From positions 1 to 37,457 of the forward strand of contig DATBHW010000071.1 in assembly GCA_036557285.1 (NCBI GenBank): a stretch of 37,457 nucleotides of DNA, read 5' to 3'. The translations under genes were made by a program, and so were the position numbers. The stretch's first letter is position 1. Each line of letters starts with the position of its first letter. The DNA is from Ktedonobacterales bacterium. Its GTDB lineage: Bacteria; Chloroflexota; Ktedonobacteria; Ktedonobacterales; DATBGS01. The notes below the pieces were generated by a model. The model worked only from the letters and a program-made list of their open reading frames with translations. It was not told where the DNA came from and made no database searches. Below, in pieces: positions 1 to 37,457 of this stretch.

Positions 1-167
1 CTGAACAACGCCGGTCGCCTCCAGGCACGCAGGAGCCGCGCACGCAGCGGCGCGGGCAGCGGTCCACTCAGCAGGCGCAAGCCCGCCTCCCGGCGCAGCG
101 GGTTGGTGTGGAGATAGCGACCAGAGGGAAACGACGGACGAGGGGGGGGACCACCGAGAATAGCCAT
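1..167 (-). CDS. Partial small protein of unknown function (N-terminal 55 residues; runs off left edge)
   Basis: An ATG at 167 opens a frame that stays open to the window edge. An AAAGGAG ribosome site lies 9 bases upstream. The visible product starts MAILGGPPPRP and continues into an Arg/Leu-rich stretch containing LRREAGLRLLS and a later RA..L..AW pattern. This resembles the stretch LREWQVGVLLS followed by RAALCAW in the protein at 35295-35735, so I infer the two are paralogs. The upstream leaders also align, which supports this independently. No known domain is recognised and the function is unknown. The gene was missed by simple ORF listing because its stop lies outside the window. Confidence 0.6.
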   Translation of the reverse strand, partial: MAILGGPPPRPSFPSGRYLHTNPLRREAGLRLLSGPLPAPLRARLLRAWRRPALF

Positions 168-491
168 CGGAGCACGCTCCTTTCGACTTCGTGAGTCGCG
201 TGACTCACGCTGCCGAAACGGCCCCTTCCTGGCGCGACGATGGACGCGAAACTTGCCTTCGAGGGCGCGCGGATGATGCGCGTCGCCCTCTCCGACAAAT
301 GGCAGCCCAGTCGTGGTTCAGGAAGAGGCCGTGAAGCGAACTACCAAGTGAGCATAATAGCCGGTGATAGAATGCCTCCAGCCCCATTCCTGGTGTTGCC
401 AGGTCTGGGGGGAATGGCGCGGCGGTGACTTCATCACTGCCGCGTCATGCCGTTCCAGCGGAACCTCAGCCCACCCAAATGTGAACCGAGT
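168..491 (-). promoter_or_regulatory. Structured 5' leader (copy A) of the left-edge gene
   Basis: About 320 bases lie between the predicted transcription start (near 491) and the ATG at 167. Reading along the minus strand, they hold a strong hairpin (444 to 418, stem CGCGGC/GCCGCG extended by GTGA/TCAC, 5-base loop). Seven bases on comes a block at 410 to 363 beginning CCCCAG and containing CAGGAATG, GGCT and GAGG. Just before the ribosome site there is a perfect 8-bp dyad (CGTGAGTC/GACTCACG, 190-209). The same order of parts is found at 35019-35294. The leader may control translation; ligand or partner is unknown. The dyad alone could also be a protein operator. Confidence 0.55.
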
Positions 492-497
492 AAGAAG

Positions 498-526
498 AGT
501 ATACCTGCCTGGCTCTCCTCTGTCAA
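498..526 (-). promoter_or_regulatory. Sigma70-like promoter of leader A
   Basis: On the minus strand TTGACA (526-521) and TATACT (503-498) are separated by 17 bases, a near-consensus promoter. It points toward the left-edge gene. Hexamers and spacer length are identical to those of the promoter at 34984-35012. Confidence 0.6.
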
Positions 527-547
527 GCGGCGTAGGACCACTGGACC

Positions 548-731
548 ACCTGTAGCGCCGCCATCCTGGCGGCCACCGCTGGCCTGCTGGTATGGTGGCC
601 TGGAGGGCGAACGCTCGCCAGGGCGAAGCGTTGGCCGCCTGGAAGGCGGCGCTACAAGTGAACTTCCCGCCCAATAGGCGCGGCGTTCGCCAGGGCGAAT
701 CGTTGGCCGCCTGGAAGGCGGCGCTACAAGT
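548..731. repeat. Dispersed GC-rich palindromic repeat (family A), with a partial direct duplication
   Basis: The left arm ACCTGTAGCGCCGCC and the right arm GGCGGCGCTACAAGT are inverted copies enclosing smaller palindromes of the GGCGGC...GCCGCC type. The right half (616-659) is repeated almost exactly at 688-731, with one mismatch. Related copies occur near 6.1, 16.2, 26.6, 34.8 and 35.8 kb. Long frames crossing this region merely translate the repeat and are not genes. Confidence 0.8.
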
Positions 732-770
732 AACGCGCCGCGCCGACGCGGGTGGGGGAGCCTGCACAGG

Positions 771-850
771 CACGGGTGCGCGAGCGACCAACGGGAGCGA
801 GAATGCCGAGGTATAGCCGAGGCAAGCACCCGTTGCCGGAGGCAAGCTTG
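771..850. repeat. Dispersed repeat, family B
   Basis: The segment holds a 28-base string (774-801) that recurs exactly inside the S9 peptidase gene at 31269-31296. It also holds a 24-base string (804-827) that recurs inverted at 6301-6324 with one mismatch. The element is non-coding here. The rest of 732-916 shows only further short GC-rich palindromes. Confidence 0.55.
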
Positions 851-916
851 GTGGCGCAGCCGCCAGGCGCGGTTTTAACCGCCTGCGGACGTTGTGGGCG
901 CTCTCTTCCTGAACGC

Positions 917-1747
917 TCAGACGCGCGGTGGCCCCTGCTGAATACCGGCGCGCACATCAGCGGTGGTATCCTGCTCGCGAAAGCCCTCCAGCCACCATGT
1001 CACGCCAGCCTCGGCGTATTCGGCCAGCAGCGCGTCGCCCGCCTCCTTGCCATGCTCGTAAGCCCACCCGACGGCAACAACATCAAACGGCTCCGCGCTT
1101 GTTCGATACTGCCGGATATAGGCCAGCATGGCGCGCACATCAGCAGGCATCATCTGTGTATCGTGCATGAGGGGAAAGACCCCATCCCAGCGCGCCGCTC
1201 GTCGGAACGGCTTCTTGTGCGGCCAGAAACCCGCTACCCAGATAGGAATGCGCGGCTGCTGCGCTGGCGTCGGCAGGAAGCAGACATCTTGCGCTTGATA
1301 GTGCTGCCCCTGGAAGCTGAACGGCTCGCCGCTCCACAGGCCCGTCAGCACCTCCAACCCTTCATCCAGCATTGCCCCGTGCAGCGCGTCATCGCCTGGC
1401 TCGCCAAAGGCGCTGTACTCGCGCCACTGATCGACACCGATCCCCACGCCCAGCACCAGCCGCCCACCAGAAAGCTGATCGACGCTCACCGTCTCGCGGG
1501 CCAGCTTCCAGGGACGACGGCGCGGCAGCGGCGTCACCATCGTACCCAGCCGGATACGCTGCGTATGCTGGGCCATCGCCGCCAGCGCCACCCAGGGGTC
1601 GGCAAAAGGCGCTGCCGGAAAGGCTTGCAGATGGTCCCAGAGAAAGAAGCCATCCCACCCGGCCTCTTCGGCTTCGCGCGCCAGTTCGGCCAGCGTGCGC
1701 GGATTGGCCCAATCCCCAAAGTTCGGCAGATCAAGCGCGTAACGCAT
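917..1747 (-). CDS. LLM-class flavin-dependent oxidoreductase (luciferase-like monooxygenase family)
   Basis: The 276-residue product has the TIM-barrel pattern of the bacterial luciferase/F420 family. It starts MRYALDLPNFGDWANP, followed by the acidic helix LAREAEEAGWDGFFLWDH, then RIRLGTMVTPLPRRRPWKLARET and the signature GGRLVLGVGIGVD. Length is at the short end for single-domain members. Such enzymes oxidise organic substrates with reduced FMN or F420; which cofactor is used here cannot be told. The start is fixed by GGAAGGAG seven bases upstream. It is divergent from the WYL regulator at 1986, with a perfect dyad in the shared spacer, so regulation by that protein is plausible. The substrate is unknown. 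Confidence 0.93.
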   Translation of the reverse strand: MRYALDLPNFGDWANPRTLAELAREAEEAGWDGFFLWDHLQAFPAAPFADPWVALAAMAQHTQRIRLGTMVTPLPRRRPWKLARETVSVDQLSGGRLVLGVGIGVDQWREYSAFGEPGDDALHGAMLDEGLEVLTGLWSGEPFSFQGQHYQAQDVCFLPTPAQQPRIPIWVAGFWPHKKPFRRAARWDGVFPLMHDTQMMPADVRAMLAYIRQYRTSAEPFDVVAVGWAYEHGKEAGDALLAEYAEAGVTWWLEGFREQDTTADVRAGIQQGPPRV

Positions 1748-1839
1748 CGTTCACTCCTTCCAGATGCTCAAATGTGCGTCTCCTCTTCGCGTCTTCATCA
1801 GAGAGATCACTTTATCAGCATAGCTCAGTATACTGGCCT

Positions 1840-1864
1840 ATTCCTGACATCTATTGTCAGGAAT
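1840..1864. promoter_or_regulatory. Perfect inverted repeat, candidate operator between the LLM and WYL genes
   Basis: ATTCCTGACA and TGTCAGGAAT are exact reverse complements separated by five bases. The dyad lies six bases after TATACT (1829-1834), so it would cover the start point of a rightward transcript and the -35 zone of a leftward one. Because AGTATACT is itself palindromic, it could serve as -10 in both directions; no good -35 is visible for either. A site for the adjacent WYL regulator is my inference. Confidence 0.6.
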
Positions 1865-1985
1865 GTATGGTATGGTTGAAGGAGAAACTCAGAAGTTACG
1901 CGAGAAGATACCAAAAGGAGTTTGAGGGCATTGATCATTTGCCAGATGACATTGCCATGCTGAATAAGGCGAAGGGATAAGAGCG

Positions 1986-2960
1986 ATGCGTGCTGATCGG
2001 CTGCTTTCGATGCTGTTGCTCTTGCAGGCCAACCGACGTGTCACAGCGCAGAAGTTGGCGGAAAAGCTGGAAGTCTCAGAGCGCACCATCTACCGCGACC
2101 TGGAGGCGCTCAGCGCCGCCGGTATACCCGTCTATGCCGAACGTGGGCCAGGCGGCGGCTGCACCCTGCTGGGCGAATATCGTACTACCCTGACCGGCCT
2201 GAACGAGTCCGATGTGCGCACCCTGCTCCTTTCGGGCGTACCCCGGCCCCTGGCCGACCTGGGCTTAGACAAAGCCCTGGAGGTTGCCCTGCTCAAGCTG
2301 CTGGCCGCGCTGCCCTCAGCGCGTCGGCCCGACGCCGAAGGCGCGCGCCAGCGCCTGCATCTGGACGCCGCAGCGTGGAGCGCCCCGGAAGTCGAAGAGG
2401 TTCCCCACCTGCGCATTCTGCAAGAAGCCGTCTGGCAGGAACGCAAAGTGCGCCTGAGCTATCGCACGCGCAGCCGCGTCGTCAACGAACGCCTGGTCGA
2501 GCCGCTGGGCCTGGTTGCCAAAACTCACGTCTGGTATCTGGTCAGCCGGATAGCGGGCGAAATGCGCGTCTATCGCCTCTCGCGCATGCAATCCGTTGAG
2601 CTGACCGACGAAACGTTCGAGCGCCCCGATGACTTCGACCTGGCCGCCTACTGGGTGGATTGGTGCGCCCGGCTTCGCGCCACCTTCACCCACTATCCAG
2701 CCGTGCTGCGCCTCGCGCCGGAAGCCATGCCCATCCTGCCACACTTCTTCGGCGAAGGCGCCCACGCGCTGCTCGACCAGGGCGGCCCGCCCGACGCAGA
2801 CGGCTGGGTGACGCTGCATCCTACCTTCGAGACTATAGAAGAGGCATGCAGCATGGCGCTGGGGCTGGGCGACTGGGTTGAAGTGCTGGAGCCAGCCGAA
2901 CTCCGCGAGCGCGTCATTCGCCAGGCCGCCAGCGTCGTAGCTTTCTATGCGCAGCGGTAG
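1986..2960 (+). CDS. HTH-WYL (YafY/DeoR-like) transcriptional regulator
   Basis: The 324-residue protein begins with a winged helix-turn-helix (about 1-60: MRADRLLSMLLLLQANRRVT, then AEKLEVSERTIYRDLEAL), followed by the glycine-rich wing ERGPGGGC. A WYL domain spans about 140-230, with HVWYLVSR as the name-giving motif and MRVYRLSRM after it. A WCX-like C-terminal region ends near 320. WYL regulators sense ligands, often nucleotide-like or single-stranded nucleic acid. No strong ribosome site precedes ATG 1986, but the HTH begins right at this start. It is divergent from the LLM oxidoreductase and probably regulates it and itself through the dyad at 1840-1864. Confidence 0.95.
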   Translation: MRADRLLSMLLLLQANRRVTAQKLAEKLEVSERTIYRDLEALSAAGIPVYAERGPGGGCTLLGEYRTTLTGLNESDVRTLLLSGVPRPLADLGLDKALEVALLKLLAALPSARRPDAEGARQRLHLDAAAWSAPEVEEVPHLRILQEAVWQERKVRLSYRTRSRVVNERLVEPLGLVAKTHVWYLVSRIAGEMRVYRLSRMQSVELTDETFERPDDFDLAAYWVDWCARLRATFTHYPAVLRLAPEAMPILPHFFGEGAHALLDQGGPPDADGWVTLHPTFETIEEACSMALGLGDWVEVLEPAELRERVIRQAASVVAFYAQR

Positions 2961-3005
2961 GCTGGCGGCTAATGATTTTTGACTCTGCAAGTGGGTCTCT
3001 GTCCC

Positions 3006-3023
3006 AGCCTGCGCAGGCAGGCT
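3006..3023 (+). terminator. Possible terminator hairpin after the WYL gene
   Basis: AGCCTGC and GCAGGCT form a 7-bp stem with a 4-base loop, 46 bases after the stop. There is only TTT after the stem, so it is weak. The bases up to about 3110 are GC-rich and contain fragments resembling the dispersed repeats. Confidence 0.35.
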
Positions 3024-3182
3024 TTGCGGCGCAGCCTCCAGCCGCGACCTCCAGTCGCCAGGCTGCTCGCCTATGCCGCTGTCCCTGGCGGCGAACGGCG
3101 GGGGCGTGGGTGTCCCGCAAACATTCTGGCGCAAAACCTGTCAGGATAGCAGTACAATGGTACTAGCCCAATTGAAGCATGG

Positions 3183-3211
3183 TTGCATTTTTCAGCTTTC
3201 CTGGCTAGACT
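3183..3211 (+). promoter_or_regulatory. Promoter of the M23 peptidase gene
   Basis: TTGCAT and TAGACT are spaced 17 bases apart. The predicted start is near 3218, giving a leader of about 85 bases before ATG 3304. Confidence 0.55.
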
Positions 3212-3303
3212 GTAAGAATGCAAAGGATAAGCTGTATCTCTTTGACGCGCTGCTCGCCAGGCCATCAAAGAGGCATCCGGGTTCATCATCGAGGATAGAC
3301 ACC

Positions 3304-4743
3304 ATGTTACGAAGGGGAAAAGGTCGCTGGGGAAAGAGCGGTGGACAGAACGACGAAACGCCTTTGCAGGTCCAGGAAGACCCGCGCTATGAGATGAGCG
3401 GCTGGGACCAGCAGGATGCCTCAGCCGCATCCTACGCCGTCAACCAGGACACCAACCAGGACCATCTGGACGCTGACGCCTCGCCAGGCCAGGACGCGCC
3501 CGCTGTCACAGGCACAGACGACGTCCCCGGCGCTGAGGCATACGTCCCCTATCTCGATGATGCAGAGAACTCCTACGACGCAGCCCAGGAAGAGTTTGGC
3601 GCGGAGGATGAGCAGGACTGGTACGAGGATGACCAGGACGAGCAAGACGCCGAGGAGCGCGCCCTGGCCCCTTACGAAGCGCCCCAGCCCCCAGCCCACC
3701 GAGGCATCATTGGCGCGGCGCTCCTACACCTCGCTGGCGAAAGCCGCGAACTGGCGACGCTGGAGCCGCGCGCCACCGGGCCGGTCCTGGTTCCCGGCAG
3801 CGGCAATGTCGCCCGTCCCGGCGCCCTCGGCCACACACCCTTCTCCCCACGCGCCCACCGACCTCGCCCGTTCCTCATGATGATCTCCATCATCATGCTT
3901 GCTTTGCTGACCCTCACCGCCACCGCCTGGGCCGCTGCCCCGCTGGATACCCAATATCAAGTCTATAACGCCTTCACCACCTTTGCCGGTTTCTCGGCTC
4001 ATCCCACAGCCACGAGCCAGCCCAAGTACAACTGGTACATCGTCCATTATGGGGATAGCCTGCAAAGCATCGCCACCAAGTTTAGGGTTTCGCCCAACGG
4101 CATCCTCTTGATGAATGGCTTGCAAGACGCCGATCAACTCTATGTCGGCATGCAGTTGAAAATCCCAACCGATCCCACCTACGGCCAGGGCGCTCAGGTT
4201 GGGGTCGTAAACATTCCACCCCCGCCCCCCGATAAATCGGGGAACGTCTTTGGCACGAACCCCTGGAACACGCTCAGCGGGCCAACCGACCCCAACAACA
4301 TCTGCGCGCCCGCCGGAGACTCCGACACCGTAGCCCACCGCCAGGCATTCGGGTTGATTATGCCCAACCCCAATGCCAAGTTTGCGCGCGGGTTCACCTG
4401 GTATCATAACGGCGTAGATATGGATAACCCGGCGGGCGCGCCCATTCTTGCGGCTCAGGCCGGGCTGGTCGTCTTTGCCGGCTGGGATCCCCTGGGGCTG
4501 GGCTGGTCGGTCAAGATTAATCATTGCAACGGCCTCTCCACCCTGTACGGCCACATGGAACATCCGCCAATGGTCAAGGCCGCTGACTATGTGACCGTCG
4601 GCCAGCAGATTGGGCAGGAAGGCTCAACTGGCAACTCTACCGGCCCCCACCTGCACTTCATGACCGAATGGTGGAACGAGGCCGCCAACCCTTACTGTTT
4701 CGACTTCCAGCTTCCCGCAGGCAACACGCCCTGCACCGCCTAG
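3304..4743 (+). CDS. Membrane-anchored LysM / M23 peptidoglycan endopeptidase
   Basis: The 479-residue protein has an acidic, low-complexity N-terminal region (about 1-140) and one membrane helix near 192-213 (MMISIIMLALLTLTATAWAA). A LysM domain follows (about 242-290, WYIVHYGDSLQSIATKFRVS), then a C-terminal M23 domain. The M23 zinc ligands are present: HNGVD, the central GHM, and HLHF. It should therefore be an active endopeptidase cutting peptide cross-links in peptidoglycan outside the membrane, with LysM binding the wall. The frame extends upstream to 3073, but the start at 3304 is preferred: GAGGA lies just upstream and the earlier part is repeat-like. The large acidic cytoplasmic N-terminus is unusual for the family. 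Confidence 0.93.
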   Translation: MLRRGKGRWGKSGGQNDETPLQVQEDPRYEMSGWDQQDASAASYAVNQDTNQDHLDADASPGQDAPAVTGTDDVPGAEAYVPYLDDAENSYDAAQEEFGAEDEQDWYEDDQDEQDAEERALAPYEAPQPPAHRGIIGAALLHLAGESRELATLEPRATGPVLVPGSGNVARPGALGHTPFSPRAHRPRPFLMMISIIMLALLTLTATAWAAAPLDTQYQVYNAFTTFAGFSAHPTATSQPKYNWYIVHYGDSLQSIATKFRVSPNGILLMNGLQDADQLYVGMQLKIPTDPTYGQGAQVGVVNIPPPPPDKSGNVFGTNPWNTLSGPTDPNNICAPAGDSDTVAHRQAFGLIMPNPNAKFARGFTWYHNGVDMDNPAGAPILAAQAGLVVFAGWDPLGLGWSVKINHCNGLSTLYGHMEHPPMVKAADYVTVGQQIGQEGSTGNSTGPHLHFMTEWWNEAANPYCFDFQLPAGNTPCTA

Positions 4744-4753
4744 CCTTGTTCCC

Positions 4754-4782
4754 TTGCGACAAACCCCGAAGTATGCTAGAGT
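4754..4782 (+). promoter_or_regulatory. Promoter of the beta-propeller lipoprotein gene
   Basis: TTGCGA and TAGAGT are spaced 17 bases apart. Just downstream, AGCGCG/CGCGCT (4785-4800) forms a small hairpin that could be a leader structure or the end of the preceding transcript. Confidence 0.5.
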
Positions 4783-4855
4783 ATAGCGCGGGACCGCGCT
4801 GATGAAGCAGCAGAATACAAGCGGTCAATTCTCGCCCTGAGAGGTTTTCAGTCGC

Positions 4856-6013
4856 ATGTCAAGCATCCCTGGTCTTATACAGCGTTGTTCCGCCCGCCGC
4901 GCGCGCGGCGGCCTTCTTTTAAGCATCTTGCTCATGCTGGCGCTCGGCGCCTGCGGCCAGCCCATCCCCACCACCGCCAATCAAACCCCAACGCCTTCCC
5001 CAACCGGCACCCCCACCCCGACGCCCAAGCCAGGCAGCGCCTTTGCCTATGCCTTTGCGCGCGATGGACAGGTCTGGGTTGCCCAGGCAGGCAAAGCCGC
5101 CCAACAACTCTCTCACCTGCCAACTACCAGCGGGCAAAGCATCAGCGCGCTGGCATGGTCGCCCGACGGCAAACACCTGGCCTTCGAGGTCAAAGGGACG
5201 GGGTCTCCGGTTGACTATGTGATTGACGCCAGCAGCGGCGATTTTTCGGCGCTGAATGTCCCCGCCACCTCAGCCGCCGCCTCGCTGGGCTGGGCCAATA
5301 ACAAGACCGTCATCGCCATCAAACAGGTGAGCGGCAAGATGCAGTTCTGGAAAACCGACATCACCAACAGCAGCGCCAGCAAGCTCACCGAGATTGACAG
5401 CGCCACACAGGTGAAGATCGCCAACGGCTTCATCTATTACTCACAGTTGGACACGAACCTGCGTCAGATCATGGTACACCGCTTTGACGTTGCCCAGGGG
5501 TCCGAAGGCACGCCGGTTGCCATTACCCCTCCTGGCTCCTCAACGCTCAAGGTCAATTGGGATGTTGCGCCCGATGGCTCGCGTGTCTTAATGGGCTTCA
5601 ATCTGGCGACACCTGATCCCAACTGGGATAACGGCTTCTGGAACATCAACATCAACGACTCTACCGACCGCGCGCCCATCTTTACCAATGACGAGATCTC
5701 ATTCAGCACCTTCAAGGGTACCGACACCATCACCCTGAGCTTCTCATCCGACGGCCAGACGCTGCTGCTGGACACCCAGAACTCCGTTGGCCCCATAACT
5801 GAAGGTGTTGATGACTCCAACTTCACCACCTATTCGCCGCACGTCGGCATCACCTCTCCGCTGGGTATCAGTTGGGCGCCCAACGGGGCCAGCTTCGCCC
5901 TGAACAGTGACAACGACTCCGGCCAATCCACCATCTACACCGTAGCCAGCAAATCCGCAGGCAGCGCCTTCGTTGACAAGGCCAGCCTCTTGCAGTGGTC
6001 GCCACAAAGCTAG
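4856..6013 (+). CDS. TolB-like beta-propeller lipoprotein
   Basis: The 385-residue protein starts with a basic segment and hydrophobic helix ending in the lipobox LGAC (Cys at about 33), so it is a predicted lipoprotein. A Thr/Pro linker (TPTPSPTGTPTPTPKPG) leads to a WD40/PD40-type propeller, shown by repeated blades such as ALAWSPDGKHLAFEV, DVAPDGSRVLMGF, SFSSDGQTLLLD and SWAPNGASFALNSDND. TolB-like propellers usually bind protein partners; no catalytic residues are evident. GAGAGG lies upstream of the ATG. It follows the M23 gene after 112 bases with its own promoter. Its partner is unknown. Confidence 0.88.
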   Translation: MSSIPGLIQRCSARRARGGLLLSILLMLALGACGQPIPTTANQTPTPSPTGTPTPTPKPGSAFAYAFARDGQVWVAQAGKAAQQLSHLPTTSGQSISALAWSPDGKHLAFEVKGTGSPVDYVIDASSGDFSALNVPATSAAASLGWANNKTVIAIKQVSGKMQFWKTDITNSSASKLTEIDSATQVKIANGFIYYSQLDTNLRQIMVHRFDVAQGSEGTPVAITPPGSSTLKVNWDVAPDGSRVLMGFNLATPDPNWDNGFWNININDSTDRAPIFTNDEISFSTFKGTDTITLSFSSDGQTLLLDTQNSVGPITEGVDDSNFTTYSPHVGITSPLGISWAPNGASFALNSDNDSGQSTIYTVASKSAGSAFVDKASLLQWSPQS

Positions 6014-6039
6014 GGTATCAACCGCTGCGCTGGATACTT

Positions 6040-6335
6040 ACCTGTAGCGCCGCTTTCCAGGCGGCCAGGCGTTGGCCGCCGAGACGGCGGTACAGGCAAG
6101 AGGCTGAGGGCTGTACTTGTAGCGCCGCCATCCTGGCGGCCAGCGTTGGCCTGCTGGTCCGGTGGCCTGGCGGGCGCACGCGCGCCCAGGCGCAGCGTCC
6201 AGCCGCCTGGAAGGCGGCGCTACAAGTGGCCCCCCTGATAGGTGGTGGAACCGTACAGGCAAGAGGCCGCTGCCTGTACCGCCAGGCTTCGCCCGCAGCC
6301 GCTTGCCTCGGCTATGCCTCGGCACTCTCGGCTTC
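6040..6335. repeat. Composite block of dispersed repeats (families A and B)
   Basis: Two family A units lie here, each beginning with a TGTAGCGCCGC arm (about 6043 and 6117). The second closes with GGCGGCGCTACAAGTGG near 6229 and runs into CCCCTGATAGGTGGTGGAACC, the same outer end as at 36008-36029. An inverted family B fragment (6301-6324) follows. This fills most of the 505-base gap before the gene at 6519; bases 6336-6518 show no gene and no clear promoter. Confidence 0.75.
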
Positions 6336-6518
6336 GCCTCGCGCGGCTGCGCCTCCGTGCTGGCGCGGGCGGGGCAGGGTGTGGCGCCCGCTGCTCCCGT
6401 GTGCGGCTCGAAACAGTGTCAGGGAAAAAGCCTGCTGCCCTGGATACTAAACGACCAGCTAACCGTTCTATAAGATAGATGCAAGCCGCACTACCCCATC
6501 ATACAGGGAGGTATCATC

Positions 6519-7505
6519 ATGATCTGTCCTTCTTGCCGCCTCTACATCAGCGACCCCGACACCAGCATCTGCCCGCGCTGCGGCCAGCCCCAATTCGATA
6601 CAGACCGCGCGCAGGACTACGAGCAGCGTCCTCCAGAATCACCCTATCGGCCCTCTGGAGCCTCTTTTCCCCGCTACGGCAGCCAGCCTTATGAGGATCA
6701 GCCCTACAGCGGCCAACGATACAGCGGCCCGGCACATCGCCAGGAATATGGCGGCCAATGGCCCCAGCCTGGATTCTCGCAGGCCGTAGGGCCAGTTCCG
6801 GCAATGCCGTCGCGCAAAACCAGCCGCGCCAGGCGCATCTTCCTATACGGGGGATTATCGGTAGGATTGATAGCCTTCGGCGCTGCCCTCTGCCTGGGAG
6901 GTCTCATTTTCCTCGGCCTGCAACAGCAGGCAAACCTCAAGAAGAGCGTTGCTACGGCCACCCCCTTCCCAGGGACAGCCGCAGGCGCAACCATTCTCTT
7001 CCAAGATGCGCTGACCTCCAATATCAATAGCTGGCCGGAAGAGAGTCACTGCTCCTTTCACGACAACGCCTACCATATCAAGAATAACTTCGCCTGCTTT
7101 GCCCCGGCTGGCAATTTCGGTGATGAGAATATCACCGTTCAGGCAAAGCAGGTGGCAGGTTCTCTCCGTTATGCCTACGGGATTGTCTTCCGGCGAACGA
7201 ACAAGAGCAACTGGTATGAGTTCGACATTGATGGCAACAGCGAGTGGGTCTTCATCAAAGTCGTTAACGAAAAAGTGTCCATGCTTGTGCATTTCACTCT
7301 GAATGCAGCCATCAAAGGTGGACTCAACACGACCAACACCCTGCGCGTCCAGGCAAAAGGCGCGCACTTTGAGTTCTATATCAACGGAACCAAAGTAGGG
7401 AAAGCCGATGATACCACCTTCTCCAGTGGGAAAAGTGGTCTTGTTGCTAACGGGGACGGTACAGAAGTAGCCTACAACAATTTCCAGATCACGGGGGCCA
7501 GCTAA
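6519..7505 (+). CDS. Zinc-ribbon membrane protein with C-terminal lectin-like (concanavalin-type) domain
   Basis: The 328-residue protein begins with a double-CxxC zinc ribbon (CPSC...CPRCGQ, residues 3-26). A Tyr/Gln/Pro-rich linker follows to about 100, then one membrane helix (about 109-135, YGGLSVGLIAFGAALCLGG). The C-terminal domain (about 155-328) is beta-rich with patterns such as YGIVFRRTNKSNWYEFDI and FEFYINGTKVGKADD, typical of LamG/DUF1080-like carbohydrate-binding jelly rolls. I infer a cytosolic ribbon and an extracellular domain. GGGAGG lies nine bases before ATG 6519. The layout matches the proteins at 20169 and 36134. The ligand is unknown. Confidence 0.88.
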   Translation: MICPSCRLYISDPDTSICPRCGQPQFDTDRAQDYEQRPPESPYRPSGASFPRYGSQPYEDQPYSGQRYSGPAHRQEYGGQWPQPGFSQAVGPVPAMPSRKTSRARRIFLYGGLSVGLIAFGAALCLGGLIFLGLQQQANLKKSVATATPFPGTAAGATILFQDALTSNINSWPEESHCSFHDNAYHIKNNFACFAPAGNFGDENITVQAKQVAGSLRYAYGIVFRRTNKSNWYEFDIDGNSEWVFIKVVNEKVSMLVHFTLNAAIKGGLNTTNTLRVQAKGAHFEFYINGTKVGKADDTTFSSGKSGLVANGDGTEVAYNNFQITGAS

Positions 7506-7532
7506 ATGCTGCGCAGCACTTCAGGGAGAGAA

Positions 7533-7579
7533 CGCGAGCCACTCGCGCGCACCCCAGGGGTGCGGGTGAGTGGCTCGCG
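7533..7579. terminator. Bidirectional terminator hairpin
   Basis: An outer stem GCGAGCCACTC/GAGTGGCTCGC (7534-7544, 7568-7578, extended by one pair) encloses an inner stem CGCACCCC/GGGGTGCG. It lies between two convergent genes and can end transcription from both. There is no T-tract. Confidence 0.75.
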
Positions 7580-7587
7580 CCTTGCTG

Positions 7588-8538
7588 TCAGCCACCTATG
7601 GCCTTATTTGCTGCCTCGCTGATCTGCGCGCACTCCTCATCGGTCAGATCCCAGCCCAGCGCCCCGGCGTTGCTGGCGGCCTGCGAAGCGTTCTTAGCCC
7701 CCGGAATCGGCAGCGCGCCCTGGTGAATCAGCCAGTTCAGCGCAACCTGCGCGGGCGTTTTGCCGCCGTGCGCCTCGCCAACCTGGGCCAGCAGCTTGAT
7801 GAGCGGGGCCGAAGCTTGCAGCCCCGCCGGACGAAAGGACCGATTCCTTTTCCGTATGCCGCTCACCGTCGCCCCATCATGATACTTGCCGGTCAGCGCC
7901 CCCTTCGCCAGAGGACTATACGCAATGAGCCGCACATCCAGTTCCTGGCACGCCGCCAGCACCCCGCTGCGCTCTGGCTGGCGATGCAGCAGACTGTACT
8001 CCACCTGATTCGATGCCAGCGCAATGCCCCGCTTCGCCAGCGCCGCGTGCGCCCGCCTCATCCGCTTTTCCGAGTAGTTGCTCACGCCCACCGCGCGTAT
8101 CTTGCCAGCCTCCACTTGATCGGCCATTACGTCCATCAGCGCCTCGATCCTGATGGGCGACCCCCAGGGCCAATGCACCTGATAAAGATCGATCCGCGCC
8201 AGCCCCAGCCGCTTCAGGCTGCCATCCAGCGCACCGGGCAGGGTCTTCGCCGTCAGCCGATAGGGCCAGGGCGCAAACTTGGTGGCAACCGTCACCTCGT
8301 CTTGCTCCGCGCGCACCAGCGGCCCCAACGTCTGCTCGGAAACGCCGCTGCCGTACAGCTCCGCCGTATCAAAAAAGGTGATGCCAGCCGCGCGGCTCTC
8401 CCGATAGGCCGCCTCCACATCGTTCTGCCCATAGCCAACCCCATACTGCCATATGCCCCTATCGCCCCACTGCCAGGTACCCAGGCCCAGCGGGGGAACC
8501 TTCAGGTCCGTCTTTCCAATTGAAATCGTCTGTACCAT
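7588..8538 (-). CDS. Aldo/keto reductase
   Basis: The 316-residue NADPH-dependent oxidoreductase has the full AKR tetrad: Asp57 and Tyr62 in FFDTAELYG, Lys87 in ATKFAP and His122 in YQVHWPWG. The cofactor pocket is seen in GVSNYSEKRM, AYSPLAKGALTGKY and IPGAKNASQAASN. AKRs reduce aldehydes and ketones; the exact substrate cannot be told. The start has GAAGGA eight bases upstream. It follows the P1B ATPase gene on the same strand after 33 bases and may be co-transcribed with it. Confidence 0.95.
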   Translation of the reverse strand: MVQTISIGKTDLKVPPLGLGTWQWGDRGIWQYGVGYGQNDVEAAYRESRAAGITFFDTAELYGSGVSEQTLGPLVRAEQDEVTVATKFAPWPYRLTAKTLPGALDGSLKRLGLARIDLYQVHWPWGSPIRIEALMDVMADQVEAGKIRAVGVSNYSEKRMRRAHAALAKRGIALASNQVEYSLLHRQPERSGVLAACQELDVRLIAYSPLAKGALTGKYHDGATVSGIRKRNRSFRPAGLQASAPLIKLLAQVGEAHGGKTPAQVALNWLIHQGALPIPGAKNASQAASNAGALGWDLTDEECAQISEAANKAIGG

Positions 8539-8571
8539 CGCTCATCCTTCTCTACAAGAGTTTGTATATAA

Positions 8572-10974
8572 TCAGGCGGCTTTCAAGTGCTTTTCCACGC
8601 GCTTGAGCAGCACAGCATTGACGGCTACCGTGATCGAACTGGCGCTCATCGCCAGCGCGCCGACGGCGGGGTTCAGCAGGATACCCAGCGATGCCAGAGC
8701 GCCACCGGCCAGGGGGATCGCCAGGACGTTGTAGATGGCCGCCCAGAACAGATTCTGCTTCATCTTTCTGACAGCGGCTTTGGAGAGGCGAATCGCAGCC
8801 AGCACATCCAGCGGATCGCTGCGCATCAGCACGACCTCAGCCGTCTCGATGGCGACCCCTGTGCCAGCCCCGATAGCGATCCCCAGGTCTGCTTGCGCCA
8901 GGGCCGGGGCGTCATTCACTCCGTCTCCCACCATCGCAGTAAAGAAGCCTTCGCTCTGGAGTTGTTTGATATAGCGGGCTTTGTCCACCGGAAGCACACC
9001 CGCAAAGACGCGGCTGATGCCCACCTCGCGGCCAACGGCCTCAGCCGTCCCCTGGTTATCCCCTGTCAACAGCGCCACCTGAATGCCCAGCGCCTGAAGG
9101 TCGGCCACCGCCTGGCGAGACGTTGGCCGGAGCCGATCAGCCACAGCGATAGCCCCCACCGCCTGGCCCTCCAGCGCCACGACCATCACCGTCTTGCCCT
9201 GCCCCTGTAGCGCAGCGATCTGCGCCTGGTCTGGCTCTGTCAGCCAGATGTCGTGATCGGCGAGCAATGTGGGCGTTCCGATGAGGACTGCGCGGCCCTC
9301 AACCAGCGCCCGAACCCCACCCCCGGCAATCGCCGCAAACTGCTCATACGGGAGCATTGGCAGGTGGCGCGATTGCGCCTCTTCCACAACCGTCCGAGCC
9401 AGCGGGTGTTCGGAATCGGCTTCAGCGGTAGCCGCCACCTGCACGAAGCGCGGCTCATCCAGTTCACCAGCCCGGCCCGCCTCGAAGAGTACGAGATCGG
9501 TCACGGCTGGCGCGCCCTCGGTCAGCGTGCCGGTCTTGTCAAAGACGAGCGCCTGAATCTTCGCCGCTTGCTCCAGCGCCGTCGCGTGCTTGATAAGGAT
9601 ACCATTTCTGGCTCCGATGCCAGTACCCACCGCCACCGCCGTCGGGGTCGCCAGCCCCAGCGCGTCAGGACACGCGATGACCACTGCTGTCACCGCCAGC
9701 GTCACGGCAAAAAGCGCGGTTTCTCCAATCAAGAAGAACCAGATCAGAAAGGTCAGCAGCCCGGCGCTTACCGCTGCCAGGACCAGCCACTCAGCCGCCG
9801 CGTCGGCCAATCGCTGGGCGGGCGCTTTCGAGTTCTGAGCCACCTGCACCAGTTGGACAATTTGCGCCAGTGCTGTTTCGCTGCCCACCCTGGTAGCGGT
9901 GAAACGCAAGGAGCCAGCCCCGTTGACCGTCCCCCCGATCACTTCATCGCCCGACTTTTTGCTCACGGGTAAGCTCTCCCCCGTCACCATGCTTTCATCT
10001 ATGGCGCTGGCCCCATCCGTGACCAGCCCATCCACCGGCACTTTCTCTCCAGGCCGCAAGAGCAGCAGATCGCCCACCTGCGCCTGCTCCACCGGGACCG
10101 TCTGTACCTGCCCATCCGGCCCGATGATGTTCGCCTGAGTCGGAGCCAGCCGCAGCAGCGCGTTAAGCGCATCGGAAGAGCCGCGACGGCTGCGCATCTC
10201 CATCCAGTGGCCGAAGAGAACAAACGTCACCAGCATCGCGGCGGCATCATAGCTCGTTTCCACCTGGGGCGCAAATACCGTGGCAAACACGCTAAAGAAA
10301 TAGGCCACCAGCACGCCCAGGCTCACCAGCACATTCATGTTGAGCGTCCGATTGCGCAGCGCCCGCCACGCCCCCGCGTGAAACATCCAGCCCGCCCACC
10401 AGACGACAGGCGTCGTCAAGACGAGCAGCGCCCAGTTGGGGCTGATCCCAAAGGGCGTCGGCAGCCGCAGCCCAAAGAGATGCACGCCCAGCGGCGAATA
10501 GAGAATGATCGGGATGGTCAGGACCAGCGCCACGAAGAAGCGGTTACGAGTCGCTGCCTCCATCGCGCGCGCCATCATCGGATCGCTCATGTCATGATCC
10601 ATCATGTCATGGCGCATCCCTGCATGCTCCGGCGGCATCTCATGAGGCATCTCCGCATGTTCCGGCGGCATCTCGTGGCGCATGCCATGCTGTTCGGGCA
10701 GCCTCTCCCGCGCAGAAGTTCCTCCATCTCGGACCATGACCGGGGGAGTCGGCGCGAGACGCGCAGGCGCTCCGCAGGCAAAGCCGCAGTACCGGACCTG
10801 CTCACGCAGGAAAGTCTCGCTCAGGCGCGCCTCATCGTAGGTGATGGTGACGGTTTGTGTCGCGTAGCTGGCCTCGACCCGACTGACGCCCGCCTGTTTT
10901 CCCAGGTGTTTCTCGATCTCGCGGGCGCATCCGGCGACATTCAGCCCCTTGACGGGCAAGGTGATCGTCTTCAT
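8572..10974 (-). CDS. P1B-type heavy-metal-transporting ATPase (copper-type, with CPD motif)
   Basis: The 800-residue ion pump has the standard P-type core: TGES actuator loop, DKTGT phosphorylation site, SEHPLA nucleotide motif and [10 protein letters not shown] hinge. The N-terminal HMA fold has a degraded metal site (GLNVAGC instead of GMxCxxC). A His/Met-rich linker follows, containing two 11-residue units of EMPPEHA type and [10 protein letters not shown], as in CopB-like pumps. The transmembrane metal motif reads [11 protein letters not shown], so CPD replaces CPC. YN...IP and MSASS near the C-terminus match copper P1B pumps. An upstream in-frame ATG exists at 11028, but AGGAGG before the ATG at 10974 fixes the start. 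The likely role is export of copper or a related metal; specificity is uncertain. Confidence 0.95.
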
Positions 10975-11108
10975 CCGCGCCGCCTCCTTTGCAGAACCAC
11001 CCGAACCAGGATCAGAAAGCGCCGCCAATCAGCACGACGCTCATCGTTCTTCCTGGTATCTTGCAGAGCAGGGACCAACCCTACCCCACCCACGCCAGCA
11101 CGGAGGCT

Positions 11109-11156
11109 GGCGGTACACGCGGCTGGCACAGGCCAGGCGCAGCCGCGTGTACCGCC
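11109..11156. repeat. Perfect 17-bp inverted repeat (family A-like hairpin)
   Basis: GGCGGTACACGCGGCTG and its exact reverse complement are separated by 14 bases. The right arm runs into GCCGTCCCTGGCGGC, the core sequence of the dispersed repeats. It lies between the small membrane protein gene and the metal ATPase gene on the minus strand, where it could also end transcription. The remainder of 10975-11233 holds no gene. Confidence 0.6.
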
Positions 11157-11233
11157 GCCGTCCCTGGCGGCACAGCGCTGGCCTGAGCGAGCGTTCGCAC
11201 TCGTTGGCAGCGCGCCTCTCGGTTGATGCTTCA

Positions 11234-11521
11234 CTAATGAGGGTTCTTCAATTGCTCTACGATGGCTGCATCGCGGGCATGAGCCTCCTGAATGCTCGGG
11301 GTTTTCTCTCTGATCGCCCTTTCGTTCACTTCCCCGCTGTCTCCGTCGGCTTCAGAAGAAGTGAACCAGAGGCGCTTCCGGCTCAGGACCAGATAACAGA
11401 GGAACAGGCCAACGACGGCGCCAATAACGACGGCGCTGCCATTCCCGATGGGAATGAAAGTCCCGACGACGACGCACACCCCAAACGAGACTACTCCAAG
11501 GATGCCTTTTGCGTAACGCAT
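11234..11521 (-). CDS. Small membrane protein, two predicted helices, unknown function
   Basis: The 95-residue product has two hydrophobic helices (about 6-25, GILGVVSFGVCVVVGTFIPI, and 29-47, AVVIGAVVGLFLCYLVLS) followed by a charged cytoplasmic tail. AGGAGG lies five bases before the ATG, which makes the gene convincing despite its size. No family is recognised. The metal ATPase gene follows on the same strand after about 260 bases, with a strong hairpin between, so co-transcription is doubtful. Confidence 0.75.
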   Translation of the reverse strand: MRYAKGILGVVSFGVCVVVGTFIPIGNGSAVVIGAVVGLFLCYLVLSRKRLWFTSSEADGDSGEVNERAIREKTPSIQEAHARDAAIVEQLKNPH

Positions 11522-11550
11522 CGTTTCCTCCTGGCTGATCGCGCGTCCGG

Positions 11551-13296
11551 CTATGCTGTGCGCTGCTGCGCCACTGCCTCCAACCCCAACTCCTTGATGG
11601 CCTGCTCGCGCAGGATGAACTTCTGCACCTTCCCGCTGGCCGTCATCGGATAGGCGTCGGTAAACTTGATGTAGCGCGGGATTTTCTGCCTGCTGATCTG
11701 ATCCTTGCAGAAGTCGCGCAGTTCCTCTTCGCTGATCTCCACGCCTGCCTTGGGCATCACCACCGCCAGCAGTTCCTCGCCAAAGAAGGCATCGGGTACG
11801 CCCAGCACAGCCACGTCGGCAACTTTCGGATGGCGAATCAAAAACGCTTCGATCTCGGCAGGGAAAATATTCTCCCCGCCGCGAATGACCATATCCTTGA
11901 TGCGCCCGACAATATTGATATAGCCATCGCGGTTGATCGTCGCCAGATCGCCGGTATGCAGCCAGCGATCTTTATCCACCGCCTCGGCGGAGCGTTCGGG
12001 CATATTGTAGTAGCCCGCCATGACCAGCCAGCCACGCGCGCAGAGTTCGCCGCGCTCGCCAACCGGCACAACCTCGCCTGTCGCCGGGTCAATGATCTTC
12101 ACATCCACATAGGGCAGCGGAATGCCAACCGTTGCCGCCTTTAGCTCGAACGGGTCATCGCGCAGCGTCAGCGTAATCGCTCCGGTATTCTCCGTCTGTC
12201 CAAAAGCAATAATCACATCCGCGCCGATGCGCTCCTTCACCTGCTCCATCAACGCCACCGGCACCGGAGCGCCCGCGCAGACCACCCCATTGAGCGAAGA
12301 AAGATCATACTTGCCAAAATCGGGATGCTGGAGCATCGCCAGCAGCATCGTCGGCACCCCGCCGGAGAAATTGCAGCGTTCGCTGCTGATGATCTGCATC
12401 GCCTTCAGCGGATCATACGCCAGCAGCGGGTGAATCGTGCCGCCAAGATACAGACCGGCCAGCGTGTAGCCTACGCAGCCAAAGACATGGAAGAACGGCA
12501 CCATCACGCACGAACGCGAGCCATGCTCCAACTTCAGGCGGCTGGCAATGGTCATCGCCTCGTTGACCAGATTATAATGGGTCAGCACCGCGCCCTTGGG
12601 AAAGCCCGTCGTACCAGAGGTGTACAGAATCATCGCCGGATCGTTCGGCGTGATCGAAGCCTGCCGTTCGGCCAGCGCGGCGGCGCTGACCCCCATGCCA
12701 GCGCCCGCTACCTCGCGGAAGACCGTCGGACGCCACTCCTGGCTCTCCAGCAGCCCCGCCGGGGGTGCGCCCACCAGGCAGAGATGGCGCAGTTTGGGGA
12801 GCCGCTCGCTCGTCACCTCGCCGTTCTTCGCGCCAGGCGTGGTCATCGCCCGCATCGTTTCCAGGCAATTGTGATCGCGGATTTGCGCCATAAAGAACAG
12901 CGCGCGAATATCCCCTTGCTTGAGAAGATATTCGATCTCCGCCGCCCGCAGCACCGGATTCACCGTCACCAGCACCAGCCCCGCTTTGGCGGCGGCCATC
13001 TGAAGCAGCGGCCATTCTGGCACATTGGCCGCCCAGATAGCAACATGGTCGCCCTTTTGCAGCCCCAGCGCCAGCAGGCCGCGCGCCACCATATTCGCCT
13101 GATCACGATACTGCTGGTATGTCCAGCGAATATCCAGCGCCCCGCCGAACTCAGGATACCCGGAATACACCACAGCTTCCTGGGTCGTCAATTCCTCTGC
13201 GCGCTGATCTAAGAGGTCTCCGATGGTCGCTTCAAGCAGCGGTTCGCCAACAGCCTCGGCCTGCCAGAAGGACAGGCCATCCTGTGTCATACCCAT
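11551..13296 (-). CDS. AMP-forming fatty acyl-CoA synthetase (ACSF2-like)
   Basis: The 581-residue protein carries all core motifs of adenylate-forming enzymes. These are the P-loop YTSGTTGFPKGAVLTH, PFFHVFG, the A5 motif FGQTENTGAI, HTGDLATINRDGYINIVGR, the hinge motif KDMVIRGGENIFPAEIE and the C-terminal catalytic lysine region TASGKVQKFILRE. It should activate medium- or long-chain acids to acyl-CoA using ATP. Chain length cannot be told from sequence. GGAGGGG precedes the ATG by six bases; a second ATG two codons on is an alternative. The small membrane protein lies downstream after 29 bases on the same strand and may share the transcript. Confidence 0.95.
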   Translation of the reverse strand: MGMTQDGLSFWQAEAVGEPLLEATIGDLLDQRAEELTTQEAVVYSGYPEFGGALDIRWTYQQYRDQANMVARGLLALGLQKGDHVAIWAANVPEWPLLQMAAAKAGLVLVTVNPVLRAAEIEYLLKQGDIRALFFMAQIRDHNCLETMRAMTTPGAKNGEVTSERLPKLRHLCLVGAPPAGLLESQEWRPTVFREVAGAGMGVSAAALAERQASITPNDPAMILYTSGTTGFPKGAVLTHYNLVNEAMTIASRLKLEHGSRSCVMVPFFHVFGCVGYTLAGLYLGGTIHPLLAYDPLKAMQIISSERCNFSGGVPTMLLAMLQHPDFGKYDLSSLNGVVCAGAPVPVALMEQVKERIGADVIIAFGQTENTGAITLTLRDDPFELKAATVGIPLPYVDVKIIDPATGEVVPVGERGELCARGWLVMAGYYNMPERSAEAVDKDRWLHTGDLATINRDGYINIVGRIKDMVIRGGENIFPAEIEAFLIRHPKVADVAVLGVPDAFFGEELLAVVMPKAGVEISEEELRDFCKDQISRQKIPRYIKFTDAYPMTASGKVQKFILREQAIKELGLEAVAQQRTA

Positions 13297-13326
13297 GCAA
13301 TCCCCTCCTGTGAAGGTGCTAGGAGA

Positions 13327-13381
13327 ACGATGCGGGGGAGGCGCCGGTTGGCAAAAGGGTCTCGCGCTCCCCCTGCATCGT
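13327..13381 (-). terminator. Terminator-like hairpin after the 13447-14025 lipoprotein gene
   Basis: ACGATGC-GGGGGAG and its near-exact complement CTCCCCC-GCATCGT flank a loop of about 17 bases. On the minus strand the stem is followed by TTCTCC. It separates the lipoprotein gene from the acyl-CoA synthetase gene. Confidence 0.5.
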
Positions 13382-13446
13382 ATTCTAAGCCCATTGAGCT
13401 ATCCTGGCAAGGGGCGCTTTCACGGGAATGGGCCGCCAGAAGGAAG

Positions 13447-14025
13447 CTAGGCGAGGAACGTAAAGCTCTGCTCCATCGTATTGAAGTATTGCGACCTGTT
13501 CGTCTGGAAGCTTGCCGAGGGCGAACCGTAGGCCATGTAATAGAACTGCGTATCGTAGACCGTTGATTCTACAACGGCGCTCTTGCTGCCCTTCGGATCG
13601 CTGCATTGCTGCTGGGTCCAGGTTTCTCCATTGATCGTCACCTTCTTGGGAGCGCCTGCCGATGTCCCGCCGAAACCTGCCAGGCTGCAAAATGCCGCGT
13701 CAAACGTCTCAGGGGTGTTCTGGAGTTTGCCCAGGCTGGCGACCACAAAAATCTGATTGGTTGGCCCCTGGTATTGCACGCCGGTCCCGTTCGCGGGGTT
13801 CTGTTTGACCCACTTCGTCGGATAGGACAGGCTGAAATCCGCATTCTTGTATATCGTGAATCCAGCGGGGACAGCAGCGGCGGAACGAGTAGTGGGCGTG
13901 GGTGTCGTCTTCGCCGCTGACGAACCGCTCGAACCACATCCGGCAAGGAGAAACCCTGCCAGGCAAACAATGCTGAGCGCAAGCGCGACACGACGGTCAT
14001 TCCAGGCATGCTGTTTTAGTAGCAC
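13447..14025 (-). CDS. Predicted lipoprotein with PsbP-like domain
   Basis: The product is about 192 residues. A signal sequence ends in the lipobox FLLAGC, and a Ser/Thr/Pro linker leads to a domain beginning GFTIYKNADFSLSYPTKW. That pattern (short peptide stretch, then 'Y..P..W') is typical of PsbP-like/DUF lipoproteins. The frame opens with TTG at 14049, but the GTG at 14025 has AAGGAG six bases upstream and is preferred. Two cysteines (CSL and QQCSD) may pair. The role is unknown; such proteins are usually extracytoplasmic binding or assembly factors. Confidence 0.85.
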   Translation of the reverse strand: MLLKQHAWNDRRVALALSIVCLAGFLLAGCGSSGSSAAKTTPTPTTRSAAAVPAGFTIYKNADFSLSYPTKWVKQNPANGTGVQYQGPTNQIFVVASLGKLQNTPETFDAAFCSLAGFGGTSAGAPKKVTINGETWTQQQCSDPKGSKSAVVESTVYDTQFYYMAYGSPSASFQTNRSQYFNTMEQSFTFLA

Positions 14026-14101
14026 AGTCTTCTCCTTACTCTTTTCCAAATCTATTCAGGCCATCGCGGGAACATCTTGCTGGACGCGGCAGCACTTGCA
14101 C

Positions 14102-14130
14102 GATATAGACCATAGAGTTGGCAGAAGCAA
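14102..14130 (-). promoter_or_regulatory. Possible promoter of the lipoprotein gene
   Basis: On the minus strand TTGCTT and TATATC are 17 bases apart, about 75 bases upstream of the GTG at 14025. The match is only moderate. Confidence 0.35.
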
Positions 14131-14152
14131 GAGAAGAGCGGGCCAGAGCGAT

Positions 14153-14409
14153 AACATGAGTCATCCCGAATTTTCTCTGCTGTGTTGTTTTGCTGGCAGG
14201 ATGCGCGAAGGCCGCCTGTGTAGCGCCGCCGTCCCGGCGGCCAAACGCTGGCACGTGGAAACGCTGAACGGGCAGCCCTGGTCGCCAGTGAGGCGTTCAG
14301 CCGCCGGGACGGCGGCGCTCCGCTCGGTCCGGTGCGGCTTTCCGCCAGCGAAGCCACCAGCCAGGAGCATTGACCAAGACGGTCTAGAAAATTCGGGATG
14401 ACCCATGTT
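14153..14409. mobile_element. MITE-like element with 24-bp terminal inverted repeats
   Basis: AACATGAGTCATCCCGAATT (to 14176) and its inverted copy ending at 14409 match over 24 bases with one mismatch. The inside, about 210 bases, has no gene but holds a family A unit with TAGCGCCGCCGTCCCGGCGG at its left and the complement at its right. Size and ends are those of a non-autonomous transposon; no transposase is nearby. It fills the gap between the lipoprotein gene and the 14427-15289 operon. Confidence 0.5.
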
Positions 14410-14426
14410 GTGAATGCTGCTGCGTC

Positions 14427-14786
14427 CTACAGCCGCGCCGGGCTGGCCGATGCGGGCGCGCTCCAGGTGCGGCGAGCATCTTTGAGCAGGGTCAGGACCA
14501 GATCATAAGCCGCGACCTCGCCCGACAAGGCAGCGACCTGGCGCTGGTCTTTTATGGCCTCCCAGGCGCGGCGTGCTGCCTCGCGGTCATCAATCAGACG
14601 CTGGCGCACCTGCGTGGGAGTATAGCGCGCGCCCTCGCCTTCCATATACATCGCTATCGCGCCCAGCACGCGCTGCTGGCCGCGCCAGCTTTCGGCAATC
14701 GCGCCATCCGAATTGACCGCTTCATGCACGGCGCGGGCGCTCCAAACGCGCAGCCGCTCCTGAAATTGCTCAAGGCTCAGAGCCAT
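14427..14786 (-). CDS. Conserved-looking helical protein of unknown function
   Basis: The 119-residue, mostly helical, soluble product starts MALSLEQFQERLRVW and ends in an Ala/Pro-rich tail. No signal sequence, membrane segment or known motif is visible. It is the second gene of a two-gene minus-strand operon, 17 bases after the stop of the 14804-15289 gene. GAGGAG lies further upstream and AAGGG right before the ATG. Function unknown. Confidence 0.75.
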   Translation of the reverse strand: MALSLEQFQERLRVWSARAVHEAVNSDGAIAESWRGQQRVLGAIAMYMEGEGARYTPTQVRQRLIDDREAARRAWEAIKDQRQVAALSGEVAAYDLVLTLLKDARRTWSAPASASPARL

Positions 14787-14803
14787 ACCCTTTTCACTCC
14801 TCG

Positions 14804-15289
14804 TTATGGGACAATGGACCAGTTCGCCGGAAGTTCATACTCGAACTCCCGGCGGCTGAGAAATCGCCCGTTGTGATAGTTCACTGTGCCAGCGCGCTCG
14901 ATAGCATCGTACATATTCTGAATCAACACGATGCGCTTGCGTGGCAAATTAAACAGGACCACGCCCGCTTTGACACTTTCCAAACTGACATCGCGGGTGC
15001 GCTCATCCACGACACGGAAAACAGGCGTCTCCTGAGCAGGAAGGCTGTCAAGCTGGCGGTGAATATGCTGATGATCGTCAGGCAGATTATGCTCGTCGAA
15101 CACTGCCAGGCCGTTCAGAACGTAATCGCGCAGGATGCGATCATAGCGCCGGGTCGAGTCCAGCAATTCGCGCAGCGAAGAGGGGTCTTCCGCGCATGCC
15201 GCGACCAGGGCTGTCAGCGCGGAACTGTGAATGACAAAGCTGACGGTACCCTGTTTGTCAAGGACGGTAAAGCGCATAACATCAGCCAC
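14804..15289 (-). CDS. Soluble protein of unknown function, first gene of a two-gene operon
   Basis: The 161-residue product starts at a GTG with AAAGGA about nine bases upstream. It begins (M)ADVMRFTVLDKQGTVSFVIH. The middle is acidic and His-rich (HNLPDDHQHIHRQ), and the end has FNLPRKRIVLIQNMYDAI followed by a FLSRREFEYELP segment. I do not recognise a family. It has no membrane segment or signal. It is divergent from the KGG-repeat protein gene. Confidence 0.75.
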   Translation of the reverse strand: MADVMRFTVLDKQGTVSFVIHSSALTALVAACAEDPSSLRELLDSTRRYDRILRDYVLNGLAVFDEHNLPDDHQHIHRQLDSLPAQETPVFRVVDERTRDVSLESVKAGVVLFNLPRKRIVLIQNMYDAIERAGTVNYHNGRFLSRREFEYELPANWSIVP

Positions 15290-15386
15290 GAAAGCGGTCC
15301 TTTCTGAAAAAGAGACGGGGGGCGCGCGTGAGCCGGTACCGACATTATACCAGATTCACCAGCCCGCACGATAAAGTACTGTGTGG

Positions 15387-15415
15387 TTGACTTTCGCGCT
15401 AAACCTGAGTATACT
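15387..15415 (+). promoter_or_regulatory. Promoter of the KGG-repeat protein gene
   Basis: TTGACT and TATACT are 17 bases apart, a close match to a sigma70-type promoter. The predicted start near 15422 gives a leader of about 67 bases. Confidence 0.65.
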
Positions 15416-15488
15416 AGGCCCATTGACAGGCAGATTGCCTGCCAGAAATTGCTGCCTGGGAAGAACCTGGGAAGAAGGGGATTGGTGC

Positions 15489-15815
15489 ATGGCTGAAGAG
15501 ATCAAGGTTGCCATGACTACCTCTGAGGCTGGGCGCAAGGGTGGCAGCGCCGTGCGCGACAAGTACGGCGAAGACTACTATCGGCGCATCGGAAAGCTCG
15601 GAGGTACCGCGCTCAAAGACAAGCGCGGAAGCGATTACTACCGCGCCATTGCGAAGAAAGGCGGGCGAGCCAACGTTGACAAATACGGCCCCGACCACTT
15701 CTCGCAGATGGGCAAAAAGGGGGGCAATGCCACCAAATCCAGCCAGGATGCGGATTTCTACAGCCGGATTGGCAAGTTAGGTGGCGCAGCCAAACGGCGA
15801 AAAAAATCTGTCTAA
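15489..15815 (+). CDS. KGG-repeat general stress protein (Con-10/GsiB-like)
   Basis: The 108-residue hydrophilic protein is built of five repeats of about 20 residues. Each starts with a (R/K)(K/L)GG core, as in AGRKGG, GKLGG, AKKGG, GKKGG and GKLGG, followed by charged DKYG..YY(R/S)I segments. These repeats define the stress-induced KGG/Em-like family, thought to protect against desiccation and other stress. GAAGGGGA lies just upstream of the ATG. It has its own strong promoter. A basic tail (KRRKKS) ends the protein. Confidence 0.92.
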   Translation: MAEEIKVAMTTSEAGRKGGSAVRDKYGEDYYRRIGKLGGTALKDKRGSDYYRAIAKKGGRANVDKYGPDHFSQMGKKGGNATKSSQDADFYSRIGKLGGAAKRRKKSV

Positions 15816-15874
15816 CCTCTTATTTTGGAACCGCGTGTTTGACGCTCCAGCGCTTCTCCTGACAGAGACATCTT

Positions 15875-16139
15875 TTGACTGTTCCCAACACATCACCCTA
15901 TTTTTGGCAGTAGTCGGCCTGCGTGCTGGTCCAATTGGACACACAGGCCGTAAGCAAGCGATAGAAACACCAGGTTATTTTGGGCAGCATCTCTGACTTG
16001 CCTGTCTGGTTCTGATGGACTGTGAGGCGCTGGCGCCTGTTCCTACTCGTTCGATTGATCTGTCGTATGGTAACATCCCTGAAAACTGACTACTCTGAGC
16101 CGCGCCGGAAGGTTCATGTTCCGGCGCGGCTGCTTTTCT
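15875..16139 (+). ncRNA. Candidate small RNA or long 3' UTR downstream of the KGG gene
   Basis: A TTGACT box (15875-15880) and TATTTT (15899-15904) are 18 bases apart. The next clear stop signal is the terminator at 16098-16131. The roughly 225 bases between contain a stem CGGCCTG/CAGGCCG (15915-15950) around the palindrome GTCCAATTGGAC and a small AGGCGC/GCGCCT hairpin, and no convincing reading frame. It may be an independent RNA or just the 3' end of the KGG transcript. I could not match it to a known RNA family. Confidence 0.25.
16098..16139 (+). terminator. Rho-independent terminator
   Basis: AGCCGCGCCGGAA and TTCCGGCGCGGCT form a perfect 13-bp stem with an 8-base loop, followed by GCTTTTCTG. 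Confidence 0.7.
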
Positions 16140-16153
16140 GCTCCAAAGGCGCT

Positions 16154-16331
16154 GGCTCCACCAATGATCGGTGGTTGCTACTGGTAGCGCCGCCGTCCCG
16201 GCGGCCACCGCTGCGCCAGGGCGCGCGTTCGCCCTCCAGGCCACGCACCAGCAGGCCAACGGTGAGCCGCCGGGACGGCGGCGCTACCAGTGGCATGCCG
16301 CGCTTGCCAACACCTCAGATTTGGTAGAACC
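16154..16331. repeat. Near full-length family A element
   Basis: Compared with the copy at 26573-26751, both ends are shared: GGCTCCACCA at the left and GGTAGAACC at the right. Both also share the stretch CGCTTGCCAACACCTCA before the right end. The core is the inverted pair CTGGTAGCGCCGCC/GGCGGCGCTACCAG. The element is about 178 bp with short imperfect terminal inverted repeats (GGTTC(C/T)A type) and no gene. Confidence 0.75.
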
Positions 16332-16427
16332 TCGCAGGCGCTGGCGGCATTGACGGCCTGAGCCTGCTGTGGTAGGCTGGAATCGAGCGAGAGTCATTAC
16401 ATTGCCTGCCAGAAAAGGTCTAACCGC

Positions 16428-17690
16428 GTGGCCCAGCACAGCCTCTTTGATGAACTTGATACCCAGGCGGGCGAGCCACAGAGGCCCCCCAGGCGCGGCG
16501 TCACTGTCCCCGGAACCGGCGAGCGCGCGGCCTGGGAAGCCTGGGCGGCTCGCCTGCTGCCAGGCTTTGTCGCGCCCTATTGCCATGCCCTGGCCGCCAG
16601 CCGTCTGCATCGCTCCTGCTGGTGGATTGATGGCCTGACTTCGGCTGGTCGGAGCCTGCGCGGCGATTCAGGCAGCGCCGCCTTCGTCCAGACCGCCGAG
16701 GCGCTGGCGGCCTCCAACTTCAGGCTGCGCGGCGTTCGGCTGGAGGCGCGCAAAGCCACAGACAAAGCGCCCAAACCCGCCGCCGAACCGGCCAGCGACC
16801 CGGCGTCAGGCGCGCAGCGGAACGGGCGCCGAACCCGCGATCAGCTTCAGCCCGCCAGCAGCGAGACGCTGGCCGCCATGCCGCGCGAAGACCTGCTGGC
16901 GGCGCTGGACACTGCTCCGGCGCTGCTGCTGCTGAATCCCTTCGCCGCGCCCCCGCTGACGGCTGAAGAGCTTTTGCCGCTCTGCCAGCGCCAGGCGCCT
17001 ACCGAACTCCTGCTGACCATCTCCACCGCGCGGCTGGAACAACTGGCCGCCGGAGATCTGGCCGGACAAGCGCCGCCCGCGCTGACCGCTCTGCTGCGCT
17101 CGGACACCTGGAAAACGACCTGGACCGGCCCAGGCAAGAGCGCCGAAAAAGTGCGGCGCACCCTGGAGATGCTGCGCGGCCTCTTGAAATCGCACTTCCT
17201 CTACGTCTGCGTGGCGACGCTGGACGACCTGCCTACGTCTGCGCCACGCCGCCTGCTGCTCTTTGCCTCGCGCCAATATGCCAGCGTCGCGCTGCTCAAC
17301 GATTTCCTCTGCGCCGAACAGGCCCGCCTCGCCCGCGAGCGCGAAACGCGAGCGTTGCAGGGAGGCTGGTTTGCCCGCCGACGCGAAACGGCCCGCGCCG
17401 CCGCCTGGGCCGCGCTGAAAGAAGAACTGCACACGCTGGGCCGCCTGCGCCGCGCGCGCCTCTGGCCGGACCTCAAGCCTCTGCTCGTGCTGGACCATTT
17501 CGGCCAGTTCAGCGCCGCCGATCACGACGCCGCGCTCCTGGAACTGCTGCGCGAAGGGCGCATCGCGTGCCGCTGGTCGCCCGCCGTGCCCACTGCCGAC
17601 CCCGCCGCGCCGCCCGTTGAGCGCGCCCCCGGCGCGCAGGATTTTCTGGAGTTTCTGGAGCCACGCGCGCGGCCCGCCTGGCGGCGTTAG
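16428..17690 (+). CDS. TcmP-like protein (three-Cys-motif partner family), divergent
   Basis: The 420-residue protein starts at GTG with AAAAGG about nine bases upstream. The N-terminal half resembles TcmP proteins: SLFDEL at the start, then WWIDGLTSAGRSLRGDSGSA, comparable to the family's 'DGFAGPGRY..GEPGSP' segment. ALLLLNPFAAP later matches their 'DPFG' strand. A long Arg/Ala-rich C-terminus follows. The glycine motif for a nucleotide or SAM-like ligand is altered, so activity is uncertain. TcmP usually sits beside a three-Cys-motif protein; none is visible here. Family assignment is tentative and the gene itself is convincing. Confidence 0.7.
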   Translation: MAQHSLFDELDTQAGEPQRPPRRGVTVPGTGERAAWEAWAARLLPGFVAPYCHALAASRLHRSCWWIDGLTSAGRSLRGDSGSAAFVQTAEALAASNFRLRGVRLEARKATDKAPKPAAEPASDPASGAQRNGRRTRDQLQPASSETLAAMPREDLLAALDTAPALLLLNPFAAPPLTAEELLPLCQRQAPTELLLTISTARLEQLAAGDLAGQAPPALTALLRSDTWKTTWTGPGKSAEKVRRTLEMLRGLLKSHFLYVCVATLDDLPTSAPRRLLLFASRQYASVALLNDFLCAEQARLARERETRALQGGWFARRRETARAAAWAALKEELHTLGRLRRARLWPDLKPLLVLDHFGQFSAADHDAALLELLREGRIACRWSPAVPTADPAAPPVERAPGAQDFLEFLEPRARPAWRR

Positions 17691-17743
17691 GGGGCCAGCA
17701 GGCGCAACCACAGCAGAAATGTAACATTTTGCTGGCGAGGAAG

Positions 17744-17773
17744 TTGCACTCCTCCACCCATCGCGCTTATACT
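17744..17773 (+). promoter_or_regulatory. Promoter of the RmlD-like gene
   Basis: TTGCAC and TATACT are spaced 18 bases apart, with the predicted start about 40 bases before ATG 17820. Confidence 0.5.
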
Positions 17774-17819
17774 GCCGCTATCTGTCTTGATCGAAAGCCT
17801 GCAATGAGGAGGGTGCGCG

Positions 17820-18746
17820 ATGGCTGGTATCCTGGTGAGCGGCGTCACCGGACTGGTGGGCCGCTATGTGCTGGCGGCGCTGCTGGACACGACTAACGAA
17901 GAGGTCCACGCCCTGACGCGCCGACCCCTGCCAGCGCCTTTCGATGGGAACCCGCGCATCCGCGCCTGGCAGGCCGATCTGGGCGAGGCCGAGCGGCTGG
18001 CGCGGGCGCTGCGCGAGGCGCGGCCAGCCGTCGTCATCCATTCGGCGGCGATTGCCGACGTGGACGCCTGCGAGCGCGACCACGCGCTGGCGCGCGCCGC
18101 CAACGTGGAGGGCGCGGCCAATCTGGCGCGGGCCAGCGCCGCAGTTGGCGCGCATTGCATCCACGTCTCAACCGATTATGTCTTCGACGGCTCCGAGGCG
18201 AACCCTGGCCCATATGACGAGACGGCAGCGCCTCATCCGGTCAATTATTACGGCGAAACCAAGCTGGAAGCCGAGCGCGTAGTAAGCGACATCTGCGCCG
18301 GGCGCGTCGGGCTGGCGATCTGCCGTACCGCGCTGGTCTATGGCGTAAACCCTGCTGGCCGGACCAATTTTGTAGAGAGCATGGTGAACGACCTGCGCGC
18401 GGGCAAACACATCCGCGCTGTCACCGACCAGCAAAACACCCCCACTGCCGCCGCCAACCTGGCCGAAATGCTGATAGCAGCGGCAGCGCGCCGCGCGGTG
18501 GGCCTCTTCCATCTGGCTGGCGGCGAACTCATCACCCGCTACGCGCTGGCGCTCGCCGTTGCTGATCACTTCGGGCTGGATCGCGCCCTGGTCACGCCGC
18601 TGCACAGCGCCGACCTCGGCCAGCTTGCCCGCCGCCCGCTGCTCAGCGGTCTGCGCGTCGAAAAAGCCGAACTCGCGCTCGGCGTGCGCGCCTGGAACAT
18701 CCAGCAAGGGCTGACCTGGCTGGACAAGATAGCGCGCGCATCGTGA
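17820..18746 (+). CDS. NAD(P)-dependent sugar epimerase/reductase, RmlD-like extended SDR
   Basis: The 308-residue protein has the Rossmann motif GVTGLVGRYV near the N-terminus. The catalytic segment HVSTDYVFDGSE is followed by YYGETKLEAE, giving the Ser/Thr, Tyr and Lys of the extended SDR family. The C-terminal part (RTALVYGVNPAGR, FHLAGGELITRYA) is like dTDP-4-dehydrorhamnose reductase. GAGGAGGG lies just upstream. No other dTDP-rhamnose genes are near, so the substrate may differ. It has its own promoter and stands alone. Confidence 0.92.
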   Translation: MAGILVSGVTGLVGRYVLAALLDTTNEEVHALTRRPLPAPFDGNPRIRAWQADLGEAERLARALREARPAVVIHSAAIADVDACERDHALARAANVEGAANLARASAAVGAHCIHVSTDYVFDGSEANPGPYDETAAPHPVNYYGETKLEAERVVSDICAGRVGLAICRTALVYGVNPAGRTNFVESMVNDLRAGKHIRAVTDQQNTPTAAANLAEMLIAAAARRAVGLFHLAGGELITRYALALAVADHFGLDRALVTPLHSADLGQLARRPLLSGLRVEKAELALGVRAWNIQQGLTWLDKIARAS

Positions 18747-18756
18747 AGCAGCGGAT

Positions 18757-18785
18757 TTGCTCCTGACTGGTTTTTATGCTATACT
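18757..18785 (+). promoter_or_regulatory. Promoter of the H-NOX fusion gene
   Basis: TTGCTC and TATACT are exactly 17 bases apart. The leader before ATG 18953 is about 160 bases, with no recognised structure. Confidence 0.55.
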
Positions 18786-18952
18786 TGCTCTCACCACCCG
18801 ATTGCAAGAAGCAGCGCGTTTCCCACTACCAGGAAGAAAGAACAATGGTAATGGGCGCCACGGCGCGTCGGTCCCTACCGCAGCTTTCCTCGTCTCCTCT
18901 GCACCGCGCGGGACCAGCAGACCTGGATTGGCCCTGACAAAGGGGGACCAGC

Positions 18953-20032
18953 ATGCAAGGGTTTATCCATCTGCTTCTCGAAGCCTACGTCAGCGAAACT
19001 GCTGGCGCTCAGAGCCTGCGCCTGATTCGACAGATGGCAGGCATTCAGGGGCCTCCGCTTGCCACCCAGCCCTATCCCGATCAGGTGACGACAAAGCTCC
19101 TCCAGGCTATCGCTGATTATGAGGGGCGGGCGCTCGACGACCTGCTCTATCGCTTTGGGGTCTATTTCCTGAATGCCCCCCTCACGCGCCAAAATTACCG
19201 CGCCTTTCTGGAGGGCCACTCCTCGGCGCGCAGCTTCCTGGAGCATGTACCGATGATTCACCAGCATCTGGGGAACACCCTCAAGGGAGCCAGCCTGCCG
19301 AGATTGCAGTACATCAATCATACCCCCGAACTCCTCGAAATCATCTATGATAGCCCGCGCCACCTCTGCCACTTCCTGCGAGGCGTGCTTGATGGCGTGA
19401 GTCGCTATTTCAACGAACCGCTCGAAGTCCGCGAGATGGAATGCCAGTATCGAGGCGCATCCGCCTGCCGGATACTGGTGCGCTTTGTCGCTGCCCGCCG
19501 CTCCGGTCCCCTGCCGCAGCACCCTTCTGCCGCAGGCGCAAAAGGGTCCGCGCCCTACCATCCTAGCAGAGCGCCAGGGTCTGGCCCACAGAGCCTCGCC
19601 GCAGAAGAGTCGCCTGCCCAGCGCGGAGAACCTGCTGGCTCAGAGGCAAAACGCCAGCGTGAAGAGCAAGAAGATATGCTGATCCTTCAGACGCTCTCCA
19701 CCAGGCAAGCGCCAGCAGATCGCTCGCTGGGGAGCGCGCAAGAGCAGCCCCTCGATCTTGCGCTCTCCTTGTTCGAGATCGCCCAACGCCTTGCCGCGAG
19801 CGAGGCTTCAGCCGAGTATGCCCGCTTGAGCCAGGTCCAACGTTCACTCACTCGCCTCGCCGTCCAGGGGTTTGTCGAATCCAAACAAGACCTACATACC
19901 ATACCGCAGAGCGCCTCGCCTGGTGTGGTCGCCCTGGCCGGTCAGGGCATTCTGGCCGCCCAACGCTATCGCATCACCCCGGTCGGTCAAATCTGGCTGC
20001 GTGATATGCAGCAGCGTCGGCAGGGATACTGA
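18953..20032 (+). CDS. H-NOX (heme NO-binding) domain fused to a winged-helix domain
   Basis: Residues 1-179 of this 359-residue protein match the H-NOX fold, starting MQGFIHLLLEAYVSE. The canonical heme residues appear one position later than in the Caldanaerobacter H-NOX: proximal His103 in PMIHQH, Pro116, and the YxSxR propionate motif as Tyr132-Ser134-Arg136 (YDSPR). The position of the distal tyrosine that stabilises O2 is Phe141, which favours NO over O2. The domain ends with ECQYRGASACRILVRF. A polar, disordered linker (about 180-260) leads to a winged helix (about 262-355) with LFEIAQRLAASE, QRSLTRLAVQGFVES and YRITPVGQIWL. I infer a one-component NO-responsive DNA-binding regulator. 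AAGGGGG precedes the ATG. Confidence 0.87.
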   Translation: MQGFIHLLLEAYVSETAGAQSLRLIRQMAGIQGPPLATQPYPDQVTTKLLQAIADYEGRALDDLLYRFGVYFLNAPLTRQNYRAFLEGHSSARSFLEHVPMIHQHLGNTLKGASLPRLQYINHTPELLEIIYDSPRHLCHFLRGVLDGVSRYFNEPLEVREMECQYRGASACRILVRFVAARRSGPLPQHPSAAGAKGSAPYHPSRAPGSGPQSLAAEESPAQRGEPAGSEAKRQREEQEDMLILQTLSTRQAPADRSLGSAQEQPLDLALSLFEIAQRLAASEASAEYARLSQVQRSLTRLAVQGFVESKQDLHTIPQSASPGVVALAGQGILAAQRYRITPVGQIWLRDMQQRRQGY

Positions 20033-20086
20033 GTGACAACAACGCCTACCATCGGCAAGGATACTGATTGACAACAACGCCTGCCA
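20017..20086 (+). repeat. 35-bp tandem duplication at the 3' end of the H-NOX gene
   Basis: Two units start at 20017 and 20052 and match at about 32 of 35 positions (TCGGCA(G/A)GGATACTGA, then TGACAACAACGCCT). The stop codon of the H-NOX gene lies in the first unit. The duplication looks recent and does not alter the protein. Confidence 0.8.
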
Positions 20087-20168
20087 GGGGTAAGCTAGTG
20101 GCGGTAATTGTTTTTTTATTTATCCTGGTGAGCAACCTGGGGCCGCTCAGCCCCAGGGGGAGGATTCC

Positions 20169-21941
20169 GTGGAAAGCTTTAAGTGTCCCTACTGTGGCAA
20201 ATCACACCCCGACACCACCATCTTTTGTGTCCAGAAGCAGAGAGCACTGGTCAGATACCCCACCACCCTGCTGGTGAGCTTGGCGCTCCTGGCCTTTGCG
20301 GCTGTCCTTGTCACCGCCTTTACCCAGCCCACCGGCCCTGACAACAGCAACAGCTTTCTCGCCACCGTCTTCATCTATAAGCCCTGGCTCTTTTACAGCT
20401 TCATCGGCCTGCTGATCCTCGTATGGGAAGGCTCCTTCCTGCGCGGGCGAAACGTCCAGCGTTGGGTCATCTGGAGCGTCACCGTCGCCGCGCTGCTGAT
20501 CGTTGGCCTCGTGACCGCCCGGCCCGATATTATCACCGCCATCGAGAACTCCCGCGCGCTGAAAAACTTCTTCACCAACCCCTGGCCCTACATCATCGCC
20601 AACGCGCTCTTCGTGCTCTTCTGGCTCTACCAAACCATCCGCCGCCGCATGCGGCGCGACAAAACCAAGCCCCTGCCTACCCTCTTCAGCGACACCCTGG
20701 CCGAAGAGGAGGAGAACGCCGCCATCGCCGAAACCGAATATACCTCCGGTGATCTGCTGGCAGGCGCCATCATCTTCCTCTTCAGCGCGTTCGTCTTCCC
20801 CTTCCTCTATCTGGTCATCGCCCGCTACGCCCTCGGCGTCATTCCCGAAGCTCAGGCGGCGGGCAGAACTCCGCCCGACCTTACCTGGCTCTTCACCAAT
20901 TTCTCGCAGATGACCAGCCTGAGAATCAGCGGCAACCCCAGCAATACCTCGTCGGGCGTCTCCCTGGCGCTGCTCGATCTCGCCATTGCCGCCCTGCTCT
21001 TTGCTATCAGCACCATCTCGCTCTTGATCGTCACCTACAGCCAGGGCTTGCAAGAAATCCAGGCTGTGGACAGCACCGGCAGCACCGGCAAGCTGCCAAC
21101 CATCACTCCCCGGAGCAGCATGGCCCTGCCCAGCGTCAGAGACCTCACCACAGCTGACCCTGGTGAATCGCTCTCCAGCGTCCTCTCCACCCCATCCTTT
21201 GCCGAAGTTGGCGGAGGTGACGACGACGCCACCACCCAGGAAGATGTAGAACTGGCTGTTGGCGAATCCGTCGCGCGCACCGCCCTGGCCGGCCTGGAGC
21301 GCGCGCTCATCTCCCTGCGCCTGGTAGCCGACAGCGCCGCCCTCTCCATCCGCAACCTGCTCTGGCCGTTCGCCGTCTTTGTCGGGGCCGGATTTGTCGC
21401 GGCTATGAGCGGCGTCGTCTACGAATACCTGCACTACCCCAGCAAGTTCCCTTTCTCCAACTGGACGAACCTCGCCACCGGAGATAATAGCCTCGCCGCA
21501 TCCTTCCTCACGTGGCTCAGAAGCTGGGTGGAGATTGGCGGCTATGGCCTGATCGCGCTCATCCTGATCACGATCTCCATCGCCCTCCTCACCCGCGCCC
21601 GCGCGGTCCTGCCCGATGCCGTCAACTTCCTGCGCTATTTTGGCCTGCTGGCTATCCTCACCTACTGGATTTTCGCCCTGGCCGTCGCAGCCCTCAACTG
21701 GGCCTACACCCTTCAGGAGTTTGTGGACACCAAAAGCGGCTTCTTCTTCATTCAGAACCGCTGGCCGCTGGAACCGGACCTGACAGCGATCATCTCGTTT
21801 GTCCTGTTCCTCTTCCTGGCTGTACCACAACTGTTTGCCGAGCGCCGCAAGCAGCAGCCTAGAAGGATACAACCAGTCACCGTAGCCAGCCAGAAAGCGC
21901 CCGCTGAAAAAGTCGTGAGTGAAAAAGTCGTGAAGGAATGA
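20169..21941 (+). CDS. Zinc-ribbon polytopic membrane protein of unknown function
   Basis: The 590-residue protein starts at GTG with GGGGGAGG upstream. It begins with a zinc-binding knuckle (CPYCGK...FC). About ten hydrophobic helices follow in groups: for example LLVSLALLAFAAVLVTAF, AIIFLFSAFVFPFLYLVIA, LLWPFAVFVGAGFVAAMSG and YGLIALILITISIALLT. A long polar loop with an acidic patch (about 300-370) separates the two halves. The C-terminus carries a short repeat (EKVVSEKVVKE). No transporter or enzyme motif is recognised. It follows the H-NOX gene on the same strand after 136 bases, so it might belong to its regulon, but no shared signal is seen. Confidence 0.85.
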   Translation: MESFKCPYCGKSHPDTTIFCVQKQRALVRYPTTLLVSLALLAFAAVLVTAFTQPTGPDNSNSFLATVFIYKPWLFYSFIGLLILVWEGSFLRGRNVQRWVIWSVTVAALLIVGLVTARPDIITAIENSRALKNFFTNPWPYIIANALFVLFWLYQTIRRRMRRDKTKPLPTLFSDTLAEEEENAAIAETEYTSGDLLAGAIIFLFSAFVFPFLYLVIARYALGVIPEAQAAGRTPPDLTWLFTNFSQMTSLRISGNPSNTSSGVSLALLDLAIAALLFAISTISLLIVTYSQGLQEIQAVDSTGSTGKLPTITPRSSMALPSVRDLTTADPGESLSSVLSTPSFAEVGGGDDDATTQEDVELAVGESVARTALAGLERALISLRLVADSAALSIRNLLWPFAVFVGAGFVAAMSGVVYEYLHYPSKFPFSNWTNLATGDNSLAASFLTWLRSWVEIGGYGLIALILITISIALLTRARAVLPDAVNFLRYFGLLAILTYWIFALAVAALNWAYTLQEFVDTKSGFFFIQNRWPLEPDLTAIISFVLFLFLAVPQLFAERRKQQPRRIQPVTVASQKAPAEKVVSEKVVKE

Positions 21942-21960
21942 AGGAATAAAGAGCGATACC

Positions 21961-22009
21961 GAGCAGATTCAGGGCGCTCACCAGATAGACGAGCGCCCTG
22001 AATCTGCTC
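21961..22009 (+). terminator. Terminator hairpin with 19-bp perfect stem
   Basis: GAGCAGATTCAGGGCGCTC and its exact complement are separated by 11 bases, 20 bases after the stop of the preceding gene. There is no T-run after the stem. Confidence 0.75.
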
Positions 22010-22089
22010 TGGCAGACCAACGGACGGCATCTGCCGCATGCTCTTGAATAATCGTTAGGAAATGCGGCCATGTAAGACAGGGGAACGGT

Positions 22090-22884
22090 ATGGAAGGCAT
22101 GGAAAGAGAGCAAGCTCGCTCGGCCTCTTATCTAAAGATGCTGCTCGCTATGCTACAGGATCAAGGCGTAGAGATAACATCCACTTGCAGGATTCTTGAT
22201 TTCGGATGTGGAGAAGGCCAGGCGGTATACGCCTTGCGGAAGCGCGGGTTACAGAGCTTTGGAGTGGATATTGTCCCGCGCCACGATGCCATTCAAAAGC
22301 GTTTGCAAGAAGAGAGTCTCATTCAAGAGAATGAAACCGTATTTGGCACGATGGACCTGACCAGCTATCGCATCCCCTTCGAGGACAACGCCTTTGACGT
22401 GGTAATAAGCTGGCAGGTTTTCGAACATGTTCAGAACTGGCCGCAAGCGCTTGCGGAGATAAAAAGAGTGCTAAAACCCGGCGGAGCGGGTCTTCACGTC
22501 CTCCCCGCGAAGTATCGGCCCGTAGAAGGCCATGTGTTTGTGCCACTCGCCTCAGTCATCCGAGCATATCCTTACCTGGCATTTTGGGCCGTACTGGGGG
22601 TAAGAAACTCGTTCCAACAGGGCATGAGTTGGAAGGAAGTGGCTAAGAAAAACTGGGAGTATCTCAGGAAACACACGATCTATTTGTCTAAGGCCGAGGT
22701 CCGAAGGTATGTTACAGCCGAGTTTGGGGCCATGTCATTTTTAGAGGGGAGCTATATCAGGCATCACCACAAGTCCAAAGTCTGGCGCATCTCCTCACTC
22801 ACCAGAGTGCTTCCCTTTATTCCCTGGTTGGTTCGTACCTTCCACATGGATGTTGTCTTCTTCACAAAACCGCCAGGTGATTGA
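22090..22884 (+). CDS. Class I SAM-dependent methyltransferase
   Basis: The 264-residue protein has the SAM motif I ILDFGCGEGQAVYAL, the acidic strand GVDIVP, then PFEDNAFDVVISWQVFEHV and ALAEIKRVLKPGG (motifs II-III of the Methyltransf_11 family). The C-terminal part is basic/aromatic and ends in a hydrophobic segment. The substrate is unknown. Codon and base use are less GC-rich than in the neighbours, which suggests recent acquisition. AGGGGAA lies upstream of the first ATG. It is convergent with the MFS gene. Confidence 0.88.
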   Translation: MEGMEREQARSASYLKMLLAMLQDQGVEITSTCRILDFGCGEGQAVYALRKRGLQSFGVDIVPRHDAIQKRLQEESLIQENETVFGTMDLTSYRIPFEDNAFDVVISWQVFEHVQNWPQALAEIKRVLKPGGAGLHVLPAKYRPVEGHVFVPLASVIRAYPYLAFWAVLGVRNSFQQGMSWKEVAKKNWEYLRKHTIYLSKAEVRRYVTAEFGAMSFLEGSYIRHHHKSKVWRISSLTRVLPFIPWLVRTFHMDVVFFTKPPGD

Positions 22885-22908
22885 TATGAGCAGGCGCTGC
22901 AACGCCGA

Positions 22909-24315
22909 TCAATGCGCCAGGCTATCAGTGGGTTCACCCGCCGAGGCTGGCGCGCCTATCGGCTCCCTGGGGCCGCGCTTTTCGCGCACATGCAGCCGCG
23001 CCGCCAGCAAAGAGCCAGCCGCCACCGCCAGCAGCGCGTAGGAGATGCCCACGTCATCCGCCAGCAGACCAATCACCACCAGGATCGGAACCGCCGCCAG
23101 ATTAAAGAGCGCCTGCTGGAACGCGACAATGTTTCCGCGCAGACGCGGCAAAACCCGCTCTTGCATAATCGCCTGGCAGGGAATAGAGATCAGGTTGAGC
23201 GCAAAGCCCAGGAGCGACGCCTCGCCAACCGCCAGCACAATAATGAGGCCATTGGGCACATGCAAGAAATCACCCAGGGGCCGATTCAGCGCCAGCATCA
23301 CTACCGCCAGCGTCACCGCATCCACACCCAGCCCTGCCAGGCGAAGCTGACCCAGCCTGTTGGCAAGTCGCGGAGCCAGAATCGCCCCGATAACCAGCGC
23401 CACCCCCGCCGGAGCCAGCACAAGCGAGATGTCTTCTGCCGGACGGCGCAGCACCTGCACCACAAAATTAGGCGCTAACTCGCTCACCAGCGCGATCACC
23501 ACGCCCGCCAGCGAAAGGCGCACCACCGCTGCCAGCATCTGGCTGTCCTGCGCGATGGGCTGCCAGCCCTCCTTCAACTGCTGCCACAAGCTGCGGCGCT
23601 CGTTCTGCGCCTCCAGCGTCGCCAGCAGCGCCTCATGCTGCGCCCCATCCACAAGCTCCACCTCTTCTCCCTCGCCATAATGCGCCACACCCAACCGACG
23701 CGGCGGCAACAGCAGGCTCAGCAGCGTCGCCAGACCAAAGCCGCCCGCGCAGACGTAAAAGAGCGCGGGCCAGCCAAAAGCCTGAAACAGCAGCGGCCCC
23801 AGCACAATCAGCCCCAGCGCCTGCGCCACCACAAACGTCACACCAAACAGCGACAGGCCATGCGTCAGACCGCGCAAACCCACCAGGCTAGGGATGGCCG
23901 TCGCCTCTGCTGGCAGATAGAAGCGCGTCGAAAGCGAAAGGCTCAGCGAAAAGAAATAGAGCAGCGCCACCAGCCCACCGCTGCTGGCTCCATGCGTCGC
24001 CCCGCCATAGACGAACGCCAGCGCCAGGCCCACGCCCAGCCCCAGCAGCGTGCGCAGCAAATTCGCCAGCCACAGAACCCACCAGCGGCCCACGCGGTCC
24101 ACGACAATCCCTGGCAGCGGCCCCAACAGAATCGCCGGAATGCTAAACAAAATGACCAGCAGCCCACCCGCAAGCGTAGAGCCGGTCTGCACATTGACCA
24201 GCACGATCAGCGCAAAGTTCACGATATTCTGGCCGAGCTGTCCTAGAAACTGCGCGCTCCACAACTGCAAAAAAGAAGGGCTGCGCAGAACAGCTTGATA
24301 GTTACTTGCAGACAC
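22909..24315 (-). CDS. MFS transporter (enterobactin exporter/MFS_3-like)
   Basis: The 468-residue protein has twelve predicted helices. It starts at GTG (SASNYQAVLRSPSFLQLW, then GQLGQNIVNFALIVLV). The loop after helix 2 carries GIVVDRVGRRW-like sequence (PGIVVDRVGRWWVLW), the mark of MFS drug or siderophore exporters. A soluble loop between helices 6 and 7 is acidic. The likely role is proton-coupled export of a small molecule; the substrate is unknown. GGGGGA lies upstream of the GTG. It is convergent with the methyltransferase. Confidence 0.92.
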   Translation of the reverse strand: MSASNYQAVLRSPSFLQLWSAQFLGQLGQNIVNFALIVLVNVQTGSTLAGGLLVILFSIPAILLGPLPGIVVDRVGRWWVLWLANLLRTLLGLGVGLALAFVYGGATHGASSGGLVALLYFFSLSLSLSTRFYLPAEATAIPSLVGLRGLTHGLSLFGVTFVVAQALGLIVLGPLLFQAFGWPALFYVCAGGFGLATLLSLLLPPRRLGVAHYGEGEEVELVDGAQHEALLATLEAQNERRSLWQQLKEGWQPIAQDSQMLAAVVRLSLAGVVIALVSELAPNFVVQVLRRPAEDISLVLAPAGVALVIGAILAPRLANRLGQLRLAGLGVDAVTLAVVMLALNRPLGDFLHVPNGLIIVLAVGEASLLGFALNLISIPCQAIMQERVLPRLRGNIVAFQQALFNLAAVPILVVIGLLADDVGISYALLAVAAGSLLAARLHVREKRGPREPIGAPASAGEPTDSLAH

Positions 24316-24350
24316 CCATTTCCCCCGCTGGCTTTGATAATGCTGGCCCT

Positions 24351-24379
24351 ACCTTACCACGCGCAGCCCACTTTGACAA
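24351..24379 (-). promoter_or_regulatory. Possible promoter of the MFS gene
   Basis: On the minus strand TTGTCA and TAAGGT lie 17 bases apart, about 35 bases before the GTG. The -10 match is moderate. Confidence 0.35.
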
Positions 24380-24395
24380 CCAGCCTGGCTGCCTC

Positions 24396-24737
24396 TCATT
24401 TCTCCCCTGTCTTCGTCTGCTCCTCAGCGCGCCTGGCCTCCCGCGCCTGCGCCCGGCGAGCCGCCGCCCGCAGCCAGACACGCTCCAGCCACACAAACGC
24501 CGCCCGCGCAAGAGTGCCTGCCACAAAGCCAGCGCCCAGCGCGGGCCAGAAGCCAATGGGCTGCTGAAGCAGCTCAAACACCGCCAGCGCCACAATCGTC
24601 GCGCTCATCAGCGCCGCCAGACGCAGCGTACCCAGCATCGCATTCGCGCGCGTGGCCGACCCCCGTCCCGCCTGCGGAGATGAGGCTGACCCATCTGAAC
24701 TGGCCGACGAATTAGCCCGCCGTCTCTTGCTTGCCAT
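24396..24737 (-). CDS. Small two-helix membrane protein, third gene of the CMD operon
   Basis: The 113-residue product starts MASKRRRANSSAS and has two hydrophobic segments (LRLAALMSATIVALAVFELL and FWPALGAGFVAGTLARAAFVW), followed by an Arg/Ala/Glu-rich tail. GAGGAGGA precedes the ATG, which is therefore preferred over the longer frame opening at 24800. The gene overlaps the end of the 24712-25044 gene by 26 bases, so translation is probably coupled. Function unknown. Confidence 0.75.
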   Translation of the reverse strand: MASKRRRANSSASSDGSASSPQAGRGSATRANAMLGTLRLAALMSATIVALAVFELLQQPIGFWPALGAGFVAGTLARAAFVWLERVWLRAAARRAQAREARRAEEQTKTGEK

Positions 24738-25044
24738 GCTGCTCCTCCTCGCGCGCTGCGCCGCTCTGCTCATCGCGGGCTGGCTCGCCGCCTCCCTCAT
24801 ACTTGCTCACCAGCTTCTCAACCAGCCCCGCAATCTCATACCAGATATAGCGTTGATAATCCAGCATCCTGGCCTGCTGCTCATCAAACGCCTTCGTCTT
24901 CTGATCCTGATCGCGGCGGGCATTCTCCAGAAAACGCTGCGCCAGCGTATACGCATTCTGCCCGCGCCCATGCAAATACTCCGAAAGTTCGCCCAGATCA
25001 AGCAAGAGCGCCCGGAGTCTCTCGCCCTCGTATTCTTCAGCCAT
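24712..25044 (-). CDS. Small coiled, charged protein, second gene of the CMD operon
   Basis: The 110-residue soluble product starts MAEEYEGERLRALLLDLGEL and is mostly helical with heptad-like spacing (ENARRDQDQKTKAFDEQQA). It ends in a Glu/Gln/Gly-rich tail. GGAGG lies upstream of the ATG at 25044; the frame extends to 25068 but without a ribosome site. The start overlaps the stop of the CMD gene by eight bases. No family is recognised. Confidence 0.75.
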   Translation of the reverse strand: MAEEYEGERLRALLLDLGELSEYLHGRGQNAYTLAQRFLENARRDQDQKTKAFDEQQARMLDYQRYIWYEIAGLVEKLVSKYEGGGEPARDEQSGAAREEEQHGKQETAG

Positions 25045-25582
25045 GCTTGCGCCTCCGCTCCACGGCAATCTTCAACGCATCCGCGAAGCGATTCAGATCA
25101 TTCATCAGCCCGATCACCGCCGCCAGTTCAAGAATCTCACCATCATCAAAAGACGCTTGCAGCGCCCCCCACACATCCTCTGTCACCTCGCGCGCGTCCG
25201 TCGTCATCAACTCACAAAACCGCAGCGCCGCCAGTTCCCGCGTCGAAAACTCGTGAGCGTGCTGGTCCAGATGATACATCGCCTCCAGCAGCGCCTCGCT
25301 CACCCCCAGCCGCCCTGCCAGGGCGGTATGCGATGCCAGTCAGTAGCCACAGTCGTTAATCTGCGAAACCCGCACCGCCAGCATCTCCTTCAGGCGCGGC
25401 TCCACGCTGCCCGTCTCAAAAACCGCCGCCACATGCGCCGCCAGCGTCTTCATCAGCGCCGGGCGACGCGCCATCGTCGCCAGCAGCGTCGTCATCTCGC
25501 TGCGCCGCTCCTGCATCTCCGCCAGCGCCGCCAGCGCCGCCGCGTCCATCTCCTCTGGCGGCAGCGGCTCAATGCGCGCCAT
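25037..25582 (-). CDS. AhpD/carboxymuconolactone decarboxylase-like protein with in-frame TGA (probable selenoprotein)
   Basis: Read through one TGA (25342-25340), the frame gives 181 residues, the usual length for this family. It starts MARIEPLPPEEMDAAALAAL at an ATG with AAGGAG eight bases upstream. The redox motif NDCGY-x-LASHTALA is complete except that the TGA replaces the second Cys of CxxC, the reactive one in AhpD; the following His is kept. Coding is clean on both sides and the stop overlaps the next gene. A hairpin at 25310-25326 suits a bacterial SECIS. I infer selenocysteine insertion and a thiol/selenol peroxidase-type role. The alternative is a nonsense mutation: Cys TGT/TGC to TGA needs one change. 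Confidence 0.7.
25310..25326 (-). promoter_or_regulatory. SECIS-like hairpin downstream of the in-frame TGA
   Basis: On the minus strand CCGCCCT-GGC-AGGGCGG forms a perfect 7-bp stem with a 3-base loop starting GG. It begins 14 bases after the TGA at 25342-25340, and the loop lies at +21 to +23. Bacterial SECIS elements lie inside the coding region shortly after UGA with a G among the first loop bases, so position and loop fit. Confidence 0.5.
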
Positions 25583-25640
25583 CAGTCGCTCCTTCTCTAT
25601 CCGCCGCTGCCCCACGTCTTCAGCCAGCGCCAAAGCTCAA

Positions 25641-25688
25641 CCGGCCTCCTGGCGAGCGCGGCACGCGCTTCGTAACCAGGAGGCCGGA
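25641..25688 (-). terminator. Terminator-like hairpin upstream of the CMD operon
   Basis: CCGGCCTCCTGG and CCAGGAGGCCGG form a perfect 12-bp stem, with a smaller GAGCGCG/CGCGCTT stem inside. On the minus strand it follows the stop of the 25740-26465 gene and would end that transcript. Confidence 0.6.
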
Positions 25689-25739
25689 AAAGTCTGGAGC
25701 AGGGGCTGGCGATTGCCATCGTCTCGGCGGCCCCGCTGC

Positions 25740-26465
25740 CTAGCTCCGTCGTGTCTTGCGGCGCTCGGCGCGAATCCGCGCCTTCACCCGCGCGTAAGCA
25801 TCATCGTCTGGCCCCTCAACCGGCCCATGCGCTGCCTTTGTCGTCGGCGCTGCTTTGGCCCTGGGATCAGCCGCTGCCGCTCGCGGGCGTGGCTGGCCCA
25901 GCGTGCGCGGCAGCACCTTGAACTTATAGAGCGCGTACAGAATCAGAATCAGCACGATCATCCAGGCCAGCAGATAGGGTGTCACCCCGCCCAGAAGCGG
26001 AAGCGTAACGATAGCCTGCGTTCTATACGATTCTGGCAGCGCCTGGAAGATGAAACTCAGCGCAAACTGCGCTGCAAGCGCCAGGATCATATAGAGCGAC
26101 ATCCCAAAGAAGAACCGTCCCATCGAAGGGTTTGCCGGACGCTGCGGCTTATTGGCGCTGGTTGCCGCCCCGCTTGCCGAGGCTGGAGCCTCCGCAGTAT
26201 CCTTGCGGCCCAGCGAGCGGAAAAAGCCGAAGCGTGGTTTTACCGCCGCCCCTTCGGGGAGAACTGCTTGCGGAAACCGGGTTTCCGCATTCTCGCCAGC
26301 TTTGCTGGCTCGCGCAGTTCTCTCCGGCGCGCTGGTCGTCGCCTCTTGAATTGCTCGATCCAGTGGCGCGGACTTCGTAGTCGTTTTCTTACCTGTCGCT
26401 GGCGCGCCACTCCCCGTCTTCGGTTTCGGGCGCCTGGCCGCGACCTCTTTGGTGCTTTCGGCCAT
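25740..26465 (-). CDS. Two-helix membrane protein with disordered N-terminus
   Basis: The 241-residue protein has a long Lys/Ala/Thr-rich N-terminal region (about 1-115), two hydrophobic segments (MSLYMILALAAQFALSFIFQ and LLAWMIVLILILYALYKF), and a basic C-terminal tail ending in RAERRKTRRS. AGGA lies five bases before the ATG. No enzyme or transport motif is seen. A palindromic repeat element is embedded in the frame at residues 48-69. Function unknown. Confidence 0.8.
   Translation of the reverse strand: MAESTKEVAARRPKPKTGSGAPATGKKTTTKSAPLDRAIQEATTSAPERTARASKAGENAETRFPQAVLPEGAAVKPRFGFFRSLGRKDTAEAPASASGAATSANKPQRPANPSMGRFFFGMSLYMILALAAQFALSFIFQALPESYRTQAIVTLPLLGGVTPYLLAWMIVLILILYALYKFKVLPRTLGQPRPRAAAADPRAKAAPTTKAAHGPVEGPDDDAYARVKARIRAERRKTRRS
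26259..26322. repeat. Multi-stem palindrome inside a coding region
   Basis: The outer arms GAGAACTGC/GCAGTTCTC enclose GCGGAAACC/GGTTTCCGC and GCCAGC/GCTGGC, all perfect. The element is read in frame as part of the disordered N-terminal region of the 25740-26465 protein. Confidence 0.6.
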
Positions 26466-26572
26466 CGTATCCTCACAGTCGTTACATAGCTGAGCGATAA
26501 TACCATCCCGCGATGCGGTTAACTACAGTATACACGCTTTGCCTCTGGCGCGCCAGCAGACAACCCGCTGCG

Positions 26573-26751
26573 AGTTCCACCAACTATTGGGGGGTGCCAC
26601 TGGTAGCGCCGCCATCCTGGCGGCTCAACGCTTGCCTGCCTGTATGTGGCGCTGGAGGGCAGACGTTGGCGCTGGCACAGCGGTGGCCGCCTGGAAGGCG
26701 GCGCTACAAGTACCATGCCTCGCTTGCCAACACCTCATTTTTGCTAGAACC
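26573..26751. repeat. Near full-length family A element
   Basis: The ends AGTTCCACCA and GCTAGAACC match those of the copy at 16154-16331. The core pair is CTGGTAGCGCCGCC and GGCGGCGCTACAAG. It occupies most of the gap between 26466 and 26823. After it, TATAAT (26771-26776) may be a -10 box for the next gene, although no good -35 is visible. Confidence 0.75.
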
Positions 26752-26823
26752 ACCCGCCGTTTCAGAGCGATATAATTGATGCAGGGAAGGCAGAACAGCA
26801 GCACAGCGCCAGGGAGGTAAAGC

Positions 26824-27489
26824 GTGGAACCAACCAGCAAACCCAAAGTCAAAATATGTTGTATCGGCAGCGTGGCCGAAGCGCGGCTGGCAATCCGTTA
26901 TGGCGCGTCGGCGGTGGGCCTGGTCTCGGAAATGCCCAGCGGCCCTGGCGTCATCGCAGAAGAGGATATTGCCCGCATCGCAGGCGCCGTTCCGCCGCCG
27001 ATCCTCTCCGTGCTGCTCACCAGCAAACAGGACACCGCCTCGATCATCGCGCAGCAGCGGCGCTGCGGCGTCAGCGCCATTCAGATCGTTGATCGCCTCA
27101 TCACCGGCAACCATCGTGACCTGCGCTCGGCCCTGCCAGGCATCCGGCTCATCCAGGTCATCCACGTATGCGGCGAAGAATCGTTCGAGGAAGCCCTGGC
27201 CGTTGCGCCGCAGGTTGACGCCCTCTTACTCGATTCGGGCAATCAATCGCTGGCGATCAAAGAGCTTGGCGGCACAGGCCGTGTCCACGACTGGCGAATC
27301 AGCCGCGCCATTCGAGAAGCGGTAGATGTTCCCGTCTTTCTGGCTGGCGGGCTAAACGCCGAAAACATCAGCGATGCCGTCAACCTGGTTAGCCCCTTCG
27401 CCATTGACCTGTGCAGCGGGGTACGCACCAACGGCGCGCTCGACGAAACAAAGCTGGCGAGGCTCTTCGCGCGCCTCGCCCAGCCGTGA
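26824..27489 (+). CDS. Phosphoribosylanthranilate isomerase-like protein (TrpF paralog)
   Basis: The 221-residue TIM-barrel protein starts at GTG with GGGAGGT upstream. It has VKICCIGS where TrpF has KICGIT, followed by EARLAIRYGASAVGLVSEMP and a C-terminal DLCSGVRTNGALDE, matching TrpF's 'D.SSGVE...G.KD' phosphate-binding loop. The catalytic Cys (KIC) and Asp (second strand region, LLLDSGNQ) are kept. The SEMPSGPGVI segment is typical of TrpF paralogs found outside trp operons. No other trp genes are nearby, so a role in tryptophan synthesis is uncertain. Confidence 0.85.
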   Translation: MEPTSKPKVKICCIGSVAEARLAIRYGASAVGLVSEMPSGPGVIAEEDIARIAGAVPPPILSVLLTSKQDTASIIAQQRRCGVSAIQIVDRLITGNHRDLRSALPGIRLIQVIHVCGEESFEEALAVAPQVDALLLDSGNQSLAIKELGGTGRVHDWRISRAIREAVDVPVFLAGGLNAENISDAVNLVSPFAIDLCSGVRTNGALDETKLARLFARLAQP

Positions 27490-27500
27490 AGAAGAAGCAC

Positions 27501-28349
27501 CTAATTGTCTTGGGCCAGTGTTACGCCGCAGCGAAAGCAATACTGGAAATAGGCCGGGCTGCGCGCCCCACAACGCGCACAGGTCAGCGCCTCCTCGCCC
27601 TCAGATACCGGCGACGCCTCCCCCTCCAGCAAGGCTGGCGGAGTCTCCTCATGCCTGGCCCTGACCAACTCGATAGTCTTCTCTCGCACCACCTCCAGGT
27701 CCACCCCCAGCCTTTTCAACACCTGCACGCCAATGCCCTCGCCCTCGTCAAGCAGCCCCAGCAGCAGATGCTCTGTGCCAATGAATTGATGGTTCAGACG
27801 CGACGCCTCCTCAACCGCCTGCCAGAGAACCTTATTGACGCGCTGGGTCATACCACGCCATTTTTCTGACGGACGTTCGCCGCGCTTGATAAGAACTTCA
27901 ACCTCGCTGCGTACCGCGCCCAGTTGAATGCCCAGGCTTTCCAACACCTGCGCCCCAACGCCCCCCCCTTCGCGTACCAGCCCCAGCAGCAGATGCTCTG
28001 TCCCCATGTAATGGTGGTTGAGACGTTGGGCCTCTTCCTGAGCCAGTTGCAGCACATTGAACGCCCGCCTGGTGAATCGTCGCTCGAAGTCAGCATCAAT
28101 GGGCAGCTTGCCGCCAGCAAAGAACTTGCGCACAAGCTGCGCCAGCGCATCCACCGGATCGCCGCGCCCTTCTCCCTCGCCAGCCACGCGCTGCCCCTTC
28201 AGATACGCCTCCAGTTCTTCCTTCATAAAACGATATTCGCCCCCAATGCGGTACGCCGGCAGTTCCCCGCGATTCACCAGCCGCCTGATCGTCACAACAT
28301 CCACCCGCAGGTAAGCTGCAACCTCATCCGAAGTCAATAACGGTTCCAC
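27501..28349 (-). CDS. MerR/excisionase-type HTH with two ClpN repeats and a zinc ribbon
   Basis: The 282-residue protein starts at GTG with AAGGAAG upstream; the longer frame to 28397 lacks a ribosome site. Residues 1-54 form an excisionase-type HTH (LLTSDEVAAYLRVDVVTIRR, PAYRIGGEYRF). Two Clp N-terminal repeats follow (about 85-150 and 160-235), each with LNH..(M/I)GTEHLLLGL(V/L). A C-terminal zinc ribbon (CARCGARSPAYFQYCFRCG) ends it. ClpN repeats normally bind substrates or adaptors of ClpA/C ATPases; here no AAA domain is present. A DNA-binding regulator linked to the Clp system is my inference. It is convergent with the TrpF paralog (11-base gap) and divergent from the VOC gene. Confidence 0.9.
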   Translation of the reverse strand: MEPLLTSDEVAAYLRVDVVTIRRLVNRGELPAYRIGGEYRFMKEELEAYLKGQRVAGEGEGRGDPVDALAQLVRKFFAGGKLPIDADFERRFTRRAFNVLQLAQEEAQRLNHHYMGTEHLLLGLVREGGGVGAQVLESLGIQLGAVRSEVEVLIKRGERPSEKWRGMTQRVNKVLWQAVEEASRLNHQFIGTEHLLLGLLDEGEGIGVQVLKRLGVDLEVVREKTIELVRARHEETPPALLEGEASPVSEGEEALTCARCGARSPAYFQYCFRCGVTLAQDN

Positions 28350-28397
28350 TGCTCGCTTCCTTTCTCTAACAAAGATGATTGAACAGCATTTAAGCAT

Positions 28398-28486
28398 ACT
28401 ATACGTTACTTTACATGATAAATCAAGCCTTTATCATACAATAGCGATAGATAGGCTTGATGAGTAAGCCATTGCTTCTGTATAAT
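28398..28486. promoter_or_regulatory. Divergent promoters with a shared inverted repeat
   Basis: The leftward promoter is TTGATT-17-TATAGT (28426 to 28398). The rightward promoter is TTGATG-18-TATAAT (28457-28486). The 9-bp arms ATCAAGCCT (28422-28430) and AGGCTTGAT (28453-28461) are perfect complements, 31 bases centre to centre, and overlap both -35 boxes. A regulator binding here would act on both genes; the HTH-ClpN protein is the obvious candidate, by inference. Confidence 0.65.
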
Positions 28487-28517
28487 AAGAAGAACCTTTC
28501 GCCAAGGAGACATGCGT

Positions 28518-28901
28518 ATGATTGACGCGGTTGCTACGATTTGCGTCTTCGTCACCGACCAGGACAAAGCCAAAGCGTTTTATCTGGAGAAGCTGGGCTT
28601 TGAGCTGCGGCAAGATCAGCCGATGGGGCCAGATTCGCGCTGGGTGGCCGTCGCCCCGCCAGGAGCGCGCACCGAAGTCATTCTGTACAAGCTCGACGAA
28701 AATTGGGAGCATTATCGTCAGGTCATGGGGAAGTCGCAGGCGCTCACCTTCAATGTCACCGACATGGCGGCGCTGCACGCGGACCTCAAAGCCAGGGGCG
28801 TGCGCATCACCCAGGAACCCGATGTGCAGCCCTGGGGTACGTTCATGATGATCCTCGATCAGGATGACAACGCGCTACTGCTGGTCGAACAGCCCAAATA
28901 G
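28518..28901 (+). CDS. VOC-family (glyoxalase/bleomycin-resistance-like) protein
   Basis: The 127-residue single-domain protein has two beta-alpha-beta-beta-beta modules. It starts MIDAVATICVFVTDQDKAKA, with FYLEKLGFEL and later ALTFNVTDMAALHADLKARG and GTFMMILDQDDNALLLVE. VOC proteins bind metals or small ligands; the substrate cannot be assigned. ATG 28518 has AAGGAG eight bases upstream; the ATG six bases earlier is too close to it. It has its own divergent promoter with the HTH-ClpN gene. Confidence 0.9.
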   Translation: MIDAVATICVFVTDQDKAKAFYLEKLGFELRQDQPMGPDSRWVAVAPPGARTEVILYKLDENWEHYRQVMGKSQALTFNVTDMAALHADLKARGVRITQEPDVQPWGTFMMILDQDDNALLLVEQPK

Positions 28902-28908
28902 CCTGTGC

Positions 28909-28934
28909 GCGAGGGGGCGATGCTGCCCCCTCGC
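28909..28934. terminator. Bidirectional terminator hairpin
   Basis: GCGAGGGGGC and GCCCCCTCGC form a perfect 10-bp stem with a 6-base loop between two convergent genes. On the plus strand it is followed by TGTTGTGT. Confidence 0.75.
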
Positions 28935-28953
28935 TGTTGTGTCCGGTAAATCG

Positions 28954-30567
28954 CTAGTCGCTGGCGGATTGCGTCGTCTTTCCGGCTCCAGCAGCCGCAG
29001 TGGCGCGCGCTTTGATGAGATCGGCGGCTTTTTCGGCGATCATAATTGATGGCGCGTTGGTATGGCCGCTGATGATCGTCGGCATCACCGAAGCGTCCAC
29101 CACGCGCAGCCCTTCCACGCCGCGCACGCGCAGTTCGGGGTCAACGACGGCCTGCGGGTCTTCGCCCATCTTGCAGGTGCCAACCGGATGATAGAGCGTC
29201 TCGGCGCGCGTGCGCAGGAACTCGGTCAGGTCCGCGTCGCTTTGCACGTCCGCGCCCGGCATAAACTCGTCGCCCCGATAGTCGTCCAGTGCTTTGGACT
29301 GGGCGATCTTGCGCGCCCAGCGCAAGCCCTCAATCATCACCTTGACATCGTTTTCGCTGGCAAGATAGTTGGGCTGAATGGCGGGCGGGTCCGTCGGGTT
29401 GGTGGACCGCAGCATCAGGCTGCCCGTGCTTTCGGGATGCAGTAAGACGACGCCAATCGTGAAGCCATGCCCCGGCGGATTGGCGAAGCCATGCTCCAGA
29501 AAGAAGGAAGGGGCGAAGATCAGTTCAATATCGGGGGCCAGCAGATCGGGTTTGGTTTTGAGGAAAGCAACGCCCTCAGCCACGTTGGAGGTCAGCGGCC
29601 CTTTCTTAAAGAGCAGATAATTGATAATATTGCCCGGCTTCTCTGCGCTGGCAAGCGTGATTGGCTGCTTCGAGTGATAGAGGATGCCGCTGGCGAGATG
29701 ATCTTGCAGATTTTGGCCGACGCCAGGCAGATCAGCAACCACTTCAATGCCCAGCGTCTTCAGGCGCGCGGCGGGTCCGATGCCCGACAGCAGCAGCAGT
29801 TGTGGCGAGTTGATCGCGCCGCCCGACAGAATCACCTCTCGATTCGCGCGCGCCTCCACCAGCGAGCCGCCGCGCAAATAGCTGACGCCGACAGCACGCT
29901 TGCCATCCATCAGCACCCTTGCGGCGTGCGCTTCGGTCTGTACAGTCAGGTTGGGGCGTTTCATGGCAGCCCGCAGATAGGCCACCGCTGTGCTGTGGCG
30001 CGCCCCGCCCTTCTGTGTCACCAGCGTGACACCCACGCCCTCCTGGGTTCTGCCGTTGAAATCGTCGGTACGCGGCAAGCCAGCAGCGACAGCAGCCTCC
30101 AGGCAAGCCCTGGTGATCGGGTTGACGAAGCGCAGTTCGGCCACGTTCAGCGGGCCAGCGCCGCCTACGTAGTCTGTTCCGCCGCGCTCATAATGCTCGG
30201 CTTTCTTGAAATAGGGCAAGACATCAGCAAAGGCCCAGCCCGGATTCCCTGATTCGCCCCACTCGTCATAATCGTGGCGATTTCCGCGAATGTACATCAT
30301 GGCGTTCATGGAGCTTGACCCACCCAGCATCTTGCCGCGCGGCCAGTACATCTTGCGGTCCTTCATATGGGGCTGCGGTTCCGTTTCGTAGTTCCAATCG
30401 AGGGGTGTCTTGAAGAGCTTGGAGAACGCGGCGGGGATGTGTACTTCTTTCTTCTTATCTGGCCCACCAGCTTCAAGCAAGAGAACGGAAACGTTGGGGT
30501 CTTCGGTCAGTCGGCTGGCTAAGACACAGCCCGCAGACCCGGCGCCGACAATCACATAGTCGTACAT
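28954..30567 (-). CDS. GMC-family oxidoreductase (choline dehydrogenase-like)
   Basis: The 537-residue FAD enzyme starts MYDYVIVGAGSAGCVLASRL, the FAD-binding fold. GMC signatures follow: YWPRGKMLGGSSSMNAMMYI near residue 85 and later GAINSPQLLLLSGIGPA. The catalytic pair is in YHPVGTCKMG and SGHTNAPSIMIAEKAADLI. It should oxidise an alcohol; choline, an aryl or aliphatic alcohol are all possible. AGGAGGG sits four bases before the ATG; the frame to 30606 is an upstream extension. It is convergent with the VOC gene. Confidence 0.95.
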   Translation of the reverse strand: MYDYVIVGAGSAGCVLASRLTEDPNVSVLLLEAGGPDKKKEVHIPAAFSKLFKTPLDWNYETEPQPHMKDRKMYWPRGKMLGGSSSMNAMMYIRGNRHDYDEWGESGNPGWAFADVLPYFKKAEHYERGGTDYVGGAGPLNVAELRFVNPITRACLEAAVAAGLPRTDDFNGRTQEGVGVTLVTQKGGARHSTAVAYLRAAMKRPNLTVQTEAHAARVLMDGKRAVGVSYLRGGSLVEARANREVILSGGAINSPQLLLLSGIGPAARLKTLGIEVVADLPGVGQNLQDHLASGILYHSKQPITLASAEKPGNIINYLLFKKGPLTSNVAEGVAFLKTKPDLLAPDIELIFAPSFFLEHGFANPPGHGFTIGVVLLHPESTGSLMLRSTNPTDPPAIQPNYLASENDVKVMIEGLRWARKIAQSKALDDYRGDEFMPGADVQSDADLTEFLRTRAETLYHPVGTCKMGEDPQAVVDPELRVRGVEGLRVVDASVMPTIISGHTNAPSIMIAEKAADLIKARATAAAGAGKTTQSASD

Positions 30568-30795
30568 GATCCCTCCTGATGATGGGGACAAACTGACATG
30601 CAACAAGCAGCTTTGCGCCCAGACGCGGCAAGATGGCGCTTTTCTCTAAGAGAGATTACCACAGCAGGCGACAGATGGGAATCAGCAAGATCACCCATGT
30701 TCCAGGGCGCACACATGAGAAGTCAGGGGCAGGCTCGCGCCCGGCTTCGCATTTCTGGCGTTTGCCGATGTATACTTGAGATGTAATAGCCGCCA

Positions 30796-30836
30796 GGAAG
30801 GGACGCTCCCCGCAGGGGGAGGCAAGCGGCCCTTCC
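30796..30836 (+). repeat. Nested palindrome in the leader of the S9 peptidase gene
   Basis: GGAAGGG and CCCTTCC enclose CTCCCC/GGGGAG. A TATACT (-10 like) lies just upstream near 30772, so the hairpin would be in the mRNA leader. The rest of 30607-30888 shows no gene. Confidence 0.35.
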
Positions 30837-30888
30837 CGAAGGGGGCGGTGCCTACATACAACCATGATTCATATGAGGTAATACCAAT

Positions 30889-33159
30889 ATGGCTGAGACC
30901 ATTTCGCCCGCCAGATTCCCCATCGAAGCAATTGCCGTCGTACCCGCGCCAGGGCTGAAGGTTCCCAACCACTTCTCTTTCAGCCAGGATGATCGCCAAG
31001 CCACCTATTTCCTGGCTGCCGGAGAGCAGGCCATCCAGCAGCTTTACGCGCTGGACACCGCAACGGGCGAGAGTTCGGTGCTGGTGGCCCCGCCAGGGGG
31101 CGGCGTGAAAGAGGACCGCCTTTCGCCGGAGGAGGAACTACGCCGCCAGCGCGAACGCAACCTAGCCACCGGCCTGACGCACTACAGCCGCGCCAAACGC
31201 GCCGAGCGCCTTTTAATTCCGGTAGGCGGCGACATCTATGTCAGAGATGGGCCAGAGGATGCTGGCGCGGGTGCGCGAGCGACCAACGGGAGCGAGGACC
31301 TCTCGCTCGACGAGGCCCAGCCGAGGCAAGCGCCCGCCGCCGAAGGCGCGCTGCGTCTGGTGGTGGAGAGCGCCGGAAAGCCGCCTGCCCTCACGCCCGC
31401 GCTTTCGCCTGATGGCGAATGGGTTGCTTACGTGCAGGACGCCGAGGTCTACGTCGCCTCTGCGGGAGCGCCCGCGCTGGCAGGCGCGCCCCGGCAGATC
31501 ACCCAGGGCGCGCGCGGCACAGGCAAGACAAACGGCCTGGCCGAATTCATCGCGCAGGAAGAAATGGCGCGCGCCGAAGGCTTCTGGTGGTCGCCCGACA
31601 GCCAGCGGATCGCCTTTACCGAAGTTGATGAGCGGCATATTCCGCTCTATCGCATCATGCACCAGGGCAAGGAGGTGACTGGCCCGGAGGCCGAAGAGGC
31701 CCATCACTATCCCTTCGTGGGCGCGGCTAACGCGCTGGTGCGGCTGGCTGTCGTCTCTGCGATGGAGGGCGTCGATCCCGTCTGGATGGACCTGGATTTT
31801 GGCGAAGAGGTCTATCTGGCGCGCGTCTTCTGGTGGCAGGATGGCAGCCTGGGCGCGATCACCCTCAACCGCGAACAGAGCAAGCTCTACCTGTGCCGCT
31901 TCGACATCCATACGGGAAAACGTTCGCTGGTGCTTCAGGAAGAGAGCGCGGCCTGGATCAACCTGGGCCACAAGCGCATCACCCTGCTGGAGCGCGGCGG
32001 CTTCCTCTGGCTCTCGGAGCGTTCCGGCTTCATGCACATCTACCTCTATGGCGCGGATGACACGCTCGTTCGCCAGATCACCGCTGGCGACTGGGTGGTT
32101 GATGACATCGAATCAGTGGATGAAGCGAACGAGCGCATCTACTTTACCGGCAACCGCGACCATCCCACCGAATGCCAGCTTTACTCCGTTTCGTTTGCGG
32201 GAGATGAGCCGCGCCGCATCACGCCTGAGCCTGGCTTTCACCATGTCACCATTGATCACGCCTGCAAGCGATTCATTGATGTCCACAGCGCGCTCGATCA
32301 TCCGCCCGGCGTTACCTTGCGCTCGCTAGGCGATGGGTCTGTGCTGCATACTGTGGAAACGCCGCCCGACCCGCGCGTCGCCAGCTTCGGGCTGGAGCCG
32401 CCGGAGATCGTGACGCTGCGCAACCGCAAGGGAACGACCCTCTATGGCGCGCTCTATCGGCCACCGGAGCGGTTCGGGCCTGGGCCGTATCCTACCGTTA
32501 TTCACGTCTATGGCGGACCTGGCCCGCAGCTTGTTTCCAATCAGTGGAGACTGACGGCGGCGCTGGACCTGCAATATCTGCGCGGCCAGGGCTTTCTGGT
32601 CTTCAGGCTGGATAATCGCGGCAGCGCCCGGCGTGGGCTGGCCTTCGAGAGCGAGATCAAACACCGCATGGGAACAGTCGAGGTGGACGATCAGGTGGAT
32701 GGGGTGCGCTGGCTGGTGGAACAAGGGCTGGCAGACCCTACGCGGGTAGGCATCATGGGCTGGAGCGGTGGTGGCTATATGACGCTGATGTGCCTCGCCA
32801 AAGCGGCAGATGTCTTCAAGGTGGGCGTGGCGGGCGCGCCCGTCACTTCCCAGGATGGCTACGATACCTGCTATACCGAACGCTACATGGGGACGCCAGC
32901 GTCCAATCCGTCAGGGTACGCCGAAAGCAGCGTGCTAAACTATGTGGACCAGATCAAGGGCAAGCTGCTGATCGTGCATGGCATGATTGACGAGAACGTC
33001 CATTTCCGCCACACGGCCCGGCTCATAAACGCGCTGATTCGGGCGCGCAAACCCTATGACCTGCTGATCTTCCCCGATGAGCGCCATATGCCCAGGCGAC
33101 ACGCCGACCGCGTGTATCTGAATGAGCGCACGCTGGGCTATTTCCAGCAGCATTTGTAG
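30889..33159 (+). CDS. S9 family peptidase (dipeptidyl peptidase IV-like)
   Basis: The 756-residue protein has an N-terminal eight-bladed propeller of the DPP IV type (with PALTPALSPDGEWVAYV and GFWWSPDSQRIAFTEVDE). A C-terminal alpha/beta hydrolase follows. The triad is Ser626 in GWSGGGYM, Asp701 in MIDENVHF and His733 in ERHMPRR. LSPEEELRRQRERNLATGLT near the start is typical of the family. No signal sequence is visible, so it is probably cytoplasmic. GAGGT lies upstream of the ATG. Residues about 126-153 are made of a dispersed repeat (see 31265-31347) lying in a loop between strands. It likely cleaves dipeptides, often after proline. Confidence 0.95.
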   Translation: MAETISPARFPIEAIAVVPAPGLKVPNHFSFSQDDRQATYFLAAGEQAIQQLYALDTATGESSVLVAPPGGGVKEDRLSPEEELRRQRERNLATGLTHYSRAKRAERLLIPVGGDIYVRDGPEDAGAGARATNGSEDLSLDEAQPRQAPAAEGALRLVVESAGKPPALTPALSPDGEWVAYVQDAEVYVASAGAPALAGAPRQITQGARGTGKTNGLAEFIAQEEMARAEGFWWSPDSQRIAFTEVDERHIPLYRIMHQGKEVTGPEAEEAHHYPFVGAANALVRLAVVSAMEGVDPVWMDLDFGEEVYLARVFWWQDGSLGAITLNREQSKLYLCRFDIHTGKRSLVLQEESAAWINLGHKRITLLERGGFLWLSERSGFMHIYLYGADDTLVRQITAGDWVVDDIESVDEANERIYFTGNRDHPTECQLYSVSFAGDEPRRITPEPGFHHVTIDHACKRFIDVHSALDHPPGVTLRSLGDGSVLHTVETPPDPRVASFGLEPPEIVTLRNRKGTTLYGALYRPPERFGPGPYPTVIHVYGGPGPQLVSNQWRLTAALDLQYLRGQGFLVFRLDNRGSARRGLAFESEIKHRMGTVEVDDQVDGVRWLVEQGLADPTRVGIMGWSGGGYMTLMCLAKAADVFKVGVAGAPVTSQDGYDTCYTERYMGTPASNPSGYAESSVLNYVDQIKGKLLIVHGMIDENVHFRHTARLINALIRARKPYDLLIFPDERHMPRRHADRVYLNERTLGYFQQHL
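31265..31347 (+). repeat. Family B repeat inside the S9 peptidase reading frame
   Basis: A 28-base string at 31269-31296 is identical to 774-801, and AGCCGAGGCAAGC at 31319-31331 repeats 815-827. The segment is read in frame as GAGARATNGSED followed by QPRQAPAAEG and lies between the strand GGDIYVRD and LRLVVES. Confidence 0.55.
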
Positions 33160-33175
33160 GAAACAGGGGTTCTAT

Positions 33176-33736
33176 ATGCGTAGCCTTCGCTGGCTCCTGC
33201 TTAGAATGCCTCACACAACCGCCGGTTGGCCCCACCCCTGCCGCCTGGAAGGACGGCGCTACAACCCCGCCCCTGCTCGTGCGGAGGTTTTGTTAGGCGT
33301 CCTTAGCCTGGTAAGCCTGAGTCTGCTGCTCGTTGGCTGCGGCCAGCCCGGCCCAGGGGAAAACCAGACGCCCACCCTGGCCCCTGTGCCGACGCTGGGC
33401 GCGCCAGTGGATATGACCGGCAGCCAGCATGTCACCATCAAAATCATTGACACCAGCGCGAACCCTGACGGCTCTTGGTATGACCAGCCCAGCATCAAGG
33501 TCAGCGTAGGAACGTCCGTTACCTGGATCAACGTCTCCGCCGCGCTGCATACCGTGACCAGCGGCGATCCGGGCGCGCCCGATGGACGCTTTGACTCCGG
33601 CATGGAAAACCTGCTTCAGCCCGGCAACCAAGGAGCGGCCAGCGCATTTAGCTTCACTTTTACCAAACCTGGCTCCTACAGCTATTTTTGTCTGCTGCAT
33701 CCGGCGATGATCGGGCTGGTGCAGGTAGTGGCCTAG
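33176..33736 (+). CDS. Cupredoxin (plastocyanin-like) lipoprotein
   Basis: The 186-residue product has a hydrophobic N-terminal segment ending in a lipobox-like LLLVGC, then a Pro/Thr linker and a type-1 copper domain. The copper ligands are visible: His in ALHTVTS, and Cys and His in YFCLLHPAM with the following Met. It should be an extracytoplasmic electron carrier or copper binder. AGGGG lies upstream of ATG 33176. The signal region before the hydrophobic core contains a remnant of the dispersed repeat (PCRLEGRRYNPAP), which lengthens it unusually. It may be co-transcribed with the S9 peptidase gene 16 bases upstream. Confidence 0.85.
   Translation: MRSLRWLLLRMPHTTAGWPHPCRLEGRRYNPAPARAEVLLGVLSLVSLSLLLVGCGQPGPGENQTPTLAPVPTLGAPVDMTGSQHVTIKIIDTSANPDGSWYDQPSIKVSVGTSVTWINVSAALHTVTSGDPGAPDGRFDSGMENLLQPGNQGAASAFSFTFTKPGSYSYFCLLHPAMIGLVQVVA
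33241..33264 (+). repeat. Family A repeat remnant in the cupredoxin signal region
   Basis: CCGCCTGGAAGGACGGCGCT plus ACAA matches the family A right arm (CCGCCTGGAAGGCGGCGCT then ACAA) except for one inserted A, which shifts the frame relative to other copies. It is translated as part of the N-terminus. Confidence 0.6.
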
Positions 33737-34692
33737 CTGCTTCCTAAGACCGGCGGCAGGGTAAGCGTATCCAGACCATATTTCCAGTACATGGTGTTGG
33801 TTTCGATCATCTTCTGCCCTGAATGATACTGCTGCCAGTTCAGCATTGACCAGACAGGCTGAGTCAGGCCAACGTACTTCATGGCTGCATCAAGCTGCGC
33901 CAGTTCTTCGGGGGAAAAAGGCCGGATGCTGGTATAGCCCTCGAACAGGGCGCGATAGAGTACGGGGTCGAAGATGGCCCAGAAATCCGTGCCCTCGTCC
34001 TGGTCAACAAAACAAAAGCCAAGGACAGTGGAGACAAAATCCACCAGCGCGGCGCCAACGCCGATCTCCTGCCAATCCACAAAAGCCACCAGCCGCTCAC
34101 CCTCAAAGAGACAATTCACCGCACACAGATCACCATGTGTGATGCTCTGCGGAAGCTGGGCAGGCTGAAAGGCGCTCAAAGAGTGGAAAACCTGCAACGT
34201 CTCGCGTAACGGCTCCGAGCCGTACATCTCAACCGCTTTTTGCATTGCTTCTGGCAGATACCGGGCATCCAGCCAATGGCGCTTCTCAGGCAGGTCATCG
34301 CAGGGAACGAGATGGAGCTTCGCCAGGTGAATGCCAATCTCCCGGGAAACAGCCGGAGAGAGTTCGGGGATCGCGCCCGGCAGCTTAGGCAACACGACGG
34401 CATCGCAATCGGCGCTGTGGTAGGCTACCTCCCCACCAGGCGCTGGGAGATAGTATGCTGTTGCGCTAAACCGCTGCTCCTTCAGCCGCTGGAGAAACGG
34501 GAGGCCGCTCAGCACGTCCTCCAGCGTCGTGTTGACAATAATCTTGAAGAGATACTCGCCCTTCGTTGTGGTCACGAGATAATTCTGGTTGGTAGAATGA
34601 AGCACGCGCTGCTGGTCAAGAATCTCACCCAGGCCAAAGTGGTCTGCAATAGCTGCCAGTTTCTTGTCCTCCGTGTGTTCAGAGGCGATCAT
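33733..34692 (-). CDS. APH/choline kinase-like phosphotransferase
   Basis: The 319-residue protein has the kinase fold of aminoglycoside phosphotransferases and homoserine kinase type II. NYLVTTTKGEYLFKI carries the ATP-binding lysine. ITHGDLCAVNCLF is the Brenner-type catalytic loop (H-G-D...N) and AFVDWQEIG the metal-binding Asp. LAKLHLVPC is the helix between. The substrate could be an aminoglycoside, a sugar, an amino alcohol or homoserine. AAGGAAG precedes the ATG. Its stop codon overlaps that of the convergent cupredoxin gene. Confidence 0.92.
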   Translation of the reverse strand: MIASEHTEDKKLAAIADHFGLGEILDQQRVLHSTNQNYLVTTTKGEYLFKIIVNTTLEDVLSGLPFLQRLKEQRFSATAYYLPAPGGEVAYHSADCDAVVLPKLPGAIPELSPAVSREIGIHLAKLHLVPCDDLPEKRHWLDARYLPEAMQKAVEMYGSEPLRETLQVFHSLSAFQPAQLPQSITHGDLCAVNCLFEGERLVAFVDWQEIGVGAALVDFVSTVLGFCFVDQDEGTDFWAIFDPVLYRALFEGYTSIRPFSPEELAQLDAAMKYVGLTQPVWSMLNWQQYHSGQKMIETNTMYWKYGLDTLTLPPVLGSS

Positions 34693-34740
34693 AGAAACAC
34701 TTCCTTTGGTAAGAGAGGTCAGGATGTGCGCCGAGCGTTT

Positions 34741-34926
34741 GCGTGTACCGCCGCCGTCCCTGGCGGCTCAACGCTGGCCCGCCACTCCGCTGACCTGGAG
34801 GGCGCACGCCACTGGTAGCGCCGCCATCTTGGCGGCTCAACGTTGGCCCGCCACTCCGCTGACCTGGAGGGCCACCGCTCGCCCTGGCGCAGCGGTGGCC
34901 GCCAGGGACGGCGGCGCTACAGGTGG
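34741..34926. repeat. Family A repeat block with direct duplication
   Basis: Two units begin with ACCGCCGCCGTCCCTGGCGG and AGCGCCGCCATCTTGGCGG. Both run into the shared string CTCAACG(C/T)TGGCCCGCC. The block closes with GGCGGCGCTACAGGTGG, the inverse of its left end. It is non-coding. Confidence 0.75.
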
Positions 34927-34983
34927 CTGACGCCCGCTTCCCCCAAAAAGTCCTATTGCTGCGCACAAAAGCACGCCCACCGC

Positions 34984-35012
34984 TTGACATTGCAGAACAA
35001 GCAGGGTATACT
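34984..35012 (+). promoter_or_regulatory. Sigma70-like promoter of leader B
   Basis: TTGACA and TATACT are 17 bases apart, near consensus. Hexamers and spacer length equal those of the promoter of leader A (498-526). Confidence 0.7.
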
Positions 35013-35018
35013 TCTCCC

Positions 35019-35294
35019 ATCTTCACTTGCAGGAGGTTCCCCCGCACTACAGATCAGCAACCCGTGATCATCAACTGAAGTATGGCTACTGCGGCCAGTG
35101 ACAACAACGCTGGCCGCAGCAATAACCCCAGTCCTGGAGGGTATTCAGGAATGAGGCTAGAGGGTATTGTACCATCGCCACCCTCCAGCGGCTCCTCCTG
35201 GACCCTGCTCGCCAGCCACGCTGGCGCCAGTCCACTGGGGGAGCCGCTTTGCTGCGCCGCTCACAGGCGGCGCAGCAGAAGGAGGGTAGCTTCG
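35019..35294 (+). promoter_or_regulatory. Structured 5' leader (copy B), homologous to leader A
   Basis: About 276 bases lie between the predicted start and ATG 35295. In order: hairpin 1 (35089-35119, stem CTGCGGCCAG/CTGGCCGCAG); a conserved block 35126-35173 starting CCCCAG and holding CAGGAATG, GGCT and GAGG; GGAGGGT/ACCCTCC; a three-tier stem (35187-35248, outer AGCGGCTCC/GGAGCCGCT); and a perfect 10-bp hairpin (35251-35276, GCTGCGCCGC/GCGGCGCAGC) three bases before AAGGAGGG. Block and hairpin order match leader A. It probably acts on translation or transcription of the following gene. An in-frame ATG at 35082 lacks a ribosome site. Confidence 0.6.
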
Positions 35295-35735
35295 ATGACC
35301 TTACCGTTTCGTCGTCACCTGCGTCCCTGCCCCTGGAACCCTGCTGCTTTCGCTGGTCCCAGCCCTTCCCTCACCCTGCGCGAGTGGCAGGTCGGTGTCC
35401 TGCTCTCGCGGCTCTCCCCCGTCGTGCGCGCGGCGCTCTGTGCCTGGCTGCTCGCTCCCACCGACCTGAACCGCTGGCCGCCGCCGGAGCATTTTCACCA
35501 TCAGCGGCTCCCCATCTGCGCTGAAGAACTGCGCGGTCAGCCGCGCTCCACCGCCTGCCACCTGCTCTACCAGGAACTGAAAGTGATTCGCCAGACGCTG
35601 GATATGCCGCCGCAGGTCTTGAGCGTCATGACGCACAACGGGCTGCTGGCGGTGCATGCCATCCGGCTCCAGCAGTTGGAGCGGTGGCTCTGGCCGCCCG
35701 ACGCCGCCCGGCAGATCCACCGCCTGATCGCCTGA
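35295..35735 (+). CDS. Small protein of unknown function, paralog of the left-edge gene
   Basis: The 146-residue protein starts MTLPFRRHLRPCPWNPAAF at an ATG with AAGGAGGG upstream. A helical middle (LREWQVGVLLSRLSPVV, RAALCAWLL) resembles the visible part of the left-edge protein. A His-rich segment (PPEHFHHQRLPI) and a C-terminal helical part (LYQELKVIRQTL, LQQLERWLWPPDAARQIHRL) follow. It has no signal or membrane segment. The second helical part could bind DNA or RNA, but no known motif is present. Function unknown. The long conserved leader suggests post-transcriptional control. Confidence 0.65.
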   Translation: MTLPFRRHLRPCPWNPAAFAGPSPSLTLREWQVGVLLSRLSPVVRAALCAWLLAPTDLNRWPPPEHFHHQRLPICAEELRGQPRSTACHLLYQELKVIRQTLDMPPQVLSVMTHNGLLAVHAIRLQQLERWLWPPDAARQIHRLIA

Positions 35736-35743
35736 CGCCTGCC

Positions 35744-36030
35744 CTCCAGCGCCGCCTTCCAGGCAGCCACTGGTACCGCCGCCGTCTCGGCGGCTCAACG
35801 TTGGCCTGCCGATACGTTAGCCTGGAGGGCGCACGCCACTTGTAGCGCCGCCATCTCGGCGGCTCAACGTTGGCCTGCCGGTACGGTGGCCTGGAGGGCA
35901 GACGTTGGCGCTGGCGCAGCGGTGGCCGCCAAGATGGCGGCGCTACAAGTGGCGTGCGCCCTCCAGGCCAGCGTTGAGCCGCCAGGATGGCGGCGCTACA
36001 AGTGGTACCCCTGATAGGTGGTGGAACCAC
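35744..36030. repeat. Large nested family A repeat block
   Basis: Three or more units form a nested palindrome. Left units start TACCGCCGCC and TAGCGCCGCC, each followed by GGCGGCTCAACGTTGGCCTG. Right units end GGCGGCGCTACAAGTGG twice. The outer end CCCCTGATAGGTGGTGGAACC is shared with 6232-6252. It fills the gap between two genes. Confidence 0.8.
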
Positions 36031-36044
36031 GGAGGAAAAGTTCA

Positions 36045-36073
36045 TTGACACGCATGTTCGACTCAGCTATACT
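36045..36073 (+). promoter_or_regulatory. Promoter of the zinc-ribbon surface protein gene
   Basis: TTGACA and TATACT are 17 bases apart. The predicted start is about 54 bases before ATG 36134. Confidence 0.7.
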
Positions 36074-36133
36074 CAGGGTACTTGCCCAGGAAGCCTCGGC
36101 ACGATATTTCCTCAAAGGAGGACTTGAGACCGT

Positions 36134-37426
36134 ATGAATCCCGTTGATCAGCGTTGCCCACGCTGCCAATATCCCGTCGCTCCAGGCGCGTCGTCATGCC
36201 CAAACTGCGGTCTGGCCTTCTCGGCGACGCCGCCGTCGCCTTACGGCACAGACCCACTCATGCCCCCCCCACCTCCTTATTCGCCGCCATCCTCAAACCC
36301 ATATGGGCCGCCCCCAGGCACAAGCTCTGCCTATGGCGGCAGCAGTTATGGGGGGTCTCCGGGCTACGATTACACCCCGCAGCCGCCGAGCTACTCTGGC
36401 AGCCCCAGCTACTACCCTGGCAGCCAGCCGCCCAGCTTCCCCAACTCAGCGCCTGCCTACCCTGGCAGCCAGCCGCAGGGCGGCGGAGTCTTTGCGCCAC
36501 CGGGATTGGCCCAGCCGCCCGTTCAGCAGAAGAAGGGAAACGGCCTGAAGATCGGGCTGATTATCCTGGCCGTCCTGATCGTCCTGGGCGGCGGTGGTGG
36601 AGTGGCCGCCTATTTCTTGACCCGCCCCAAGCCCGTCATTACCGTAACCAGCGATTATAAAGTCGGCTCCACCTTTGCCGGGTCCACCTCGACGGTCTTC
36701 CACGTCACCGGCCAGAAGTTTTCCGGCGGCTCAGCGATCACCTTCCTGCTGGATGACAAACCGGCCCCCGATTCCCAGACCGTCGTGAGCAACAGCGATG
36801 GCAGCGTGCGCGCTGACCTGACAGTGGGCGATGGTTGGACGATAGGGCAGCATCACCTGACCGCCAAAGACGCCAACAACTATACCACGCAAGCCAGTGA
36901 GCCGCTTGTAGTGGTAAGCCAGGGAGAAGCTGGCACCCCTGGCCCCAAAGGATCGCCAACCGACAGCGGCACCTTCAACGTCAAACTGAAGGTCACCCGA
37001 CATGACGTGGCAACCGGAGACCAGCTTGATCCGTTTAATTTTAGCCTGGCGATTCAAGGCCAGCCAGCCACAGCCGATCAGCAGGTCTGCAATATAGACC
37101 GCGATGATGGGCAGTCGCATTCGTTCACCGGCACAGACAATATCGGGCCTTATACAGAAACCTACGTCTGGAAGTGTACCGGCAGCTATAAGGGCGGCAA
37201 GCTCAGCTATACTGAGACCGCCACCAGCGATAAGCTTGTGTATGCGAGCGGCAGAACCTGCACAGGGCAGACGCCCTATACCTTTACCAAACTGGATGGC
37301 GCCTTCACTGCTGCTACCGCTATCAACGGAAACTACAGCGGCGACCAGATTGAATACACCTGCAATACCGGTGGCAATCTGCACGTTGATGCTGAACAGG
37401 GAACCTGGACCGGGAGCAGTTCCTAA
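36134..37426 (+). CDS. Zinc-ribbon, Pro/Tyr/Ser-rich, membrane-anchored surface protein
   Basis: The 430-residue protein starts with a double-CxxC ribbon (CPRCQYP...CPNCGLAF), then a Pro/Tyr/Ser/Gly-rich linker (about 30-130, with SPSYYPGSQP-type repeats). One membrane helix follows (about 137-160, IGLIILAVLIVLGGGGGVAAYF). The C-terminal part has an Ig-like segment (about 165-255, VFHVTGQKFSGGSAITFLLD) and a further beta-rich region with paired cysteines (VCNIDRD, WKCTGS, RTCTGQ, YTCNTGG). AAAGGAGG lies upstream of the ATG. It shares layout with the proteins at 6519 and 20169. Function unknown. Confidence 0.88.
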   Translation: MNPVDQRCPRCQYPVAPGASSCPNCGLAFSATPPSPYGTDPLMPPPPPYSPPSSNPYGPPPGTSSAYGGSSYGGSPGYDYTPQPPSYSGSPSYYPGSQPPSFPNSAPAYPGSQPQGGGVFAPPGLAQPPVQQKKGNGLKIGLIILAVLIVLGGGGGVAAYFLTRPKPVITVTSDYKVGSTFAGSTSTVFHVTGQKFSGGSAITFLLDDKPAPDSQTVVSNSDGSVRADLTVGDGWTIGQHHLTAKDANNYTTQASEPLVVVSQGEAGTPGPKGSPTDSGTFNVKLKVTRHDVATGDQLDPFNFSLAIQGQPATADQQVCNIDRDDGQSHSFTGTDNIGPYTETYVWKCTGSYKGGKLSYTETATSDKLVYASGRTCTGQTPYTFTKLDGAFTAATAINGNYSGDQIEYTCNTGGNLHVDAEQGTWTGSSS

Positions 37427-37438
37427 CAGCGCGTAATA

Positions 37439-37457
37439 GCACCTGTAGCGGCGCCGT
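37439..37457. repeat. Start of another family A repeat, cut by the window edge
   Basis: GCACCTGTAGCGGCGCCGT resembles the left arm of the other copies (ACCTGTAGCGCCGCC) with a small change. Confidence 0.5.

Follow-up and report, generated by a model that had tools for sequence, protein, structure and literature searches.

A multicopy leader RNA family of Chloroflexota, probably under cis-encoded antisense control and likely related to the symE/symR leaders

Both ends of the analysed window, a stretch of 37,457 nucleotides that makes up the entire contig C71 of a 5.1 Mb draft genome from a Chloroflexota order with few sequenced relatives, carry a small protein gene behind a structured leader RNA of an undescribed family. 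We consider it probable that each such module is a gene controlled by its own cis-encoded antisense RNA, for which transcription attenuation is proposed as the readout. The antisense reading is well supported by the sequence comparisons given below and would make the family a known kind of regulation in a much expanded form. The original prediction had located the two leaders and their promoters correctly, and the order of elements it described (GC hairpin, CCCCAG..CAGGAATG..GGCT..GAGG, last hairpin, ribosome site and ATG) is common to both (Table 1).

Table 1. Elements of the two window modules, with their positions in the window, strand and the basis of each assignment.
Feature	Position	Strand	Basis
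Right module, sense promoter TTGACA-17-TATACT	34984..35012	+	sequence; same promoter upstream of most copies
Right P1 recognition hairpin, 12 bp stem, loop ACAACAA	35089..35119	+	folding, covariation, comparison with paralog L044
Right P2, strand a CCCCAGTCCTGG / strand b CAGGAATGAGGCT, variable loop	35126..35158	+	folding, covariation
Right antisense extended -10 TGGTACAAT (reverse complement of conserved ATTGTACCA)	35166..35174	-	sequence; equivalent in 34/34 own and 37/37 distant copies
Right predicted SymR-like antisense RNA, ~80 nt	35078..35159	-	inferred; position by analogy with annotated E. coli SymR
Right P3, GAGGGT/ACCCTC, encloses antisense -10	35160..35185	+	folding, covariation
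Right P4, a' AGCGGCTCCTCCTGG / b' CTGGGGGAGCCGCT, then TTTG, terminator-like	35187..35249	+	folding, covariation, swap test
Right P5 hairpin, directly before ribosome site	35251..35276	+	folding
Right ribosome binding site AAGGAGG	35279..35285	+	sequence
Right class A protein, 146 aa	35295..35735	+	homologs and leader association
Left module, sense promoter TTGACA-17-TATACT	498..526	-	sequence
Left P1 recognition hairpin	413..448	-	folding, covariation
Left P2, CCCCAGACCTGG / CCAGGAATGGGGCT	380..410	-	folding, covariation
Left antisense extended -10 TGATAGAAT (L032)	365..373	+	sequence
Left predicted antisense RNA	379..456	+	inferred
Left P4, ACGGCCTCTTCCTG / CAGGAAGGGGCCGT, then TTTCGG	218..332	-	sequence
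Left class A protein, cut at contig end	1..167	-	sequence comparison

A pattern taken from the conserved block (CAGGAATGnGGCTnGA) has four exact matches in the genome, namely both window leaders, one other leader and one coding site. The covariance model R1, built from eight leaders, yielded 34 places in the genome at E<=2e-8, and the model R2, built only from this genome and with P4 included, yielded 36; a direct search added a copy before the sixth P22_AR_N gene (19.5 bits). With at least 36 copies in this genome the copy number is far above chance; two loci (L062, L063), plain GC hairpins without the remaining leader, were left out of the count. All copies follow a common plan of sense promoter, hairpins P1, P2, P3, P4 and P5, and ribosome site. 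P1 is a GC hairpin in every copy, P2 has the consensus strands a CCCCAnnCCUGG and b CCAGGAnnUGGGGCU, P3 surrounds the conserved ATTsTAyCA, and P4 is formed by a' (GCGGCCAyCUyCUGG) and b' (CAGGrGrUGGCCGy, then a few U) around a variable insert of 9-141 nt. Among 24 own copies both sides have changed in 28 of 45 pairs and 86% of cells are paired, falling to 35-52% with slid partners. In 38 distinct distant matches, not used in model building, double changes occur in 36 of 45 pairs, with 260 double-change cells vs 93 after shuffling. The alignment was fitted to the model, towards which the first measure therefore leans, but the contrast with slid partners is very large. P4 is the most strongly paired helix. 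No Rfam family reached its threshold in the own, relative and distant loci. The leader is an undescribed RNA family with covarying structure and is not an ordinary coding region, which agrees with the earlier proposal of a functional structured RNA of no described family that would have further homologs.

The conserved block has a second meaning on the minus strand. All 34 own copies read TA[GCA]AAT there, 28 of them with a preceding TG, and all 37 distant copies read TGnTAnnnT at 7-9 nt from P2. The letters that never vary in it carry the greatest weight in a -10 box (T, A and T, with TG before them), and position three varies freely, as it does in promoters; shuffled sequence attains the same -10 score in about 4% of cases. 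This antisense -10 points back across P1 and P2. No good or clear match to an antisense -35 was found in the own copies, and the promoter must therefore act as an extended -10. Judged by its sequence, the "single-stranded block" is an extended -10 element on the other strand and not an aptamer. The kept spacing pointed out in the original prediction is real, but it would reflect a constant distance between P2 and an antisense promoter and not a ligand pocket. A riboswitch or protein-binding leader, in which a small molecule or a shared protein would bind the block, as aptamer or binding site, and alternative pairing between P2 strand b and a' would act as its expression platform, could account for the conserved core, the terminator-like P4 and the alternative pairing itself, but it leaves the coincidence of the invariant letters with a -10 on the other strand, the hypervariable P1 and P2 loops, and the lack of sequence relation among the controlled genes without explanation; we regard it as improbable. 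The riboswitch, one of the functions first suggested for the leader, was rejected once the block had been read as an antisense -10 and is unsupported because the recognition loops are the most variable part of the leader and the block reads as a promoter element of the opposite strand. Autogenous control by the protein, suggested alongside it, is unlikely because unrelated proteins stand behind the same leader.

SymE of E. coli is an SOS-induced protein repressed by the cis-encoded antisense RNA SymR (Rfam RF01809), and its sense leader opens with the same layout of P1 and P2. Part of GCATTCTAT in symE, read as its reverse complement, gives the E. coli antisense -10, TAGAAT, and annotated SymR starts 7 nt past it; in the leaders described here the antisense extended -10 lies at the SymR position. 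The E. coli antisense RNA covers P2 and P1 with 77 nt, and the one predicted here would cover them with about 80 nt. Mutation of the symR -10 abolishes SymR and raises SymE (PMC1891008). When searched with R2, which holds sequences of this genome only, the E. coli symE leader scored 21.6 bits and those of Klebsiella, Lonsdalea, Eleftheria and a Shigella plasmid 16-18 bits, and these five leaders were the best five places in 22 kb. The model R3, built from Chloroflexota only, gave 24-33 bits (E 1e-6 to 2e-4) at the symE leaders of E. coli, Klebsiella, Shigella, Lonsdalea and Eleftheria. It matched exactly at the leader in 5 of 9 symE loci from Gamma- and Betaproteobacteria, with other places at about 10 bits or less and weak or no score at the four remaining loci; across 97 kb of E. 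coli sequence the best score, 28.7 bits, fell on the symE leader, against 9.3 bits at the next place. Letters in common with the symE leaders are GCUAACC..CA..ACU...GGCUG...GCAUUCUA. In the reverse direction, the Rfam SymR model matches the minus strand of one relative's leader, L136, at 38 bits, below the gathering score of 61 (E 1e-3 in 46 kb); at the gathering score it matches no leader, and the own-genome leaders have no SymR match.

A common origin of the Chloroflexota and symE leaders is likely, because models made from Chloroflexota alone match the symE leaders well above the next place. Were the likeness due to convergence, any leader with sense and antisense transcripts would be expected to show a hairpin followed by an antisense -10; both groups do have such function-driven features and the SymR match in Rfam is sub-threshold, yet the letters in common go beyond them and R3 falls exactly at the leader in five symE loci with little score elsewhere, so that we hold convergence to be unlikely. 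The two systems also differ: the symE start codon lies inside P2 and control is translational, whereas the Chloroflexota leaders add P3, P4 and P5 and place the start codon about 100-200 nt further on; moreover, the proteins controlled here are unrelated to SymE, and this genome holds about 36 copies. SymE itself (AbrB fold, PF08845) was not found in the own genome and was found in 2 of 301 Chloroflexota genomes.

The first hairpin keeps its form and differs in sequence, as had been noticed for the two window leaders: P1 is distinct in 33 of 34 own copies, and the only identical pair is a recent duplicate whose second gene lost its start codon. When the window copy (L039) is compared with L044, its nearest paralog, P1 carries 10 differences in 45 positions vs 0 in 180 in the rest of the leader measured (Fisher 4e-8), and a further 60 nt downstream carry 3. 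Two further paralog pairs show the same excess in P1 vs downstream sequence, and the stretch upstream of P1 has changed as well. In the Chloroflexales copies L104, L105 and L106 the P2 loop varies and P3 and a' are identical. Variation of this kind in P1 and the P2 loop is to be expected of antisense RNAs that each have to single out one cognate target. Antisense control of the modules is likely. We propose that transcription from the sense promoter first gives the leader, about 240-340 nt long with P1-P2-P3-P4-P5, followed by the mRNA, and that the extended -10 inside P3 would give, from the other strand, an antisense RNA of about 80 nt complementary to P2 and P1. In the right module this RNA would start about 7 nt past the -10 and end beyond P1, the antisense strand of P1 forming its end. 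P1, together with the P2 loop, would serve as the recognition hairpin and differ from copy to copy so that the copies avoid silencing one another.

For the readout, P2 strand b would pair with a' while a Chloroflexota leader is being made and RNA polymerase would pass; with antisense RNA on P1-P2, a' would instead pair with b', P4 would form as a terminator and the gene would be off. The 5' half of P4, a', is complementary to strand b, which pairs better with its own a' than with a swapped one (p=0.009, 10 clusters of own copies); in the distant copies the same swap test was not significant (p=0.077, n=7), and column-wise covariation between b and a' is weak. When the RNA is folded only up to a', b pairs with a' in 27 of 34 leaders vs 18% with shuffled a', and when P1-P2 is blocked in folding P4 forms fully. 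In the complete leader at equilibrium, P2 and P4 form together in the absence of antisense RNA; attenuation must therefore be kinetic. Own copies have a short U run behind P4 (mean 4 of 9); in many Chloroflexales copies the U tract is good, with GCCGTTTT after P4, and GTTTT follows P4 in many distant copies. Attenuation is a plausible readout that would depend on kinetics and on P4 being a real terminator. Antisense control might otherwise act on translation or mRNA decay as in symE, P4 being a mere spacer or stability element and the duplex or refolded leader blocking the distant ribosome site. SymR works mainly on the level of SymE protein (PMC1891008), few U follow P4 in this genome, and a' resembles an anti-Shine-Dalgarno sequence in many copies; but the Chloroflexota start codon lies roughly 100-200 nt past the region covered by the antisense RNA, whereas that of symE is inside P2, and P4 pairs more strongly than any other helix and precedes GTTTT in many distant copies. 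We rate control at this level as possible and, on balance, rather doubtful.

The leaders stand before several kinds of genes. Both window proteins belong to a new family of proteins of 146-188 aa, here called class A; as suspected, they are related yet divergent (about 28% identical), and the left one is incomplete because the window is the whole contig and the gene is cut at its end. Among the 21 class A genes of the genome, all 19 with upstream DNA have the leader in front, the other two being cut by contig ends, which bears out the view of leader and protein as one module. Searches of Pfam, PHROGs, NCBIfam and PDB gave no class A match of note, and an AlphaFold model of a window protein made without an alignment was too low in confidence to use (pLDDT 46). 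A relation to small proteins of Chloroflexales was considered and dropped for lack of similarity (hhalign probability 0.1). Three class A genes have decayed (G000:C55:2-436, G000:C3:237225-237596 and L049), two of them cut by contig ends and carrying an in-frame TAG and one with ATG changed to AGG, and modules are therefore gained and lost. The leader also precedes 6 of 6 P22_AR_N (P22 antirepressor-like) genes of this genome and, in other genomes, genes for Bro-N and T5orf172/MUG113 proteins and for P-loop ATPases. In four loci (L040, L058, L068, L069) short inverted repeats of AAAGGGGGTnnnATnnnACCCCC type recur between leader and P22_AR_N ORF, with a different set in each module; they are perhaps operators of the antirepressor-like protein. 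At L070 (G000:C38:38070) and L100 the gene behind the leader encodes not a small protein but a P-loop ATPase of FtsK/TraD-like type. One genome (G003, locus L125) holds P22_AR_N, Bro-N and DinD-like genes together, and the leader accompanies several of them; in E. coli, DinD and symE both belong to the DNA-damage genes.

Relatives of the leader extend to other families of Chloroflexota. With strict filters they were found in 11 of 400 sampled Chloroflexota genomes, and within one class 18 of 158 genomes carry them; Oscillochloris, other Chloroflexales and Kouleothrix are among the carriers. In the own genome, those modules of contig C34 that were examined are scattered among ordinary chromosomal genes. 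Many Chloroflexales copies have a setting like that of mobile elements, with an HTH_17 gene directly upstream and DnaB- and FtsK-like genes near. In L119-L122 and L129, also from Chloroflexales, the leader lies directly 3' of an HTH_17 (excisionase-like) gene ending in NIPKKYR; this arrangement probably represents an integrative element, so far undescribed, that carries several leaders (three of them on G263:C122). A first pattern scan of genome contigs and a scan of viral contigs gave no match; a second scan of genome contigs gave Chloroflexales matches and four elsewhere (Uhrbacteria, Gallionellaceae, Oceanospirillales and Geoglobus), which were discarded with R2 scores at chance level.

Several known systems resemble parts of the proposed arrangement. 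The proposed readout follows the logic of the pT181/pIP501-type attenuators that control plasmid rep genes; altering the recognition hairpin makes such attenuators orthogonal (PMC3753616). Their antisense RNA over the first hairpins and their strand able to pre-empt the terminator would have counterparts in the leaders, but the genes here are not plasmid rep genes and attenuation is here predicted from folding alone. Control of antirepressor-type genes by RNA (here P22_AR_N and Bro-N) would be shared with C4 of phages P1 and P7 and sar RNA of P22, although their architecture differs; in phage P1, C4 RNA controls the antirepressor ant. At thresholds as permissive as E 10 (12 own and relative loci) and E 1 (16 distant loci) the C4 model (RF01695) matches nothing, and identity with a C4-like antisense RNA was rejected for want of an Rfam match. 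The terminated sense leader (P1-P4) could itself be a trans-acting small RNA like C4, readthrough being a by-product; the terminator-like P4 and the antirepressor-type proteins among the controlled genes would fit, but Rfam C4 is unmatched even at a permissive threshold and the antisense -10 and the diversification of P1 would be left unexplained, which makes this the least probable of the readings considered. PtaRNA1 (RF01811), a plasmid-transferred antisense RNA, is likewise a mobile antisense RNA module; its model has no match at the leader and a single weak match elsewhere.

SymR has so far been seen as an enterobacterial curiosity. With about even confidence we suggest that the leaders are one cassette of common origin, present in Chloroflexota and Proteobacteria with symE/symR as one case, which has become linked to genes of no mutual relation (SymE, P22 antirepressor-like, Bro-N, FtsK-like ATPases and class A) and which here, through diversifying selection on the recognition hairpin, forms about 36 mutually insulated antisense attenuators. 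If this is true, SymR would be one branch of an old RNA control cassette of wide occurrence, defined by the antisense promoter within its structured leader. The roughly 36 paralogs of this genome, differing in their recognition hairpins, would also be a natural set for measuring how antisense cross-talk, a practical problem in the design of RNA circuits, is avoided, and the leader gives handles on the class A proteins and the antirepressor-like genes of Chloroflexota. As a separate observation, GC-rich REP-like palindromes (GTAGCGCCGCC...GGCGGCTCAACG) flank both window modules (34740-34930, 35760-36010 and 560-760) and recur near other modules of the genome.
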